From contig NZ_VOHA01000004.1 in the NCBI RefSeq assembly GCF_007859315.1, positions 124,001 to 188,000 of the forward strand: 64,000 nt of DNA, given 5' to 3'. The position numbers were made by a program, and so were the translations under genes. Position 1 is the first letter of the stretch, and each line of letters opens with the position of its first letter. The stretch is from Reyranella sp. CPCC 100927. Its GTDB lineage: Bacteria > Pseudomonadota > Alphaproteobacteria > Reyranellales > Reyranellaceae. Shown here in pieces: positions 1 through 64,000 of this stretch. A model generated the notes under the pieces. It had not been told where the DNA came from and made no database searches. It saw only the letters and a program-made list of their open reading frames with translations.

Positions 1-830
1 GCATAGACCTTGAGCTGGCTGCCGGCAATCGCCGCCGCCGTCTTGCGGCCGGTGAGCGGCAGCGGATTCACCATGTCCTGATCGCCTTGAATGATGAGGG
101 TTGGCATCGTGAAGTAGCGCATGTGCGGGCGGAAATCGGCCGTGGAGAACAGGCGCACGAGGTCAATGGCGGCCTTCAGCGACGTGCGCAGGAACAGGCT
201 CAGCGCCCACTGCGCCATCTCCGGTGAAGCGCCGGTGCCCAGAAGGCCGGACATCCCGGCGGCCAGGAATTTGGCGCGATCCTGGTGCAGCGCCGCGATG
301 AAGGCATCGTACGCGCTCTTATCGATGCCGTCGGGGTTGTCAGCGGCCTTGAGCATGTAGGGTGTGTTGGGGCTGACCAGCACGACCCGCGCGATGCGGC
401 TCGTTCCATGTTTCGCGAGATACTGGGCGACTTCCAGGCTGCCCATCGAGTGACCGACGAGCGTAACGTCGCGCAGGTCCCGCTGCTCGATCACTGCCGC
501 CAGGTCGTCGGTCAGCGTATCGAAGTCGTAGCCTCGTCCCGGCTGATCCGATCGGCCATGGCCGCGCCGGTCATAAGCGATGCAGCGCAGTCCCTCGTTC
601 ACCAGCGCCGTCGTCTGGTGCTCCCAGATGTCGGTGCACAGGCTCCAGCCATGCACGAAGACGACCGGCTTGCCCTGGCCCCAGTCGATGAAGAAGAGGC
701 GGGTACCGTCCCTGGCACGGATGAAAGGATCTTGGCTGTTGCTGTTCTGTGCCGACGCAGAACGTGTGTTGGTGACGATCGCCGCGGTGCCGGCGACGGC
801 AGCCGATAGCAGCATCTCTCGTCTATCCAT
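1..830 (-). CDS. Secreted alpha/beta hydrolase, haloperoxidase/arylesterase-like (C-terminus beyond window)
   Basis: The gene runs off the left edge; at least 276 residues are visible. The ATG at 830 has AGGAG eight bases upstream. Residues 1-28 form a signal sequence with twin arginines (DRREMLLSA) and a small-residue cleavage region (RSASA), so Tat export is plausible. The fold is clear: HGW oxyanion turn at 60-62, the DRRGHGRS signature at 87-94, nucleophile elbow GHSMG with Ser128, and a GDQD segment near 249-252 fitting the acid residue. The catalytic His lies outside the window. The closest match by motif is the cofactor-free chloroperoxidase/arylesterase group. The true substrate is unknown; hydrolase or perhydrolase activity is inferred from the family. 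Confidence 0.85.
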   Translation of the reverse strand, partial: MDRREMLLSAAVAGTAAIVTNTRSASAQNSNSQDPFIRARDGTRLFFIDWGQGKPVVFVHGWSLCTDIWEHQTTALVNEGLRCIAYDRRGHGRSDQPGRGYDFDTLTDDLAAVIEQRDLRDVTLVGHSMGSLEVAQYLAKHGTSRIARVVLVSPNTPYMLKAADNPDGIDKSAYDAFIAALHQDRAKFLAAGMSGLLGTGASPEMAQWALSLFLRTSLKAAIDLVRLFSTADFRPHMRYFTMPTLIIQGDQDMVNPLPLTGRKTAAAIAGSQLKVY

Positions 831-1062
831 GAGACATCTCCTGGGAGGCAAGGCCATGCTCGCACTTCTATGGGGAGTAGGCCGTCGGACGCCGGTGAGT
901 CGATGACATCGGAGGTAAGAGCGAATGTTGTCGTCGCTCGTTCACTCAGAGTTTGAGATTTCAGCGCTGCTCGCTGTCATGCCGAGCGAAGCCAGGAATC
1001 TTGTGGCCGCCTCCGGGCCGCTTCGCGCAGAGGACTGCCGCGCTTCTGAAAATCCCAGCCGC

Positions 1063-1872
1063 TCAGGACGATGGTGTTGCGGCGCGTTTCAGGATTTCGG
1101 TGCTGGCGGCATCGGCCGGGTAGAAACATTCCAGCGCGATTTCCGACAGCGTGATGTCGACCGGCGTTCCGAACAGCGTGGTGGTGCTGAACAGGGAGAG
1201 GGTCCCGGCGCGGGTCGACAGTTCGATCGGCACCACGAATTCGGCATGGTCGCTGTTGAGAGCGCCATTGGCCCTGTCGGCACCGTCCCCCGCGGGATAA
1301 GCGGACAACTCCTCTGCCAACGCCGACAGCACGGTGTCCTTGCGGATACGCAGGTGGCGGCGTAGGCGCCCGAGCAGGTGCTGCCGCCATTGCGCCAGGT
1401 TGGTGATGCGCGAGGACAGGCCTTGCGGGTGAAGATAGAGCCGCAGCACGTTGGCCGGCGGCCGCAGCAAGGCCGGATCGACACCGTCGAACAGCCGCAT
1501 GCCGGCGTTGTTCGCCGACACCATCGTCCAATGCCGATCGACGGCGAGCGCGGGATAGGGGTCGTGGCCCGAAATGACCAGCTCGACAGCCTGGCGCGCC
1601 GGCTCCAGTGCCGGATCCGACAGCGGCCGCTCGGGGAACACGGCGGCGTAGCCTGCCGCCGTGAGCAGCATATTGCGCTCGCGCAGCGGGATATCGAGTT
1701 GGCGCGCCAGGTGCAGGATCATGTCGCGGCTCGGTCGCGACCGGCCGGTCTCGACAAAGCTGAGATGTCGCGACGAGATGCCGGCTTCGCAGGCGAGGTC
1801 AAGCTGGCTCATCCGCCGCCGCTGCCGCCATTCGCGCAAGTGTCCGCCAACAAGATATTCGGGAGTCGCCAT
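1063..1872 (-). CDS. XRE-family transcriptional regulator with MmyB-like ligand-binding domain
   Basis: A 269-residue cytoplasmic regulator. Residues about 10-62 form an XRE helix-turn-helix (MSQLDLACEAGISSRHLSFVETGRSRPS, read in two pieces around the recognition helix). The rest has the MmyB/MLTR-type C-terminal domain: the WTMVSANNAG segment, the region around the FDG motif, and a late TPVDITLSEIALECFYPAD stretch that is typical of this family. Members usually control a neighbouring oxidoreductase or hydrolase; the gene downstream on the same strand is the secreted hydrolase, about 230 bases away. The ligand cannot be predicted. Confidence 0.88.
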   Translation of the reverse strand: MATPEYLVGGHLREWRQRRRMSQLDLACEAGISSRHLSFVETGRSRPSRDMILHLARQLDIPLRERNMLLTAAGYAAVFPERPLSDPALEPARQAVELVISGHDPYPALAVDRHWTMVSANNAGMRLFDGVDPALLRPPANVLRLYLHPQGLSSRITNLAQWRQHLLGRLRRHLRIRKDTVLSALAEELSAYPAGDGADRANGALNSDHAEFVVPIELSTRAGTLSLFSTTTLFGTPVDITLSEIALECFYPADAASTEILKRAATPSS

Positions 1873-1950
1873 GACGACTCTTTAGCGGACAGACCTGTCG
1901 AACGCCATTACCTCCCAGGTAGGGGACAGGCTTACGTCGCTGTTCCAGGC

Positions 1951-2104
1951 TAGTACCGACTATCGCTAGAGTGTGACTCGGGATCGTCATCCCGAGCGCA
2001 GCGAGGGATCTTCTGAAAGTGACGCACGGGTGCGCATGCGTCGAAAGATCCCTCGCTGCGCTCGGGATGACAGCTGTATCAGGGACACGTGATTCCGGGG
2101 CTAG
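1951..2104. repeat. Dispersed palindromic element, copy A (full length)
   Basis: The core is a perfect 27-bp inverted repeat (1986-2012 and 2045-2071; arm begins GTCATCCCGAGCGCAGCGAG) around a 32-base loop. The flanks are also shared with copy B: TAGTACCG... on the left and GCTGTATCAGGGACACGTGA on the right. The element begins at CTAGTAC and ends at CTAG (2101-2104), which contains the stop codon of the VOC gene. The loop is inverted relative to copy B. This looks like a REP/MITE-type non-coding repeat. Confidence 0.85.
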
Positions 2105-3075
2105 AGCATGTAGAGGTCGCGCTGGGTTCCCGCCGGCGGCGTCCACCCCGACCGTTGCTTGTCGCTGTGGAAGGCCACGATCAGGTTGTCGGGACTGCGT
2201 AGTGCGATGCCGATCCTGTCGCCATCGTCGATGGTCCGGACGACATCAAGCGTGCCGCGATCGGAGGACGCCAGCAGTTTCTTCAAGTGCGCCCCGTCGG
2301 CCACCTCGAAACTGATGTGATGGAGGCCCGGCGTTTCACCCGGGCGGGCCTCGAGTAGAGCGACTGCCGGTTGTCCGGTGGTGCCGCCGAACACTGCGCT
2401 CTGATGGGCAGTGTCCTCGTACAGGAGGCTGAGACCGGCAACGTCGGTGTAAAACCGGCGCATCGCGTCATAGTCTTCGACCAGCAGTGTGGCCTGGGTG
2501 ATCTGGCGGGGGCGGATCGGTGCCGCCGGCACGTACCGCGCCTCGAACGCAAGTTCGTAGAACGATTCGGTCGACGGTACTTGCGCCAGCGGATTCCACA
2601 GACTGGTGATCATCTGACCTTGGTGCGTCGCGTAGAAGCCACGCCAGTCCCGAGTGGCGTCAGCATAAAATTCCAGCAGGTTTCGTTCGCTGTCGGATAC
2701 GTAGACGCTGTGCGACAAACCGTGATCCAGGGTGACGTTGATGGCGACGCCCGTGTCGATCGCCCGCCGGTAGGCGTCCACCAGCACGGTCTCGTGCTCC
2801 ATCTCGAAGCCCAGGTGATTGAGGCCCGGCCGCGCGCCATGACCAAAACCGCCGATGGCACCGTCTTGGATGCCCATGATTGCGATGTCGTGGTGGGAGC
2901 TGCCGTTCGACAGGAATATGGCGTTGATGCTGGGCTCGCGGAACACTTCGGCGAGCCCGCACACCTCGACATAGAACCGCAGCGACTCCTGAAGGTCGCT
3001 GACGAACAGGTTGGCATGGGCCAGGCGGCGCGGCGCAAACCGGACCGGAACGCGGTGGCTGACATCTGTTGACAT
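2101..3075 (-). CDS. Two-domain VOC (glyoxalase/extradiol dioxygenase-like) protein
   Basis: 324 residues from the ATG at 3075, preceded by GGGGA; a TTG eight codons upstream is a less likely start. Two vicinal-oxygen-chelate modules are visible. The N-terminal one (about 17-145) keeps a complete His-His-Glu metal set: LAHANLFV, GLNHLGFE and NLLEFY. The C-terminal one (about 190-310) has Gln in place of the first His (ITQATLLV), keeps GLHHISFE and lacks the Glu. Type I ring-cleaving dioxygenases normally use the C-terminal site, so the active site here appears to be in the N-terminal module. A catechol or similar ring-cleavage role is plausible but unproven. The stop codon lies in the end of palindromic element A. 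Confidence 0.82.
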   Translation of the reverse strand: MSTDVSHRVPVRFAPRRLAHANLFVSDLQESLRFYVEVCGLAEVFREPSINAIFLSNGSSHHDIAIMGIQDGAIGGFGHGARPGLNHLGFEMEHETVLVDAYRRAIDTGVAINVTLDHGLSHSVYVSDSERNLLEFYADATRDWRGFYATHQGQMITSLWNPLAQVPSTESFYELAFEARYVPAAPIRPRQITQATLLVEDYDAMRRFYTDVAGLSLLYEDTAHQSAVFGGTTGQPAVALLEARPGETPGLHHISFEVADGAHLKKLLASSDRGTLDVVRTIDDGDRIGIALRSPDNLIVAFHSDKQRSGWTPPAGTQRDLYML

Positions 3076-3188
3076 GGGTCCCCGGCGTGATTGTCCCAAA
3101 AGCGCTGCATGATCATGGCGGTGTGCCGCACCGATAAGCCGGGGATAGCGAACATGATTGTTGACGCCTCGAAGCTAATGATCCGGCA

Positions 3189-4070
3189 TCAGGTCTTGCC
3201 GTCCAGGAAGGCGAGCAGGATGCGGGCCGTATCGTCGGGAAACTGGTCCACGAAGAAATGGCCGCCGGGAAGCGAAGCATCCGTGACGTCGGCGCAACGC
3301 TGACGCCACTGGGCGGGAATGTCGAACAGCTGGGCCATCACGCCGGCGGCGCCATAGAACGCCAGCGTCGGGCACAGCACCTTGCGGTCGATGTCTGCCT
3401 CGTCGTGCGCGAGGTCGATGCTGGCGGCGGCGCGGTAGTCCGAGCAGGAACCATGGACCATGCCGGGCTGTCGCCAGGCACGGCGGTAGTCGGCGAGCAT
3501 CTCGGCATCGAAATCAGAGATCCTGGTGGCGCCCCAGCCGACCAGGCAGGTCTCGTAGAAGAAATCGGGATCATTGCCGATGAGACGCTCGGGAAACGGC
3601 TCCGGCTGCGACAGGAAATACCAGTGCCAGTAGGCACCAGCGACCTTGCGGTTGGTGGCCATGAACATGGCGTGCGTCGGCACGATGTCCATCACCGTGA
3701 GCGACAAGACCGAGTCGGGATGGTCAAGCGCCATCCGGTGCCCGGTGCGGCCGCCGCGATCATGACCGACCACATGGAAACGCTCGAAACCGAGGTGGCG
3801 CATCACGCCGAGCTGATCGGCGGCGAACGCGCGGAACGCATAGTTGGATCGATCCGCCAGGCACGTCGGCTTGGCGGAGTCGCCGTATCCGCGCAGGTCG
3901 GCGCAGACGATGGTGAAGCGCTCGGCCAGCCGCGGCGCGACCCGCGCCCACATGGCGCGATTCTGCGGAAAGCCGTGCAGCAGCAGTGCCGGTGGTCCCG
4001 ATCCGCCCACGACGCAGGCGATATCGATACCGTCGATGCTGATGATCTTGTGCTGGAAGCCCTCGAACAT
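3189..4070 (-). CDS. Haloacetate/fluoroacetate dehalogenase-like alpha/beta hydrolase
   Basis: 293 residues from the ATG at 4070, chosen because GGGGAGGA lies just upstream. The haloacetate dehalogenase signature is complete: [10 protein letters not shown] supplies nucleophile Asp104 with Arg105 and Arg108 (carboxylate binding), Asp128 sits in MDIVPT, His149-Trp150 and Tyr212 form the halide pocket, and His271 in GGHFF is the general base. These match the order and spacing of the residues described for the Rhodopseudomonas fluoroacetate dehalogenase. Family enzymes hydrolyse haloacetates to glycolate in the cytosol; some related proteins are epoxide hydrolases, but those lack the His-Trp-Tyr set. 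The gene lies downstream of a LysR regulator on the same strand. Confidence 0.85.
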
Positions 4071-4184
4071 GCCACGTTCCTCCCCGTGTGCCTCGACCAG
4101 GAAGGCCAGCATAGCGTGTGGCAAGGGCCGGGTTTTTGCCGCGGCGGATACGATCCTTGTCTTGCCGGGAGAAAATCGCTGCGC

Positions 4185-5192
4185 TCAGTGGCGATGCGCC
4201 GCCTTGCGCGGGACGGTCTTTGGCCGGCGAACAGCGGGTGATCGTGCCTGCGCTCCGCCAGCCGCCGCGGTCGTTGTCTGGTGGAAACGCTTGAACCGCT
4301 CGACCAGGAAATCGACCAGCGTGCGGATCTTGGGCGTGAGATGCCGATCGGCGATGAAGTGTGCCGTCAGGTTGTTGCCCAGCGTTCCCTCTGGCGTCCA
4401 CTGTGGCAGTACGCGGACGAGCGCGCCCGCGGTGATTTCCTGCCAGATCGCGAAGGTCGGCAGCAAGGCGATCCCAAGATTGCACAGGGCGGCATCACGG
4501 ACCGCTTCGCTGCTGTTGGCGCGAAAGTTTCCGCCGACCCGGACGGAGCGGGACTCGCCCGATCGTGTGACGACCCACACGTCGCCACGCACCGCCGCTG
4601 ATGTGAAATAGATGCAGTTGTGGCCGGCCAGATCATCCGGTTCTGCAGGCATTCCATGACGCCGCAGATATGCCGGTGTGGCGCAGATCACCCAGTCGAT
4701 CGGCGCGAACTGTCGTTGGATCAGGTTGCCGCGTGCCAGCGGGTAGGACGAAATGGCGACGTCGAACCGTTCCTCGACCATGTCGACCAGCCGGTCGTTC
4801 AGAACGAGTTCGATCGACACATCGGGATGACGGGCGAGGTACTCCGGCAGAATCGGAACCAGGTGTTGCCGGCCGAACGCATTGGGGGCGCTTACCCGCA
4901 CCAGGCCTTGCGGTCGGCGCACGAAGGGTTGGACCGCCAGCTCGCTGGCCTCGACTTCCGCCGCGATGCGCGCGCAATGCGCGAAGGCGGAACGGCCGGC
5001 CTCGGTGAGGCTGAGTTTGCGCGTGGTCCGATTGAGCAGGCGAGCACCCAGCCGCTGCTCCAGACGGGTGACATGCTTGCTGGCGGCCGACCGCGAAATG
5101 CCAAGGCGTCGCGCGGCCACCGAGAAGTTCTGGCACTCGACGACCTTGGCGAAGACCAGCATGTCGAGAGGGCTATGCAGGGGCGCGGCCAT
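4185..5192 (-). CDS. LysR-family transcriptional regulator (CrgA-like subgroup)
   Basis: 335 residues. An N-terminal winged HTH spans about 5-65 (SVAARRLGISRSAASKHVTRLE, then LLNRTTRKLSLTEAG), followed by a LysR substrate-binding domain (about 92-300) with the VRVSAPNAFGRQHLVPILPE strand typical of the CrgA/PecT-like group. The C-terminal tail after residue 305 is rich in Arg, Lys, Ala and Thr and has no predicted role. It is divergent from the carotenoid oxygenase gene, about 100 bases away, and upstream of the dehalogenase-like gene on its own strand. Either could be its target; LysR regulators more often control the divergent gene. Confidence 0.9.
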   Translation of the reverse strand: MAAPLHSPLDMLVFAKVVECQNFSVAARRLGISRSAASKHVTRLEQRLGARLLNRTTRKLSLTEAGRSAFAHCARIAAEVEASELAVQPFVRRPQGLVRVSAPNAFGRQHLVPILPEYLARHPDVSIELVLNDRLVDMVEERFDVAISSYPLARGNLIQRQFAPIDWVICATPAYLRRHGMPAEPDDLAGHNCIYFTSAAVRGDVWVVTRSGESRSVRVGGNFRANSSEAVRDAALCNLGIALLPTFAIWQEITAGALVRVLPQWTPEGTLGNNLTAHFIADRHLTPKIRTLVDFLVERFKRFHQTTTAAAGGAQARSPAVRRPKTVPRKAAHRH

Positions 5193-5295
5193 ACCAATTA
5201 GCTCAGACTAGGCAACAATCATATTCGATCTTGCACGCTTATCAACTGAGGCCTGCGATCCGATCATCGATCGAGCAGTGCAGCAGGGTGGTGTG

Positions 5296-6708
5296 ATGGA
5301 CGACACGGCGGCGGCCGGCTATGCGGCTGGTCTGACGACAGCAACACGCGAGATCGAGAGTGCTCGGCTCGAGGTTGCCGGCGACATTCCCGATTGGCTC
5401 TGCGGCAGCCTGATCCGAAACGGACCGGCGCAGTTCGAGGTGGGCCGCGATCCTTATCGGCACTGGTTCGACGGCCTCGCCATGCTGCATCGCTTCGAGA
5501 TCGGCAACGGCGGTGTTTCCTATGCCAGCCGCTGGCTCGAATGCGAAGCGGCGCGAACGGCCAAGGCGCACGGCCGCATCGTCTATGGGGAGTACGACAC
5601 AGATCCGTGCCGGACACTGTTCGGCAGGGTCATGAGTGCGTTTCGACCCAAGATTTCCGACAACTGCAACGTCAACGTCGTTCGTACCGGCGGCACGGTC
5701 ATGGCGATGACGGAAACGCCGTGGCGGATCGCGATCGATCCGATCAGCCTACGATCACAAGGCCGCCACCGCGCCGATGGCGCCGCTGCAGGCCAGCTCA
5801 CCACGGCGCACCCGGTGTACGATCAACGGCGTGGGCTTTCCTACAATTCGCTGTTGCGCTTCGGTCGGACGAGCTGGTTTCAGCTTCTGCAGATCCAGGA
5901 ACCCAGCGGAGAAACGAGCGTGTTGGCCAGCGTCGAGACGGACCAGCCGTCCTACCTGCACAGTTTCGGCATGAGCCGGGATCACCTGGTGCTGGCGCTC
6001 TGGCCGCTGGTCGTCAACCCGCTCTCGATGCTGTTTCCCGGCAAACCGTTCATCCGCAACTACGCCTGGGTGCCCGAACGCGGCCTCAGGCTGGTGGTGG
6101 TGGCCAAGGACGGCGGTGCGATCGTGCGCGACACAACCACCGACGCTTGTTTCGGCTTCCACCATGTGAATGCGTTCCAGGACGGCGACCTCCTGCACGT
6201 CGATGCCGTGGTGTTCGCCGATGCCGATGTCGTGGACCAGTTCCGCCTGGAGCGATTGCGCTCGGGCCAACCATCGAGAGCCACCGGTCATCTGACGCGC
6301 TTTTCGATTTCCCTGGGTGCGGGAACCGTCAAACGGCAGCGGTTGTCGGCGGCTGCGCTCGAACTGCCCCGGATCAACTATGCCCAGGTCGCCGGCGAGC
6401 GGCATCGCTGGGTCTACGGGGCCGGCTCGACCGGCGATTTCATCGACACGGTCGTCAAGATCGACGCCGACAGCGGCAGCGCGAGGAGCTGGCACGAAAC
6501 GGGTTGCTACGCCGGCGAGCCGGTGTTCGTCGCCGCACCCGACGCCCGTGCCGAAGACGACGGCGTGCTGTTGTCGGTGGTTCTCGACGCCGGGCGCGGT
6601 ACGTCATTTCTGCTGGTGCTCGATGCCAAAACGCTGCGCGAGCGGGCGCGGGCATATGCGCCGGCAGTCATCCCGTTCGGCTTCCACGGCAACTTCTTCG
6701 CGCACTGA
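5296..6708 (+). CDS. Carotenoid oxygenase family protein
   Basis: 470 residues from the ATG at 5296, with AGGGTGGT upstream; a GTG 18 bases earlier is the alternative. This is the seven-bladed propeller dioxygenase family that cleaves carotenoid, stilbene or lignostilbene double bonds with a non-haem iron held by four histidines. Candidate iron ligands occur in the expected order: TAHPVYD, YLHSFGMS, FGFHHVNAF and, near the C-terminus, PFGFHGNFF. The N-terminal IPDWLCGSLIRNGPAQFEVG segment is also characteristic. The layout resembles the BCO/RPE65 branch more than short bacterial apocarotenoid enzymes. No carotenoid biosynthesis genes are in the window, so the substrate is open. It is divergent from a LysR regulator. 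Confidence 0.88.
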   Translation: MDDTAAAGYAAGLTTATREIESARLEVAGDIPDWLCGSLIRNGPAQFEVGRDPYRHWFDGLAMLHRFEIGNGGVSYASRWLECEAARTAKAHGRIVYGEYDTDPCRTLFGRVMSAFRPKISDNCNVNVVRTGGTVMAMTETPWRIAIDPISLRSQGRHRADGAAAGQLTTAHPVYDQRRGLSYNSLLRFGRTSWFQLLQIQEPSGETSVLASVETDQPSYLHSFGMSRDHLVLALWPLVVNPLSMLFPGKPFIRNYAWVPERGLRLVVVAKDGGAIVRDTTTDACFGFHHVNAFQDGDLLHVDAVVFADADVVDQFRLERLRSGQPSRATGHLTRFSISLGAGTVKRQRLSAAALELPRINYAQVAGERHRWVYGAGSTGDFIDTVVKIDADSGSARSWHETGCYAGEPVFVAAPDARAEDDGVLLSVVLDAGRGTSFLLVLDAKTLRERARAYAPAVIPFGFHGNFFAH

Positions 6709-6735
6709 CGTGGTGATGCCTGCAGCCGCCGGCTT

Positions 6736-7458
6736 CTACCGTCCTGATCGCGGTTTTGGTGTCGTCGTGTTGAAAAATTGTCGGGGCGGATTGAACTTGG
6801 TCGGCACCTGCGCTAGCCGCAACGCCAGGTCTTTGCTCTCGCGGCAGAACCGTCCGATCATGTCGGCATTATCCTCGAAATACTCGCGCGAGAAGACGGC
6901 GAGGTCGCTCGTGACCGCAACGGGGTTACCGACATAATAGTCCGTCATCAGGTCGCGACGGCTCTCCTCCGAGAGCATGTTGGTGACCATGACCGCCATC
7001 TCTTCCTCGGCGTCGTCCAGGCTGAACATGGGCAACTTGCCTGCCACCGCACGGGCAACGTGCACGAGCTCGTGTAGCATCACCTGGAAAGGCGCACTGG
7101 GAGGCGAGTTATCGCATCCGTCCTCGTTGCAGCGCGAAGCGGCGCTGATCACCAGCGGCGTAAACGACACCGTGGCCGTGAACATGCCCCAACTGCGTCG
7201 GGCCCAGGCGTTGCTCGGGCCGGCCTGAAAGTCGTAGGGAAAGACCAGCACCGGGCGGTTGCGCATGCGAATGGCGGTCATGACCGCCTTGCCGGTCTTG
7301 TACGTAGCCTCCAGCGCCCGCAGGAGACCGACGACCTGAGCAACGTACTGCTTGGCCTTACGCTCGTCCTTGATGCCGTCGGCGCGCACCACGATCGGTC
7401 CGAGCTTCGCCTGAATGCTGGAGGCGGATTCGAACCAGTGTTCGCCGAACAGGATCAT
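6736..7458 (-). CDS. Putative zinc metallopeptidase (HExxH), M91/NleD-like
   Basis: 240 residues from the ATG at 7458, preceded by AGAGG; a TTG 54 bases further upstream is weaker. The zinc motif HELVH is at 129-133, and an acidic run (DDAEEE, 148-153) about twenty residues later could supply the third ligand. A Cys pair flanks an acidic stretch just before it (RCNEDGCDN, 109-117). There is no signal peptide or membrane segment. Motif spacing and the short length suggest the M91 (NleD effector-like) family, but that assignment is from motifs only. No secretion system is in the window, so a role as an effector, a toxin or a house-keeping peptidase cannot be separated. Confidence 0.6.
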   Translation of the reverse strand: MILFGEHWFESASSIQAKLGPIVVRADGIKDERKAKQYVAQVVGLLRALEATYKTGKAVMTAIRMRNRPVLVFPYDFQAGPSNAWARRSWGMFTATVSFTPLVISAASRCNEDGCDNSPPSAPFQVMLHELVHVARAVAGKLPMFSLDDAEEEMAVMVTNMLSEESRRDLMTDYYVGNPVAVTSDLAVFSREYFEDNADMIGRFCRESKDLALRLAQVPTKFNPPRQFFNTTTPKPRSGR

Positions 7459-7614
7459 GGTCAGCCTCTGGGCGCATCCGGCGATCCGCAGTGCGCCTAA
7501 GTGGGTACCCAATCATGCCGGCAGGCCTGATCCGCGACTAATTTGAACTTCTCATCGTTTCCATAAGGGATATTTTGAGATGTGGGCGACCGGTAACCGA
7601 GGCACCCGTCGTCG

Positions 7615-8388
7615 TTACGCCTTCAGCCGATAGCCGGTGCGGAACATCCACGTCACGATGGCCATGCAGACGGCGAGGAAGGCGAACGTCATGGCGAGGC
7701 TGAGCCCGACCCCGATCCCGGCATCGGCGATGCCGAAGAAGCTCCAGCGAAAGCCGTTCACCAGGTAGACCACAGGATTGAACTGGGTCACCGTTCGCCA
7801 GAACGGCGGCAGCACGTCGATGGAATAGAAGCTGCCGCCCAGGAACGTCAGCGGCATGACGATCAGCGTCGGTACCAGCATCAGCTTTTCGAAGCCGGTG
7901 GCCCAGATGCCGATGATGAAGCCGAACAGGCTGAAGGTCACCGACGTCAGCACCAGGAACAGCACCATCACGAGGGGATGGGCGACCGGCAGCGGCACAA
8001 ACAGGCTGGCGGTCACCAGCGCGATCACGCCCAGGATCATCGACTTGGTGGCGGCGGCGCCGACATAGCCCAGCACGATCTCGAGGGCCGACACCGGCGC
8101 CGACATGACTTCATAGATGGTGCCGACGAATTTCGGGAAATAGATGCCGAAGGAGGCATTGGAGATGCTCTCGGTCAGCAACAGCAGCATCACCAGGCCG
8201 GGTACGACGAAGGCGCCGTAGGGAACGCCGTGGATCTGTGGCATCTGCGTGCCGATGGCACCGCCGAAGACCACGAAGTAGAGCGACGTCGACAGCACCG
8301 GTGAGACGATACTCTGCAGCAAAGTGCGACCGGTGCGCGCCATCTCGTAGGTATAGATGGCGCGGACGGCATGAAGGTTCATGCTCAT
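7615..8388 (-). CDS. ABC-2 type transporter permease (YadH-like)
   Basis: 257 residues with six predicted membrane segments: around 24-45, 58-78, 105-130, 137-160, 167-188 and 228-248. It carries the ABC-2 family features: a [10 protein letters not shown] segment, the [18 protein letters not shown] loop and [13 protein letters not shown]. The order and length fit the E. coli YadH permease. It overlaps the ATPase gene upstream by 4 bases (ATGA), so the two are translationally coupled and form an exporter of two half-units each. The substrate (drug, lipid or polysaccharide) is not evident. Confidence 0.9.
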
Positions 8389-9335
8389 GGTTGTTCCCTC
8401 AGCAGGCTGACGAAGATGTCTTCCAACGAACTCTCTTCGGTCCGCAGGTCCTTGAAGCCGATCCCGGCATCGGCCAGGTCCTCCAGCAGGGAGGTGATGC
8501 CGGTCCGCTCGCCGGCTGTGTCGTAGGTGTAGGTGAGCACGCTGCCGTCAGCCGACAGGTCCAACTGGTACGCCGCGAGTTCGGCGGGAACCCGCTCAAG
8601 CCGGCCTTGAAGCTGCAGGATCAACTGCTTACGGCCGAGCTTGCGCATGAGCACGGCCTTGTCCTCCACGACGGTCAGCTCGCCCTTGGTGATGACGCCG
8701 ACCCGGTCGGCCATTTCCTCGGCCTCGGCGATGTAGTGGGTGGTGAGAATGATGGTGACGCCCGTGGCGCGCAGCTCCCGCACGAGGTCCCACATGTCGC
8801 GCCGCAGTTCGACATCGACGCCGGCGGTCGGTTCGTCGAGGAACAGGATCTGCGGCTCGTGCGCCAGGGCCTTGGCGATCAACACCCGGCGCTTCATGCC
8901 GCCCGACAGCGTCATCAGCTTGCTGTCGCGCTTGTCCCACAGGGACAGATCCTTGAGCACCTTGTCGACGTAGTCCGGATTGGCCCGCTTGCCGAACAGG
9001 CCGCGGCTGAGATTGAGCGTGGCGCGGATGGATTCGAACGAATCGATCGTCAGTTCCTGCGGCACCAGACCGATCTTCGCGCGGGCGGCCCGCCAACCGG
9101 TGACGATGTCGTGGCCGTTCACCGTGACGCTGCCCGCCGTGGCGCGCACGATGCCGCAGATGATGCTGATCAAGGTCGTCTTGCCGGCGCCGTTGGGGCC
9201 CAATAGCGCGAAGATCTCGCCGCGGCGGATATCGAGGCTGACCCCTTTGAGGGCCTCGAAACCGGACGCGTAGGTCTTGCACAGATCGCGGACAGAAATG
9301 GCAGGCGATGCAGACGCTTCGCTGGTGGTGTTCAG
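8385..9335 (-). CDS. ABC transporter ATP-binding protein (YadG/DrrA-like), probable CTG start
   Basis: The frame carries GPNGAGKTT (Walker A), LSGGMKRR (signature), [12 protein letters not shown] (Walker B) and a switch His in [11 protein letters not shown]. The only ordinary start codon in frame is a TTG inside Walker A, which would delete the nucleotide site. Upstream, the frame stays open through a normal N-terminus ([20 protein letters not shown]) to a stop near 9390 without any ATG, GTG or TTG. A CTG at 9335 has GGAGA eight bases before it, giving 316 residues, the family length. I therefore propose CTG initiation; a base-calling error is the alternative. It pairs with the downstream permease in an ABC-2 exporter. 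Confidence 0.85.
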
Positions 9336-9575
9336 GGGATGTCTCCGGCCCGATGAAGGCGCCTGACAGGCGAGGGGGAGGCGAACCTAAATGATCAAGC
9401 CCACTTGAGGTCAAGGGAATGATTCGTATCTGAGAGATTGGATTAAATTTCTATGTGAAATAATTGAAAATATTGAAAGATTACTGGACTCCCTGTGTGT
9501 TGTATGATTAGGGTTGACGCTGGGTCCCAGGGCCGCCATCAAAGAAGGCCCGGGTTGGTGACTGCGGAGCTTCCG

Positions 9576-10493
9576 ATGCCGCGTTCCTCGTGGAAGGGCT
9601 ATCTCAGGCTGTCGCTCGTGTCCTGCGCCGTCGTTCTTTACAACGCGACGTCGACGTCCGAGCGGGTCTCGTTCAACACACTGCATCGCAAGACCGGTAA
9701 TCGGCTGAAGCAGCTGATGATCGATTCGGTCACCGAGGAGCCGGTCGATCCGGCCGATCGCGTCAAGGGCTACCAGGTCAGCAAAGGCCAGTACGTGATG
9801 GTCGAGGACGCCGACCTGGAGGCGCTCAAGATCGAGAGCACCAAGCTGATCGAGATCGAGACCTTCGTCCCGCAGTCGGAAATCGACCAGATCTACCTCG
9901 ACGGCGCCTATTACCTGGCGCCGGATGACCGCGTGGCGGAGGAGGCCTTCGCCGTCATCCGCGATGCCATGGCGCACAAGAAGGTGGTCGGCATCGGGCG
10001 CATCGTGCTGAACCGGCGCGAGCGCATGCTGATGCTGCAGCCGCGCGACAACGGCATCATGGCGACGACCCTGCGCTTCCCCTACGAGGTGCGGCAGGAC
10101 AAGGAATACTTCGCCGACATCACGGAGGTGAAGCTGCCGGCCGAGATGCTGGAGATCGCCGAAGTGATCATCGACCGCAAGTCGGGACACTTCGAGCCAG
10201 CCACGTTCACGGACCGCTACGAGGAAGCCGTCGTCAACCTGTTGAAGGCGAAGCAGGCGGGCCAGGTTTTCTCGGTGCCCGAGGCGCCTGAGCCGACCAA
10301 CGTCGTCAACATCATGGATGCGCTGAAGCGCAGCCTTGAGGCGGAGGGCGCCGATGCCAACGACGTCCGCCGGCCGCGGGCACCGAGCAAGAAGCCGGCC
10401 GCGGTTGAAAAGAAGCCCGCGGCAGCCGAGAAGAAGGTAGCCGCCGGCGCCGAGACGATCCGCAAGCCCAAGGCGCGCAAGGCAGCCCGCTGA
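9576..10493 (+). CDS. ku: Ku protein, DNA double-strand break end-binding
   Basis: 305 residues from the ATG at 9576 (GGAG six bases upstream). Bacterial Ku is a homodimeric ring that binds DNA ends and recruits LigD in non-homologous end joining. The SSWKGYLRLSLVSCAVVLYNA opening, FNTLHRKTGNRLKQ, the VKGYQVSKGQYVMVEDADLEAL block and the AKKVVGIGRIVL-like strand (here HKKVVGIGRIVL) are diagnostic. Residues about 264-305 form a Lys/Ala/Pro-rich tail, as in other Ku proteins where the tail aids DNA binding. The upstream intergenic DNA (9420-9480) is unusually AT-rich. The matching ligD is about 8.6 kb away, not adjacent; the next gene downstream is a BRCT-like/TPR protein 40 bases on. Confidence 0.97.
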   Translation: MPRSSWKGYLRLSLVSCAVVLYNATSTSERVSFNTLHRKTGNRLKQLMIDSVTEEPVDPADRVKGYQVSKGQYVMVEDADLEALKIESTKLIEIETFVPQSEIDQIYLDGAYYLAPDDRVAEEAFAVIRDAMAHKKVVGIGRIVLNRRERMLMLQPRDNGIMATTLRFPYEVRQDKEYFADITEVKLPAEMLEIAEVIIDRKSGHFEPATFTDRYEEAVVNLLKAKQAGQVFSVPEAPEPTNVVNIMDALKRSLEAEGADANDVRRPRAPSKKPAAVEKKPAAAEKKVAAGAETIRKPKARKAAR

Positions 10494-10533
10494 GGGCTGC
10501 GCGCCTGCACCCCTCTGGCGGGGAGTGACCCGC

Positions 10534-11661
10534 ATGGCACCAGGCGGCGATTCGGCCGAAGCCGGCCAGGCGCTGGCCAAACAGACCGTATTCCTGTTCG
10601 GGCGCGCGCAGGGCCTGACGCGGCGTCGACTCGACCAGCTGGTACGCCTGCGCGGCGGCAAGCTCAGCAGCAAGCCCAGCACGCGCGTCACGGTCATCGC
10701 CGTCGGTCATTCCGCCACATCCCATGTGCTGGCCGATGGGCGCGTGCGCCTGCCGGTGGGCCTGCCGGCATCGGCGATACTGATCAGCGAGAAGGAACTG
10801 CGCCGGCGGCTGGGACTCCTGGGGCCGCCGCCCGACGTCGACCGCAGCCTCGCCTCGGCGGAAATCGAGCGCCTGGCCGGGCTGACGCCGACGCTGGTGG
10901 CGTGTCTCGCCCTGTTCGACGTGCTCGAGCCGGTCGAGGCCCGCTTTGCCTACCGCGATGTGGTGGCCGCGCGCGAGGTCGGCCGCCTGCTGACACGCGG
11001 TATCGACCTGGGCCAGATCCTGGGCGCCTCGGTCACGTTGGGGCGCCGCGGCAGCCATCTTGCCGAAGCGCGGTTGACCGAGGGACCGTCCGGCGAACTG
11101 GTGCGGGAACTGGGCGGCCAGCTCGCCGAGCTCAGCGGCCAGCTCACCATGCGGCTGGAGCAGGACGTTCGCGGCATCGACGAACTGGTGGCGGCGGCCG
11201 AGCTGGCGGAAGAGGACAACGATCTGGCGACGGCCGAGAGCCTCTACACGACGGCCATGCGTGCCGACGCCGGCGATCCGGTCCTGCCGTTCAACCTCGG
11301 CAATGTTTTTGACGCGCAGGGGCGCGCTGCCGAGGCGAAGATCGCCTGGCAGATCGCGGTGGCCCGCGACCCGGCGTTTGCCGAGGCCTGGTACAATCTC
11401 GCCATGGCGGCCGAGGACGAGGCGCACGAGGATCTCGCCATCGCCGAGTATCGCCGCGCCGTGCAGGCGCAGCCCGAATTCGCCGATGCCCACTACAACC
11501 TGGCGCTGCTGCTGACCAAGCTCGATCGTTGCGAGGAGGCGCTGGCGGCATGGGAACGTTTCCTGGAACTGGCGCCGAAATCCGGCCAGGCCAGCACGGC
11601 CCGCCGCGCCGCCGCGCTGTGCCGCATGCGGATCAGGCAGAAACAGGCTCAGACTGGGTAA
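10534..11661 (+). CDS. BRCT-like / MerR-like / TPR protein downstream of ku
   Basis: 375 residues from the ATG at 10534 (GGGGAG upstream). Three regions are visible. Residues 15-60 look like a BRCT fold: a strand TVFLFGRA, helix LTRRRLDQLV, then RGGKLS and a strand VTVIAVG. Residues 117-165 resemble the MerR N-terminal helix pattern (LALFDVLEPVEARFAYRDVVAAREVGRLLTRG). Residues 218-345 hold about three TPR units ending with PEFADAHYNLALLLTKL. It follows ku by 40 bases on the same strand, so it is probably co-transcribed and may act in end joining as a scaffold or regulator. That role is inference; I know of no characterised homologue. Confidence 0.8.
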   Translation: MAPGGDSAEAGQALAKQTVFLFGRAQGLTRRRLDQLVRLRGGKLSSKPSTRVTVIAVGHSATSHVLADGRVRLPVGLPASAILISEKELRRRLGLLGPPPDVDRSLASAEIERLAGLTPTLVACLALFDVLEPVEARFAYRDVVAAREVGRLLTRGIDLGQILGASVTLGRRGSHLAEARLTEGPSGELVRELGGQLAELSGQLTMRLEQDVRGIDELVAAAELAEEDNDLATAESLYTTAMRADAGDPVLPFNLGNVFDAQGRAAEAKIAWQIAVARDPAFAEAWYNLAMAAEDEAHEDLAIAEYRRAVQAQPEFADAHYNLALLLTKLDRCEEALAAWERFLELAPKSGQASTARRAAALCRMRIRQKQAQTG

Positions 11662-11666
11662 AGGTT

Positions 11667-11779
11667 GATATATTTAAGCATATTTTTAATGAGGGAATAT
11701 ATTCTTTTCTATATCAGTCAGATTGACGCTGATGTATGATTCGATATATTAGATCATCGTCGATATACTTATGCATATC
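11667..11779. promoter_or_regulatory. Repeated boxes upstream of the hipBA-like genes (candidate HipB operators)
   Basis: Two 18-base boxes match at 15 positions: GATATATTTAAGCATATT (11667-11684) and GATATACTTATGCATATC (11762-11779). A second direct repeat, TCGATATA, occurs at 11741-11748 and 11760-11767, 19 bases apart, so on the same helix face. The whole region is AT-rich in an otherwise GC-rich sequence and ends two bases before the antitoxin start codon. HipB antitoxins repress their own operon through repeated upstream sites, which makes these good candidates. Confidence 0.55.
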
Positions 11780-11780
11780 A

Positions 11781-12092
11781 ATGACCTACCTGACCCAAGC
11801 GTTCGCGAAGACCCTGAAGGATGCCAGAGTTCGCAAGGGGCTCACGCAACGCACGTTGAGTTTGAAAGCTGGCCTGCCTCAGAGCCACATCTCCCGCATT
11901 GAAGCCGGGAAGGTCGATCTGCAGCTCTCCAGCCTGGTTGCGCTGACGCGCCTGCTCGATCTGGAATTGATGCTTGTGCCGCGACAGGCGGTGCCGGCGG
12001 TTCGATCCATCGTGGGAGACGGCGGCCCATCGCCCCCCGCAAACGTCACGCGGCCTGCCTATCGTTTGGATGACGACGATGGCCACGCCTGA
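11781..12092 (+). CDS. hipB: HipB-like XRE antitoxin/regulator
   Basis: 103 residues from the ATG at 11781; an in-frame ATG 45 bases upstream lies inside the repeated boxes and is unlikely. An XRE helix-turn-helix occupies about 10-65 (LKDARVRKGLTQRTLSLKAG, then PQSHISRIEAGKVDLQLSSL). The C-terminal 30 residues are Pro/Asp-rich and probably disordered, as in HipB proteins whose tails contact the toxin. The gene overlaps the hipA-like gene by 23 bases, a classic coupled toxin-antitoxin arrangement. It would neutralise HipA and repress the operon. Confidence 0.85.
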   Translation: MTYLTQAFAKTLKDARVRKGLTQRTLSLKAGLPQSHISRIEAGKVDLQLSSLVALTRLLDLELMLVPRQAVPAVRSIVGDGGPSPPANVTRPAYRLDDDDGHA

Positions 12093-13302
12093 TGTCACCG
12101 TCCTGGAAGTTCTGCTCCATGGCGAAGTCATCGGCACGCTCACGTCGTTGCCGGGCGACCGATCAATCTTTGCTTTCAGCGAAGAGTACATCGCTGATCA
12201 GTCGCGGCCGCTCCTCAGCCTCTCATTCAAGGATGATCTTGGTGGCCTGATCACGAACGTCAGGCCGACGCGGACCCGTGTCGCGCCCTTCTTCGCCAAC
12301 CTCCTGCCGGAAGGCGCCATGCGCCAATACCTGGCCGACAAAGCTGGTGTGGATCCGGCGCGCGAGTTCTTCCTGATCTGGGTTCTGGGGCAGGATCTTC
12401 CCGGGGCCGTCAGGATCCGTCAGTCCGACGGCCGGGCGCTTCCGCCCGCTTCTGCTGGTGACAGCAGGGATCGCCGAGGGGCCGTGCTGCGATTTTCACT
12501 GGCCGGCGTGCAGCTCAAGTTCTCAGCATTTCTTGAAGCCAGAGGAGGGCTCACGATTTCGGCAGAAGGTGTCGGCGGATCGTGGGTCGTGAAACTGCCC
12601 TCGGCCTCGTTCGAGGGCGTGCCTGAGAATGAATTCTCGATGATGAGCCTGGCCAAGGCTGCCGGCATGGACGTGCCCGAAGTGCGTCTCGTTGCTCTCG
12701 ATGCGATCGCGAATCTGCCGGATGGCATCGGTCGACTGAAGGGACGGGCCTTTGCCGTACGGCGCTTCGATCGCGCCGCCGACGGAACAGCGATCCACAT
12801 GGAAGATTTCGCTCAGATCTTCGGCGTCTACCCGGACGACAAATACCGGAAAGCCAGCTACCGGAACCTGGCATCGGTCATCTGGGCGGAGATAGGGGAG
12901 GTCGGTATCACGGAGTTCGTCCATCGCCTCGTCTTCAGCGGACTCATCGGCAATGCCGACATGCATCTCAAGAACTGGTCGTTGGTCTATCCCGATGGCC
13001 GAAACGCACGGTTGGCGCCGGCCTACGATTTCGTCTCGACCATTGCCTATCTCGACGACCCGGCCATGGCGCTGAATGTCGTGCGCACCAAACGTCGTGA
13101 CGAACTGACGTGGGATGAACTCAGCTATCTTGCCGCCAGAGCCCAGCTTCCTGAGCGGCTCGTTCTCGCTACTGCCCGCGAGGCGGTTCGGCGATTCCGC
13201 GAAGCGTGGGCATCGGAAAGAAAGCATCTGCCAATCGACGCGGCTGTTGCCCGTGCAATCGAGCGCAACATCGCGACTATACCGATCGCGGGTGGCGGCT
13301 AA
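12070..13302 (+). CDS. hipA: HipA-like serine/threonine kinase toxin
   Basis: 410 residues from the ATG at 12070; an ATG three codons later is equally possible. HipA kinases phosphorylate glutamyl-tRNA synthetase or other targets and cause growth arrest. Seen here: the HipA N-terminal domain (about 10-115), the P-loop-like segment RFSLAGVQLKFSA (141-153), a Lys in WVVKLP (Lys175) fitting ATP binding, catalytic IGNADMHLKNWSL with Asp297, and the AYDF metal site with Asp320. All catalytic positions are intact, so the kinase is probably active. It overlaps the antitoxin gene. Its TAA stop codon coincides with the left end of palindromic element B. Confidence 0.9.
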   Translation: MTTMATPDVTVLEVLLHGEVIGTLTSLPGDRSIFAFSEEYIADQSRPLLSLSFKDDLGGLITNVRPTRTRVAPFFANLLPEGAMRQYLADKAGVDPAREFFLIWVLGQDLPGAVRIRQSDGRALPPASAGDSRDRRGAVLRFSLAGVQLKFSAFLEARGGLTISAEGVGGSWVVKLPSASFEGVPENEFSMMSLAKAAGMDVPEVRLVALDAIANLPDGIGRLKGRAFAVRRFDRAADGTAIHMEDFAQIFGVYPDDKYRKASYRNLASVIWAEIGEVGITEFVHRLVFSGLIGNADMHLKNWSLVYPDGRNARLAPAYDFVSTIAYLDDPAMALNVVRTKRRDELTWDELSYLAARAQLPERLVLATAREAVRRFREAWASERKHLPIDAAVARAIERNIATIPIAGGG

Positions 13303-13454
13303 TACCGGCTGTCGCTGGAATGTGAGTCGCGACTGTCATCCCGAGCGCAGCGAGGGATCTTTCGATGCAGGCGCACCCGTGCGTCACTTTCAGAAGATCC
13401 CTCGCTGCGCTCGGGATGACAGCTGTATCAGGGACGCGTGATTCCGAGTACTAG
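13300..13454. repeat. Dispersed palindromic element, copy B (full length, loop inverted relative to A)
   Basis: Perfect 27-bp inverted arms at 13335-13361 and 13394-13420 are identical to those of copy A. The 32-base loop (13362-13393) matches the reverse complement of the copy A loop at 30 of 32 positions, while the left (TAATACCGGCTGTCGCT) and right (GCTGTATCAGGGACGCGTGA) flanks are in the same orientation as in A. The left end overlaps the hipA stop codon; the right end reads GTACTAG. Confidence 0.88.
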
Positions 13455-13502
13455 TCTAGTCTAATGAGAGAGCGCAGGCGTTTCGCCCGCTCCAGGGGTA
13501 CG

Positions 13503-14171
13503 TCATTCCGGGCGTGAACCACGCGTGCGGTCGTCGGTTGGCACGTTGCGCAGCCGCTCCATGGTGAGGATGTGGCGGCGGAGCAGGGTGGCGGCCTGCT
13601 CCAGGTCCCGGCGCTTCAAGGCATCCAGGATCAGGCGATGGTCCTGATTGGAGCGCGGTCGCCAGCCGGTCGGGTACGCCGTGACGAACAGATAGCGTGA
13701 ACTCGCAACCTGCAGCTCGTCGATGCTGGCCAGCAGGCGCGGCATGCCGCAGGGTTCGACGACAGCGCGATGGAACGCGCGGTTCGCCGTCTCCCAGGCA
13801 AAAACGTCTTCCGCTGCGTCGCCGCTCGTCAGCATGGCCTCGATGCGCTCGAAGGAGCGCGTCGTGAAGTTCGGCGCGGCGTGGCGCAGGGCCAGCACCT
13901 CGAGCGCGGCCCGCATCTCGGCGATCTCGCGCACGGCGGCGGGATCAAGCGGTGTCACGCGAACACCGCGCCGCGGCTCGCTGATGACCAGGCCGCGGGC
14001 TTCAAGACGCCGGAAGGCTTCGCGCACCGGCACGTGGCTCGAGGTGAACTCCAACGCCACGCTTTCCTGGCGCAGCCGGGCGCCGGGCGCGATCTCACCC
14101 TTGATGATCCGCTCGCCCAGTGCACGGGCAATGTGGTCGGCGACGGTATCGCCCTCTGTCTTCTGCAGCAT
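13503..14171 (-). CDS. bioR: GntR/FadR-type repressor of biotin genes, BioR-like
   Basis: 222 residues. A GntR winged HTH spans about 8-70 (GERIIKGEIAPGARLRQESVA, VREAFRRLEARGLV, PRRGVRV) and an FCD effector domain follows (about 80-205; WETANRAFHRAVVEPCGMPRLL carries Asp/His-type positions). It is divergent from bioY-bioB. The intergenic region carries TTATCTACAA-type palindromes close to the published BioR consensus TTATCTATAA, and one lies beside this gene's own start, so autoregulation is likely. BioR represses biotin synthesis and uptake in Alphaproteobacteria. The identification rests on domain plus context plus operator. Confidence 0.82.
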   Translation of the reverse strand: MLQKTEGDTVADHIARALGERIIKGEIAPGARLRQESVALEFTSSHVPVREAFRRLEARGLVISEPRRGVRVTPLDPAAVREIAEMRAALEVLALRHAAPNFTTRSFERIEAMLTSGDAAEDVFAWETANRAFHRAVVEPCGMPRLLASIDELQVASSRYLFVTAYPTGWRPRSNQDHRLILDALKRRDLEQAATLLRRHILTMERLRNVPTDDRTRGSRPE

Positions 14172-14175
14172 TTGA

Positions 14176-14186
14176 TAGATAATCTA
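14176..14186. promoter_or_regulatory. Candidate BioR half-operator beside bioR
   Basis: TAGATAATCTA is an 11-base palindrome five bases upstream of the bioR start codon. It shares the TAGATAAT core with the larger operator before bioY, which fits autoregulation of bioR. Confidence 0.5.
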
Positions 14187-14243
14187 CTATTATTTCCATG
14201 AGGTTAGGGGAACAGGGTGATAGGGTTCGGATGCTGCGTCAAT

Positions 14244-14272
14244 TTGTAGATAATTAGTCAGATTATCTACAA
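14244..14272. promoter_or_regulatory. Candidate BioR operator upstream of bioY-bioB
   Basis: TTGTAGATAAT and ATTATCTACAA form a perfect 11-base inverted repeat with a 7-base spacer, ending 15 bases before the bioY ATG. Each arm contains TTATCTACAA, one base from the published BioR motif TTATCTATAA. Its position at the ribosome-binding region would block transcription of bioY and bioB. Confidence 0.7.
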
Positions 14273-14287
14273 TTTCAGGAGTAACCC

Positions 14288-14863
14288 ATGACCGAACCTG
14301 TTGCCGGTGCGGACAGTCGTCCGCGCCAAGCCCTCGCTGCGTCCCTGCGCCTGGGGCTGTTGCTGATCGCCGGCAGTGCCGCAATGACGCTCAGCGCCAA
14401 GGTCGAGATCCCGTTCTGGCCTGTGCCGATGACCTTGCAGGTGCTGGCCAGCCTGGCGCTCGCCGGCATTTTCGGCGGCCGGCTCGCGGGCATGATGATC
14501 GGCCTCTACCTGCTGGAAGGTGCGCTCGGTCTGCCGGTGTTTGCCAATGCACCCGCGCGCGGGATCGGCCTTGCCTACCTGGCCGGACCAACCGGCGGTT
14601 ATCTCGTCGGCTTCCTGGTTGCTGCTGTCGTCATCGGCAGCTGGGTCCATCGCGACCGCCTCGCCGTGGTGCCGACGGTGCTGAAGATGATGGTGGGCCT
14701 GGCCATCATCTACATCATGGGCGTGCTGTGGCTGGCGCAGTTCACCGGCTGGCAGACCGTGCTGTCGCTGGGCGTGCTGCCTTTCCTCGCCGGCGACGTC
14801 GTCAAGGCGCTCCTCGCGGCGGCGTTCACCATCGCTATCGCCCGTTGGCGGAGGGTTGGCTGA
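14288..14863 (+). CDS. bioY: BioY biotin transporter, S component
   Basis: 191 residues with six membrane segments. BioY is the substrate-binding membrane subunit of ECF-type biotin uptake; many alphaproteobacterial copies work alone or with BioMN, which are absent here. Diagnostic pieces: [22 protein letters not shown], the [23 protein letters not shown] loop, and [10 protein letters not shown]. Its stop codon overlaps the bioB start by one base (TGATG), so the pair is translationally coupled and couples uptake and synthesis under BioR control. Confidence 0.95.
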
Positions 14864-15867
14864 TGACCCGCACGCACGCCGCCGCCGGACCGGCTGACAT
14901 CCGGCACGACTGGACACGCGCCGAAGCCGAAGCGCTCTATGCGCTGCCGTTCCCGGATCTCGTCTTCCGAGCACAGGACGTTCACCGGCGCCACTTCGAT
15001 CCAACGCTGGTCGAAACGGCCAGTTTGTTGAGCATCAAGACCGGTGGCTGTCCGGAGGACTGCGGCTACTGCTCGCAGAGTGCGCACTTCAAGACCGGCG
15101 TCGAGGCGACCCCGTTGATGGACCAGACCGCCGTGGTGGCGGTGGCCAAACAGGCCAAGGCGTTGGGCGCGACGCGCTTCTGCATGGGTGCCGCGTGGCG
15201 CAATCCCAAGCCCCGCCATCTCGATCGCGTCTGCGCCATGATCGGTGCGGTGAAGGACCTGGGACTGGAAACCTGTGCGACGCTGGGCATGCTGACGGCG
15301 GTGCAGGCGCAGCAGCTGCACGCCGCCGGCCTCGACTTCTACAGCCACAACGTCGACACCTCGCCCGAATACTACGGCGAGATCATCTCGACGCGCACGC
15401 TGCAGGACCGGCTCGAGACGCTCGATCACGTCCGGGACGCCGGCATCAAGGTCTGCTGCGGCGGCATCGTGGGCATGGGCGAGCGGGTCGAGGATCGCAT
15501 CGGCATGCTGCTGCTGCTGGCCCGCATGGAACCACATCCCGAGAGCGTGCCGATCAACATCTGGAACGAGGTTGCCGGAACGCCGGTGCAACAGCGGGCC
15601 GAACGGCCGCACCCGATCGCCTTCGTGCGGCTGGTGGCGTTGGCGCGGATCATGATGCCGGCCAGCGTCGTGCGCCTGGCGGCGGGCCGCCAGTACATGA
15701 GCGACGAGTTCCAGGCGTTGTGCCTGCTGGCCGGCGCCAGCTCGATCTTCGTCGGTACCACGCTGCTGACGACCCGCAACCCGCAGCGCGACCGCGATGC
15801 CGAGCTGCTCGACCGGCTCGGCATGCGGACGGCGCCGGTCCCGCTCGAGTCAAGTGCCGCATCGTAG
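14863..15867 (+). CDS. bioB: Biotin synthase
   Basis: 334 residues from the ATG at 14863 (GGAGGG upstream). This radical-SAM enzyme inserts sulfur into dethiobiotin to make biotin. The cluster motif CPEDCGYC places Cys63, Cys67 and Cys70 for the 4Fe-4S centre; [20 protein letters not shown] and [14 protein letters not shown]-like segments follow (here the Ile-Asn-Ile-Trp-Asn stretch). A conserved Arg in RLAAGRQYM fits the 2Fe-2S ligand region. Other biotin genes (bioF, bioD, bioA) are not in the window, so dethiobiotin must be made from genes elsewhere or imported. Confidence 0.97.
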
Positions 15868-15891
15868 CTGACAGGAAAGACTCACCACGGA

Positions 15892-15967
15892 GGCACAGAG
15901 ATCACCGAGGAACACAGAGAACGATGAGCACATTCGCGAGTCGCGCTCTCTTCGTGCCCTCTGTGCC
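15892..15967. repeat. Imperfect inverted repeat, GGCACAGAG family
   Basis: GGCACAGAG (15892-15900) and CTCTGTGCC (15959-15967) are exact inverted arms around 58 bases with no supported gene. The motif context (ACCACGGAGGCACAGAG) resembles non-coding repeats scattered in many bacterial genomes. Confidence 0.5.
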
Positions 15968-15991
15968 TGAAAGGAAAACGGTGCGTCTTTG

Positions 15992-16112
15992 CTGGGAGTG
16001 CGCCACTCCAGTGGCGCACTGGCCCAAAGGGCCAGACCATGACTTGGCGCTGCGCGCAAAGGCGAAAGCTACGCTTTCGCCGGAGATGCGGGCGAGACGC
16101 CCGCGCTCCCAG
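15992..16112. repeat. Multi-hairpin cloverleaf-like non-coding element
   Basis: Outer arms CTGGGAG (15992-15998) and CTCCCAG (16106-16112) enclose four hairpins in a row: GTGCGCCACT/AGTGGCGCAC (15998-16019), TGGCCC/GGGCCA (16020-16034), GGCGAAAGC/GCTTTCGCC (16061-16081) and GCGGGCG/CGCCCGC (16088-16104). All four stems are perfect. It lies between bioB and the next gene, and no coding frame is supported. It is probably a mobile palindromic repeat rather than an RNA gene, although an RNA fold would be very stable. Confidence 0.65.
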
Positions 16113-16148
16113 GAATGATCGTCCTGGCTCCGAGACTGTTGTTTCTTG

Positions 16149-16847
16149 TTAGTGGCGCGCTCCCGGCGAGAGAACGGCATCGATCCAGTCGGCCAGAGCG
16201 TCCAGGATCTCGCGGCGGACGTCGGGGTCCTTACGGCCGGTCTTGGCCGGAACGTGGAACGAATGGTCGGCGTCCTGGAACAACGTCAGCGTGGCGCGCG
16301 GGCCCAACCGTTCGATCAGCGGCTGGAGCAGGTCGAGCTCGGCGAGCGCATCGCGCGTGCCTTGCAGGAACAGCATCGGGATGTTCACGTCGGCGAGATG
16401 CTTGGCGCGTTCGTCGGACGGGCGCTTCGCCGGGTGCAGCGGAAAGCCGAGGAAGGCGAGGCCGCGGACGCCGGGTAGCGGCGACAGCGCTTGCGCCTGC
16501 GATGTCATGCGGCCGCCGAAGGAGCGGCCGCCGGCAATTAGCGGCAAGGTCGGTGCCTGCCGGCCGGCTTCGGCCACCGCCGCCCGCACGGCGGCGTGGG
16601 CGAGGGCCGGCGGATCCGGCCGCCGGCCACCTTGCTCCATGTAGGGAAACTGAAAGCGCAGGGTGGCGATGCCACGCGCGGCGAGCTCTGTCGCGACAGC
16701 CGCCATGGACGGGTGCGTCATGCCCGCGCCGGCGCCATGCGCCAGCACGTAGCAGGCGCGCGCGTGCGATGGCATATCCAGCAGGCCGGAGACCTGACGT
16801 GTGTCGTCGACGGTGATGGTGATGGCCTGGGGCGGCGCCGCGGTCAT
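16149..16847 (-). CDS. Alpha/beta hydrolase, TEX30/KANL3-like
   Basis: 232 residues, cytoplasmic. Seen: LAHGAGAGMTHP (oxyanion region, about 35-46), the LRFQFPYMEQGGRRPDPP stretch that is characteristic of the KANL3/TEX30-like hydrolase group, nucleophile elbow GGRSFGGRM (Ser near 109), LFLQGTRDALAE (Asp) and DADHSFHVP (His). The catalytic triad is therefore complete. No substrate is known for bacterial members. It follows the DUF2277 gene by 13 bases on the same strand and is probably co-transcribed with it. Confidence 0.85.
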   Translation of the reverse strand: MTAAPPQAITITVDDTRQVSGLLDMPSHARACYVLAHGAGAGMTHPSMAAVATELAARGIATLRFQFPYMEQGGRRPDPPALAHAAVRAAVAEAGRQAPTLPLIAGGRSFGGRMTSQAQALSPLPGVRGLAFLGFPLHPAKRPSDERAKHLADVNIPMLFLQGTRDALAELDLLQPLIERLGPRATLTLFQDADHSFHVPAKTGRKDPDVRREILDALADWIDAVLSPGARH

Positions 16848-16860
16848 GCCCGGCGATGCC

Positions 16861-17136
16861 TCATCCGCCGGCGCCGAAGCGTTCGGCAGACCGCGCGCGG
16901 GCCTTGGCGGCTTCGATCTCGCGATCGCGCGGCGGTGCGGTCGTCACCAGAGCCTGGAGCAGCTCGTGTGCCGCCTGGGTCACCTGCGCGACAGCGCGAT
17001 CGAATGCTTCTTCATTGGCCTTCGATGGGCGATTGAAGCCGCTCACCTTACGCACGAACTGGATGGCCGAGGCGTTGATCTCCTCGTCCGTGGCGGGTGG
17101 CTCGAAGTTGAAGAGGTTCTTGATGTTTCGGCACAT
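16861..17136 (-). CDS. DUF2277 family protein
   Basis: 91 residues. The opening MCRNIKNLFNFEPPATDEEI and the RKVSGFNRPSKANEEAFDRAV block are the DUF2277 pattern. It is small, acidic to neutral, helical and cytoplasmic; its function is unknown. The family's conserved Cys2, Arg3 and Asn4 at the N-terminus are present. First gene of a probable two-gene unit with the hydrolase downstream. A palindromic element (copy C) lies 22 bases upstream of its start. Confidence 0.88.
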   Translation of the reverse strand: MCRNIKNLFNFEPPATDEEINASAIQFVRKVSGFNRPSKANEEAFDRAVAQVTQAAHELLQALVTTAPPRDREIEAAKARARSAERFGAGG

Positions 17137-17157
17137 GGGAGCCTCGTAAGCGATGCT

Positions 17158-17236
17158 GTCATCCCGAGCGTAGCGAGGGATCTCCCGAAAAGGGAGTCTC
17201 CTCTGGAGAGAGATCCCTCGCTACGCTCGGGATGAC
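17158..17236. repeat. Dispersed palindromic element, copy C (hairpin only)
   Basis: Perfect 27-bp arms at 17158-17184 and 17210-17236 (GTCATCCCGAGCGTAGCGAG...) surround a 25-base loop that is unrelated to loops A and B. The long flanks of copies A and B are absent, so this is a shorter form of the element, lying between the SRPBCC and DUF2277 genes. Confidence 0.85.
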
Positions 17237-17243
17237 AATCCGT

Positions 17244-17780
17244 CTATTTCTCCGCAATGGTCTTGATGGTGGCGAGGCCGGTTTCGAAATCGTCGCCGAC
17301 CAGCTTGTCGAAATTGAAGAAGACGCCCATCAGCTTCGAGATGTACGGGCTGTCGCCGTACATCGCCCAGGTCACCTCGGTCGCATCACCCTTGGTCTGC
17401 AGCGTGTACTCGACCTTGTTATGCGCGGTGAACGGCTTGACGAAATCGAGGTTGATCTGGATTTTCGACGTAGGCGAGGACTCGGTGATCTCCATCCGTC
17501 CGATGCCGGCCTTGCCGCTGCTCTCCCACGCGTAGGCCGCGCCTTTGCCGCTGGGCGCGCCGCTGTGGACCCGCTTCATGTCCGCATCCAGCTTCTCGTA
17601 CGGCGACCATTCGCCGTAGCGATGGAAGTCGTTGAGGAGAGCGAAGATCTTCTCGGGTGGGGCCTTGATGGTGGCCGAGCGTTGGACACGGAACGTATCG
17701 GGCCGGGTCGCGGCGTAGGCGAGGACGCCAACGATGGCAATGACAATGACGCCGCCGATGATGGAGATGATCTTGAGCAT
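17244..17780 (-). CDS. Membrane-anchored SRPBCC (START-like) domain protein
   Basis: 178 residues. Residues 5-24 form one N-terminal membrane segment or signal anchor, after which a polyketide-cyclase/SRPBCC domain occupies about 32-175 (VQRSATIKAPPEKIFALLND, WSPYEKLD, then TEVTWAMYGDSPYISKLM). The family binds hydrophobic ligands in a helix-grip cavity. Here the domain would face the periplasm if the N-terminus is an anchor. The neighbour downstream on the same strand is nothing coding; upstream is a PhnB-like VOC gene 58 bases away, a pairing seen often for stress or xenobiotic genes. Confidence 0.85.
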   Translation of the reverse strand: MLKIISIIGGVIVIAIVGVLAYAATRPDTFRVQRSATIKAPPEKIFALLNDFHRYGEWSPYEKLDADMKRVHSGAPSGKGAAYAWESSGKAGIGRMEITESSPTSKIQINLDFVKPFTAHNKVEYTLQTKGDATEVTWAMYGDSPYISKLMGVFFNFDKLVGDDFETGLATIKTIAEK

Positions 17781-17838
17781 CGCGCTCTCCTTGGTCGATC
17801 CCGGCGCCCGCCGATGGCGAGGCGCCGGGACACGGATA

Positions 17839-18264
17839 TCAGGCTTCCGCCGGTACGATCACCAGCCAGGACACGCCGAAGCGGTCGGACACGACGCCGA
17901 AGCGCTTGGCGAAGAAGGTCTTGCCCATCGGCATTTGAACCTGGCCGCCGTCACCCAGCGCGCCGAACAGCCGGTCGGCCTCGGCCTCGTTGGGTGCCTC
18001 CAGTGACAGGGAGAAGCCATCGAACTTCGAATGCTCGACGCCACGGCACATGCCGTCGGAAACGAAGACCTGGGTATCGCCGATCCGCAGCGCCGAGTGC
18101 ATGATCTTGTTCTCGGAGCCCGGCGGCAGCATGCCCGGCGGCGTTGGCTCCGGGCTCTCCTTGAACCGCAACATCATCTCGACCTTGGCGCCGATGGCCT
18201 TGCTGTAGAAGTCGATCGCCTCTTCGGCGCGACCGTCGAACGTCAGGTAGGCTTGGACTTGCAT
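17839..18264 (-). CDS. PhnB-like VOC family protein
   Basis: 141 residues, a single VOC unit of the PhnB/DUF1428-type: VQAYLTFDGRAEEAIDFYSKA at the start, the HSALRIGDTQVFVSD core and a C-terminal FFAKRFGVVSDRFGVSWLV block. Members are metal-binding fold proteins of uncertain activity; some annotated examples are 3-demethylubiquinone methyltransferase-like by similarity only. It probably forms a unit with the SRPBCC gene downstream. Confidence 0.88.
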   Translation of the reverse strand: MQVQAYLTFDGRAEEAIDFYSKAIGAKVEMMLRFKESPEPTPPGMLPPGSENKIMHSALRIGDTQVFVSDGMCRGVEHSKFDGFSLSLEAPNEAEADRLFGALGDGGQVQMPMGKTFFAKRFGVVSDRFGVSWLVIVPAEA

Positions 18265-18306
18265 GACTCTCTCCTTGGATAGAACGACGTGGATTTGCGG
18301 ACTGAA

Positions 18307-18951
18307 CTACGGTGTCTTGCCGAACTCGGTGTCGACGACGATCTCGATGGGATCCACGAAAAACGGCGGCAGGCCGTGGTCCTGCGGATTGATCGTGGCG
18401 CGCGCCTGCACGCCCAGCCGCGGCATGCCCATGAAGCCCTTGCCGGCGCCGACCAGAGTCACGTCGAACGTCATCGGCTTGGTCTTGCCCATCAGGGTGA
18501 ACTGGCCATCGACCTTGCCGCGCATGGCATCGGTCTGGCGAAAAGCGCTCGACACGAACGTCGCCTGCGGGAAGGCCTTGGCGTTCAGCATCTTCTCGCC
18601 GGTGATCTCGGCGGCAAACCCGGGCACCGGTGTTGTCACCGAATCGACCTGCACGGTGATGGTGAGCTTGGACGGCGCGACGTTGGCGGGATCCCAGGTC
18701 AGCGTGCCGTCGACCTTGTCGAACCGGAACAGGCTGTAGGAGTAGCCGAGGTGCGATACGCGGGCGATGACGGCCGTGTGCTGCGCATCGAGCGCGTAGG
18801 TGCCGGCGGTCGCCAGCTTGATGTCTTTTTCGGCCGCAAAGACGCCTTCGGGCAATGCCGGTGGGGCGGCCTGTTGTGCGGCGGCGCCCGCCGACAGAGC
18901 CAGGGCAGCGCCCAATACCAGGATGCGGATGCTGTTGTGTGCCGTGGACAT
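18307..18951 (-). CDS. Periplasmic YceI-family lipid-binding protein
   Basis: 214 residues from the ATG at 18951; AGAGG lies seven bases upstream, and a second ATG directly before it is also possible. Residues 1-26 are a signal peptide ending LALSAGAAAQ. The YceI barrel follows: TYALDAQHTAVIARVSHLGYSYS, FDKVDGTLTWDP, ASKLTITV-like strand (here PSKLTITVQV), KAFPQATFVSSAF, GQFTLMGKTKPMTFDVTL. The barrel binds isoprenoid-type lipids in structural homologues. It is divergent from ligD, about 160 bases away. The reading frame extends well upstream without stops, but that extension is antisense to ligD. Confidence 0.9.
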   Translation of the reverse strand: MSTAHNSIRILVLGAALALSAGAAAQQAAPPALPEGVFAAEKDIKLATAGTYALDAQHTAVIARVSHLGYSYSLFRFDKVDGTLTWDPANVAPSKLTITVQVDSVTTPVPGFAAEITGEKMLNAKAFPQATFVSSAFRQTDAMRGKVDGQFTLMGKTKPMTFDVTLVGAGKGFMGMPRLGVQARATINPQDHGLPPFFVDPIEIVVDTEFGKTP

Positions 18952-19110
18952 CATGACCTCTGCGTGCGGCTGCTGGTTGTCAGCGGGTGTTGCCTCAAGG
19001 ACGAACGAACTGGCGGCGCCCCGACACGGGCCCCCGATCTTTTTTGCCGTTGCCGCTTTGGCCTGGACGGTCGGTGGAAAGCAAGCGGGCTTTAGCCTAG
19101 GCTCGCGTCC

Positions 19111-22100
19111 GTGAACAAACCCCTTGATACCTACAGATCCAAGCGGAATTTCGCGAAGACACCGGAGCCGGCCGGGGAGCCACGCGCGGCCCCTGATGGT
19201 CATACCTATGTCATCCAGAAGCACGCGGCACGCCGCATGCACTATGATTTTCGCCTGGAACTCGGCGGTGTCCTGAAAAGCTGGGCGGTTCCCGAGGGAC
19301 CGAGCCTGGTCCCCGACAAGAAGCGGCTGGCCGTTCATGTCGAGGATCATCCGCTGGAGTACGGCGCCTTCGAGGGCGTCATCCCGAAGGGCGAGTATGG
19401 CGCCGGCACGGTGATGGTGTGGGATCGCGGGACCTGGACACCCGAGTTCGATCCGGACTTCGGCTATCGCAAAGGGCACCTGAGATTCCGGCTGGATGGC
19501 GAGAAGCTGAAGGGCGAGTGGCATCTGGTGCGCATGGCGCGCAAGCCGCGCGAGAAACAGGACGCGTGGTTGCTGATCAAGTCCAAGGACGCGGCGGCGC
19601 GTGCGGCCGACGCACCCGACATCCTGACGGAAATGCCGCTCTCCGCCGCGACCGGACGTGACATCGACGCCATCAGTCGCGACCATGATCGGGTGTGGTC
19701 GTCGCGGCAGGGCGAGATCACTCCGCCGGCTGCGGCGCAGCGACCGCGGAAGCGCAAGCCGGTCGTCGATCCGGCGTCGATCCGCAAGGCCAAGGCTGGC
19801 GCCATGCCCGAGTGGGTCGAGCCGTGCCTGCCGTCCACGGTCGAGAAGGCGCCGGCCGGTGACGGCTGGGTGCACGAGATCAAGTATGACGGCTATCGCG
19901 TGCAGGCGCGTATCGAGAAGGGCCGCGCGACACTGCTGACGCGACAGGGGCTCGACTGGACAGACCGCTATCCCGGTGTTGCTCCGGCGATCGCCGCACT
20001 GCCGGTGACATCGGCGTTGATCGACGGCGAGATCGTCGTGCAGACGGACGCTGGAGTCGCGAGCTTCACCGCGCTGGTGGAAGCGCTGAAAAGCGGCGCC
20101 AGCAACTTCGTGTTCTATGCTTTCGACCTGCTTCATCTCGACGGCTACGACCTGCGCGCCGCATCGCTGGTGGAGCGCAAGGCGGCGCTGCAGAAGATCA
20201 TCGTGGCCGACGGCGAGAACGGCCGCGTGCGGTTCAGCGAGCACATTGCCGGCGACGGCAACACGATCTTTCAGCACGCCAGCCGCCTGGGCCTCGAAGG
20301 GATCATCTCCAAAACGGCATCGGCGCCTTATCAATCGGGTCGCGTGAAGACGTGGCTGAAGGTGAAGACCACGCAAACCGGCGACTTCGTGGTGGCGGGA
20401 TTCATGCCATCGTCGCTCGACAGCCAGGCGGTCGGCGCGCTGGTGCTGGGCGAGTATGTCGGCGGCAAGCTGGTGCCGTCGGGGCACTGCGGTTCAGGCT
20501 TCAGCGTCAGCAACGGCCGGGCCCTGTGGCAGCGGCTCAATCCCATGCGCACCAAGACCGCGCCGATGAAGGATGAGACCGCGACCGCCAAGGGCGTGCG
20601 ATGGGTGACGCCAACCGTCGTGGTCGATGTCGAGTATCGCGGACGCACGCGCAGCAACCTGATCCGGCACGCCGTGTTTCGCGCGGTCATCGAAGACAAG
20701 GCGCCGACCGACGCCCAGCGTGCCGCTGCCGAGCCGGCGTCGGCGCCCGCCCGGAAACCGCGGGAGGCGGCGCCTCTGGTGCGGCTCACCAATCCGGGAC
20801 GCCTGTTGTGGCCCGAGCAGGGGATTACCAAGCAGGGCCTGGCGGATTTCTATACCGAGATCGCTGACTGGATCCTGCCGCATATCGCCGGCCGTCCGCT
20901 GAGCCTGCTGCGTTGCCCCGGCGGCATCACCGAGCAGTGCTTCTTCCAGAAGCATCGATGGGCCGGGCTCAGCGACGGCGTGCGGCTGGTGCCGATTCCC
21001 GGCGACGACGAGCCGATGCTGGCGATCAACGATCTCGCCGGCTTGCTGGAACTCGTTCAGGCCGGCGTGCTGGAAATCCATCCTTGGGGTGCCACGGCCG
21101 ACCAGCCGGCGCTGCCCGATCGCGTGACCATCGACCTCGATCCGGGTGACGGCGTGCCGTGGGAGCGGGTGATCGAGGCCGCGTTCGACGTTCGGCGCTG
21201 GCTGCAGAAATATCATCTGCAGAGCTTCGTGAAGACGACCGGCGGCAAGGGCCTGCACGTCGTCTTTCCGGTGACGCCGCAGGCCGACTGGGACAGCGTG
21301 AAGAGCTTCGCGCAGCAGATTGCCGAAGCGATGGCGGCCGAACGCCCGGACCGCTACGTCGCCAACATGGCCAAGCGCGTGCGCCAGGGACGCATCTATG
21401 TCGACTATCTGCGCAACGGCATGGGTGCGACCGCCGTGGCGGCCTATTCGACACGGGCGCGCGCCGGTGCCGCGGTCTCGACGCCGCTCACCTGGGACGA
21501 GATCGGCCCGGGCATTCGCGCCAACCATTTCACCGTGGCCAACCTGCCCAAGCGCCTGACATTCCTCGACCGCGATCCGTGGGAGGGTTTTGCATCCTTG
21601 GAGCAGGCGCTGCCCGACACCGTGACCAGTGCAACGGTGCCGTCAAAGAGCGACCTGGCGACGTACTGGAAGGCGGTCGCGACCGAGGCATTGGCACACC
21701 TGGCGCGCCGGCCGCTGACCCTGGTGCGCCATGAAAAGGGCGAGACGTTCTATCACCAGAGCCGGCCGCTGCCGCCCATCCCGAAAGCCGTCCATCAGTT
21801 GCGCATCAAGAAGCGCGAAGGCGGCGAGGGGACCCGGTTGTGGGTCGACAGTCTCGAGGGCCTGCTGGGCCTCGTCGACATGGACGTCATCGAGATCCAT
21901 CCCTGGGGTGCCACGGTCGACCAGATCGAGCGTCCCGATATGCTGGTCTTCGGCCTCGACCCCGGCGACGGCGTCGATTGGGGCTTCGTGATCGAGACGG
22001 CCCGTAGAATGCGCACACTGCTGGACAGTGAAGGTCTCGAGAGTTGGCCCAAGCTCACCGGCGGCAAGGGCGTGCACATCATGGTGCCGGTCGAACCCGA

Positions 22101-22383
22101 TCTCGACTGGAACGAGACGCACCTCTATAGCCGCGACCTCGCCGAGCGATTGGCCGCGACGGCACCCGAACGCTACGTGACGGCCGCGGCGTACGACAAG
22201 CGTCCGGGTCGCCTGTTCATCGACTGGTTGTGCAACAGCCGCGGCAAGACCGCTGTCGGCGCCTATTCGCCTCGGGCGCGTCCCGGCTTTCCGATTGCCG
22301 CGCCGATCAGCTGGGAGCAGCTCGAGCAGGGCATGCGCTCGAACGCCTTTACGATCTTCCAGCCACCGCCGCGACGCAAGTAA
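19111..22383 (+). CDS. ligD: DNA ligase D with phosphoesterase, ligase and two tandem polymerase domains
   Basis: 1090 residues, against about 840-880 for a usual three-domain LigD. Order: PE 1-165 with His38, His44, Asp46, Arg48 and His80 in the family spacing; ATP-dependent ligase about 230-530 with KYDGYR (Lys258); POL1 about 555-835 with DLD (Asp675, Asp677), TGGKGLH (710-716) and Asp765; POL2 about 842-1086 with IHPWGAT, TGGKGVH (983-989) and Asp1038. In POL2 the DLD motif reads GLD (Gly948), so the first metal ligand is lost. POL2 lacks the LTNPxxLLWPE opening of POL1. LigD works with Ku in end joining: POL adds ribonucleotides, PE trims ends, LIG seals. Why two POL domains exist is unknown. 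Confidence 0.95.
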   Translation: MNKPLDTYRSKRNFAKTPEPAGEPRAAPDGHTYVIQKHAARRMHYDFRLELGGVLKSWAVPEGPSLVPDKKRLAVHVEDHPLEYGAFEGVIPKGEYGAGTVMVWDRGTWTPEFDPDFGYRKGHLRFRLDGEKLKGEWHLVRMARKPREKQDAWLLIKSKDAAARAADAPDILTEMPLSAATGRDIDAISRDHDRVWSSRQGEITPPAAAQRPRKRKPVVDPASIRKAKAGAMPEWVEPCLPSTVEKAPAGDGWVHEIKYDGYRVQARIEKGRATLLTRQGLDWTDRYPGVAPAIAALPVTSALIDGEIVVQTDAGVASFTALVEALKSGASNFVFYAFDLLHLDGYDLRAASLVERKAALQKIIVADGENGRVRFSEHIAGDGNTIFQHASRLGLEGIISKTASAPYQSGRVKTWLKVKTTQTGDFVVAGFMPSSLDSQAVGALVLGEYVGGKLVPSGHCGSGFSVSNGRALWQRLNPMRTKTAPMKDETATAKGVRWVTPTVVVDVEYRGRTRSNLIRHAVFRAVIEDKAPTDAQRAAAEPASAPARKPREAAPLVRLTNPGRLLWPEQGITKQGLADFYTEIADWILPHIAGRPLSLLRCPGGITEQCFFQKHRWAGLSDGVRLVPIPGDDEPMLAINDLAGLLELVQAGVLEIHPWGATADQPALPDRVTIDLDPGDGVPWERVIEAAFDVRRWLQKYHLQSFVKTTGGKGLHVVFPVTPQADWDSVKSFAQQIAEAMAAERPDRYVANMAKRVRQGRIYVDYLRNGMGATAVAAYSTRARAGAAVSTPLTWDEIGPGIRANHFTVANLPKRLTFLDRDPWEGFASLEQALPDTVTSATVPSKSDLATYWKAVATEALAHLARRPLTLVRHEKGETFYHQSRPLPPIPKAVHQLRIKKREGGEGTRLWVDSLEGLLGLVDMDVIEIHPWGATVDQIERPDMLVFGLDPGDGVDWGFVIETARRMRTLLDSEGLESWPKLTGGKGVHIMVPVEPDLDWNETHLYSRDLAERLAATAPERYVTAAAYDKRPGRLFIDWLCNSRGKTAVGAYSPRARPGFPIAAPISWEQLEQGMRSNAFTIFQPPPRRK

Positions 22384-22426
22384 GGAAGCCCTGGGAGAGC
22401 GGGCGCTCCGCCGGCTCGTGCCTGTG

Positions 22427-23020
22427 CTATTCGTCCTGCAGTCGCCCGTAAGCGGCCAGCTTGGACTGGAAGCGGGCGACGTCGTGGCTGAGGATGACGA
22501 GATCGTGTTTGGAGCCGTCGCGGTCCTTGACGTGGTCGCGCAGCAGCGCCTCGCCGCGAAAGCCCAGGCCTTCGAACACCTCGATGGCGCCGCGCTGGTC
22601 GACGGTCATCTGCGTCACGATCTTCTCGAGCCCCATGGCGAGTGCGAGCGCGAATGCCTCCTGCACCAGTTGGCGGCCCAGGCCCTTGCCGCGCATGGCC
22701 GGCGCGGTGAACACGAGCAGTTCGCCAACATGAGGTGACCACGAGGCTTCGCCGGGATGGACGATGGCGCAGCCGAGGATCTTGCCGTTACGCACGCCCA
22801 GCAAGGTCTTCTGGACGCCGCGCCGCAGATCTTCCACCCACTGCCCGATGACGGCGGGCTGTGTGATATCCCGCCGGAAGAACAGCAGATCATGGCTGGG
22901 GAACTGACGTGCGAAGTCGAGCAGGGCGCCTTCATCGGCTGCCGTCATGTGCCTGACCTCGACCGGGCCGTCCTTGCAGGTCACGGTGCGCGGAAAGCGG
23001 TCGTCGCCTTGACCTGTCAT
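22427..23020 (-). CDS. GNAT family N-acetyltransferase coupled to phaC
   Basis: 197 residues from the ATG at 23020, overlapping the phaC stop by 4 bases (ATGA). GNAT features: PVEVRHMTAADEGALLDFARQ at the start, HVGELLVFTAPAMRGKGLGRQLV (acetyl-CoA loop R-x-x-G-x-G near 115-125) and a C-terminal AIEVFEGLGFRGEALLRDHVKD segment. The acceptor is unknown. The operon position suggests a job linked to polyhydroxyalkanoate metabolism, but that is inference. It faces the end of ligD with a 43-base gap. Confidence 0.88.
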   Translation of the reverse strand: MTGQGDDRFPRTVTCKDGPVEVRHMTAADEGALLDFARQFPSHDLLFFRRDITQPAVIGQWVEDLRRGVQKTLLGVRNGKILGCAIVHPGEASWSPHVGELLVFTAPAMRGKGLGRQLVQEAFALALAMGLEKIVTQMTVDQRGAIEVFEGLGFRGEALLRDHVKDRDGSKHDLVILSHDVARFQSKLAAYGRLQDE

Positions 23021-24096
23021 ATCGAGCGGACTCCCAGCCAGCCATCCAGCTTCGGCCACAGCCGTTTGACGGCGTTGGCGCCGGCGACCAGGCTTACATG
23101 GCCGCCTTTGAGCATGATCTCCTCCTTGTCGGTGCTGCCGACAAGGTCGATCAGGGGTTGGCTGGCCTGGCGTGGCACGATGTCGTCGTGTTCGGCGACC
23201 GCATGCAGGAACGGCATCTTGATGCGGCCGAGATCGACGCGCTGGCCGCCCAGCATCAGGTCGTTCTTCAGCAGCCGGTTGTCCCACATCAGATCCTTGA
23301 TGATCTGGCGGAAGCACTCGCCGGTGACGGGCACCTGGTCGTTGGCCCAGCGGTCGAACATGCGAAACGATTTCACGAACTCGTCGTTCCACATGTTGTC
23401 CCACAGCCTGACCTGGCCGGTGACACGCGAGATCGGCCGCAGCATGCTGAAGCCTTCGGTGATGACCTCGGGCGGCACGTTGCCCAACGTGTCGACCAGG
23501 CGATCGACGTCGAAATGCCGGCGATCGGTCCAGTTGTGGAACAGCGTGAAGCCCTCGAAATCGACCGGGGTGGTGAAGCAGACGAGATTCTTGAGGCCGT
23601 CATCGGGGTGAAGCGCGGCATAGACGGCAGCGAGAAGCCCGCCGAAGCAGTAGCCGATCATCGTCACGTCGCGTTCGCCGGCATCGATGCCGACACGCCG
23701 CACGCACTCCGGCAGGAATTCCATCGTGTAGTTTTCGAGCCGCAGCGTCTTGTCTTCCGGCCGCGGCAGGCCCCAGTCGACCATGTAGACTTCGAAGCCG
23801 CGCTTGAGGAGAAACTCGATCAGGCTCATCCCCGGCGTCAGGTCGAAGATATAGGGCCGGTTGACGATCGACATCACCAGCAGCACCGGCACGCGGTAGA
23901 CTTCGTCGGCGACCGGTCGATAGCGATAAAGCTTCAGGGTACCTTTCTCGTAGAGAATGTCGCGCGGCATGCCCGGGCTTTGCGGGCCGGCGCTGGCGAA
24001 ATACTCGACGCCCTTGATGCCGCGTTGGATGGCGCGCTCGACCTCGGTGCGCACCCGTGTTGCCAGTTCATCGACCGGCCCGGCAGAGGTGCTCAT
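23017..24096 (-). CDS. phaC: Class III polyhydroxyalkanoate synthase catalytic subunit
   Basis: 359 residues, the length of class III PhaC (about 355), shorter than class I. The lipase-like box GYCFGG carries nucleophile Cys150; Asp304 or Asp305 in AEHDD and His333 in GGHVSL complete the triad. The opening RDILYEKGTLKLYRYRP and YVVNRPYIFDLTPGMSLIEFLL-type stretch (here SIVNRPYIFDL) fit. It polymerises (R)-3-hydroxyacyl-CoA into storage polyester at the granule surface, and class III enzymes need PhaE. The gene overlaps both neighbours by 4 bases. No phaA, phaB or phasin is in the window. Confidence 0.93.
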   Translation of the reverse strand: MSTSAGPVDELATRVRTEVERAIQRGIKGVEYFASAGPQSPGMPRDILYEKGTLKLYRYRPVADEVYRVPVLLVMSIVNRPYIFDLTPGMSLIEFLLKRGFEVYMVDWGLPRPEDKTLRLENYTMEFLPECVRRVGIDAGERDVTMIGYCFGGLLAAVYAALHPDDGLKNLVCFTTPVDFEGFTLFHNWTDRRHFDVDRLVDTLGNVPPEVITEGFSMLRPISRVTGQVRLWDNMWNDEFVKSFRMFDRWANDQVPVTGECFRQIIKDLMWDNRLLKNDLMLGGQRVDLGRIKMPFLHAVAEHDDIVPRQASQPLIDLVGSTDKEEIMLKGGHVSLVAGANAVKRLWPKLDGWLGVRSI

Positions 24097-24470
24097 GGCG
24101 CGCCCTGTGCCGGCGGCTTGCGGGTCTTGGGCGGTCGTGGCGCGCGCGCGTCAGGCGCCGCGGCCACGGCGTCCGATCGATCGAGGCGATCGACGATCTT
24201 GTTGAGCAGGGTTTCGACCGCGTTCAAGCGTTCGCCCAGGGCCGCGATGTCGGCCCGTGTGGGTAGGTTCAGCGCCGTGAGGTGGCGGGTCATCGTCTCG
24301 CCAACCACCTTCTGGACGCCCATGGCCAAGCCCGTCGACTGCCCGAACATCTGGGCAAACTGCTCGGAACTCATGGCCTCGTTGAGCGAGGTATTGGAAC
24401 GCTTCTCGAACTCGCCGAGCCAATCCCGCCACAGCGAAAAGGGATCGATGGGCTTCGACGGCTGGCTCAT
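24093..24470 (-). CDS. phaE: Short PhaE-like subunit of class III PHA synthase
   Basis: 125 residues from the ATG at 24470 (GGAGG upstream), overlapping phaC by 4 bases. The segment LNLPTRADIAALGERLNAVETLLNKIVDRLD (read from about residue 68) is the conserved C-terminal PhaE pattern with a helical, coiled-coil-like register. Typical PhaE proteins are 300 residues or more, so this one is truncated to the conserved end plus a short N-terminal helical part. A Pro/Lys/Arg-rich tail follows. Alternative: a PhaM/phasin-like accessory protein. The overlap with phaC argues for a direct partnership. Confidence 0.75.
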   Translation of the reverse strand: MSQPSKPIDPFSLWRDWLGEFEKRSNTSLNEAMSSEQFAQMFGQSTGLAMGVQKVVGETMTRHLTALNLPTRADIAALGERLNAVETLLNKIVDRLDRSDAVAAAPDARAPRPPKTRKPPAQGAP

Positions 24471-24548
24471 CAGGCGCCTCCCTCCCGTCCGGTTTCTTCT
24501 TATGACTGACCTTGACGGGATCATTGTTGCGCCCGGGGGCAGAGGCGG

Positions 24549-24950
24549 TCAACTCTCCATGAGCGTCTTGAGCGCATGCAGGTCGCGCTCGACGGCGTCG
24601 ACGTCGGCCGCGAGCGCTGCATCGGACATGCCGGGCAGCCGGAATACCGTCAGCATCACCTCGCTGCCGCCGCCGTTGGCGATCACCCGCAGCGGCACGG
24701 ATATCTCGCTGCCGTCCGATGCCGTCAGAGCGTGGTCGAGGACGCCGAAGTCGTTTTTCTCGCTGAACCGTACACGCATGCGGCTCGATGGCGTCTGCAC
24801 GATCCAATGATCGTCGAGGCGCTGCAGGGTCTCGCCCATGCCCTTGGCCCATGCGGCGAAGTTGGCGGGTACGGACGTGAAATCATAGACCGTACGCCAG
24901 GGTCGCTCGATGCGGATGCTGATCGTACGCGAGTCGACAGTTGCCGTCAT
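24549..24950 (-). CDS. SRPBCC family protein
   Basis: 133 residues from the ATG at 24950 (GGGAG upstream); the frame continues upstream without a sensible start. Features: ISIRIERPWRTVYDFTSVPANFAAWAKGMG, an SRPBCC opening with the usual Trp, then alternating strands and a C-terminal helix (AALAADVDAVERDLHALKTLM). No signal or membrane segment. It is 74 bases downstream of an AraC-type gene on the same strand and may be its target; the ligand is unknown. Confidence 0.8.
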   Translation of the reverse strand: MTATVDSRTISIRIERPWRTVYDFTSVPANFAAWAKGMGETLQRLDDHWIVQTPSSRMRVRFSEKNDFGVLDHALTASDGSEISVPLRVIANGGGSEVMLTVFRLPGMSDAALAADVDAVERDLHALKTLMES

Positions 24951-25024
24951 GCCACATACTCCCGGGTTGCGTTGGGCGGCACCATGATGATGCGGGCCCG
25001 GGACGTCTTGAACGAAACGGCCGC

Positions 25025-25804
25025 CTACGCGATGTGATCGAGGATGGTGGTCGGCGGCAGGCCGGACAGGCGCTTCACCTCGCGGCTGAGGTGGGCCTGG
25101 TCGGCGTAGCCGATCGCGGCGGCGCAATCCGCCAGCCCGTCCGCATCGCGTGCGGTGGCGAGAAAACGCTGGAAGCGCAGGATGCGCTCCAGTGTCTTGG
25201 GGCCGTAGCCGAAGGCATCGTGGCTGCGCCGCCGCAACGTGCGGGGGCTGACATCAAGACGGGCGGCGGCGGCGCTGACAGGGCAGGGCATGCTGTCGTG
25301 CGATTGCGACAGTTGCGCGAAGAGCATCCGCATGTCGCGGTCGTCTGCTGTCACGTCTTCGGCGCGTCGGCGCAGGCCGCGCTGCAGGCGTCGCGCGATG
25401 TCCTCGGGATCCTGTCCGATGCCGGCTTCGTCAGCAAGACGCCGGGCATCGGCACCCCAGATGTCTTCGAGCGCAATGCGCTGGTCGACGATATCGGTGG
25501 CCGGCAGGCGCAGCCAGTGGCGGGCGGCGCCGGGCTGGAAACGCAGCCCGACCACGACGCTGCCCGGTGCCAACACCTGGCGCCGAGCGACGCGGTCGGG
25601 ACCCGCCACAGAGAGCGTGCTGTCGCACCAGAGCAGATCGATGCAGCCGTCAGGTACCACCAGAACCGACGGTTCGGGTTCACAGGGCAGGCGGTGAATC
25701 CACACCAGCGCGATGTGCCGGCGCAAGGCCGCATCCGGCGCGGCTTCGGCATAGTCGCCGTGCGCAGAACATCGGTGGTCGATGTGGTTCGGCTGCGCCA
25801 TCAT
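25025..25804 (-). CDS. AraC-family transcriptional regulator
   Basis: 259 residues. The N-terminal half (about 20-110) is a cupin-like sensor of the kind with WIHRLPCEPEPSVLVVPDGCIDLLWC. The C-terminal AraC HTH lies about 165-255: VSAAAARLDVSPRTLRRRSHDAFGYGPKTLERILRFQRFL and CAAAIGYADQAHLSREVKRLSGLPPTT, both recognition helices intact. The ligand is unknown. It likely controls the SRPBCC gene downstream, the divergent enoyl-CoA hydratase-like gene (62 bases away), or both. Confidence 0.9.
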   Translation of the reverse strand: MMAQPNHIDHRCSAHGDYAEAAPDAALRRHIALVWIHRLPCEPEPSVLVVPDGCIDLLWCDSTLSVAGPDRVARRQVLAPGSVVVGLRFQPGAARHWLRLPATDIVDQRIALEDIWGADARRLADEAGIGQDPEDIARRLQRGLRRRAEDVTADDRDMRMLFAQLSQSHDSMPCPVSAAAARLDVSPRTLRRRSHDAFGYGPKTLERILRFQRFLATARDADGLADCAAAIGYADQAHLSREVKRLSGLPPTTILDHIA

Positions 25805-25866
25805 GATATCGACATAGCGCAGCCGCGACGCGGGCGAAAGCCCGGAACCAGCAAGGACGAGAGGCG

Positions 25867-26634
25867 ATGATCGGATACCAGGTCAAGGACGGCGTAGCGG
25901 AAATCCTGCTGAACAATCCGCCGGTCAATGCCATCACCGTGGCGTTCCTGGATGCGCTGATGGCAGCGCTGCGGCGGGCCGATGCCGATCCCGATGTCCG
26001 CGCCGTGACGATTGCCAGCGCGCTGCCTGGACGCTTCAGTGCCGGCCTCGACGTTCCTACCTTCCTGCGCGGCACGCCGGAACAGGCACATACCGTCGTC
26101 AACATGCTCTACGTCCAGCTCCACGAGTTGCAGGCGAGCCTGGGCAAGCCGACCATCGCGGCCGTGACGGGCGCGGTGCGGGGCGGCGGGATCTCGATTG
26201 CCATCACCTGTGACATGATCGTGGCCGCCGATGACGCCACCTTCGGCTATCCGGAAATGGAAGTCGGGCTCCTGCCGGCAATTCATTACACGCACCTGCC
26301 GCGCATCGTCGGCCGCTATCGTGCGTTCGATCTGCTGTTTACCGGCAGGACGTTCGATGCGCGCGAAGCGCTGGAGCTCGGCCTTGTCAGTCGATTGGCG
26401 CCGCAGTCGCAGGTGGCGGCAGAGGCGCATGGCGTTGCGCGGGTCCTCGCGGCGAAATCGCCGACGCTGATGCGCATGGGCAAAAGGGGCTTCACGCGCG
26501 CTATCGACAACGGTTATCGGCAGGGTGCCGGCAGTGCCGTGGACCTGATCACCGTCGTATCCACGACGCGTGATGGTCGCGAAGGCATGCAGGCCTTCGC
26601 CGAGAAGCGCAAGCCGGTATGGAGTGCCGATTGA
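25867..26634 (+). CDS. Enoyl-CoA hydratase/isomerase family protein
   Basis: 255 residues of crotonase fold: LNNPPVNAITVAFLDAL, FSAGLDVPTFLRG (first oxyanion loop), AAVTGAVRGGGISIAITCDMIVAADDATFGYPEMEVGLLPA (second oxyanion and active-site region), then ELGLVSRLAPQ. The Glu of PEMEVGLLPA matches a hydratase-type acid; a second catalytic Glu at the TGAVRGGG position is absent, so isomerase, hydratase or another crotonase activity cannot be decided. Likely a cytoplasmic beta-oxidation-like role. Divergent from the AraC gene. Confidence 0.88.
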   Translation: MIGYQVKDGVAEILLNNPPVNAITVAFLDALMAALRRADADPDVRAVTIASALPGRFSAGLDVPTFLRGTPEQAHTVVNMLYVQLHELQASLGKPTIAAVTGAVRGGGISIAITCDMIVAADDATFGYPEMEVGLLPAIHYTHLPRIVGRYRAFDLLFTGRTFDAREALELGLVSRLAPQSQVAAEAHGVARVLAAKSPTLMRMGKRGFTRAIDNGYRQGAGSAVDLITVVSTTRDGREGMQAFAEKRKPVWSAD

Positions 26635-26772
26635 GGCGGGTGAGCGTTGCGTGGCGCGACCACCCGCCGCGTACATTGTCTACGGCGACGGCTTGATTAT
26701 TGGCGCGATGGCTCCTGTAATTCGTCCGGACGCGCACGATTTGGGGTGAATTGGAGCACGGACAGGCCCGAC

Positions 26773-27345
26773 ATGACCGCTGTTCATCTTTTTCGCCTAG
26801 CCTGGGGCTTGTGGCTGCTGTCGTGGCTGCTGGCGACGCCGTGGTCGGCGCCGACGCTGAAGCGCGCGGTTACCGGCGCCACGACACTCAATCGCCTGGT
26901 CATCATCGCCGGCGTCGTGCTGCTGCTGGGCGGCGTGTCGTGGCTTGACGTCGAGCACCTGTGGCATGTCGGGCGGGAAGGAGTCTGGATACTGGCGGCG
27001 CTCACCGTGCCGGCGTTCCTGTTCGCGTGGTGGGCGCGCCTGCATCTGGGGCGGCTGTGGTCGGGCGCCATTACGCGCAAGGAAGGGCATCGCCTGATCA
27101 AGACCGGGCCGTACGCGGTGGTGCGCCATCCGATCTACACCGGCCTGATCGCCGCCGCGCTGGTGACAGCCGTGGCCGAGGAAACGCTGCAGGCCCTGTT
27201 GGGCGCTGCGTTGATCACGGTGGGGCTGTGGGGCAAGGCGGCACTCGAGGAGAGATTCCTGCGCCGCGAGTTCGGGCCGGCGTTTTATGACGCCTATCGC
27301 CGCCGGGTGCCGATGCTGGTTCCCTTCCTGCCGAGGGCGGGTTGA
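26773..27345 (+). CDS. Isoprenylcysteine carboxyl methyltransferase (ICMT)-family membrane protein
   Basis: 190 residues from the ATG at 26773. Membrane segments lie near 5-25, 38-60, 68-90 and 118-145. The ICMT/phospholipid methyltransferase motif is visible: GHRLIKTGPYAVVRHPIYTGLI, then LEERFLRREFGPAFYDAYRRRVPMLVPFL at the end. Bacterial members methylate unknown lipid or protein targets at the inner membrane. The stop overlaps the next gene's TTG start (TTGA), so translation of YihY is coupled to it. Confidence 0.87.
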   Translation: MTAVHLFRLAWGLWLLSWLLATPWSAPTLKRAVTGATTLNRLVIIAGVVLLLGGVSWLDVEHLWHVGREGVWILAALTVPAFLFAWWARLHLGRLWSGAITRKEGHRLIKTGPYAVVRHPIYTGLIAAALVTAVAEETLQALLGAALITVGLWGKAALEERFLRREFGPAFYDAYRRRVPMLVPFLPRAG

Positions 27346-28214
27346 CACGGCTGCCCCGCGGGCTGATGGCTGCCTGGCGGTTGGCCAGGGACACCATCGA
27401 TGTGTTCGTGGCCAATGAGCTGCTGAGCCGCGGCGCCGCCATCGCGTACTACACGATCTTCTCGATCGCGCCGGTGCTGATCATCGTGGTCGCCGTCGCC
27501 GGCCTGACCTTCGGCCAGGAGGCGGCACAGGGCGCCCTGGTCGAGCAGCTCTCCGACCTCATGGGCGCACGCAGTGCCGAAGTGCTGCAGGCCATGATCG
27601 AAAGCGCCAGCAGCCGCAAGGCCGGCATCTGGGCGACGGCGGTCGGCTTCGCCACGCTGCTGCTGACGGCCAGCGGCGTCTTCGGCGAGATGCAGGCGGC
27701 GCTGAACACGATCTGGAAGGCAGCGCTGCAGCGTTCAGCCGTGTCGCGGATCATCCGCGGTCGCCTGACCAGCCTGGGGCTAGTGCTGACGTTCGGCTTC
27801 CTGCTGATGGTGTCGCTGGTGGTGAATGCCGGATTGTCGGCGGTGCACAACTATATCAACAGCCTGTTTCCGGGTGCCCATCTGTTGCTGCAAGCGCTGA
27901 CCTTCCTGATATCGCTCGGCATGATCACCTTGCTGTTTGCCGCGATCTACAAGGCCTTGCCCGACACCACGATCGCCTGGCGCGACGTCACTATCGGTGC
28001 CGCGGTCACTGCCCTGCTGTTCACCGTGGGCAAGTCGGCCATCGCCTTTTACATCGGCAGCAGCGCGGTCGCCTCCAGCTACGGCGCCGCCGGCGCGTTC
28101 GCGGTGATCCTGGTCTGGATCTACTACTCGGCGCAGATCTTCCTGCTGGGCGCGGCCTTCACCCACGCCTATGCGCGGCGTTACGGGAGCCTGGCGGTTC
28201 AGTCACCCGCATAG
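27342..28214 (+). CDS. YihY/virulence factor BrkB family membrane protein
   Basis: 290 residues from the TTG at 27342, overlapping the previous stop; an ATG at 27366 is the alternative. Six membrane segments are predicted. Family motifs: LSRGAAIAYYTIFSIAPVLIIVVA, LTASGVFGEMQAALNTIWKA, and the late SSYGAAGAFAVILVWIYYSAQIFLLGAAF. The family was once called RNase BN in error; the role is unknown (membrane protein with lipid or envelope links). Coupled to the ICMT-like gene. Confidence 0.92.
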   Translation: MTRLPRGLMAAWRLARDTIDVFVANELLSRGAAIAYYTIFSIAPVLIIVVAVAGLTFGQEAAQGALVEQLSDLMGARSAEVLQAMIESASSRKAGIWATAVGFATLLLTASGVFGEMQAALNTIWKAALQRSAVSRIIRGRLTSLGLVLTFGFLLMVSLVVNAGLSAVHNYINSLFPGAHLLLQALTFLISLGMITLLFAAIYKALPDTTIAWRDVTIGAAVTALLFTVGKSAIAFYIGSSAVASSYGAAGAFAVILVWIYYSAQIFLLGAAFTHAYARRYGSLAVQSPA

Positions 28215-28215
28215 C

Positions 28216-28704
28216 TCATTCGGCCGCTTGCAGAGCCGATATGGCGACGTCAGCCGATGACGGCTGTCGCGGCATCAGTGCATGGCGCACGCCGTCGAGC
28301 TGCCGGGTGAACACGTGCATGCCGCGACGGTAGTGCGTCCAGCGCCGGCGCAGGTCGGCCAGGTCGGCATCGGCCTGCCGCTGTGTGGCGTTGGCGCCAC
28401 CGTGACGCACGACTGCGAGTGCGACGCGGACCTCCTCGCGGTCGAAGCGCAAAGCGTGCCAACGTTGGCAGACGCTCAAAGCCCGCGGCCCGATCCAGCG
28501 CCAGGTCTCGGCCTCGCGCTCGGTGGCAAAGCGGTGGCGAACGCCGAACTGGGCGCAGGCGGCAATGCCGACCGGTGCATCGAGTGGGACAGCATCGCTG
28601 CGGCGGGCGGGCAGCTCGCCGCGGTGGTCGGGTAGGTGGCGCCGGCGCACGCGGGCGCATAGCGCGGACCAGTCAAGCGGCAGGGTGCTGAAGCAAGCCG
28701 GCAT
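28216..28704 (-). CDS. Hypothetical Arg-rich protein
   Basis: 162 residues, no recognised domain. Composition is Arg/Ala-rich with a helical look; the block WRWIGPRALSVCQRWHALRFDREEVRVALAVVRHGG is the most protein-like part, and the C-terminus is helical. No membrane segment or signal. The ribosome-binding site is weak (no clear GGAG before the ATG at 28704), and it lies head to head with no partner. It may be a real gene or a long non-coding frame in GC-rich DNA; the codon pattern alone does not settle it. Confidence 0.45.
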   Translation of the reverse strand: MPACFSTLPLDWSALCARVRRRHLPDHRGELPARRSDAVPLDAPVGIAACAQFGVRHRFATEREAETWRWIGPRALSVCQRWHALRFDREEVRVALAVVRHGGANATQRQADADLADLRRRWTHYRRGMHVFTRQLDGVRHALMPRQPSSADVAISALQAAE

Positions 28705-28943
28705 CGGGACCGATCGGGGATGTGGGAGATGAGATTATATTCTCATATAAAGAATTACATGTCAATGATATAAGCAAAAAGTGAGAATAATTAGATCACC
28801 CACTTAGTGGATGTTCCCGTTTGAAGGATGAAGGGACAGGCAATCCGATGCGGACCGGTTTTGAATCACCTCGGGCATTGATTTCTGACATCGAGACGGG
28901 CCTGTTAAGCTGACGCGTCGCGTGATGTGGCAGAGGGGAGTCC

Positions 28944-30968
28944 ATGTCTGAGGCCGAACGGCTGGCGGCGCTGCGGCGTTACGACATCCTGGATACTGGT
29001 CCCGAACCGCAGTTCGACTCCATCGTCGAACTGGCGGCGCGCATGTTCGACGCGCCGGCTGCCGCAATCTCGTTCGTGGACGCAACGCGCATCTGGTTCA
29101 AGGCATGCTACGGCGTTACGGTCAGCACGGTGCCGCGGAATTGGAACCTCTATGACGAGGGGGTGTTGGCGGACCGGGTGCTCGTCATTCGCGACCTGGC
29201 GCACGATCCGCGCTTTGCCGGCCATCCCTACGCCAAGATAGCGCATATGCACTTCTACGCCGTGGCACCGCTGCACTCGCGCGATGGCCACTGCATCGGT
29301 GCCGTCGCTGTGGCCGACCATGGGCCACGGCCGGACCTGTCCGACGATCGTATCGCCGGCCTGCAGGCGCTGGCGCGACTGGTTGAAGCCGAACTCGAGC
29401 GGCGCCTGCTGACGGTTGAACTGGAAGGGAGCACGGAGCGCTTCCGCGACCTGGCGAAGATGTCGTCAGACTGGATGTGGGAGACCGATATCGACCACCG
29501 TATCACGGAGATCTTCAACGATCGGCCCAACCTGGCGCGGATAGCACCGACCAGTATCGGCCGCCGCCGCTGGGACTACCCTCACGCGCGGCCATTGAAC
29601 GGGACCTGGTCCGAATACCGGCTGATGGTCGAGGCGCATCAGGAATTCCGCGGTTTCGAATATGAGGTGAAGACGCCGGCCGGCGATCACCACATTCTGC
29701 GCATCAATGGCCGGCCACGCTTCGATGCACAGGGCAGATTCCTGGGTTATCGCGGCACGGGATCGGATGTCACGGCGCATCGGTTGGCCGAGCGGGAACT
29801 GAAGGACCGCGAGCAGACTTTCCGCTTTCTCTTCGAGAAAAATCCCAACCCGATGTACCTGTTCGAGCACGCGAGCCTGCGGATCCTGGCCGCCAATGAG
29901 GCGGCGTGCTCGCTTTACGGCTACGACCGGGCCGAGTTCGAGACGCTGACGCTCTATGACCTGCGGCCGGAACCCGAGAAGGAGATGCTGCGACGGCGCT
30001 TGGCGGAGGCTGACTGGACGCGGCGGGCGCAAGGCCGGTTCCGGCACCAGAAAAAAGACGGCTCGGTCGTGGAGGTATTCGTCAACGCCGAGCCGGCGCG
30101 CTTCAACGGTGTGGCGTGTGATCTGGTGCAGGTACACGACATCACCCAACAACTGCAGGCCGAGGCACGGCTGGCCGAGGCCGAGGCGACGCTGCATCAG
30201 AAGCAGAAGCTGGAAGCGTTGGGCCAGCTCACCGGCGGTATTGCGCACGACTTCAACAACATCCTGGCCGTGGTTGTCGGCAGCATCGAGATCGCCGCCG
30301 ATACGATACCGCCGGAGTCAGCGGGTCACCCGCCGCTCGCGGCGGCCATAACGGCGTGCGAGCGTGGCGCCGATCTGGTGGCACGCCTGCTGACGTTTGC
30401 CCGGCGCCGGCCGCTGGAACCGCGCGAGATCGCCGTCGGCCCGCTGCTGGAGGATATTGCCGGCCTGGTGCGCGCGGCTGTGTCGCCGCAGGTCTTCATC
30501 AGCCTGTCGATGGCGGACAATCTGGGCGTATGTCACGTCGATCGCAGTGGCCTGGAGACGGCAATCCTCAACCTCGCGGTCAATGCCCGCGATGCCATGC
30601 CCGACGGCGGCCAGTTGTGCATGACGGCGATCAACCGGCGGTTCGGCACCGAGGATGTCCGTGCTCATCCAGTGCTGAAGGTCGGGGACTGGATCGAGAT
30701 CGCCATCAGCGATACGGGGGCCGGCATGGCGTCCGACGTGCAGGCCAAGGTGTTCGAACCGTTCTTCACCACCAAGGAGGAGGGCAAGGGCACCGGCCTC
30801 GGCCTCCCCATGGTGCACGGCTTCGTGCACCAGTCAGGCGGCTTCCTGACCCTGGATACCGCACCCGGCCGCGGCACGACGTTCAAGCTCTATCTGCCGG
30901 CGCTCAAGCGCCCAGCGCCGCAACCGGCGGCCGAGGTGCCTTCCCCGTTGGCGGAGGAGCTGGGCTAG
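28944..30968 (+). CDS. Soluble sensor histidine kinase, GAF-PAS-PAS-HisKA-HATPase
   Basis: 674 residues, no membrane segment, so it senses a cytoplasmic signal. GAF 20-155 (RYDILDTGPEPQFDSIVELAARMFDAPAAAISFVD opening, redox or ligand type), PAS1 about 165-285, PAS2 about 290-410 ending PVLVHDI-like (here LVQVHDITQQ). The H-box is LTGGIAHDFNNILAVV with His435. Then an N-box LNLAVNARDAMPDGG, DTGAGM and GTGLGLPMVHGF. There is no receiver domain and no response regulator next to it; the two lone regulators in the window (39.2 kb and 43 kb) are separate. AT-rich DNA (28735-28800) upstream probably holds its promoter. Its stop overlaps the end of the convergent neighbour by 3 bases. Confidence 0.93.
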   Translation: MSEAERLAALRRYDILDTGPEPQFDSIVELAARMFDAPAAAISFVDATRIWFKACYGVTVSTVPRNWNLYDEGVLADRVLVIRDLAHDPRFAGHPYAKIAHMHFYAVAPLHSRDGHCIGAVAVADHGPRPDLSDDRIAGLQALARLVEAELERRLLTVELEGSTERFRDLAKMSSDWMWETDIDHRITEIFNDRPNLARIAPTSIGRRRWDYPHARPLNGTWSEYRLMVEAHQEFRGFEYEVKTPAGDHHILRINGRPRFDAQGRFLGYRGTGSDVTAHRLAERELKDREQTFRFLFEKNPNPMYLFEHASLRILAANEAACSLYGYDRAEFETLTLYDLRPEPEKEMLRRRLAEADWTRRAQGRFRHQKKDGSVVEVFVNAEPARFNGVACDLVQVHDITQQLQAEARLAEAEATLHQKQKLEALGQLTGGIAHDFNNILAVVVGSIEIAADTIPPESAGHPPLAAAITACERGADLVARLLTFARRRPLEPREIAVGPLLEDIAGLVRAAVSPQVFISLSMADNLGVCHVDRSGLETAILNLAVNARDAMPDGGQLCMTAINRRFGTEDVRAHPVLKVGDWIEIAISDTGAGMASDVQAKVFEPFFTTKEEGKGTGLGLPMVHGFVHQSGGFLTLDTAPGRGTTFKLYLPALKRPAPQPAAEVPSPLAEELG

Positions 30969-31335
30969 TAGCGCGCCTGGCCTGATTTTCCGGCGGCCGT
31001 TTTGACGATGACGGTGATCGCGGCACCGCTGCCGATCGTGGCCTTGGCATCGCCCTTGAGCGCGTTCTCGCCGCTGGGCGCCAGGACGACGGTCTCGCGG
31101 TTGGCGCCGGTCACGACCAGCGCCGAGCCCGAAAAGCCCTTGGTGCTGACCGGCTTGTTGGCCTCGTCGAACACATTGAGGGTAACGGTGGCGCCTGCGG
31201 TGACCAGCTCCACGTGCACGCCGGCGACGTCCTGCATCGGACCGCCGTTGGGGCCCTTGGTGTCGCCGTGCTTGTGCTGAGCGAGCGCCGATCCGGACCA
31301 CAGCAGCGCGGCGGCGAGCAAGAGTACGAGCTTCA

Positions 31336-31336
<1 letters not shown>
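30965..31336 (-). CDS. Small periplasmic protein of the heavy-metal efflux operon
   Basis: 123 residues from the ATG at 31336; an ATG directly before it (31339) would give an ATGA overlap with the pump gene, and AGGAGG serves either. Residues 1-21 are a signal peptide ending SALAQ. The mature part has an N-terminal HKHGDTKGPNGGPMQDVAG segment with His and Asp, then Ig-like or beta-sandwich-type strands (VELVTAGATVTLNVFDEANKPV). No family recognised; it resembles small periplasmic metal-operon accessory proteins. Its location as last gene of the pump operon suggests a metal-handling or pump-accessory role. Confidence 0.75.
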
Positions 31337-35541
<4,205 letters not shown>

Positions 35542-35545
<4 letters not shown>

Positions 35546-36816
35546 GGGTTCCTCCCGCCGCCCAGGGTCAGCGGACTTCCGGTCAATCCTTCGATGGTCG
35601 CGACGGCGGTATGAAAGCCCACGAGCACCTCCTGCTCGCGCAGCTCGGCCTCGGCCAATGCCTTGTAGGCATCCAGCAGCTCCAGCACGGTAAAGCGCCC
35701 TTGCGCATAGCCGTCATTGATGGCGTTGAATGCCGCCCGCGCGTTGGGCAGCACGGCACGGCGCAGAATGTCGATTTCCTGCAGTGCGCCCGTCGCGGCG
35801 TCGTAGGCCCGGCCGACGGTGGAGATCAGCGCCTGCTTGTTGGCGGCACGCTCTGCCTCGGTCCTGCCGATCGCTTCCTGGGCCTCATAGATGGCGCCGC
35901 GGTTGCGGTCCCATACCGGGATCGGAACGGAGATGCCGAAGCGCACGGCGTTGTCGCGCGTGTCGCGATAGTGGCGCCAGCCGACGCTGGCCTCCACGTC
36001 GGGCACGACCTTCAGGCGGGCGATCAGCAGCTCGGCTTCCTTCTGCGCCCGCACGGCGGTCCAACGCGTCAGCTGGGGATTGCTCTCGATGGCCTGAAGC
36101 AGGGTCTGGAAGGAGGGTGGCTGGGCGATGCGGCCCATGTTGCCGGCCGTGTAGGAGAAGTCCGGCGCCGTGGCGCCCATCAACAGCGCAAGGTCGCGCC
36201 GGGCACTCTCCAGCGCCTTGCGCGCGCGGTCGCGGTCGATGCGGGTCAACTCGGTGACGACCCTGGTGCGCGCGACGTCAGCGGGCGAGGAGGCGCCGGC
36301 ATCGACGCGCTGCTGCATCTGTGGATTCAGGCGGTCGATGGATGCCAGCTGCCGGTCCAGGAGCGCGACCCGCTGCTGCCCGCCCAGCACGGCGACGAAT
36401 GCCGCGGCTGTTTCGGACAGGATCTCCAGGCGAGCCGCCTCGCGCTGCCAGCGGGTGGCGTCATGGTCGGCCGTCGCGGCCGCCACGCGGGCGCTGCGCT
36501 TGCCGCCGAGCTCGATCAGCTGGCTCAGCTGCAGAGTCATCTCCGCCGATCTCAGCCCGCGGTAGTCGCGGGAACCCAGAGCGTTGTCGACCTCGAACGA
36601 CGCCGACGGATTGGGGATGGCGCCGGCCTGCGTGCGCCGACCCTGGGCCATGCCGATTTCGCGATCGGCGACGATGAGGCGGGCGTTGGCGTTCAGCGAC
36701 CGCTGCACCGCCTGCGATAACGTCAGGGCGCCGGACGTCTGGGCCTGCACGGGAAGGGCGGCGGCAAGCGTGGGCAGCACGACCAGCGCCGATGCAACAA
36801 CACGGAATGTGAGCAT
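35542..36816 (-). CDS. czcC: CzcC-type outer-membrane efflux channel (TolC superfamily)
   Basis: 424 residues. Residues 1-26 are a signal peptide (ALVVLPTLAAALPVQAQ). Two OEP repeats follow (about 35-215 and 235-415): LTLSQAVQRSLNANARLIVADREIGMAQGRRTQAGAIPNPSASFEVDN and TAVRAQKEAELLIARLKVVPDVEASVGW. The protein forms the outer-membrane trimeric duct. First gene of the czcCBA-small protein operon. The upstream region to the DUF2946-like gene is only 60 bases, so that gene may start the transcript. Confidence 0.9.
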
Positions 36817-36876
36817 GACCTCGACCTAAACACGACGACTTAGCCGCTCGGCGCTCGCCGGGCGGACGCTCGGTGC

Positions 36877-37269
36877 TCAGGTCGACAGTTTGGGGGGCGG
36901 CAGTTCCGCGCCGGGGTTGCGGGCGTTCAGGAAGGCCACTGCTCCAGGCGGCAGGACACTGGCGCACGGCGCGAGGTCGATCTGCACCAGCGCGCTGGGC
37001 AACGCAGGCAGTGAGCAATAGTGGCAGGTCTTGATCAAGGAACGATCGGCCGTGCCAGCGTCGCTTCCGCCATCGCCAGCGTCGGTGGCCGCGATGGAGG
37101 CCGCTGCAGTTGTTGCCGGCGCCATGTGATCGATATGCGCGATACCGGCCACCAGGAAGACCAGCGCGCACAGCAGCGACACGAGCCGACGCGCACGCTC
37201 TGCCGAACGCCGGAGTGCCATCATGCCGCTGATCTTGCCGATCATGTTCCTAATGAGCGTTATGATCAT
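36877..37269 (-). CDS. DUF2946-like periplasmic/membrane protein of the metal-efflux block
   Basis: 130 residues from the ATG at 37269; ATGs eight and sixteen codons later are also possible. A basic N-terminus precedes a signal or membrane segment (RLVSLLCALVFLVAGIAHI). Then an HIDHM segment, a long Ala/Asp/Gly-rich linker, and an ICMT-free metal-like motif TCHYCSLPALP (His between two Cys). HxxH plus CHYC resembles the DUF2946 proteins found beside copper and cobalt-zinc efflux genes. It may bind metal in the periplasm; that is inferred. Confidence 0.7.
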   Translation of the reverse strand: MIITLIRNMIGKISGMMALRRSAERARRLVSLLCALVFLVAGIAHIDHMAPATTAAASIAATDAGDGGSDAGTADRSLIKTCHYCSLPALPSALVQIDLAPCASVLPPGAVAFLNARNPGAELPPPKLST

Positions 37270-37361
37270 TGGAGAGTCAAGCCAACATTCGAAGACATAG
37301 CGTCGCGATCATCGTCACGGCCAGCACCGCTTCGTAATAGAGTATCAATGGGACATCAGGT

Positions 37362-38252
37362 TCAGTCGTGCAGCGCACCTTCCGCCGCGCGTGAAGCCTG
37401 GTCTTCGATCTGGATCGTCGTATGGGTCAGCCCGAAGCCCGTCTTCAAGGCCTCCCGGGCCGCCGCAAGTACCTGCGATCCGCGGGCAACATCGTCGACC
37501 ACCAGATGGCAGCTCATCGCGTTCACCCCCGAGGTGATCACCCAGGCATGCAGGTCATGGACCGCCACGGCACCGGGGATATCCAGCAGTTTCTGCCGCA
37601 GCAGGCCGAGATCGATCTCGGGTGGCGTGCCTTCCATCAGGATATGCACGGCCTGCTTCAGCAGAATCCATGTCCGCGGAACGATGAAGAGTCCGATGGC
37701 GGCACCGATGAGCGGATCGGCCAGTGTCCAGCCGGTCAGCATCACGACGCCCGCCGCCAAGATGACGCCGAGGGATCCCAGCATGTCGGCGAGCACCTCG
37801 AAATAGGCCCCTTTGACATTGAGGCTTTCAGACGCCCCGCCGGCCAACAGCTTCATGCTGATCAGATTGACGATCAGGCCGATGACCGCCACCGCCATCA
37901 TGGGGCCGCTGAGAACGTCCGGCGGGCTGCGGAAGCGCTGGTATGCCTCATACAGAATCCAGATCGTCAGGAGCAGAAGAACGACGGCGTTGGTCAGCGC
38001 CGACAGCACTTCCATGCGGGCATAGCCGTAGGTTCGCTGCGGTGTGGCCGGGCGCTCGCCGAATCTGATCGCAGTCAACGCCAACAGAAGGCCGCCGGCG
38101 TCGGTCATCATGTGCGCCGCATCCGCCAGCAGCGCGAGGCTGCCGGTCAACAGGCCGCCGACGACCTCGGCCACCATGAACGATGCCGTGAGCGCCAAGG
38201 CGCCGGCGAGCCGGCTCTTGTGCCGGCTGGCGGCCGTCCCTGCGGGCGCCAC
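37362..38252 (-). CDS. CzcD-like cation diffusion facilitator
   Basis: 296 residues from a GTG start at 38252; the frame upstream is open only 25 codons and has no better start. Six membrane segments. Transport site: His47 and Asp51 in LLADAAHMMTDAG, and Glu plus Asp in KGAYFEVLADMLGS, the ExxxD form typical of CzcD-type rather than YiiP-type transporters. A cytoplasmic C-terminal domain follows (VHDLHAWVITSGVNAMSCHLVV). It exports Zn, Co or Cd from the cytosol using proton exchange and would hand metal to the RND pump encoded downstream. Confidence 0.88.
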   Translation of the reverse strand: MAPAGTAASRHKSRLAGALALTASFMVAEVVGGLLTGSLALLADAAHMMTDAGGLLLALTAIRFGERPATPQRTYGYARMEVLSALTNAVVLLLLTIWILYEAYQRFRSPPDVLSGPMMAVAVIGLIVNLISMKLLAGGASESLNVKGAYFEVLADMLGSLGVILAAGVVMLTGWTLADPLIGAAIGLFIVPRTWILLKQAVHILMEGTPPEIDLGLLRQKLLDIPGAVAVHDLHAWVITSGVNAMSCHLVVDDVARGSQVLAAAREALKTGFGLTHTTIQIEDQASRAAEGALHD

Positions 38253-38391
38253 CGCGGGAAGTCCGAACTGGAGCGCATCGTGTCCGAATGCAGCGGCGGG
38301 CGCGCAACGGAGTGCCGCATTGTCGAGGCGCTATCGCGTCATGCGCGGGGATCTGCGCCATTTCGCGACGACCCGCGCGGCTAACGCCGGG

Positions 38392-38727
38392 CTACCCGGA
38401 CAAACGCCGGCCAATGTCGGCGCCGGTACCACCCGCCGACACCGCCTCCAGGCATTTCAGCAAGGGGCTGTCCGGTGCAACGAAGCCATTACGTTGCCCG
38501 GGAAAGTGCCGATCCTCGAAGCGCGTAATGGCCTGGTAGAGCGCATCGCTCGATATGCCGGTCACAAGACGGCCATTGATATTGCCATCGAGTGTCCCGC
38601 CGGCACCGCCGTCATCGAGCCCGACGCTGTTCAGCAGATCGATGACCATGAGCTGATCGTCCGGCCAGTTCTGACAATGCCGCCCCTCTTCGCGGGTGTA
38701 GCGGCCAACGCATCCACGCAGTGACAT
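38392..38727 (-). CDS. Small hypothetical protein with strong ribosome-binding site
   Basis: 111 residues. GGGGAGGCTGCA directly precedes the ATG at 38727, a strong sign that it is translated. No recognised domain; two Cys near the N-terminus (positions 6 and 18) and a helical end (LLKCLEAVS). No signal or membrane segment. Nearby are the CDF transporter (140 bases downstream) and a small membrane protein gene upstream on the same strand. Function unknown. Confidence 0.65.
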   Translation of the reverse strand: MSLRGCVGRYTREEGRHCQNWPDDQLMVIDLLNSVGLDDGGAGGTLDGNINGRLVTGISSDALYQAITRFEDRHFPGQRNGFVAPDSPLLKCLEAVSAGGTGADIGRRLSG

Positions 38728-38805
38728 TGCAGCCTCCCCGTGGCTGTCGTCCTACACAAGCGCATGCACATGCGCACACAGGGACGGCAGCCGGCGCAAC
38801 TCCGC

Positions 38806-39186
38806 TCAACGCGACGCAAGCATGAGTGAATCAAAAACCCAGTTCGTCTGAAGGTCGGCCGCCTGCAAGCCGCTGACGAGGAACAGCATCGCGACATACG
38901 GAAGGGCGACGCGCGATACGGACCAAGCCATCGGTGCGCGTCGTACCATCAGGCCGATGATCAGTGCCGGCAGCAGGCTGGTGACCATGACAATGCCCAG
39001 TACAGCGGGCGCCGGCATCGAGGTCGACCACAGCGCGTGCAGGGGCACGGCCTGCGGTAGCAGCACCATCAGCAGCGCCATTGCCGTGACATAACTCATG
39101 GCGGCCCAGACACAGGCCAGTGCCGCCGGATGCGGCGGCGGCATGATCTGCCGCCGCATGGCCGGCAACTCGGAAGGGAAGGCCAT
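38806..39186 (-). CDS. Small four-helix membrane protein, hypothetical
   Basis: 126 residues from the ATG at 39186 (GGAGG seven bases upstream). Predicted membrane segments: about 25-47, 60-80 and 95-118, with a possible short fourth near the start. No family recognised; hydrophobic with a Trp/Pro-rich loop. Inverted repeats 19-54 bases upstream of its start (39205-39240) look like operators. It is followed by the small hypothetical gene 79 bases on. Confidence 0.65.
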   Translation of the reverse strand: MAFPSELPAMRRQIMPPPHPAALACVWAAMSYVTAMALLMVLLPQAVPLHALWSTSMPAPAVLGIVMVTSLLPALIIGLMVRRAPMAWSVSRVALPYVAMLFLVSGLQAADLQTNWVFDSLMLASR

Positions 39187-39204
39187 GAATGCCTCCGTGG
39201 GCAG

Positions 39205-39240
39205 TGAGTGTGCACTCAATATAATTTGAGTGACAACTCA
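39205..39240. promoter_or_regulatory. Two inverted repeats between the response regulator and membrane-protein genes
   Basis: TGAGTG-TG-CACTCA (39205-39218) and TGAGT-GACA-ACTCA (39227-39240) are two related inverted repeats, 22 bases apart from start to start, so on the same helix face. They lie just upstream of the small membrane-protein gene (minus strand), within 60 bases of its start. Confidence 0.5.
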
Positions 39241-39243
39241 CTG

Positions 39244-39645
39244 TCAAGCGGCGGACACTGCCCCGGGCGGCCGAGGCGCGCCGCGGCCCGCCGCGATGCC
39301 ACTGAGGACAGCTGCGAGTTCGCGTAAAGCCAATGGCTTGGGAAAGAAGTGCAGGGCCCCGTCAGCCTGGATCCGCGAAATCTCATCCGGTGCTGCATGC
39401 CCCGACATCACCAGCATGGCCGGTCGCGGTTCCGGACGGCCACGGCAGGCGTTGACGACGTCAAAGCCGCTGCCTTCCGGCATACGCATGTCCGTCAGGA
39501 CAACATCGAATGGACCATCGTGGTCCAGCGCGCGAATCGCAGCCGGCGCCCCGTCGGCAGCAACCACGCCATGACCGCGGCGGTGTAAAAAACCAGACAG
39601 CTCCTCGACGATGTCTTCCTCATCGTCGACCAGTAAAATCTTCAT
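39244..39645 (-). CDS. Single-domain response regulator (receiver only)
   Basis: 133 residues. Receiver fold: LLVDDEEDIVEEL with the acidic pair, phospho-acceptor Asp in VVLTDMRMPEG (about 52), Ser/Thr in LVMSGHA and Lys in FFPKPLAL. No output domain; a Pro/Ala-rich tail ends it. Such regulators act through protein contacts (kinase shuttles, stress anti-anti-sigma or motility). Its kinase is unknown; the orphan GAF-PAS-PAS kinase at 28.9-31 kb is a candidate. Confidence 0.92.
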   Translation of the reverse strand: MKILLVDDEEDIVEELSGFLHRRGHGVVAADGAPAAIRALDHDGPFDVVLTDMRMPEGSGFDVVNACRGRPEPRPAMLVMSGHAAPDEISRIQADGALHFFPKPLALRELAAVLSGIAAGRGAPRPPGAVSAA

Positions 39646-39665
39646 TGTCTTGCCCCGTCATGCAC

Positions 39666-39686
39666 GGGTGCCCCCCCCGGGCACCC
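39666..39686. terminator. Hairpin after the MerR-family gene
   Basis: GGGTGCCC (39666-39673) and GGGCACCC (39679-39686) form a perfect 8-bp stem with a 5-base loop, 18 bases downstream of the MerR stop codon. No U-run follows, so termination is uncertain. Confidence 0.45.
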
Positions 39687-39703
39687 AACCGCACTCCGAT
39701 AGC

Positions 39704-40117
39704 CTAGTGCAACGCCTCCCGTAGCAGAGCCAGCGCGCGACGCAAGTCGCCGAGTGTATCCTCGAGCTCTTGACGTCCGTCGGCCTCGACTGCGACCGGC
39801 TTGGCCAAGTGTTCGATCTCCATCTGCGGCTCCGGCTGGCCACTCTCGGCATCCAGAAGCCGTTGCACGCCCTTGATGGTGAAGCCATCATTATAGAGCA
39901 ACGAACGGATGCGACGCAGCAACTCAATGTCTTCTGTCCGATAATAACGCCGGCCACCGCCACGCTTTACCGGGGAGATCTGGCTGAACTTGCGCTCCCA
40001 GAACCGCAGGACATGTGGTTCCAGGTCCAGTTCCGCAGCGGCTTCGCTGATGGTACGCAGCGCGCTGATCGGCTTCGCCGGTTGCCGGTTGGTCCACACT
40101 ACATTGGAGCGGAACAT
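39704..40117 (-). CDS. MerR-family transcriptional regulator
   Basis: 137 residues. The MerR HTH spans about 20-88: [26 protein letters not shown], then [37 protein letters not shown]-terminal coiled-coil (about 108-137) follows. No metal-binding Cys is present at the usual positions. This compact form is the kind often found near ihfA in Alphaproteobacteria, where it is of unknown target; ihfA is not seen here. It has a 528-base gap upstream. Confidence 0.9.
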
Positions 40118-40645
40118 CGTTTATTTCTCCACTACAGGTTGTCGCCCATATGCGCACGCGGGCTTTTGGTTGGTATGACCGGCCTCGTTCGTTGACAGCT
40201 TCGGAGGATGACGACCGGTTTTGTTGCTGGAGATCTAAGCTGCTGAAGTCGTTGGACTATTGTTGTGACATCACTAAGACGGGGAACCGGATCGACTGTC
40301 GCCGCAACACACGCACATCGTTATCCGGTTCATAATGGACAAAATGTAAAAAATATCGACGGTACCGTCAAAAAAAATCTTATGTCATTGAAATGGTTGG
40401 TATTTATTTTGACGAAAGATTCACGATCATGAGATGACAATGCGGTCATTAAGACATTATTACAGCGACTTACAGGCTAAATTTCATCTGAAGCAGAGGT
40501 TTAAGTGGATTCAGCTCTTGGGCATGATCAATCGGTGATGAACTGATTTTGGTCCATATTGAATATGAGTATTTGCTCACGAAATTGTGACCATCCACTC
40601 GTTTGATGATGACGTGATAGTGTGTTCGCCGACGAGGGAGGCGAC
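40118..40645. other. 528-base AT-rich non-coding gap
   Basis: This is the largest gap without a supported gene. It is notably AT-rich compared with both sides, particularly 40330-40600, with A/T runs (AAAATGTAAAAAATATCG, CAAAAAAAATC) and TTGACG/TTTTGAC-like boxes. No tRNA, terminator or clear operator stands out. It probably carries divergent promoters for the MerR gene (minus) and the TPR gene (plus); a horizontally acquired or degenerate stretch is also possible. Confidence 0.5.
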
Positions 40646-42088
40646 ATGCGCCGGTTGAGCGTAGGGGTGATCGGCGTGGTGTTGGCCGGGCTGGCCGTGG
40701 CCGCGGTGCCGCTATGGGCGCAGACACCGCAGCAGCGCGATTGGTGTTTCAAAGGCGGTACCGACGACCAGATCATCCAGGGCTGTGGCGCCGTCCTGCA
40801 GTCGGCGCAGACGCCGGAGACGGACCGGGGCAATGCGTTCTTCGAGCGTGGCCTCGCCTGGGACCGCAAGGCCGAATACGACCGTGCGATCGCCGACTAT
40901 AGCGAGGTGATCCGCCTCAATCCGAAATCGTCCAACGCTTTCAGCAATCGATGCGGGGCCTACTGGCACAAGGGTGACTACGATCGCGCAATTGCCGACT
41001 GCAACGAGGCGCTCCGCCTGAATCCCGCGAATGCGCTGGCGTTCAACAACCGCGGCAACGCCTACGCTCACAAGCGCCAGTACAACCTCGCCATTCCTGA
41101 CTACGACGAGGCGTTGCGATTGAACCCGAAATCGGTCGAGGCGCTGGTCAGCCGCGGCGTGTCGTTCATGGACACCAACCAGTATGACCGTGCGCTGGCC
41201 GATTTCGACGCCGCCATTCGTCTCGATCCCAGGCAACCGAAGGCCTTCACCAACCGCTGCGCCATCCAGATCCTGAAGGGCCAGCCTGACCGCGCGATCA
41301 GCGACTGCGGCGAGGCGATCCGTCTTAATCCCAATTTCACGAACTCCTACGTCGGCCGCTGCGGCGGTTATCTGGCCAAGCAGGACTACGACCGCGCCAT
41401 CGCCGATTGCAATCAGGCGATCCGGCTGGACCCCAACCAGATGGGGGCCCTGACGTTGCGGGCCGAAGCCTACGCCGGCAAGAAGGACTACGATCGCGCC
41501 CTCGCGGACTATGACCACGTGCTGCGGCTCAGCCCGCGATTTGTCGATGCCTATGTCAGTCGCGGCAACACCTACAAGGGCAAGGGCCAGTACGAGCGGG
41601 CGCTTGCCGACTACGACCAGGCCCTGCGGCTCAATCCCAGAAGCGCGTCGGCGTTTCGCAGCCGCAGCGAGGCGCACATTGCCATGGCGCGGTATGATCG
41701 CGCCCTGGCCGATCTCGACGAAGCGATCCGCCTGGAGCCCGGCAATGTCGTTGCCTTCAACAATCGCTGCTGGTGCCGGGCGATTGTCGGGCAGTTGCTG
41801 CAGGCGATCCCCGACTGCGACGAGGCGTTGCGCCTGCAGCCCGGCAATGCGGCTGTCCTGGACAGCCGTGGCTTCACCCAGCTGAAGATGGGCGACTACA
41901 ACGGCGCGATCAAAGACTACGACGCGGCGTTGCGCGGCAATCCGCGCAGCGCGACATCGTTGTTTGGTCGCGGGATCGCCAAGCTGCGCCGGGGCGATCC
42001 GACCGGTGGTGCCGCCGATCTCGCCGCTGCGCGGGTCATCGAGGCCGGCATCGACAGTCGCTTCGTCGGCTACGGCATCCGACCCTAG
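40646..42088 (+). CDS. Secreted protein with twelve 34-residue TPR units
   Basis: 480 residues from the ATG at 40646 (GGGAGG upstream). A signal peptide (residues 1-26, ends LWAQ) is followed by a short linker and an unbroken array of twelve 34-residue TPR units, for example AFSNRCGAYWHKGDYDRAIA and its continuation DCNEALRLNP. Such arrays form superhelical scaffolds for protein contact; this one would act in the periplasm. There is no fused catalytic domain. The array's regularity (102-base period) suggests recent duplication. No obvious partner gene. Confidence 0.88.
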   Translation: MRRLSVGVIGVVLAGLAVAAVPLWAQTPQQRDWCFKGGTDDQIIQGCGAVLQSAQTPETDRGNAFFERGLAWDRKAEYDRAIADYSEVIRLNPKSSNAFSNRCGAYWHKGDYDRAIADCNEALRLNPANALAFNNRGNAYAHKRQYNLAIPDYDEALRLNPKSVEALVSRGVSFMDTNQYDRALADFDAAIRLDPRQPKAFTNRCAIQILKGQPDRAISDCGEAIRLNPNFTNSYVGRCGGYLAKQDYDRAIADCNQAIRLDPNQMGALTLRAEAYAGKKDYDRALADYDHVLRLSPRFVDAYVSRGNTYKGKGQYERALADYDQALRLNPRSASAFRSRSEAHIAMARYDRALADLDEAIRLEPGNVVAFNNRCWCRAIVGQLLQAIPDCDEALRLQPGNAAVLDSRGFTQLKMGDYNGAIKDYDAALRGNPRSATSLFGRGIAKLRRGDPTGGAADLAAARVIEAGIDSRFVGYGIRP

Positions 42089-42112
42089 GGCGTCACGCGC
42101 GCAAACCTCACT

Positions 42113-42236
42113 CCGAGGAGCCGGTGCCAGCAGGCGCCGCGCAGGGGGCACCAGCGCGGGCGCCTGCGGGCACACGTCTCCCAGGACTCCGCCGTCTATC
42201 CTTCGAGACGCCGGCTGGCGTCGGCTCCTTGGGTTA
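42113..42236. repeat. Interleaved inverted repeats between the TPR and methyltransferase genes
   Basis: GCAGGCGCC (42130-42138) and GGCGCCTGC (42159-42167) are exact inverted arms; GGTGCC (42123-42128) and GGCACC (42147-42152) form an overlapping pair. Outer arms around CCGAGGAGCC and GGCTCCTTGG enclose them. No gene fits this gap; it looks like a palindromic repeat or a terminator region for the TPR gene. Confidence 0.45.
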
Positions 42237-42264
42237 ATGTGACGCCCGGGCTCCCGGCAGTGCG

Positions 42265-42993
42265 CTATCGGCTGGCGGCGATCAGCAGGAACGGCGGGCG
42301 CTGGTGTTCGTCGGCCCATTCCGGGCGCGCGGCGAGTTGTGCCGGTGTCGGTCCCCATTCCTCGATGTGGCGCAGGCTCAGGCCCGACTGCAGCAGCAGC
42401 GTCAGATATGTTGCGATGGTGCGGTGCTGCTTGATCACGCCCTTGGCCAGCCAGTCGGTCGAGCGCGGCCCCTCGTCGAGATAGCCGTTGACCGGCCAGG
42501 TGCGGCGACCGTCGGCACCGGTGGTCCAGCCCGGATGCGACGGCGCCGTGTAGATCGGGTGCTCCACCGAGAAGACGAAGCGACCGCCCGGCACCAGCGC
42601 ACGGCCGATCTGCGCCACCAGCACATCCAGCCGTTCGATGTAGTGCAGCACCAATGAGCTGTAGACCAGATCGACCGAGTCGGGTGGCAGTTCCAGCCGC
42701 TCGAGGTCGGCGCGGGTATAGGTGATCGCGGCGTCCGTCGTCTGCTGCCGCGCCCGCGCCAGCATCTTCTCGGAGACGTCGAAGCCCTGCACGCGTGCGG
42801 CGCCCCGCTGGCGCGCGAAGCGGCTGAACCAGCCGAAGCCGCAGCCCAGGTCCACGACCGTGCGTCCGTTGAGATCCGGCAGCAGCGCGCGCAGCGCCGG
42901 CCATTCCGCCGCGCCGTCCAGCCCGTCAATCGATCGCTCGAGCTGGCTGTAGCCCTGGAAGAACGTCTCGTTGTCATAAATGTTCTGGGTCAT
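42265..42993 (-). CDS. Class I SAM-dependent methyltransferase
   Basis: 242 residues from the ATG at 42993; an ATG seven codons upstream is the alternative, neither with a strong ribosome-binding site. SAM site: TVVDLGCGFGWFSRFARQRG (motif I), then VQGFDVSEKML (motif II) and VDLVYSSLVLHYIE (post-I region), giving a UbiE/MenG-like Rossmann methyltransferase. A C-terminal cap runs to PFLLIAASR. The methyl acceptor is unknown. It lies downstream of the two-component pair on the same strand with a 39-base gap. Confidence 0.9.
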   Translation of the reverse strand: MTQNIYDNETFFQGYSQLERSIDGLDGAAEWPALRALLPDLNGRTVVDLGCGFGWFSRFARQRGAARVQGFDVSEKMLARARQQTTDAAITYTRADLERLELPPDSVDLVYSSLVLHYIERLDVLVAQIGRALVPGGRFVFSVEHPIYTAPSHPGWTTGADGRRTWPVNGYLDEGPRSTDWLAKGVIKQHRTIATYLTLLLQSGLSLRHIEEWGPTPAQLAARPEWADEHQRPPFLLIAASR

Positions 42994-43032
42994 CGTACGC
43001 ACAACGCAATTCATGAAGCGGCAACGAGTAGA

Positions 43033-43677
43033 TCACGACCGGCTCGGCGAGGTGGAGAGGTATTCGACGGCGGTGCGGATCAGGTCCGCGAAGTTGCGGG
43101 CTCCGAGCTTCACTTTCAGCTGCGAACACATGTTTACCACCGTCTTGTAGCTGACGCCCAGGTCGTCGGCGATCTGGCCGTAGGAGTGGCCTTCGGCCAG
43201 CAGGGCCAGCGTCTGCAGTTCGCGCGGTGTCACGGTGCCGAACTTCTTGGTGGGGCTGCGCATTCTCAGCAGTGCCACCTGGGTTGCGATCTGATGGCTG
43301 AGATAGGGCAGGCCGCGGCGCACCGCGTCGAAGGCTTCCAGGAGATCCTCCGGCGTGGTGTCTTTGAGCAGATAGCCGGTGGCGCCGGCATCGAGCGCAT
43401 TGCTGACGATCACCGGGTCGCCATGCATGCTGAAGACCAGGATCGGCAGCTGTTCGTTGCGCTGACGCAACCGGCGGATAAGGTCGAGGCCGCTGAAGCC
43501 CTTGCCCTGCATCGCCAGGTCGACGATCACGACGTCGGGCTGATGGCGCTGCCAGGCGCTGTAGCCGTCGGCCGGGTTGCTCGCCTCAAGGATCTCACGG
43601 GCGCCGGCATCCTCCAGGATGCGCCGGCAGCCGTGCAGGACGATGGGGTGATCGTCGATGACCAGGACTCGGGTCAT
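43033..43677 (-). CDS. NarL/FixJ-type response regulator
   Basis: 214 residues. Receiver about 3-120: LVIDDHPIVLHG, phospho-acceptor Asp in VVIVDLAMQG (about 53), Ser in VFSMHG, Lys in YLLKDTTPED. LuxR-type HTH about 148-205: VTPRELQTLALLAEGHSYGQIADDLGVSYKTV. A standard transcription activator. It overlaps the kinase gene by 4 bases and is its cognate partner. Confidence 0.95.
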   Translation of the reverse strand: MTRVLVIDDHPIVLHGCRRILEDAGAREILEASNPADGYSAWQRHQPDVVIVDLAMQGKGFSGLDLIRRLRQRNEQLPILVFSMHGDPVIVSNALDAGATGYLLKDTTPEDLLEAFDAVRRGLPYLSHQIATQVALLRMRSPTKKFGTVTPRELQTLALLAEGHSYGQIADDLGVSYKTVVNMCSQLKVKLGARNFADLIRTAVEYLSTSPSRS

Positions 43678-45167
43678 GGCTGGCTGTATCCGTTGTCAGC
43701 GGCTTCGGCTGGTTCCAGCGGGATGACAATGTCGAGCCGGGTGCCGCCGTCGGGAGCGCCCGTCAGCGTCAGTCGTCCGCCCAATGCGCGCACACGGTCC
43801 TTCATGCCGCTCCACCCCAGGCCCGGTTGCGTGCCGGGCGCGATGCCGCGGCCATCGTCGCGTACCGACAATCGCAGGAGCATCATGCGCTCGCCGGGAT
43901 ACGCCGACGCGGCATCCTCTTCGCTCAGCGCGATGGTGATGACGCCGGCATCCGCATGCCGCACGGCATTGGTGACGCCTTCCTGCAGGCACCGGTAGAC
44001 CGTCAGGTCGACGGCGTTGCCGTAGCCGTGGGCGAGGTGGCCGATCTCCAGCACGAACCGGCGGTCCCGGTCGGCGCCCTCGAAATCGGCCACCAGACCC
44101 GCGATGGCGTCGGCCAGCGGCACATGACCCAGTGCCATCGGGCGCAGGCGTCCCAGCAGATCGCGGTTGGCGACCTGCATGCGCTCGGTGATTGTCATCA
44201 GCGAGGCGACCCGCTCGCGGATCGGTGTGGCGGCGGCCTCGGGCAATGTCTGCGCGATGCGGCCAATCGAGCCGACATTGGCCTTCACGCCGAACAGGCA
44301 GGGGCCCATTTCGTCGTGCAGTTCCATCGCGATCTGGCGCCGCTCGTCGTCCTGCACGGTGACCAGTTGCCGGTTCAGGCGGGCGTTGTCGGCGTGGGCG
44401 CCGGCCAGGCTGTCGGCCAGGGCGTTGAACCGCCCGGTGATGTCGGCCAGTTCGCGCACCGGTGGTTGCGGCAGACGGTGCCGATAGTGACCGCGTTCCA
44501 GCGCGCGCAGGCCGGTGGCGAGGCGGGTGAGGGGATGCAGCACGCGGCCCAGCGCCACGTAGAGGATGGCGAACACCGTTACGTTGAGCAGCAGGGCCAG
44601 CAGTGCCAGGCCGGAGGCGTCCTGCCAGATCTCGATGATTTCGTCGGCGGCCTGGCCGACGACGACGATGGTGCCGATTCGCCGACCGCCCGATACCACG
44701 GGCACATCGCGGCGCAGGTCGTCGACCTGGACCAGGGCCGCGAACCAGCGCGGCACGGTAGCCGGCGCGATCGTACCGCCGTCATCGATCTCGCCCGACG
44801 GCGACGGGATCACATGCCCGTCGGCATCGACAAGGAGGATCCGCACGTGCCGCGGGTTGTTGATGTGGACGGCCAGGTCTTCGAGATGCAGCGTGCCGGC
44901 GTTTTCGCGGGTCCGTCGCTCGACGGTGCCGCGCACGAAGCGCTCGGCCACTTCGACGGAGGCGGCGAGTTCGGCCTCGATGGCGCGCCGGCCGTTGTAG
45001 ATGACGATCACCGCCGCGGCGAGGCCGGCAACCAGGTTGATCAGGACGAACGTGCCCAGCAGCTGGGTGCGAACCGAGCGGTCGTACCACAACCAGCGTA
45101 GCCACGTGCCGCCGACGGCATCGTGGCTGGCTGCCACATCATCCTTGCCGACACTGATCTCGGCCAT
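43674..45167 (-). CDS. NarX/UhpB-type membrane sensor histidine kinase
   Basis: 497 residues from the ATG at 45167 (GGGAGGA upstream). Two membrane segments (about 35-55 and 185-210) enclose a periplasmic sensor region with no recognised domain. A HAMP-like linker follows (LHPLTRLATGLRALERGHY), then HisKA_3 with the phospho-acceptor in RQIAMELHDEMGPCLFG, and an ATPase with AVRHADAG (N-box) and DDGRGIAPG. It signals to the NarL-type regulator and is divergent from a TonB receptor 221 bases away, its likely target. Confidence 0.93.
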   Translation of the reverse strand: MAEISVGKDDVAASHDAVGGTWLRWLWYDRSVRTQLLGTFVLINLVAGLAAAVIVIYNGRRAIEAELAASVEVAERFVRGTVERRTRENAGTLHLEDLAVHINNPRHVRILLVDADGHVIPSPSGEIDDGGTIAPATVPRWFAALVQVDDLRRDVPVVSGGRRIGTIVVVGQAADEIIEIWQDASGLALLALLLNVTVFAILYVALGRVLHPLTRLATGLRALERGHYRHRLPQPPVRELADITGRFNALADSLAGAHADNARLNRQLVTVQDDERRQIAMELHDEMGPCLFGVKANVGSIGRIAQTLPEAAATPIRERVASLMTITERMQVANRDLLGRLRPMALGHVPLADAIAGLVADFEGADRDRRFVLEIGHLAHGYGNAVDLTVYRCLQEGVTNAVRHADAGVITIALSEEDAASAYPGERMMLLRLSVRDDGRGIAPGTQPGLGWSGMKDRVRALGGRLTLTGAPDGGTRLDIVIPLEPAEAADNGYSQP

Positions 45168-45242
45168 TTGCTTCCTCCCGCCGCCATGGCTGTTGCGCCA
45201 TTGTTGTTCTTCGCCAGGGTGCCGCCCGCGACGGTCATAGAA

Positions 45243-45294
45243 GCACAAACGTGCACAAACACACCGCGCGGCGACCCGGGAACATTGTGCAATG
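45243..45294. promoter_or_regulatory. Repeats between the two-component system and TonB receptor
   Basis: GCACAAAC is directly repeated at 45243-45250 and 45253-45260, ten bases apart (one helix turn). CATTG-TG-CAATG (45283-45294) is an inverted repeat containing TTGTGC, the complement of the same core. All lie 95-146 bases upstream of the TonB receptor start and 76-127 bases upstream of the kinase start. Confidence 0.5.
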
Positions 45295-45388
45295 AAATTT
45301 GGAACTTGTCTGCGTAGGCGGCGGATGCGCGTTGGTTAACATGCCGATAGGGCGATCAAAGCAGAAGCAAGATCCGGGGGAAGCGACC

Positions 45389-47773
45389 ATGGGCAGATTG
45401 TCGGCGGGCATCGGACTCCTGGCGTGGCTGCCAGCCGCGGCGTTGGCGCAGACACCGGCGCCGGCCACGCCGCCGGCCGCGGCGCCAGGGGGCATGACGC
45501 TGCCGGAGATCATGGTGATCGGCGCATCACCCATGCTGGGCTCGGGCATCGCCCGCGACAAGGTTCCGGGCGCCAGCCATGTTCTGAAAGCCGACGACAT
45601 CAAGATCACCGGCACGCCGGATCTGCTGGGCGGCTTCGACGCCCGTGTCGGCGGCATGAGCCTCAACCACGCGCAGAACAACCCGTTCCAGCCCAATGTG
45701 CTGTTTCGCGGCTTCGAGGCCTCGCCGCTGGCCGGCAATGCCCAGGGTTTGGCGGTCTACGTCAACGGCACCCGGTTCAACCAGCCGTTCGGCGAGACGG
45801 TGAACTGGGATCTGATTCCTTCCGTCGCAATCGACCGCGTCGAGATTCAAGGCGCCAATCCCGTGTTCGGGCTCAACGCGCTGGGCGGCTCGGTCGCGGT
45901 GCAACTCAAGAACGGCTTCACTTACCAGGGTACCGAGTTCGAGCTGATGGCAGGATCGTTCGGCCGCGTGACCGGGTCGTTCCAGCACGGTCAGCGGATC
46001 AATGACTTCGGCATCTACGTTGCGGGCACCGGCTTGCGCGATTCGGGATGGCGCGATCATTCGCCATCGAAGCTGCGGCAGATCTACGGCGATATCGGCT
46101 GGCGTGGCAGCAAGGGTCAGGTGAACCTCAGCGTGCTGGCCGCCAGCAACAACCTGGTCGGCAACGGCACGGCGCCGGTCGACCTGCTGGCCGCCGATCG
46201 CGACCAGGTCTTCACCCATCCCGATCAGACGAAGAACAAGTACGCGCGCGTGGCACTGTCGGGCCACTACGACCTCGACGATGCGTTCTCGCTGCAGGCC
46301 AGCGCCTACTACAGCCGCCTGTCGCAACGGACCAAGAACGGCGATGCGTCGGATGCCGAGCCCTGCGAGGACGACGAAACACGTCTGTGCCTGGATGACG
46401 ACGGGCCGCAGCTCACGGACCGGGCCCGCAATCCCATTCCCAACTTCGTCACCAACAGTCCGTATCTCGGCTTCCCGGCGTTCGCCGACCGCTTCGACGA
46501 GGGCGGCCCGTACGCACAGCTTAACCGCACGCGCACACGCACCAACGGCTTCGGTGTTGCCCTGCAGTTGACCCACCAGGGCCAGGTGTTCGGCCGTTCC
46601 AACCGGGTCATCGTCGGCGCCAGCTACGATGGCGGGCGCACGCGATTCAAGGCCTCGTCGGAGATCGGTGAACTGACGCTCGATCGTGGCTTTCTCGGAT
46701 CGGGCATCATCATATCGCAGGAGGACGGCTCGATCACGCCGGTCTCCGTGAAGGCCAACAGCGACTATTTCGGCCTCTACATCTCGGACGTGCTCGATGT
46801 CACCGACGCGCTGACTGTCACGCTGTCGGGCCGCTTCAACGTGGCCAAGATCAAGCTGCGCGACCAGATCGGCACGGCGTTGAACGGCAATCATACGTTC
46901 CGTCGTTTCAATCCGGCGGCCGGCCTCACGTACAAGATCACATCAGACATCTCGGTCTATGCCGGCTACGCCGAATCCAATCGTGCCCCGACGCCGGCTG
47001 AACTGTCGTGCGCCGACCCGGCAGCACCCTGCAGCCTGACCAACTTCTTTGTCGGCGATCCGCCGCTGAAGCAGGTCGTGGCGCGCACCGTCGAGGCGGG
47101 CGTGCGCGGCCATTTCAAGGTATTCGACGATCTGCAGCTCAACTGGAACGTGGGGCTGTTCCGCACCAATACCAATGACGACATCATGTTCGTCTCGAGC
47201 CCGGTGGTGGGCCGCGCCTTCTTCCAGAACGTCGGCGCCACGCGCCGGCAAGGCGTCGAGGTCGGCGCCGAGTTGCGCAGCAAGCGCTGGATGGCATTCG
47301 TCGACTACGCCTTCCTCCACGCCACGTTTCGCAAGGCGCTGACGTTGAACAGTCCGGAGAATCCCGTCGCCGATGACGATGGCACGATCCAGGTGCAGCG
47401 CGGCGATCGCCTGCCGGGCATTCCGGCGCACAGCCTGAAATTCGGCGGCGCGGTCGCCATCACCGAGGCGTGGCGGGTCGGCATGACAGGACAGGCCATG
47501 AGCGGCCGCTACCTGGTGGGCGACGAGAACAACCAGAATCGCAGGACCAAGCCCTATGCGATCTTCGGCCTGAACACCAGTTACGACCTGTCGCCCAACA
47601 TCCAGGTCTTCGGCCTGATCACCAACATCTTCAATGCGAAGTACACGACCTTCGGTACGTTCTCGCCGGTATCGGAGGTGCCGATGCTGCAGGCCCCCAA
47701 CGCCGCCAACACCCGCAGCCTGAGCCCCGGTATGCCGCGCGCGATCTACGCCGGCGTGCGCGTGCGCCTGTAG
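45389..47773 (+). CDS. TonB-dependent outer-membrane receptor
   Basis: 794 residues from the ATG at 45389 (GGGGGAAG upstream). Signal peptide about 1-20 (LPAAALAQ). The plug domain lies about 55-180 (VLKADDIKITGTPDLLGGFDAR, then VEIQGANPVFGLNALGGSVAVQLKNG). A 22-strand barrel follows to the C-terminal KYTTFGTFSPV and final aromatic-type end RVRL. It imports a siderophore, vitamin, metal or sugar-like ligand across the outer membrane, energised by TonB. No ligand-specific motif is readable. Divergent from the kinase-regulator pair, with a TorF-type porin gene downstream. Confidence 0.92.
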   Translation: MGRLSAGIGLLAWLPAAALAQTPAPATPPAAAPGGMTLPEIMVIGASPMLGSGIARDKVPGASHVLKADDIKITGTPDLLGGFDARVGGMSLNHAQNNPFQPNVLFRGFEASPLAGNAQGLAVYVNGTRFNQPFGETVNWDLIPSVAIDRVEIQGANPVFGLNALGGSVAVQLKNGFTYQGTEFELMAGSFGRVTGSFQHGQRINDFGIYVAGTGLRDSGWRDHSPSKLRQIYGDIGWRGSKGQVNLSVLAASNNLVGNGTAPVDLLAADRDQVFTHPDQTKNKYARVALSGHYDLDDAFSLQASAYYSRLSQRTKNGDASDAEPCEDDETRLCLDDDGPQLTDRARNPIPNFVTNSPYLGFPAFADRFDEGGPYAQLNRTRTRTNGFGVALQLTHQGQVFGRSNRVIVGASYDGGRTRFKASSEIGELTLDRGFLGSGIIISQEDGSITPVSVKANSDYFGLYISDVLDVTDALTVTLSGRFNVAKIKLRDQIGTALNGNHTFRRFNPAAGLTYKITSDISVYAGYAESNRAPTPAELSCADPAAPCSLTNFFVGDPPLKQVVARTVEAGVRGHFKVFDDLQLNWNVGLFRTNTNDDIMFVSSPVVGRAFFQNVGATRRQGVEVGAELRSKRWMAFVDYAFLHATFRKALTLNSPENPVADDDGTIQVQRGDRLPGIPAHSLKFGGAVAITEAWRVGMTGQAMSGRYLVGDENNQNRRTKPYAIFGLNTSYDLSPNIQVFGLITNIFNAKYTTFGTFSPVSEVPMLQAPNAANTRSLSPGMPRAIYAGVRVRL

Positions 47774-47816
47774 CGCTTGCAGAAGAGACTGACCTTACTC
47801 TGAGTCGCCCGTCTTC

Positions 47817-47842
47817 GGAGACGTCGGCTACGCCGACTCTCC
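47817..47842. terminator. Hairpin downstream of the TonB receptor gene
   Basis: GGAGA-C-GTCGGC (47817-47828) and GCCGAC-TCTCC (47832-47842) form an 11-pair stem with one bulge around TAC, 44 bases after the stop codon. No U-run follows; it may stabilise the mRNA end. Confidence 0.4.
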
Positions 47843-47998
47843 AAGGATGCTGTGCGCTCTGACGTCGGCGTTCGGCGGCATCCATCCGTCATTCACTGTG
47901 GCCAGCCCGCACCTATCGCCATGCCCTCCTGACGATACCTTCGCGCGCAAGCGAATCGCACAGCCAGACGTGCGCGCGATAATCAGGGGGAAACGGCG

Positions 47999-48802
47999 AT
48001 GGCCACACGAGGTCGCTTGGCGACAATGATGATGCTTGCGGCAATCCATGTCGGTGCGGCGTCACCGGCATCGGCAGCCGATCCCATTCAGGGTCCGTTC
48101 GGCGGAACCATCTCCGGCAGCGTGGCGCTGTTGTCCGACTACACGATCCGCGGCGTCTCGGTCAGCAAGAGGGCGCCGTCGGTGCAGGCCAGTCTGACCT
48201 ATGAGGCACCGCTGGCGTTTGTCGAGGCGTTGCCGGTCTCGCTCTATGGCACCGTGTGGGGCTCCAGCATCAACTTCTCGCCTGACATGGACGAGTCGCT
48301 CGAACTCGACCTGCTGGCGGGTGTGCGGTTCAAGCTGTTCGAGGGCAAGGCACTGCTTGACCTGGGCTGGATCGGCTACCGCTATCCGGGAGCCATGAAA
48401 GCGGCACGCCTGTCGTTCGATGAGTTCGGCGGCTCGCTGTCGTACGACTTCGGCTGGATGAATGTCGCGGGCCAGGTGCGCTATAGCCCCAACTTCTTCG
48501 TCGCTTCGGGCGACGCCTGGTACAAGCAGGTGGCGGCGACGATCCCGCTGGACTTCATCAGGATCCACGATCAGATCTCACTCAAGGTGTTCGGCGGCGT
48601 CGGTCATCAGTCGATCCAGCGCAATGCGCGTTACGCGTATCCCGACATGTGGGACTGGCAGATCGGCCTGATCGCCACCGCGTGGGGCGTGGATCTCGGC
48701 ATCACCTACGTCGACACGAATGTCGGCAAGCGCCGCTGCAATGGCGGCGGCTACGACTACTGCGCCGCGCGCGCCATCTTCAGCATCACCAAGTCGTTCT
48801 GA
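47999..48802 (+). CDS. TorF family putative outer-membrane porin
   Basis: 267 residues from the ATG at 47999 (AGGGGGAAA upstream). Signal peptide about 1-27 ending SPASAAD. The mature protein has the TorF/Gcw_chp signature: GTISGSVALLSDYTIRGVSVSKRAPSVQASLTYE, then an amphipathic barrel with the pattern ITYVDTNV and the C-terminal aromatic SITKSF fitting outer-membrane insertion. Function is uncertain; members are often near transport or sensing genes. It follows the TonB receptor gene by 225 bases on the same strand. Confidence 0.88.
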   Translation: MATRGRLATMMMLAAIHVGAASPASAADPIQGPFGGTISGSVALLSDYTIRGVSVSKRAPSVQASLTYEAPLAFVEALPVSLYGTVWGSSINFSPDMDESLELDLLAGVRFKLFEGKALLDLGWIGYRYPGAMKAARLSFDEFGGSLSYDFGWMNVAGQVRYSPNFFVASGDAWYKQVAATIPLDFIRIHDQISLKVFGGVGHQSIQRNARYAYPDMWDWQIGLIATAWGVDLGITYVDTNVGKRRCNGGGYDYCAARAIFSITKSF

Positions 48803-48890
48803 TCGCGGCCGCGCGGACGGCGCGATACCGCTCTCTCTTCATGACCCTGACCGATGACGTGGAGCGGCCGTGGCCGCTCGAGGAGGAAGG

Positions 48891-50054
48891 ATGAACGCAA
48901 CTGCGCGCGCCGATAGCGCATTCGGGATCGGATCAACCGTCGCCATCGCGGTGATGTTTGCCCTGGCATGCCAGAGTTTGCTGGCGTTGCCCTACGAAGT
49001 GGCGACGCTCTCCACCGACTACGGATTGGGACCGTCCGTTGCGGGATGGGTGGGTACCGGTGAGATCCTGGCGCTGGCGATAACGGCAAGCTGGATCGGG
49101 CGCGTCATCGCGCGGTGCGACAAGCGTATTCTGACCGTGATTGGCCTTGCTATTGCGAGCGCCGCCAGCCTGGCCTCGATCGCAACGGCCAACGTGCCTG
49201 TCCTGGTGGGCAGCCGCATCGTCTTCGGCATCGGCCTGGGCCTGATCGCCGCCGCGACCAGCGCGCTGCCGGCTGCTCACCCCGCGCCGGAGCGGCTGTT
49301 TGCCTATATGCAGGTCGTGGCGGGCTGCTTGTCGGTCGCGATCCTGTTTCTCACACCGATGGTCGTGGCACAGGTCGGACGCATCGGTCTGTTCGTTTGC
49401 GAGCTGGGCCTTCTCGTACTGTTCGCGCCGCTGGCGTCATGGTTGCCGCGCGCGGAATTCCAGGGTGGTGTGGCAGCGATCGGACGCATGCCCAAGGGCG
49501 CGGTACGCATCCTGGCAGCGCTGGCGCTGATGTATGTCGCCGCGATCGCCGCCAGCGCCTATGCGGTGCAGGCGGGCCTGCGCGCGGGCCTCACCGAGGG
49601 CGGCATCGAGACGGTGCTGACGGTGGGCGCGATCGGCAGCCTCGGCGGCGCCGCTCTCGCCGGCGCCATCGGCAAGCGATGGGGAGCGACACCGCCGCTG
49701 GCGGTGGGCTTCGTCGCCCAGGCCGCCGGCATTGCGCTGATGTATGCAGCGGGCCTGCCGGCCGCCTTCATCGCCGGCGCATTGACGCTCTACGTGGCGA
49801 GCTACTTCACCAGCCCGTACCTGCAGGGACTGCTGGCGGAAATGGACGGCAGTGGCCGCGTGCCGGCGCTGGGCGGCGCTGCGATCAACTATGGATCGGT
49901 GGGTGGTCCGGCACTGGCAGCCGTGCTGGCCGAGCGTGCCGATGCCGAGCAGGTGATCGGTACGCTGACCGCGGTCATCTGCCTGGCTGCCCTGGCGGCG
50001 GTGTTGAGTGTCGTGCGGTCGACGCCGGCGATCGTGCCCGGGGCCTCGTCCTAA
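48891..50054 (+). CDS. MFS-type transporter
   Basis: 387 residues from the ATG at 48891 (AGGAGGAAGG upstream). About twelve hydrophobic segments are spread through the length. The first half carries a SWIGRVIARCDKRILTVIG loop resembling the MFS 2-3 loop, and an interdomain region occurs near residue 195-205. The second half has GAIGSLGGAALAGAIGKRWG, similar to the 8-9 loop. The substrate is unknown; the position after the TonB receptor and porin genes suggests import across the inner membrane of the same ligand. That chain is inference. Confidence 0.85.
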   Translation: MNATARADSAFGIGSTVAIAVMFALACQSLLALPYEVATLSTDYGLGPSVAGWVGTGEILALAITASWIGRVIARCDKRILTVIGLAIASAASLASIATANVPVLVGSRIVFGIGLGLIAAATSALPAAHPAPERLFAYMQVVAGCLSVAILFLTPMVVAQVGRIGLFVCELGLLVLFAPLASWLPRAEFQGGVAAIGRMPKGAVRILAALALMYVAAIAASAYAVQAGLRAGLTEGGIETVLTVGAIGSLGGAALAGAIGKRWGATPPLAVGFVAQAAGIALMYAAGLPAAFIAGALTLYVASYFTSPYLQGLLAEMDGSGRVPALGGAAINYGSVGGPALAAVLAERADAEQVIGTLTAVICLAALAAVLSVVRSTPAIVPGASS

Positions 50055-50145
50055 CGTCGCTTTGGCCATTGTTCACCTGTCATCGCGGGCGCCAGCGATG
50101 AGATAGGCATGTGATGCACCGTGGCGCAGCAGGATGGAGTAGGGA

Positions 50146-51285
50146 ATGTTGCCAGAATTGACGCCGGACTCGTTCGCCGATGTTCGCAAGCCGTTGGACC
50201 TCGCCTCATGGCTGCCGCGCCAGGTCTATGTCGACCCCGCGGTCTATGCGCAGGAAATCCAGAAGATCTGGAAGCGCGAATGGCTGTTCGCCGCGCATGT
50301 GAGTGCTGTCCCGTCGCCGGGTGACTACACGACCTTGGCGCTGGTCGGGCAGCCGCTGGTGATCGTGCGCGGCACGGACGGCATCATCCGCGGCTTCTAC
50401 AATGTCTGTCGTCATCGCGGCATGGCGGTGGCGAGTGGCTGCGGCCACGCCGACGTGATCGCCTGTCCGTACCATGGCTGGAAGTTCGATACGCTGGGGC
50501 AGCTGATCGAGGCGCCCATGATGGACAAGACGACCGGCTTCGATATCAGCGCCATCAAGCTGCGTGCCATCCGCACCGAGGTGTTCCACGGCATGATCTT
50601 CGTCAACTTCGACGACGACGCCCAGGCGCTGGCGCCACGGATCGCCGATCTCGGCGACATCCTGGCGCCATGGCGGATCGAAACGCTCAAGCCGGTCTTC
50701 CATGATGAGTACATCGGCGACTTCAACTGGAAGGTGATGAGCGAGAATGCCAACGAGGGCTATCACATCATCGCCGCGCACCGCGACTCGGCGCAGGATA
50801 TTGCGCCGGGCGAGCTCAGCTTTTCCACCGACGCTGAGAACGGACGGGCCTGGTTCGACCTGCACACGCCCTACGTCGAGACTGTGCCGGCAAGCGATGT
50901 GCCCGAGATCCCCGGCGTCCCTGATTGGTCGCGCCGCGGCATGTCGTTCTTCGCGTTCCATCCCAACTTCCTGATTTCGCTGACCCCAGACCACGTCAGC
51001 ATCTACGCCACCCACCCGGAGGGCCCCGGCCGGACACGGTTCACCTGGGTGACCTACGTTCCGCAGGCCACCACGATGGCGCCGGGTTTCGCCGCCTTCA
51101 TTGACCGGATGGGGGCCTGGTTCAAGCAGATCAACCGCGAGGACGAGCTGGTCTGCAACGCCGTGCAGAAGGGCGTCACGTCGGAAGGGTGGATACCGCC
51201 GCGCTATTCATACCTCGAGAAGCCGGTGTGGCAATTCCACAACTGGTACCTTGATCGGCTGACGGGCCCGGTTGCCGCCGCCTGA
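50146..51285 (+). CDS. Rieske-type ring-hydroxylating oxygenase, large subunit
   Basis: 379 residues from the ATG at 50146 (GGAGTAGGG upstream). N-terminal Rieske domain with CRHRG and CPYHGW (2Fe-2S ligands Cys-His and Cys-His, near 88-90 and 107-110). The C-terminal catalytic domain has NANEGYHIIAAH, giving the two His iron ligands, and an Asp in REDELVCNAVQKG as the third. This is the alpha subunit of aromatic or quaternary-ammonium oxygenases; no ferredoxin, reductase or beta subunit is in the window, so electron partners come from elsewhere. Confidence 0.93.
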   Translation: MLPELTPDSFADVRKPLDLASWLPRQVYVDPAVYAQEIQKIWKREWLFAAHVSAVPSPGDYTTLALVGQPLVIVRGTDGIIRGFYNVCRHRGMAVASGCGHADVIACPYHGWKFDTLGQLIEAPMMDKTTGFDISAIKLRAIRTEVFHGMIFVNFDDDAQALAPRIADLGDILAPWRIETLKPVFHDEYIGDFNWKVMSENANEGYHIIAAHRDSAQDIAPGELSFSTDAENGRAWFDLHTPYVETVPASDVPEIPGVPDWSRRGMSFFAFHPNFLISLTPDHVSIYATHPEGPGRTRFTWVTYVPQATTMAPGFAAFIDRMGAWFKQINREDELVCNAVQKGVTSEGWIPPRYSYLEKPVWQFHNWYLDRLTGPVAAA

Positions 51286-51406
51286 CGCACGCCACGCACC
51301 ACAGATGTGGAGGGCGATCATCATCTTCCGACGACGGCCTTCGTTCCGTGATCCTTCGTGGTATATGATCATGGGTCGCGACAATCCGGGCGACGGGAGA
51401 TGATGA

Positions 51407-52120
51407 TTGCCACCACGCGCGTCTGTCAAAAATCGCGACCTGAAGCATGATCCGGCGCTTGCCGCCAGACTGATCAAGCGTGACGAGACGCCCCGCGAGA
51501 AATCGCGTGCCCGCAAGATGGACAAGATCCTGTCCGTAGCCGTCGCGGTATTCGCTGGCGAAGGCGGCACCGGCTTCTCCATGCGTCGCATCGCCGAGAA
51601 TGCCGGTATCACCCTCAGCACGCTGCAACATTATTTCGGCAATCGCGATGCCCTTTTGGCGCTGACGATCGATGCCCTGCTGACGCGATACGTCACCGAC
51701 TACATCGACATCGGCAAGGATCCGACGATGTCGCCCCGCCAGCGGCTGGAGTGGGTGCTCGACGATTTGCTGTCGGCAGGCAACGATCCGGTTGCACGCA
51801 GCTTCTACGCCAACCTGTGGGCGACAGCGACACAGGATCCCGCCGTCCGCGACATCGCACGGGAAAGCTATCGTCGGTACTACGAAGCGCTCGGCAACCT
51901 GGTTGCAGCCATGCGTCCCGATCTGCCGGCCGAGCACGCCGAGTCGCTGGGCCTCGCCATCGCCGCGCAGATGGAAGGGCTTCTGATCTGCGGTGTGATG
52001 GCACCGCGAGACCACGCGGGCTGGGCGCAGCTCACCGTCAACGCCAAAGCCGTGTGCTTCGCCATGGTCGAAAACGCCGGCACCCGCGATCTGGCAACCC
52101 AGCGCGCGCTGCATCCCTAG
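51407..52120 (+). CDS. TetR-family transcriptional regulator
   Basis: 237 residues from the TTG at 51407 (GGGAGA upstream). The first 38 residues are basic and poorly conserved. TetR HTH about 40-90: ILSVAVAVFAGEGGTGFSMRRIAENAGITLSTLQHYFGNRDALL. C-terminal ligand domain follows, with a Trp/Arg-rich helix. It probably regulates the Rieske oxygenase upstream (120 bases) or itself. Its stop TAG (52118-52120) is the first three bases of palindromic element D. Confidence 0.9.
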   Translation: MPPRASVKNRDLKHDPALAARLIKRDETPREKSRARKMDKILSVAVAVFAGEGGTGFSMRRIAENAGITLSTLQHYFGNRDALLALTIDALLTRYVTDYIDIGKDPTMSPRQRLEWVLDDLLSAGNDPVARSFYANLWATATQDPAVRDIARESYRRYYEALGNLVAAMRPDLPAEHAESLGLAIAAQMEGLLICGVMAPRDHAGWAQLTVNAKAVCFAMVENAGTRDLATQRALHP

Positions 52121-52257
52121 TACTCACGATCATTGCTACCCGCTGTCATCCCGAGCATAGCGAGGGATCTTTTGATGCATTGCACGCCATCATCCAAAGA
52201 TCCCTCGCTACGCTCGGGATGACAGCCTGTATCAGTCAATTGTGAGTCCAGGTACTG
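52118..52257. repeat. Dispersed palindromic element, copy D
   Basis: Arms at 52145-52171 and 52197-52223 match 26 of 27 positions (GTCATCCCGAGCATAGCGAG...). The left end is TAGTAC (52118-52123), which includes the TetR stop codon; the right end reads GGTACTGG. The right flank GCCTGTATCAGTC resembles copies A and B; the 25-base loop differs from theirs. Confidence 0.82.
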
Positions 52258-52370
52258 GTCGAACGATCCAAAAGGTGGCGCCGCCTTTTCTCATCTCCCC
52301 GCTCCCGCGGGGGGAGAGGTGAGACCTGTGCCGGTCTTTGGCCAGAAATGACCGTTGCGTGATCTGATTC

Positions 52371-52409
52371 TAGGTCATATGACCTATAAAAGATAGGTCG
52401 TATGACATA
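52371..52409. promoter_or_regulatory. Pair of 16-bp palindromes before the AraC-type gene
   Basis: TAGGTCATATGACCTA (52371-52386) is a perfect 16-bp palindrome. TAGGTCGTATGACATA (52394-52409) matches it at 14 of 16 positions and begins 23 bases later, so about two helix turns. The second box ends two bases before the ribosome-binding site of the AraC-type gene (GTG at 52421), so a bound dimer would block expression. Confidence 0.72.
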
Positions 52410-52420
52410 GGGAGGAGAGC

Positions 52421-53386
52421 GTGACATGGGTCGAAAAGATTCAGCTGTCGGCAGACGATGCCGTGTTCGACGGCGCGGACGCGCAGCGGTTCCGGCAACT
52501 GCTGCAGGGCCAGGGGCGGGCGGCGCTGGTGGACGGTGTTGCAGGCGCGCCCAGCGTGTCGTTGCGTGAGCAGGGGATGCTGGCAGCGGAGCTGCAGTGC
52601 CACGGCCTTTTGGCGAACGTGCTGGCAGTGCCTGCTTTCGATGACCTGGCGGATCTTGGCGTGGCCGGCCAGGTGGTCGCGACATCCGCCGGCCTGCGCA
52701 GCGTCATCGGCGCCATCAATGCATTCGCGCCACTGCTCAACGTTCGCAGCGGCCTGGCGATGACGTTTCGCGGCGGCGACGTGATCATCGGCTTGCGGCC
52801 GTGGGTTGCCTTTGACGAGACATCACAGTCTCTGCTGGTCGCCCTGGACGTTGCGAAGGTTGCCCGCGTCCTGTCGTGCCTGCTGATGGGCGACGCCGTC
52901 GTGACCGACGTCGACAGGGGCGAGTTGCGCCTGCCGGCGGAGCGGATCAATCGCCTTCTGCCCGGGGCAAATCGTCTGGCCAATCAGGCCGCCACGTACG
53001 CCGCTCGCCGCCTCATGCGGGACATGGAGGAGGCGCGCCTGCGCGAAAGCGTATGCCGCCTGCTGCGCAAGAGTGGCGAGGACACGCTGTCACTGGGTGA
53101 ATCGGCCGCGCAACTTGGCCTGTCCGCGCGCACGTTCCGGCGGCGGCTGGCCGAGCAGGGCACGACCTTCGTGCAGATCCGCGACGAGATGCGGTGCGCC
53201 CTGGCGCTCGACTACCTGACGACAGGCGGTCTCACCACCGAAATGATCGCCCAGCGCCTGGGCTACAGCGAAGGCGCCAATTTCCGTCACGCCTTCCGGC
53301 GCTGGACCGGCTCATCGCCCCGCATCTATGCCGCCGCGCGGTGCGCCGACGGGCACGCGTTGCTGGGTGCCGGTCCGGCGGCCTGA
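52421..53386 (+). CDS. AraC-family regulator (QhpR/OruR-like)
   Basis: 321 residues from a GTG start with GGGAGGAG directly upstream. The N-terminal domain (about 20-190) is of the Arabinose-bd/OruR type (LRSVIGAINAFAPLLNVRSGLAM, VDRGELRLPAERINRLLP). The C-terminal AraC HTH is about 225-310: LGESAAQLGLSARTFRRRLAEQGTTFVQIRDEMR and TTEMIAQRLGYSEGANFRHAFRRWTGSSP. Two 16-bp palindromes lie immediately upstream and probably autoregulate it. The luciferase-like monooxygenase gene starts 37 bases downstream and is probably in the same unit. Confidence 0.92.
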   Translation: MTWVEKIQLSADDAVFDGADAQRFRQLLQGQGRAALVDGVAGAPSVSLREQGMLAAELQCHGLLANVLAVPAFDDLADLGVAGQVVATSAGLRSVIGAINAFAPLLNVRSGLAMTFRGGDVIIGLRPWVAFDETSQSLLVALDVAKVARVLSCLLMGDAVVTDVDRGELRLPAERINRLLPGANRLANQAATYAARRLMRDMEEARLRESVCRLLRKSGEDTLSLGESAAQLGLSARTFRRRLAEQGTTFVQIRDEMRCALALDYLTTGGLTTEMIAQRLGYSEGANFRHAFRRWTGSSPRIYAAARCADGHALLGAGPAA

Positions 53387-53422
53387 CGCTTTTCACCTCT
53401 TGCACGATGGGGAGACCACACC

Positions 53423-54484
53423 ATGAAGGTCGGCATTCAACTTCTTTTCCAGGGACGCCCCGGTACGTCTGACGAGACCGTCTACAAGCGCGAGCTTGCG
53501 ATCACCCTGGCCGGCGAGGCGATGGGCTTCGACATGCTGCTGCCGGTCGAGCATCACTTCTTCGACTACGCGATGGTGCCCGACAACGCCCAGCTGCTGA
53601 GCTTCGTCGCCGCGCGCACCAAGACCATCCAGCTGATGCCGGCGGCGTTCATCCTGCCGTGGAACGACCCGCTGCGCGTTGTCGAGAAGGCGATCCTGCT
53701 CGATCACCTGTCGGAGGGGCGGGTGATCGTAGGCATGGGGCGCGGGCTGGCCAAACGCGAGTTCGATGCGCTGCGTGTTCCTTACAGCGAATCCCGCGCG
53801 CGGTTCGACCAGGCGGCCGAGATCATCATCCGCGGCCTGGAGACCGGAATCGTCGAGGGCAACAGCGAATTCTACCGCCAGCCGCGCATCGAGGTGCGCC
53901 CGCGGCCGTTCAAGAGCTTCAAGGACCGCATCTACATGGTCGGCATGTCGCCGCAGTCGGTCGAGACCGCCGGCAAGCTCGGCCTGGGCTGCATGAAGTT
54001 CTCCAATGCGCCCTGGCCGGCGGTGGCCGAGGACGTCAATCGGCACCGCGCGATCTACCGGGACAGCCAGCGCCGGTCGCCGCCGCCGGTCATCACGTCC
54101 GACCTGCTTTTCGTCGACAAGGACGTCCGCCGTGCCGAGGCCATCGCGCGCCAGTACATGGCCGGCTACTACGTCCAGGTCATGGAGCACTATGAGCTGC
54201 TGAGCGATAATTTCGCCAAGGCCGGCGGCGCCTATGCGTCCTATGCCGAGATTGCCGAGGCGCTGCGCAAGACCGACCAGCAGGCCGTGATCGACGCCTA
54301 TATCGAGTGCAACTTGTGGGGCGATCCGGCGCGCATCATTGAAAAACTGCGCGAGCGCCGTGCCTTGATCGGGCCGTTCGATCTTGCCGTGTCGCCGGGA
54401 TACGCGGGCATGCCCTACGACGACGCCGAGGCCTCGATGAAGCTGTTCGCCGACAAGGTCATGCCCGAGATCAAGGGCTGGTGA
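53423..54484 (+). CDS. LLM-class flavin-dependent oxidoreductase (luciferase-like)
   Basis: 353 residues. Flavin-binding TIM-barrel: MKVGIQLLFQGRPGTSDETVY, LPVEHHFFDYAMVPD, LLDHLSEGRVIVGMGRGLAKREFDAL and a late ECNLWGDPARIIEKLRER. Members are monooxygenases or F420/FMN-dependent oxidoreductases acting on alkanes, aldehydes, sulfonates or aromatics. No luxB partner. With the dienelactone hydrolase-like gene 31 bases on and the upstream AraC gene, it forms a probable three-gene catabolic unit. Confidence 0.9.
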   Translation: MKVGIQLLFQGRPGTSDETVYKRELAITLAGEAMGFDMLLPVEHHFFDYAMVPDNAQLLSFVAARTKTIQLMPAAFILPWNDPLRVVEKAILLDHLSEGRVIVGMGRGLAKREFDALRVPYSESRARFDQAAEIIIRGLETGIVEGNSEFYRQPRIEVRPRPFKSFKDRIYMVGMSPQSVETAGKLGLGCMKFSNAPWPAVAEDVNRHRAIYRDSQRRSPPPVITSDLLFVDKDVRRAEAIARQYMAGYYVQVMEHYELLSDNFAKAGGAYASYAEIAEALRKTDQQAVIDAYIECNLWGDPARIIEKLRERRALIGPFDLAVSPGYAGMPYDDAEASMKLFADKVMPEIKGW

Positions 54485-54515
54485 GGGCAGGGCGTACGAT
54501 CACAGGAGCAGGACC

Positions 54516-55229
54516 ATGCCATCAAAGGATCTGGCTTTCGCCCACAAGGGCGATGCGTTGACCGGCCATCTCGCCTGGGACGAACGGCGGCGTGAACCGC
54601 AGCCCGGGGTTCTCGTCATACACGAGGCGACGGGGCTGGGCGCGCATGCCCGGCAGCGCGCCGACCGGCTCGCCAGCGAGTTCGGCTATGTCGCCTACGC
54701 CATGGATCTTTTCGGCGAGACGCCGGCGGACCTCAACGCGATGATCGGCTGGATCCAGAAACTGCTGGCCGATCCCGACGACCTGCGACAACGTCTGAAC
54801 GGTGCGCTTCAGGCGTTGGCGCGATTGCCGCAGGTCGATCCCACGCGGCTGGCCGCCATCGGCTACTGCTTCGGCGGCACGGCCGCCGTCGAACTGGCGC
54901 GCGACGGCGCCGATCTCAGGGCGGTGGTTGGCTTCCACGCCGGGCTTCAGGGTACGGCCGCCGCAACGGCTGCGACCGTCAAGGCCAAGATCCTGATCTG
55001 CAACGGCGCGCAGGACCCGTTCGTGACGCCGGAGATCCTGCAGGCGTTCAGCCGCGACATGACCGACGCCGGCATCGACTGGCAGATGAATCTCTACGGC
55101 CGGGCGCGGCACAGTTTCACCAACGTCGATGCCGCATCGTTCGGGTCCGATGCCTACGCCTACGATGCGGATGCCGATCGGCGCTCCTGGGCCGACATGG
55201 CGGCATTGTTCGATGAAACGCTGGCGTAG
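54516..55229 (+). CDS. Dienelactone hydrolase-family protein
   Basis: 237 residues. Alpha/beta fold: PGVLVIHEATGLGAHARQRADRLASEFGYVAYAMDLFGETP, nucleophile elbow GYCFGG (Cys near 119, as in true dienelactone hydrolases), LICNGAQDPFVTPE (Asp) and ARHSFTN (His). The Cys-Asp-His triad is intact. It would hydrolyse an enol-lactone or ester produced in ring cleavage or monooxygenation. Third gene of the unit with the AraC regulator and the luciferase-like enzyme. Confidence 0.9.
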   Translation: MPSKDLAFAHKGDALTGHLAWDERRREPQPGVLVIHEATGLGAHARQRADRLASEFGYVAYAMDLFGETPADLNAMIGWIQKLLADPDDLRQRLNGALQALARLPQVDPTRLAAIGYCFGGTAAVELARDGADLRAVVGFHAGLQGTAAATAATVKAKILICNGAQDPFVTPEILQAFSRDMTDAGIDWQMNLYGRARHSFTNVDAASFGSDAYAYDADADRRSWADMAALFDETLA

Positions 55230-55256
55230 GGCAGCCCGAGATCGGCAGTAGCGCGC

Positions 55257-55739
55257 TTACCGGGCCGACGACCGGCGCAGGCGTTGGACGGTTTCATCGA
55301 GGGTCGAGAGAAAGCGCGAGCGGGCGCGCTGTGTCATCGGCTTGGGCCCGCCGGTGACCTCGCCCATGGCGCGCAGGGTCTCCATGAGATCACGACTCGC
55401 CAGGGCCATGCCGATCGATGATGCCGTGAAGGGCTCGCCGGTCGTGCCGATCACCGCGGCGCCGGCCTTCAGGCAGCGATCCGCGAGCTTGATATCGGCG
55501 GTCACCACGATGTCGCCGCTGCCGGCATGCGTGGCGATCCAGTCGTCGGCCGCGTCAAAACCGTCGCCGACAACGACCCGTTCGATGCGCGGGTCGCGCG
55601 GCACGGCGATGTAGGCGTTGGCGACCACGAAGACGCGCAGACCATACCGCTCGGCAACGCGATAGGCCTCAGCCTTCACCGGACAGGCGTCGGCGTCGAT
55701 ATAGATGGCGATGTTGGGCGATGTGGATACGTCACTCAT
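55257..55739 (-). CDS. YaiI/YqxD family protein (DUF188)
   Basis: 160 residues. The DUF188 signature is IYIDADACPVKAEAYRVAERYGLRVFVVAN and, further on, TADIKLADRCLKAGA. The fold is PIN-like with acidic clusters; the activity is unproven (nuclease-like by fold). Cytoplasmic. Convergent with the dienelactone hydrolase gene by 27 bases. Confidence 0.93.
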   Translation of the reverse strand: MSDVSTSPNIAIYIDADACPVKAEAYRVAERYGLRVFVVANAYIAVPRDPRIERVVVGDGFDAADDWIATHAGSGDIVVTADIKLADRCLKAGAAVIGTTGEPFTASSIGMALASRDLMETLRAMGEVTGGPKPMTQRARSRFLSTLDETVQRLRRSSAR

Positions 55740-55804
55740 CGCGGCATCATAGAGGCGATGCCGGTGGCGCGGCTACGGCATGCCGCCGCAGCCGCGCAGG
55801 GCGT

Positions 55805-56857
55805 TCACGGCCTGGCTTCGAGGATCATGTTGAACGGCGTTTCGGTGGCGCGGCGGATGCGGCTGAAGCCGGCGCCGCCGATGACCTCGCGCAGCCGCGA
55901 TTCGCCGGCCTGCGCGCCCAGGGCTGTGCCGACTTCCTGTGACAGCGAGGTCGGCACGCAGATCATGGTCGATGCGGCGTAGAACAGCCGTCCGACCGGG
56001 TTCAGGTTCTGCTCCAATCGGTCGCCGGCCATCGGCTCGACGATCATCCAGGTGCCATCGGGCTTCAGCGACTGGCGGATATGGGCTGCCGCACCGGCCG
56101 GATCGCCCATGTCGTGCAGGCAGTCGAAACAGGTCACCAGGTCGAAATCGTTGCCGGGGAAATCCTTGGCCGTCGCCACCTCGAAGCGCGCGTTCGTCAC
56201 GCCGTGGTTGCGGGCATGCGTGCGGGCGTCGTCGATCGATCCGGCGTGGAAGTCGTAGCCGACGAACTCGGCGTGGGGGAACGCCTTGGCCATCAGCACC
56301 GTCGACCAGCCGTGGCCACAGCCGACATCGGCGACCTTGCCGCCGCGATCCAGCCGCCCCGTCATGCCCTCCAGTGCCGGCAGCCAGGCTGCGACGAGGT
56401 TGTTGTGATAGCCGGGGCGGAAGAAGCGGGCGACGGCGCAGAACAGGCAGCCGGCCTGGTCACCCCAGGCGACGCCGTTACCGGTGCGGAAGGCGGCCTG
56501 CACCTTGGCCTGGTTTTCCAGGCTGGCGGCCACCACGTCGAAACCGCCGATCATGTAGACCGGGCTGTCCTCGACGGCGAACGCCATGGCCTGTTCCGGC
56601 GGCAGCGCGAATTTCTCGGTCACCGGATCGTAAGCGATGTAGTTCGAGGCCGCCTGGTGCGACAGCCACTCGCGCAGATAGCGCTCGTGCACCCCGGTAT
56701 GCGCGGCCAGCTGGGCGCAGGACAGGGGGCCCTTGGCGTGCAGTGTGCGGTAAAGGCCCAGCGCATCGCCGATGCGCACGAGCGCGACGCTGGCGGCGCC
56801 GCCGAGATCGCCCAGCAGCTGGCCGACGAATTGGTTAAGCTTCGCTTCATCCAGCAT
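55805..56857 (-). CDS. SAM-dependent methyltransferase with N-terminal winged helix
   Basis: 350 residues from the ATG at 56857 (GGGAGATC upstream). N-terminal winged-helix/dimerisation part (about 20-95): LGLYRTLHAKGPLSCAQLAAHTGVHERYLREWLSHQAASN. Methyltransferase domain about 170-300: GKVADVGCGHGWSTVLMAKAFPHAEFVGYDFHAGS (motif I-II) and DLVTCFDCLHDMGDP. The layout resembles plant and bacterial O-methyltransferases and Rv2258c-like proteins. The acceptor is unknown. It is divergent from the winged-helix/TPR regulator 150 bases away. Confidence 0.9.
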   Translation of the reverse strand: MLDEAKLNQFVGQLLGDLGGAASVALVRIGDALGLYRTLHAKGPLSCAQLAAHTGVHERYLREWLSHQAASNYIAYDPVTEKFALPPEQAMAFAVEDSPVYMIGGFDVVAASLENQAKVQAAFRTGNGVAWGDQAGCLFCAVARFFRPGYHNNLVAAWLPALEGMTGRLDRGGKVADVGCGHGWSTVLMAKAFPHAEFVGYDFHAGSIDDARTHARNHGVTNARFEVATAKDFPGNDFDLVTCFDCLHDMGDPAGAAAHIRQSLKPDGTWMIVEPMAGDRLEQNLNPVGRLFYAASTMICVPTSLSQEVGTALGAQAGESRLREVIGGAGFSRIRRATETPFNMILEARP

Positions 56858-57007
56858 GGATGATCTCCCGCGCTGAAGGTGTTCGTTCATCAGGTATGGA
56901 CAGGTGCGACCCTACGCCGGGCAGTGCGTGCCCGCTTGGAGGCCACCTGGAGATCGGCTGGTCTTTTCCTTCGGGACAGCCCGATCAAAACCGGGTGGAG
57001 ACGGGCG

Positions 57008-58567
57008 ATGATCTACCGGTTCGGCGATTGCGTGGTCGACCGCCGGCAGCGGACGCTGCGGCGGGGCGGCGAGGCGGTCACGGTGGAGCCGCAGGTCTTC
57101 GACCTGCTGCTGGTACTGATCGAAAATCGCGAGCGTGTGGTGGGGCGCGACGAACTGATCGATGCGGTATGGGCGGGCCGCATCGTTTCGGAAGCCACTG
57201 TCGACAGCCGTATCAGCGCCGCCCGCCGCGCCATCGGCGACAGCGGCTCGGCTCAGGCCATGATCCGTACCCTGCCGCGCCGCGGCTTTCGCTTCGTGTC
57301 GATGGTGCTGGGCGAGGTGCCGCCCGTGGTCGCGGAAGAACCGGTGCTGGCGGTGCCGGACCTGCCGTCGATCGCGGTACTGCCGTTCGACAACCGGTCG
57401 GCCGACGCGCCGCTGGCGCTGCTGGGCGATACGCTGGTCGAGGACGTGACGGCGCTGCTGGCGCGGGTCGCGGGCTTCTTCGTGATCTCGGCGCGGTCGG
57501 CCGGCGTTTATCGCGAGCGCGCCGTGGACCTGCGGACCGTCGGGCGGGAGTTGGGTGTGCGCTATGTCGTCACCGGCAGCCTGCGGGCGGCCGGTGATCA
57601 CGTGCGTGTTGCCGTGCAGCTCACGGATGCGACCAGCGGCGTGCAATGCTGGAGTGCGCCTTTCGACGTGGCTCGCGCTGCGATGGTCGACCTGCAAGCC
57701 GACGTGGCGCGCGCCGTGGTGCGCGCGCTGGAGCCGGAACTGACACGCGCCGAACTCGCCGTGATCCGCCGCCGCGGCTCCGGGGACCTCGATGCCTGGG
57801 CCTGCTTTCGCCAAGCCGTCGGTGTGCTGACGGTCGGCGGCTGGAACGAGGAGACGATCGCGCAGACGCGCACGCACCTGCGCTGCGCCATCGAGCGTGA
57901 TCCGGGCTTCGGCCTGGCGCATGCCTATGCCGGCCTCGTGGTGGCGCTGGCGCAGGTGTTCGGCCTGCTGCCCGACAGCGACATGCTGCGCGGCGAGATC
58001 CGGCGCATGGCCATGACAGCGCTGGAACTCGATCCCGACAATCCCGAGGTCCTGGGCTATGCCGGCTGCGCGCTCGCCGATCTGGGCGACTATCGAGCCG
58101 CGTTCGACGTGATCGAGCGGGCGCTGGAGATTGATCCCAGCAACGCCCAGGCCTGGATGGTGCGCGGCGTCTGCCTCACCTACACGGAGCGCGTGTCCGA
58201 CGGCATCGCCGATCTGCGCCGCGGCATGCGGCTCAGTCCACTCGACCGGCGCCTGGGCATGTGGGGCGCCCTGTTGGCCGGTTGCCTGCTGCGCGTGGGG
58301 CGCCTGACCGAAGCCCGCGACGAGGCTCGCTTGGCACAACGACGCGACAGGAGCCTCTACTTCGCCGCCCTGGTCGAGGCATTGGCCCTGCATCGCAGCG
58401 GCCGGGATGACGATGCCCGCACGGCCCTGGCGCAGGCGCGCCGCATGCGGCCGCGACTGGTGCTGAACCAGATGCAGGTCTATCTCGGCGCCGCCGCTGT
58501 CGAAGAACTTGCAGCGGTGGAACAGAGCGCGGTGCTGGTGCCTGTCAAGCTCGTGGCGGGCGGGTAG
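57008..58567 (+). CDS. Cytoplasmic winged-helix / TolB-like / TPR regulator
   Basis: 519 residues from the ATG at 57008 (GGAGACGGG upstream). OmpR/CadC-type winged helix 1-98 (VEPQVFDLLLVLIENRERVVGRDELIDAVW, then TVDSRISAARRAIGDSG). A TolB-N/FlgO-like region follows (about 115-230: LPSIAVLPFDNRSADAPLALLGDTLVEDV), then TPR-like helices (about 240-490: ALELDPDNPEVLGYAGCALADLGD). No membrane segment, unlike CadC, so it works in the cytosol. The same arrangement is seen in adenylate-cyclase-like signalling proteins; no cyclase domain is present. Target unknown, possibly the divergent methyltransferase. Confidence 0.9.
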   Translation: MIYRFGDCVVDRRQRTLRRGGEAVTVEPQVFDLLLVLIENRERVVGRDELIDAVWAGRIVSEATVDSRISAARRAIGDSGSAQAMIRTLPRRGFRFVSMVLGEVPPVVAEEPVLAVPDLPSIAVLPFDNRSADAPLALLGDTLVEDVTALLARVAGFFVISARSAGVYRERAVDLRTVGRELGVRYVVTGSLRAAGDHVRVAVQLTDATSGVQCWSAPFDVARAAMVDLQADVARAVVRALEPELTRAELAVIRRRGSGDLDAWACFRQAVGVLTVGGWNEETIAQTRTHLRCAIERDPGFGLAHAYAGLVVALAQVFGLLPDSDMLRGEIRRMAMTALELDPDNPEVLGYAGCALADLGDYRAAFDVIERALEIDPSNAQAWMVRGVCLTYTERVSDGIADLRRGMRLSPLDRRLGMWGALLAGCLLRVGRLTEARDEARLAQRRDRSLYFAALVEALALHRSGRDDDARTALAQARRMRPRLVLNQMQVYLGAAAVEELAAVEQSAVLVPVKLVAGG

Positions 58568-58580
58568 CGATGGGCGCGCC

Positions 58581-59063
58581 TCAAGCCCGGCCTTCGGGGG
58601 GCCGGACGATCAGGTCGGCCCGGTAAAGCGTCGAGACATCACGAACGGCAAGGGTACGGTGCCACTCCGTCGCCAATCCCAGTCTGTTGGGCTGCGCCGG
58701 CGGCATCGGGCCGAAATAGGCTTTGAGCCGGCTGCGCAAGGCGTCGGCGACCGGCGCGTCGTTGTCGCCGCCTTCGTCGACGGGGACGTAGAACGAGCGG
58801 ACGTGCTCCGGCAGGGTTTGAGCCAGGCTCCAGAGCGCGGCGAACGGCATAGCGTCGAGGTCCGGTCGAGGTTCCTGGGTACGGATCCTCTCGACCTGGC
58901 GATAATGGGAGATCACGCGCCCGATTGTCTCCTGCGTGGTGAGTGTGCCGTCGACCCACAGGCGATAGATGCGCTCGATCGCCGGGTCGGGCTCATGCCC
59001 GTTGTCGCGACCGTCGGATACAGCCTGTCGCAGGGCCAGGAAACGCCGCGCCTTGTTCCCCAT
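58581..59063 (-). CDS. Hypothetical protein with an N-terminal helical module
   Basis: 160 residues from the ATG at 59063 (AAGGAG upstream). No recognised family; the segment DPAIERIYRLWVDGTLTTQETIGRVISHYRQVE (read from about 26) looks like a helical bundle, then a mixed strand/helix part to the C-terminus (STLYRADLIVRPPEGRA). No membrane segment. Convergent with the winged-helix regulator, 13 bases apart. Function unknown. Confidence 0.7.
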   Translation of the reverse strand: MGNKARRFLALRQAVSDGRDNGHEPDPAIERIYRLWVDGTLTTQETIGRVISHYRQVERIRTQEPRPDLDAMPFAALWSLAQTLPEHVRSFYVPVDEGGDNDAPVADALRSRLKAYFGPMPPAQPNRLGLATEWHRTLAVRDVSTLYRADLIVRPPEGRA

Positions 59064-59159
59064 CGAGTCTCCTTGCCGAGAAGCGGCAGTATGACGCGCG
59101 AAAGTGGCCACCGTGTGATGATGACGACCGCCGCCGCGCATGCGTCCGTGCGGTGCCGA

Positions 59160-60170
59160 CTATGCCAGCCAGCGCCGGACGTGTGCCTTGATGAAGGCGG
59201 CGTCCTCGGGGTTCTGAATCGGATTGCCGGCGCGATGGCCCCAGATGCTGGGGATGGGGCAGAGCTCGGCCTGGGCGAGGTGGGGCAACTCGGCCTCGTT
59301 GTCGGCGACGCGGAAATAGAGGTCGGTATTGCCGGGCATCAATAGCACGCGGGCGCGGATCGCCTTGAGCGCCGCCACCAGGTCGCCGCCGTAGAGCGGG
59401 TTGGCGCTGATGTCACCGGCGAACCAGCAGCGCAGCTGGGCGTAGTGGTCGGCGGCGGGCCGGCGCGCGAAACGTTCCTCCCAGTCGGTGCGCAGGAAGG
59501 TCTCGAGGTCGGGCGCGCCCAGCGCCGACAGGTGCAGGCCGGCGCGATAGAAGTCCTGGCTCAGCGCCCAGCCGGCGTAGATGCGGCCGAAGGCACGCAG
59601 CGCCGCCTGGGGTTGAGCCGAAAAGCGGCCGCCGCCCAGATGCTCCGGCGCGGCCTCCAGCGTCGCCAGCAGACTGGTGAGGAACACCCGGTTATGCACG
59701 GCGGTGCGCGCCGAGCCGCAGTTCACCACGATGCGCTCGACCGCGTCGGGGAACATCGCTGCCCAGTGATAGGCCTGCTGCGCCCCCATCGACCAGCCGT
59801 AGACACAGGCCAGCCGCTTGATGCCGAACCGCTCATGCAACAGGCGGTGCTGGGCCTGCACGTTGTCCCAGCCGGTGACGAGGTCGGGATAGCCTGGCGT
59901 GTTGGACGGGCTGGATGACAGGCCGTTGGCGAACATGTCGGGCTGGACGATGAACCAGCGGGTGGGATCGAGGATGCCGTCCGGCCCGATCAGCCACTGC
60001 AGGTCGGGATGCTGCCCGCCGTAGCTGGTGGGATAGAGCACCACGTTGTCGCGCGCCGGCGCCAGCGTGCCGTGCGTCTTGAAGCTGAGGAATGCGCCGG
60101 GCAGCGTGGCGCCCGACAGCGTCGTGACGTCGCCGAGGTCGAAGCGTCCGGTCTCCTGAGGCCAGGTCAT
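59160..60170 (-). CDS. MetX-like alpha/beta hydrolase (homoserine acetyltransferase fold)
   Basis: 336 residues from the ATG at 60170; the ribosome-binding site is weak. The fold is the homoserine O-acetyltransferase type without the GPYLTT motif: NVVLYPTSYGGQHPDLQWLIGPDGILDPTRWFIVQPDMFANGLSSSPSNTP, nucleophile elbow GWSMGAQQAYHWA (Ser near 133), Asp in GNTDLYF and His in WGHRAGNP. The catalytic set is intact. The acyl or ester substrate is unknown; methionine synthesis is not implied. The gene is divergent from the LuxR-type regulator 310 bases away. Confidence 0.88.
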   Translation of the reverse strand: MTWPQETGRFDLGDVTTLSGATLPGAFLSFKTHGTLAPARDNVVLYPTSYGGQHPDLQWLIGPDGILDPTRWFIVQPDMFANGLSSSPSNTPGYPDLVTGWDNVQAQHRLLHERFGIKRLACVYGWSMGAQQAYHWAAMFPDAVERIVVNCGSARTAVHNRVFLTSLLATLEAAPEHLGGGRFSAQPQAALRAFGRIYAGWALSQDFYRAGLHLSALGAPDLETFLRTDWEERFARRPAADHYAQLRCWFAGDISANPLYGGDLVAALKAIRARVLLMPGNTDLYFRVADNEAELPHLAQAELCPIPSIWGHRAGNPIQNPEDAAFIKAHVRRWLA

Positions 60171-60479
60171 GGGGCATCTGTGCTGGGATGGGTGGAAGAT
60201 GGCAGCCAGTATGCGGCAGGCGATGCCGGCGATCCAGCGCGAGCATGTCAGAAGGGTTACATAGTTGTGCCGCGCCCTCCGGTGTGGAAGGCGCGGCATC
60301 ATGATTTGCTTTTTTTCTCCCCCAAGCCGGGCGGCATAGTGACGACAAAGCGCCGGCCCGTCGTCACCCATTTGAGTGACAAGACTGCAAGAACTGCTGT
60401 ATAGCTTTGCACGCGGATCGTGCAGGCATGGGGGTGCCTGCACCGGTGTTCAAGTCGCATCTGCAAGGGGGAAGCGGCA

Positions 60480-61646
60480 ATGCATCCGCACGCCGAAGGA
60501 GCGCTGATCGGCGATCTGTACGACGCCGCATTGGGGCATCGTCCGTGGGACGACGTCGGGCCGGATCTGGTCCGGCTGGTCGGTGGACGAACACTGTTGC
60601 TGTCGGTGCACAGCCCGCTGGGCGAGGCCGTTGACCTGGTGACGACGCTGGGCATGGCGGCCGATGATCTGCAGCAGTACAGCGCATACTACGCCCAGCA
60701 CGATATTTGGGCCCAATCGGCGATGCGCCAGGGACTGTTCGGGCAGCCGCTGACCGGCGACCAGCTGGTCGACTCCCACACGTTCGAGCGCAGCCTGTTC
60801 TACAACGAATTCCTGCGGCCCAAGGTCAACATCCACCATGTGGCGGGCTCGCTGATGGCGTTGGACAGCGGGGATTTCAGCGTCATCGGCATCCACCGGC
60901 CGCGTGATGGCGCCGCGTATGACCCGGCCGACATCCAGGCCCTGGGCCGCGTGCTGCCCCACCTGCAGCGGGCACTGGAAGTGCGGCAGAAGCTGCAGCA
61001 TCCGGCCGCGCCCGATCGCTCGCTGCTGGCGGCGTTCGACTGGCTCAGCCTGGGTGTCGTGCTGCTCGGTGCGACCGGCAAGCTGATCCACGCCAACGCA
61101 AGCGGCAGCGCGATCCTGGCCCAGGGTGACGGCCTGATGCGCAGCGTGGCCGGGCTACGGGCCGCGCGCGGTGACGACGACAAGCGCCTGCAGGCGCTGT
61201 TGGCGGGCGCGCGGCAGACGACGCTCAACGGCGTCGGCGTCCATGGTGCCGGCGGTCACCTGTCGGTCAGCCGGCCGTCGGGCAAGCGGGCTTATGCGGT
61301 GACGGTGGCGCCGATGGGACGCAGCGTCGGCACGGGACGCGATTCGCCGGCGGTGCTGGTCTTCATTGCCGACCCGGATGCAACACCGGCGATCGACCCG
61401 GTGGCATTGGAGCAGCTTTTCGATTTCACACCGGCGGAAGCCCGGCTGGTGCTGGCGCTGGTCAGTGGCGTGCCGTTGCCGGCCTTCAGTCACCAGACAG
61501 GGCTGTCCTACAACACCGTTCGCACGCTACTGGCCCGCGCGATGACGCGCACCGAGACGAATTCCCAGCTGCAACTCGTGCGCCTGGTCCTGGGCGCGCT
61601 GGCCGGCTTCGCGACGTCCAGGCCTCCGCAGCAGGGCACCACCTAG
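60480..61646 (+). CDS. LuxR-type transcriptional regulator
   Basis: 388 residues from the ATG at 60480 (AAGGGGGAAG upstream). The C-terminal LuxR-type HTH is about 325-375: LFDFTPAEARLVLALVSGVPLPAFSHQTGLSYNTVRTLLARAM. The N-terminal and middle parts (about 15-310) hold a PAS/GAF-like fold pattern, including WLSLGVVLLGATGKLIHANASGSAIL, with no recognised ligand site. Divergent from the MetX-like hydrolase; possibly its regulator. Confidence 0.85.
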   Translation: MHPHAEGALIGDLYDAALGHRPWDDVGPDLVRLVGGRTLLLSVHSPLGEAVDLVTTLGMAADDLQQYSAYYAQHDIWAQSAMRQGLFGQPLTGDQLVDSHTFERSLFYNEFLRPKVNIHHVAGSLMALDSGDFSVIGIHRPRDGAAYDPADIQALGRVLPHLQRALEVRQKLQHPAAPDRSLLAAFDWLSLGVVLLGATGKLIHANASGSAILAQGDGLMRSVAGLRAARGDDDKRLQALLAGARQTTLNGVGVHGAGGHLSVSRPSGKRAYAVTVAPMGRSVGTGRDSPAVLVFIADPDATPAIDPVALEQLFDFTPAEARLVLALVSGVPLPAFSHQTGLSYNTVRTLLARAMTRTETNSQLQLVRLVLGALAGFATSRPPQQGTT

Positions 61647-61747
61647 GCGCCGCGAATTGGCTTTGGCCGCTGCGCCGGAATGGACCTGTCATTCCTGCCC
61701 GGATCGCCGAACAATCTGGGCCAGGGCTTGTTCGAAGCGAGGGCGTT

Positions 61748-62506
61748 GTGGAGCGTGACGTAGACCTGAATGCCGATGCAGAAGGCATCCGGCGCAATCT
61801 GAAGGCGGTGAACGCGCGGATCGAGGAAGTGTGCCGGCGCTGCGGGCGGCCGAGGGAAGACGTCCGGCTGCTGTTGGCGACCAAGACCGTACCGCCGGCG
61901 CGGATCCGCCTCGCCATCGAGGCCGGATGCACCCTGATCGGTGAAAACAAGGTCCAGGAGTTCCAGCAGAAACATGCCGCGCTGGCCGACGTCGCGGTCG
62001 AACGACACTTCATCGGGCATGTGCAGAGCAACAAGATCAACGACGTCCTGAAATACGTGACGTGCATCCAGTCGCTGGACCGTCTGGATCATGCCGAGAA
62101 ACTGGATGCACGCCTGCAGCGCGAGGGACGCCGGCTCGACGTGCTGGTGCAGGTCAACACCTCGGACGAAGCCAGCAAGTTCGGCTTGGCGCCCGAGGCC
62201 GTCACCGGGTTCGTGCGTGACCTGGCGCGGTTCGAGTGTCTGAACATCCGCGGCCTGATGACCATCGGGCTGCTGTTCACGGAAGGCGAGCGGGCCCGTG
62301 ACTGCCTGCGCCTGCTGCGCGGCCTTTTCGAACGCCTGAAGAGCGAGGCGATCGACGGTGTCGCAATGGATGTGCTGTCGATGGGCATGAGCCTCGACTT
62401 TGAGCAGGCCATCGAGGAGGGGTCGACACTGGTGCGTGTCGGCACCGCCGTCTTCGGCAAACGCCCGACCCCGGAAGGCTACTTCTGGTCTGAGAAAGAT
62501 CGCTGA
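61748..62506 (+). CDS. YggS-family PLP-binding protein
   Basis: 252 residues from a GTG start. Fold-type III PLP protein; LLLATKTVPP gives Lys46 for the PLP Schiff base, ENKVQEF and HFIGHVQSNKINDVLKYVTCIQSLDRLD follow, and VQVNTSDEASKFGL and GLMTIG complete the signature. It keeps PLP and amino-acid levels in balance and has no known enzymatic activity. Usually near proC or cell-division genes; that context is missing here. Confidence 0.92.
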   Translation: MERDVDLNADAEGIRRNLKAVNARIEEVCRRCGRPREDVRLLLATKTVPPARIRLAIEAGCTLIGENKVQEFQQKHAALADVAVERHFIGHVQSNKINDVLKYVTCIQSLDRLDHAEKLDARLQREGRRLDVLVQVNTSDEASKFGLAPEAVTGFVRDLARFECLNIRGLMTIGLLFTEGERARDCLRLLRGLFERLKSEAIDGVAMDVLSMGMSLDFEQAIEEGSTLVRVGTAVFGKRPTPEGYFWSEKDR

Positions 62507-62600
62507 TGGCGCCGCGGGACGGCGCGCCACGGAGTCCCCACCAGCAACGCCGATCACAAGGACTGAAAGGGCGCACGGTCGTGAGGATAGACGCTGGGGG

Positions 62601-62661
62601 CGCGCGACTCCGTCGCGCGTCTTCGTTTGGATCGGCACATGACGCGCCACGGAGTGGCGCG
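62601..62661. repeat. Two perfect hairpins in the gap before the amidohydrolase gene
   Basis: CGCGCGAC/GTCGCGCG (62601-62619) and CGCGCCAC/GTGGCGCG (62643-62661) are perfect 8-bp stems with TCC and GGA loops. The stretch 62507-62772 has no supported gene; a third related half-site (GGCGCGCCACGGAGT) lies near 62521-62535. It looks like a cluster of palindromic repeats. Confidence 0.55.
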
Positions 62662-62772
62662 CCCACAGCGTGTGATCGAGCCGCCTTGGCCCGTTTCCTT
62701 TCAGGGTTACTGGGGTGACCTCCTCCTGATGGCCTCGGTTGGCACGCGACATCGAATGACGCACAGTGAGCC

Positions 62773-63960
62773 ATGCCGACTGATCCGAACACCTTGCATC
62801 TTCTCAACGCCCGTCTCGCCGATGGCGGGTTATGGACCCTGAGCCTGCGCGATGGCGTGATCGCCGCTCGGGCGCCGGCAACCGGCGCGGCCACCGCCGG
62901 CGAGGCCAGCCTCGACCTCGCCGGATTGCTGGTGCTGCCGGCGCCTGTCGACGGCCATGTGCATCTCGACAAGACGCTGTGGGGCGGGCCGTGGTTGCCG
63001 CACGAGGCGGGCGCCTCCGTGCGCGAGCGCATCGAATGCGAACGCCGCCTGCGTCGCGATGCCCGGCCTGATGTGGCGGAGAGAGCGGAGATCCTGCTGC
63101 GCCGCTTGATGGCGGCCGGCACGACGGCACTGCGCACGCACGCCGACGTCGATGACGATATTGGTCTCGCCCATGTCGAGATGCTGCTGGGTCTGCGCGA
63201 GCGATTTGCGGCTGACGTCACCGTGCAGATCGTGGCGTTCCCGCAAAGTGGCGTGATGACCCGACCGGGCGTGGCGGTGCTGCTGGATGCCGCGGTCGCG
63301 GCGGGCGCCGACCTGGTGGGCGGTCTCGATCCGCGCGCCATCGACGGCGATGCATCGGGCCAGCTCGATGTCGTCTTCGCGATCGCCGAGCGCCGCGGGG
63401 TCGGGATCGACATCCACCTGCACGACGCCGATGCCGGCGGCAACGAACAGCTACGCGACATCGCCGCGCGGACGCAGGCGGCCGGTCTGGCCGGCCGCGT
63501 GACCGTCAGCCACGCCTTCAGTCTCGGCACACCCGACCGGCAGGATTTCGCGCGCACCGCCGACGCACTGGCCCAGGCCGGCGTGAGCATCCTGACCAGC
63601 GCGCCGGGGGCAGCGCCCATGCCGCCGGTCAAGCCGCTGCTGGACGCCGGCGTCAGCGTCTTCGCCGGATCGGACAACATCCGCGATACATGGTCGCCGC
63701 TGGGCAGTGGCGACATGCTGGACCGGGCCATGCTGGTCGCCTGGCGCCAAGGCTTCCGGCGTGATGACGACCTGGCGCTGGCCTATGACCTCTGTTCGCG
63801 CTTCGCGGCGAATGCGATGGGACTGCCATCACGCGGCCTGGAGGTCGGCGATCGTGCCGACCTGATCGTGCTGGACGCCGATTCCCTGGGTGACGCCGTC
63901 GCCCGGCGTCCGCCGCGCAAGCATGTCATCCGCGGCGGTCAGGTCATTCCCAGCCGGTAG
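62773..63960 (+). CDS. Cytosine-deaminase-like amidohydrolase
   Basis: 395 residues from the ATG at 62773. Metal-dependent TIM-barrel: HVHLDKTLWGG supplies the HxH pair (near 62-64), an HLHDADAGG region and TVSHAFSLG give further His ligands, and GSDNIRDTWSPLG supplies the Asp. This pattern matches the cytosine/isoguanine deaminase branch of the amidohydrolases. It hydrolyses an exocyclic amine or a cyclic amide; pyrimidine salvage or catabolism of an s-triazine-like compound are options. No transporter lies beside it in the window. Confidence 0.9.
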   Translation: MPTDPNTLHLLNARLADGGLWTLSLRDGVIAARAPATGAATAGEASLDLAGLLVLPAPVDGHVHLDKTLWGGPWLPHEAGASVRERIECERRLRRDARPDVAERAEILLRRLMAAGTTALRTHADVDDDIGLAHVEMLLGLRERFAADVTVQIVAFPQSGVMTRPGVAVLLDAAVAAGADLVGGLDPRAIDGDASGQLDVVFAIAERRGVGIDIHLHDADAGGNEQLRDIAARTQAAGLAGRVTVSHAFSLGTPDRQDFARTADALAQAGVSILTSAPGAAPMPPVKPLLDAGVSVFAGSDNIRDTWSPLGSGDMLDRAMLVAWRQGFRRDDDLALAYDLCSRFAANAMGLPSRGLEVGDRADLIVLDADSLGDAVARRPPRKHVIRGGQVIPSR

Positions 63961-63970
63961 AGCCAACCAC

Positions 63971-64000
63971 GTCATCCCGAGTGCAGCGAGGGACTCTCGG
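63971..64000. repeat. Dispersed palindromic element, copy E (left arm; cut by window end)
   Basis: GTCATCCCGAGTGCAGCGAG and the following bases match the left arm of copies A-D with one substitution in that stretch. The window ends in the loop, so the right arm is not visible. Confidence 0.7.

Follow-up and report, generated by a model that had tools for sequence, protein, structure and literature searches.

We describe a LigD with four domains, in which a second primase-polymerase domain (POL2) follows the 3'-phosphoesterase (PE), ligase (LIG) and polymerase (POL1) domains. In textbook accounts LigD joins ends as one enzyme, in a pathway that laboratory E. coli lacks (PMC7719229). Our reading, which we consider probable and which is built on sequence comparison, is that POL1 does the gap filling and that POL2 is an inactivated and retained module with a non-catalytic, accessory role in NHEJ. 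The gene lies in a 64,000-nucleotide stretch of the genome of Reyranella sp. CPCC 100927, here called the window (Table 1). PE-LIG-POL and LIG-POL forms of LigD are known; for a LigD with two homologous primase-polymerase domains no description was found in the open-access literature searched, in keeping with an earlier sequence-only reading, which had placed tandem POL domains outside the standard account of the enzyme.

Table 1. Features of the tandem-POL ligD and its neighbourhood, in window coordinates
Feature	Position	Strand	Details and basis
Tandem-POL ligD	19111..22383	+	1090 aa, GTG start, stop included; ORF translation, Pfam and NCBIfam
PE (3'-phosphoesterase) domain, aa 5-161	19123..19593	+	TIGR02777; LigD_N at aa 36-141
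ATP-dependent ligase domain, aa 239-535	19825..20715	+	TIGR02779
POL1, about aa 557-832, polymerase motifs intact (DLD aa 675-677, H716, D765, R782)	20779..21606	+	Profiles, solved-structure matches, residue table
POL1/POL2 join, aa 828-846: Q-x-L-P then VPSK, linker very short	21592..21648	+	Alignment
POL2, about aa 846-1087, apparently inactivated polymerase domain, relative of LIG-POL LigD-type POL	21646..22371	+	Profiles, solved-structure matches, tree, residue table
POL2 motif I, GLD (GGC CTC GAC) replacing DLD	21952..21960	+	Residue table
ku gene (332 aa), of a clade found in all 12 tandem genomes	9495..10493	+	8.6 kb upstream of ligD, same strand
TPR protein gene following ku	10525..11661	+	Neighbourhood comparison
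DUF2277 gene, also a ligD neighbour in 10 of the 11 remaining tandem loci	16861..17136	-	Neighbourhood comparison

The sequence-only reading had assigned PE, ligase, POL1 and POL2, in that order, to one uninterrupted frame of 1090 residues, and ORF, Pfam and NCBIfam analyses confirm a single frame with no internal stop. Besides LigD_N, Pfam finds DNA_ligase_A_M (residues 250-419), DNA_ligase_A_C (439-530) and two separate stretches of LigD_Prim-Pol. Likewise, the NCBIfam model TIGR02778 (ligD_pol) matches in two stretches, and TIGR02776 and NF004628 both exceed their cut-offs. The PE domain scores 226.3 bits with TIGR02777 (cut-off 144), and the ligase domain is of the NHEJ type (TIGR02779, 289 bits, cut-off 227.75). 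Taken alone, POL2 reaches 236.9 bits against LigD_Prim-Pol (PF21686, cut-off 27.4), and POL1 and POL2 each hit one and the same set of five different LigD-POL sequences with solved structures (best 5.5e-59 and 3.5e-42, respectively). Both domains are thus significant primase-polymerase matches, whereas the relevant passages of a review (PMC8656161) describe LigD as having up to three enzymatic domains, with at most one POL. The IHPWGAT, DPGDG and TGGKG(L/V)H motifs that had been noted in both POLs are all present in the translation. POL1 keeps the equivalents of D137, D139, H178, D227 and R244, covering POL motifs I, II and III. The residues just before DPGDG, which the sequence-only reading had overlooked, are DLD in POL1 and GLD in POL2.

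Eleven further genomes of the family have full-length orthologues, so that with the window the architecture is found in 12 of the 75 genomes of the family set; these 12 represent one family and not 12 independent tests. Because the architecture recurs in this way, with the frame open through POL2 in every case, we reject chance, assembly error or a frameshift as its source. A TAG flagged in the G058 tandem gene came from an alignment that overran the gene end; the gene's own frame runs uninterrupted through 1035 aa. Seven of the 12 genomes also have a second, ordinary LigD. Broader samples, covering the class, the phylum and Acidobacteriota, were judged by eye. LigD POL domains were found in 65 of 387 genomes of the class, with two POLs per frame only in G000 and G072, and in 113 of 397 genomes of the phylum, with two per frame only in G000 among the matches listed. 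In Acidobacteriota, 102 of 297 genomes have a LigD POL, and no two-POL frame was seen among the matches listed. A plasmid search with POL1-POL2, in which one POL matches both halves and tandem and single forms are not separable, listed 12 matches (600 further records) that span only about 820-870 bases, the length of a single POL.

The sequence-only reading had taken POL2 for a duplicated domain rather than a random extension. That POL2 is a homologous primase-polymerase stands, but it is not a copy of POL1. A tandem duplication would fit two adjacent, homologous domains with motifs in common; yet POL2 is only 41% identical to POL1, against 59-60% to the POL of the Sinorhizobium meliloti pSymB LIG-POL protein, and in a tree with outside homologues POL2 falls in a distinct LigD clade with the LIG-POL POLs (support 100/100), apart from POL1 and the ordinary single POLs. 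We therefore give duplication of POL1 practically no credence. Among complete domains, the nearest relative of POL2 is the POL of the two-domain LIG-POL LigDs of rhizobia. Within the tree, POL1 forms one clade (100/100) and POL2 another (95/78). Its rows comprise 17 LIG-POL and 23 single-POL loci, chosen for spread from 80 loci; the residue table uses the same rows plus L083. One alignment (A2) was dropped because it apparently set the LIG-POL POLs on POL1 (35-40% identity to the window), whereas its replacement (A3) sets them on POL2 (55-61%).

A LIG-POL gene was probably joined to a PE-LIG-POL gene when a deletion took out the second ligase. Q-x-L-P...P(S/P)x opens the POLs of LIG-POL proteins, and the tandem proteins have Q-x-L-P in the same columns, invariant across all 33 A3 rows, while it ends only one (L106) of the eight single-POL C-termini listed; this hints, weakly, that the two genes met at this motif. 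Whether there was a single capture depends in part on L083, a MAG fragment with a POL2-like domain that is 66% identical and has an intact DLD. When this partial sequence is added, the best tree lacks a single POL2 clade, though the AU test does not reject a tree constrained to have one (p 0.183), and two separate captures are possible. L083 at first resembled a candidate ancestral tandem. The PE-LIG piece in its genome is most like ordinary LigDs (L085, L087, L092), and no tandem LigD was seen among 39 genomes of its family.

By sequence, POL2 has lost its metal site. The equivalents of D137, the first metal-binding Asp of motif I (hhhDhD), and of R230 are absent from all 12 POL2s, and that of D139, the second motif I Asp, is kept in three; all three residues are present in every POL1 (12/12), LIG-POL (17/17) and single POL (23/23) row. 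In motif II (sxH), the His is kept in 12/12 POL2s and the small residue (Gly) in 3/12, with the window retaining GVH; the motif III (hD) Asp is found in 11/12. Segments have also been deleted: the F64/K66 hairpin and the stretch after motif I in 9/12 each, and the stretch between motifs II and III in 10/12. In G032, the last part of POL2 is lost. The natural POL2s form a series, almost intact in Vineibacter and stripped in Reyranella. Because the first motif I Asp is lost in 12/12, POL2 is unlikely to be a second working polymerase, and it appears catalytically dead. In the window and G074, the equivalents of D139, D227, H178 and R244 remain, and for these two a residual activity is still formally conceivable.

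If POL2 no longer polymerizes, why is it kept? Every family orthologue with full-length PE-LIG (at least 64% identity; next best long match 47%) carries POL2 (12/12). G036, another genome of the family, has a stray PE fragment of 56 residues (71% identical), with no LIG or POL nearby, which may be what is left of an orthologue since lost. ML estimates of omega for six unsaturated pairs are 0.060-0.123 for POL2, 0.032-0.070 for POL1 and 0.025-0.086 for LIG (eight POL2 pairs were fitted, two being saturated with no usable omega, and the eight share branches); omega=1 was rejected in all 24 ML fits. By NG86, dN/dS is higher in POL2 (0.16-0.81) than in POL1 (0.07-0.46) in 66/66 pairs. From these substitution patterns, POL2 is under purifying selection, yet more relaxed than POL1. 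Moreover, K854, D997, L998 and E1002 are each found in 11-12 of the 12 POL2s, in at most 2/17 LIG-POLs and in at most 1/12 POL1s.

All 12 tandem genomes encode Ku, in 10 of them on the same strand and 3.6-20.3 kb upstream of ligD. The Ku proteins form a clade of 12 rows (100/100). Both the TPR protein and Ku of the window were matched in L036, L040 and L043, and the TPR protein alone in L037. In the mechanism we propose, POL1 would be the working gap-filling polymerase. Less certainly, POL2 might act as a docking or scaffold domain that helps keep LigD at the break through contacts with POL1, with the partner Ku or with a second LigD, leaving the chemistry to PE, LIG and POL1. A more specific version, in which POL2 is a captured, inactivated pseudo-polymerase with a docking or regulatory role tuned to a dedicated Ku clade, and cells have two NHEJ sets, one with the four-domain LigD, is tentative, and we think it somewhat more likely to be wrong than right.

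The same observations could be read differently. POL2 might be a functionless, decaying remnant tolerated at the C-terminus, as the lost active-site residues, the deletions in 9-10 of 12 POL2s, the uniformly higher dN/dS and the truncated G032 domain would suggest. A remnant should not, however, show omega of 0.06-0.12 with neutrality rejected, nor positions conserved in POL2 only, nor stay open to its end in 12/12 orthologues when it could be shed at little cost by a stop codon behind POL1, and we consider decay improbable. Slightly less improbable, though still unlikely, is that POL2 gives POL1 a built-in partner for the end synapse, with POL1 and POL2 bridging two DNA ends from one chain, as the M. 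tuberculosis POL pair does from two. The relevant passages of PMC8656161 have two LigD POL domains making up the synaptic complex, and 11/12 POL2s retain the 5'-phosphate pocket residue K26. N13 and K16 are not kept: counted back from K26 without gaps on untrimmed sequence, all 12 POL2s lack Asn at N13 and Lys/Arg at K16 (A and D in the window), whereas LIG-POLs retain N13 in 17/17 and carry Q at K16; in POL1s the first site is N (11) or S (1) and the second R. Furthermore, the stretch deleted in 10/12 lies between motifs II and III, the region in which those passages locate synapsis elements.

Least favored of the functional alternatives is retention of some other chemistry, such as AP-lyase activity or nucleotide sensing, for which we see only a slim chance. 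The triphosphate-contacting residues T/S172, H178 and R244 are kept in 12/12 POL2s, and AP-lyase activity is reported for the B. subtilis LigD POL domain in the relevant part of PMC13201618. According to that account, however, AP incision requires Mn2+ and a ribonucleotide at the POL active site, and the metal site is lost in POL2; invariance is in any case seen at 51 of the 260 columns of the POL2 alignment. An inactivated accessory module thus remains the reading we prefer. If POL2 is indeed a captured and disabled second polymerase, then selection can favor the POL fold for a role beyond catalysis, and the Vineibacter-to-Reyranella series offers a ready means to find the parts of LigD POL used for Ku docking or end bridging.

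Compared with known systems, the tandem protein resembles PE-LIG-POL LigD (NF004628, TIGR02776) in having PE, LIG and POL1 in the same order, intact POL1 motifs and Ku in the genome; it differs in its C-terminal POL2, which is of other descent and lacks the first motif I Asp. The LIG-POL LigDs of Sinorhizobium, Mesorhizobium, Bradyrhizobium and Enterovirga (annotated as DNA ligase D, e.g. WQP24396.1) have the POL closest to POL2, but these proteins include a ligase of their own, give no PE match and retain DLD. The synapsed LigD POL pair of M. tuberculosis (PDB 4MKY, 2R9L; as presented in PMC8656161) also brings two POL domains to one break, but there one active POL is present in two separate chains, whereas here a single chain holds both and one is seemingly dead. 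Eukaryotic DNA polymerase epsilon likewise has an active module followed by an inactivated, distantly related one, and the passages of PMC2669801 that treat this arrangement ascribe it to fusion, not duplication. Pol epsilon is a replicative, B-family enzyme without the archaeo-eukaryotic primase fold, and we claim no homology; rather, its active-plus-dead arrangement would recur in another polymerase superfamily, with the tandem LigD as the NHEJ counterpart.

The ligD gene of the window encodes a protein in which Pfam and NCBIfam find one 3'-phosphoesterase (PE), two ATP ligase domains (LIG) and two LigD primase-polymerase domains (POL1 and POL2). These matches, together with 1090 stop-free codons, bear out the single uninterrupted PE-LIG-POL1-POL2 frame proposed in the sequence-only reading. 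POL2 also proved to be a genuine primase-polymerase homologue, as that reading held: queried separately, POL1 and POL2 matched one common set of five distinct LigD-POL sequences from the Protein Data Bank. The genome itself measures 9.08 Mb, and a genome of the same genus is available from Vineibacter terrae CC-CFT640 (hereafter V. terrae); NCBI taxonomy places Vineibacter and Reyranella in Hyphomicrobiales, with Reyranella in Reyranellaceae.

An artefact, the other possibility raised from the sequence, is ruled out by recurrence within the family. When 75 family genomes were scanned with PE-LIG as the query, full-length orthologues of at least 64% identity were found in 12, the window included, and POL2 follows POL1 in every one; ordinary LigDs were the next long matches, at up to 47%. 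The other 11 carriers are V. terrae, Rhodospirillaceae bacterium SYSU D60007, Reyranella soli and Rhodospirillales bacterium URHD0017, whose records have no MAG label, and seven MAGs of Reyranella or Rhodospirillales. A class sample contained LigD POL in 65 of 387 genomes, with two POLs in one frame only in the window genome and the tandem carrier G072. Among the matches listed, the phylum sample (POL in 113/397 genomes) held such a frame only in the window genome and the Acidobacteriota sample (102/297) held none, so that across the three samples no two-POL frame was seen outside the family.

Several incomplete or unusual loci were also encountered. The tandem frame of genome G048 (locus L040, 5149-8982) is open for ~200 codons 5' of PE, and its start position is uncertain. 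Genome G036 carries a lone PE fragment of 56 residues, 71% identical to the window PE (L204, G036:C32:4000-20000, at 7655-7843), with no LIG or POL match within the 16 kb fetched around it; it is possibly the remnant of a lost orthologue. In G025, a POL2-like fragment (L205, G025:C6:11000-16000, at 2555-2830) lies near a Ku gene, apart from the tandem ligD. Genomes G057 and G015 are both rich in ligase-domain matches (19 each) and fragments.

Where did POL2 come from? The sequence-only reading took it for a duplicate of POL1, which is ruled out: the POLs of LIG-POL proteins (two-domain LigDs with no PE match) share about 54-60% identity with POL2, vs 41% for POL1, and in a tree of 64 POL domains POL2 groups with LIG-POL (100/100), while POL1 groups with ordinary single POLs (100/100). 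Of the two groupings which that reading had named as support, the one with a distinct LigD clade was recovered and the one with POL1 was not. Support for the individual clades was 100/100 for POL1, 95/92 for LIG-POL and 95/78 for POL2; adding the partial locus L083 loosened POL2 monophyly but did not reject it (AU p 0.183). This fragment (1-561, at a MAG contig edge) is POL2-like, 66% identical to the window POL2, with DLD intact. Because POL1 forms a single clade and the loci share neighbours, one capture of POL2 is the simplest account. The LIG-POL relatives come from S. meliloti pSymB, Ensifer, Mesorhizobium, Bradyrhizobium, Enterovirga and family member G057, which has two, one of them close to a Ku. 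LIG-POL genes or pieces split over two frames (L046 9193-10049, L068 4769-6531, L082 5035-6767) are probably broken copies.

POL1 is complete, POL2 begins at about the start of a LIG-POL POL, and a second ligase is missing; a deletion between two adjacent genes could yield such a join. LIG-POL POLs begin with (I/V)(L/M)QxLP(D/E)...P(S/P)x, and the join reads ...LKQTLPGA...P(S/T)K in most Reyranella tandem forms and SLEQALPDTVTSATVPSKSDL in the window, with Q-x-L-P invariant when tandem and LIG-POL proteins are aligned (33 rows). The single POL of L106, on the POL1 side, ends in ...VKQKLPV; the other seven single-POL C-termini among those listed lack this ending. The Q-x-L-P stretch may have had a part in the deletion.

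In M. tuberculosis POL, the account in PMC8656161 gives D137, D139 and D227 as metal ligands, S172, H178 and R244 as triphosphate contacts, F64 and K66 as base contacts, H111 as the ribose contact, and N13, K16 and K26 as the 5'-phosphate pocket. In a common alignment, the D137 equivalent is kept in 12/12 POL1s, 17/17 LIG-POLs and 23/23 single POLs, and in 0/12 POL2s, which also keep D139 in only three cases and R230 (numbered by alignment) in none. Deletions affect the F64/K66 hairpin (9/12), the stretch after motif I (9/12) and that between motifs II and III (10/12). H178, R244 and N231 are retained in all 12, and D227 and K26 in 11 each. The mildest POL2s, those of the window and V. terrae, have GLD for DLD, have lost R230 and carry Q at K66. 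Codons at D137 (GGC, AGC/AGT, GCC/GCG) are each at most two base changes from GGC, which fits a single early Asp-to-Gly change as the likely starting event. Judged by these residues, POL2 looks catalytically dead.

POL2 is nevertheless maintained despite its dead-looking site. Maximum-likelihood omega was 0.060-0.123 for POL2, 0.032-0.070 for POL1 and 0.025-0.086 for LIG in six unsaturated pairs, from eight that share branches and include two saturated for POL2; neutrality was rejected in 24/24 pairwise fits. By the cruder NG86 count, POL2 (0.16-0.81) lay above POL1 (0.07-0.46) in 66/66 pairs and is therefore under weaker constraint. One stop could remove the C-terminal POL2 and leave POL1, yet the frame is open in 12/12. 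Moreover, K854, D997, L998 and E1002 (window numbering) are common to 11-12 of the 12 POL2s, and occur in at most 2/17 LIG-POLs and 1/12 POL1s.

Features of the tandem ligD locus in the window
Feature	Coordinates	Strand	Remarks
ku	9495-10493	+	same strand as ligD; TPR gene next
helix-turn-helix and HipA-like (toxin-antitoxin type) genes	11736-13302	+	between ku and ligD
DUF2277 gene	16861-17136	-	neighbour of tandem ligD
tandem-POL ligD	19111-22383	+	GTG start, 1090 codons, no stop inside

Ku is encoded in every one of the 12 tandem genomes. In 10, a ku gene on the ligD strand lies 3.6-20.3 kb upstream of that gene; the ligD contigs of G072 and G032, spanning 24 and 8 kb, hold none. Together with one Ku each from G072 and G032, these 10 linked Kus make up a 12-row clade (100/100) that stands well apart from the other Kus encoded in these genomes. 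At 10 of 11 fetched tandem loci (L033, L035-L043), a DUF2277 gene is found no more than about 2 kb from ligD, and its product is possibly an NHEJ-linked small protein. A second, ordinary PE-LIG match is present in 7/12 tandem genomes, including that of the window, whose other LigD is an ordinary PE-LIG-POL (G000:C1:445465-448092; L002, L047) and whose second Ku belongs to a different clade (G000:C34:34014-34553). Thus, with a linked Ku of its own clade, DUF2277 and an ordinary LigD elsewhere, the four-domain LigD has its own NHEJ locus.

PE, LIG and POL1, each matching its family and POL1 with its motifs intact, presumably perform known LigD chemistry, and POL2 should be unable to use the two-metal mechanism. 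POL2 might instead complete a canonical end synapse as its second half, but this role is weakened by the 5'-phosphate pocket, in which no POL2 keeps N13 or K16 (N13 is kept in 17/17 LIG-POLs), and by the stretch missing between motifs II and III in 10/12. This leaves as first choice a docking or scaffold domain, which might face POL1, a second LigD or Ku; for M. tuberculosis, direct contact of Ku with the POL domain has been reported (PMC8656161).

A 2020 survey of bacterial NHEJ (PMC7719229) classifies genomes according to which of the PE, LIG and POL domains they have and how these are combined, and notes multiple POL copies per genome; "two POL" and "tandem" are absent from its main text. 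In the LigD review (PMC8656161), the enzyme has at most three enzymatic domains. Full-text searches of an open-access library found no paper on a LigD with two POLs or a pseudoenzyme POL, and among the titles listed by broader searches none describes one; within this scope, the suspicion that tandem POLs lie outside the standard LigD description is upheld. The nearest parallel is Pol epsilon, described as carrying active and inactivated polymerase modules in tandem and explained as a fusion with a distinct polymerase (PMC2669801), much as POL1 is joined to a dead-looking POL2 here. Given this parallel and the open-access record, we regard the tandem-POL LigD as a new form of LigD rather than a separate type of system.
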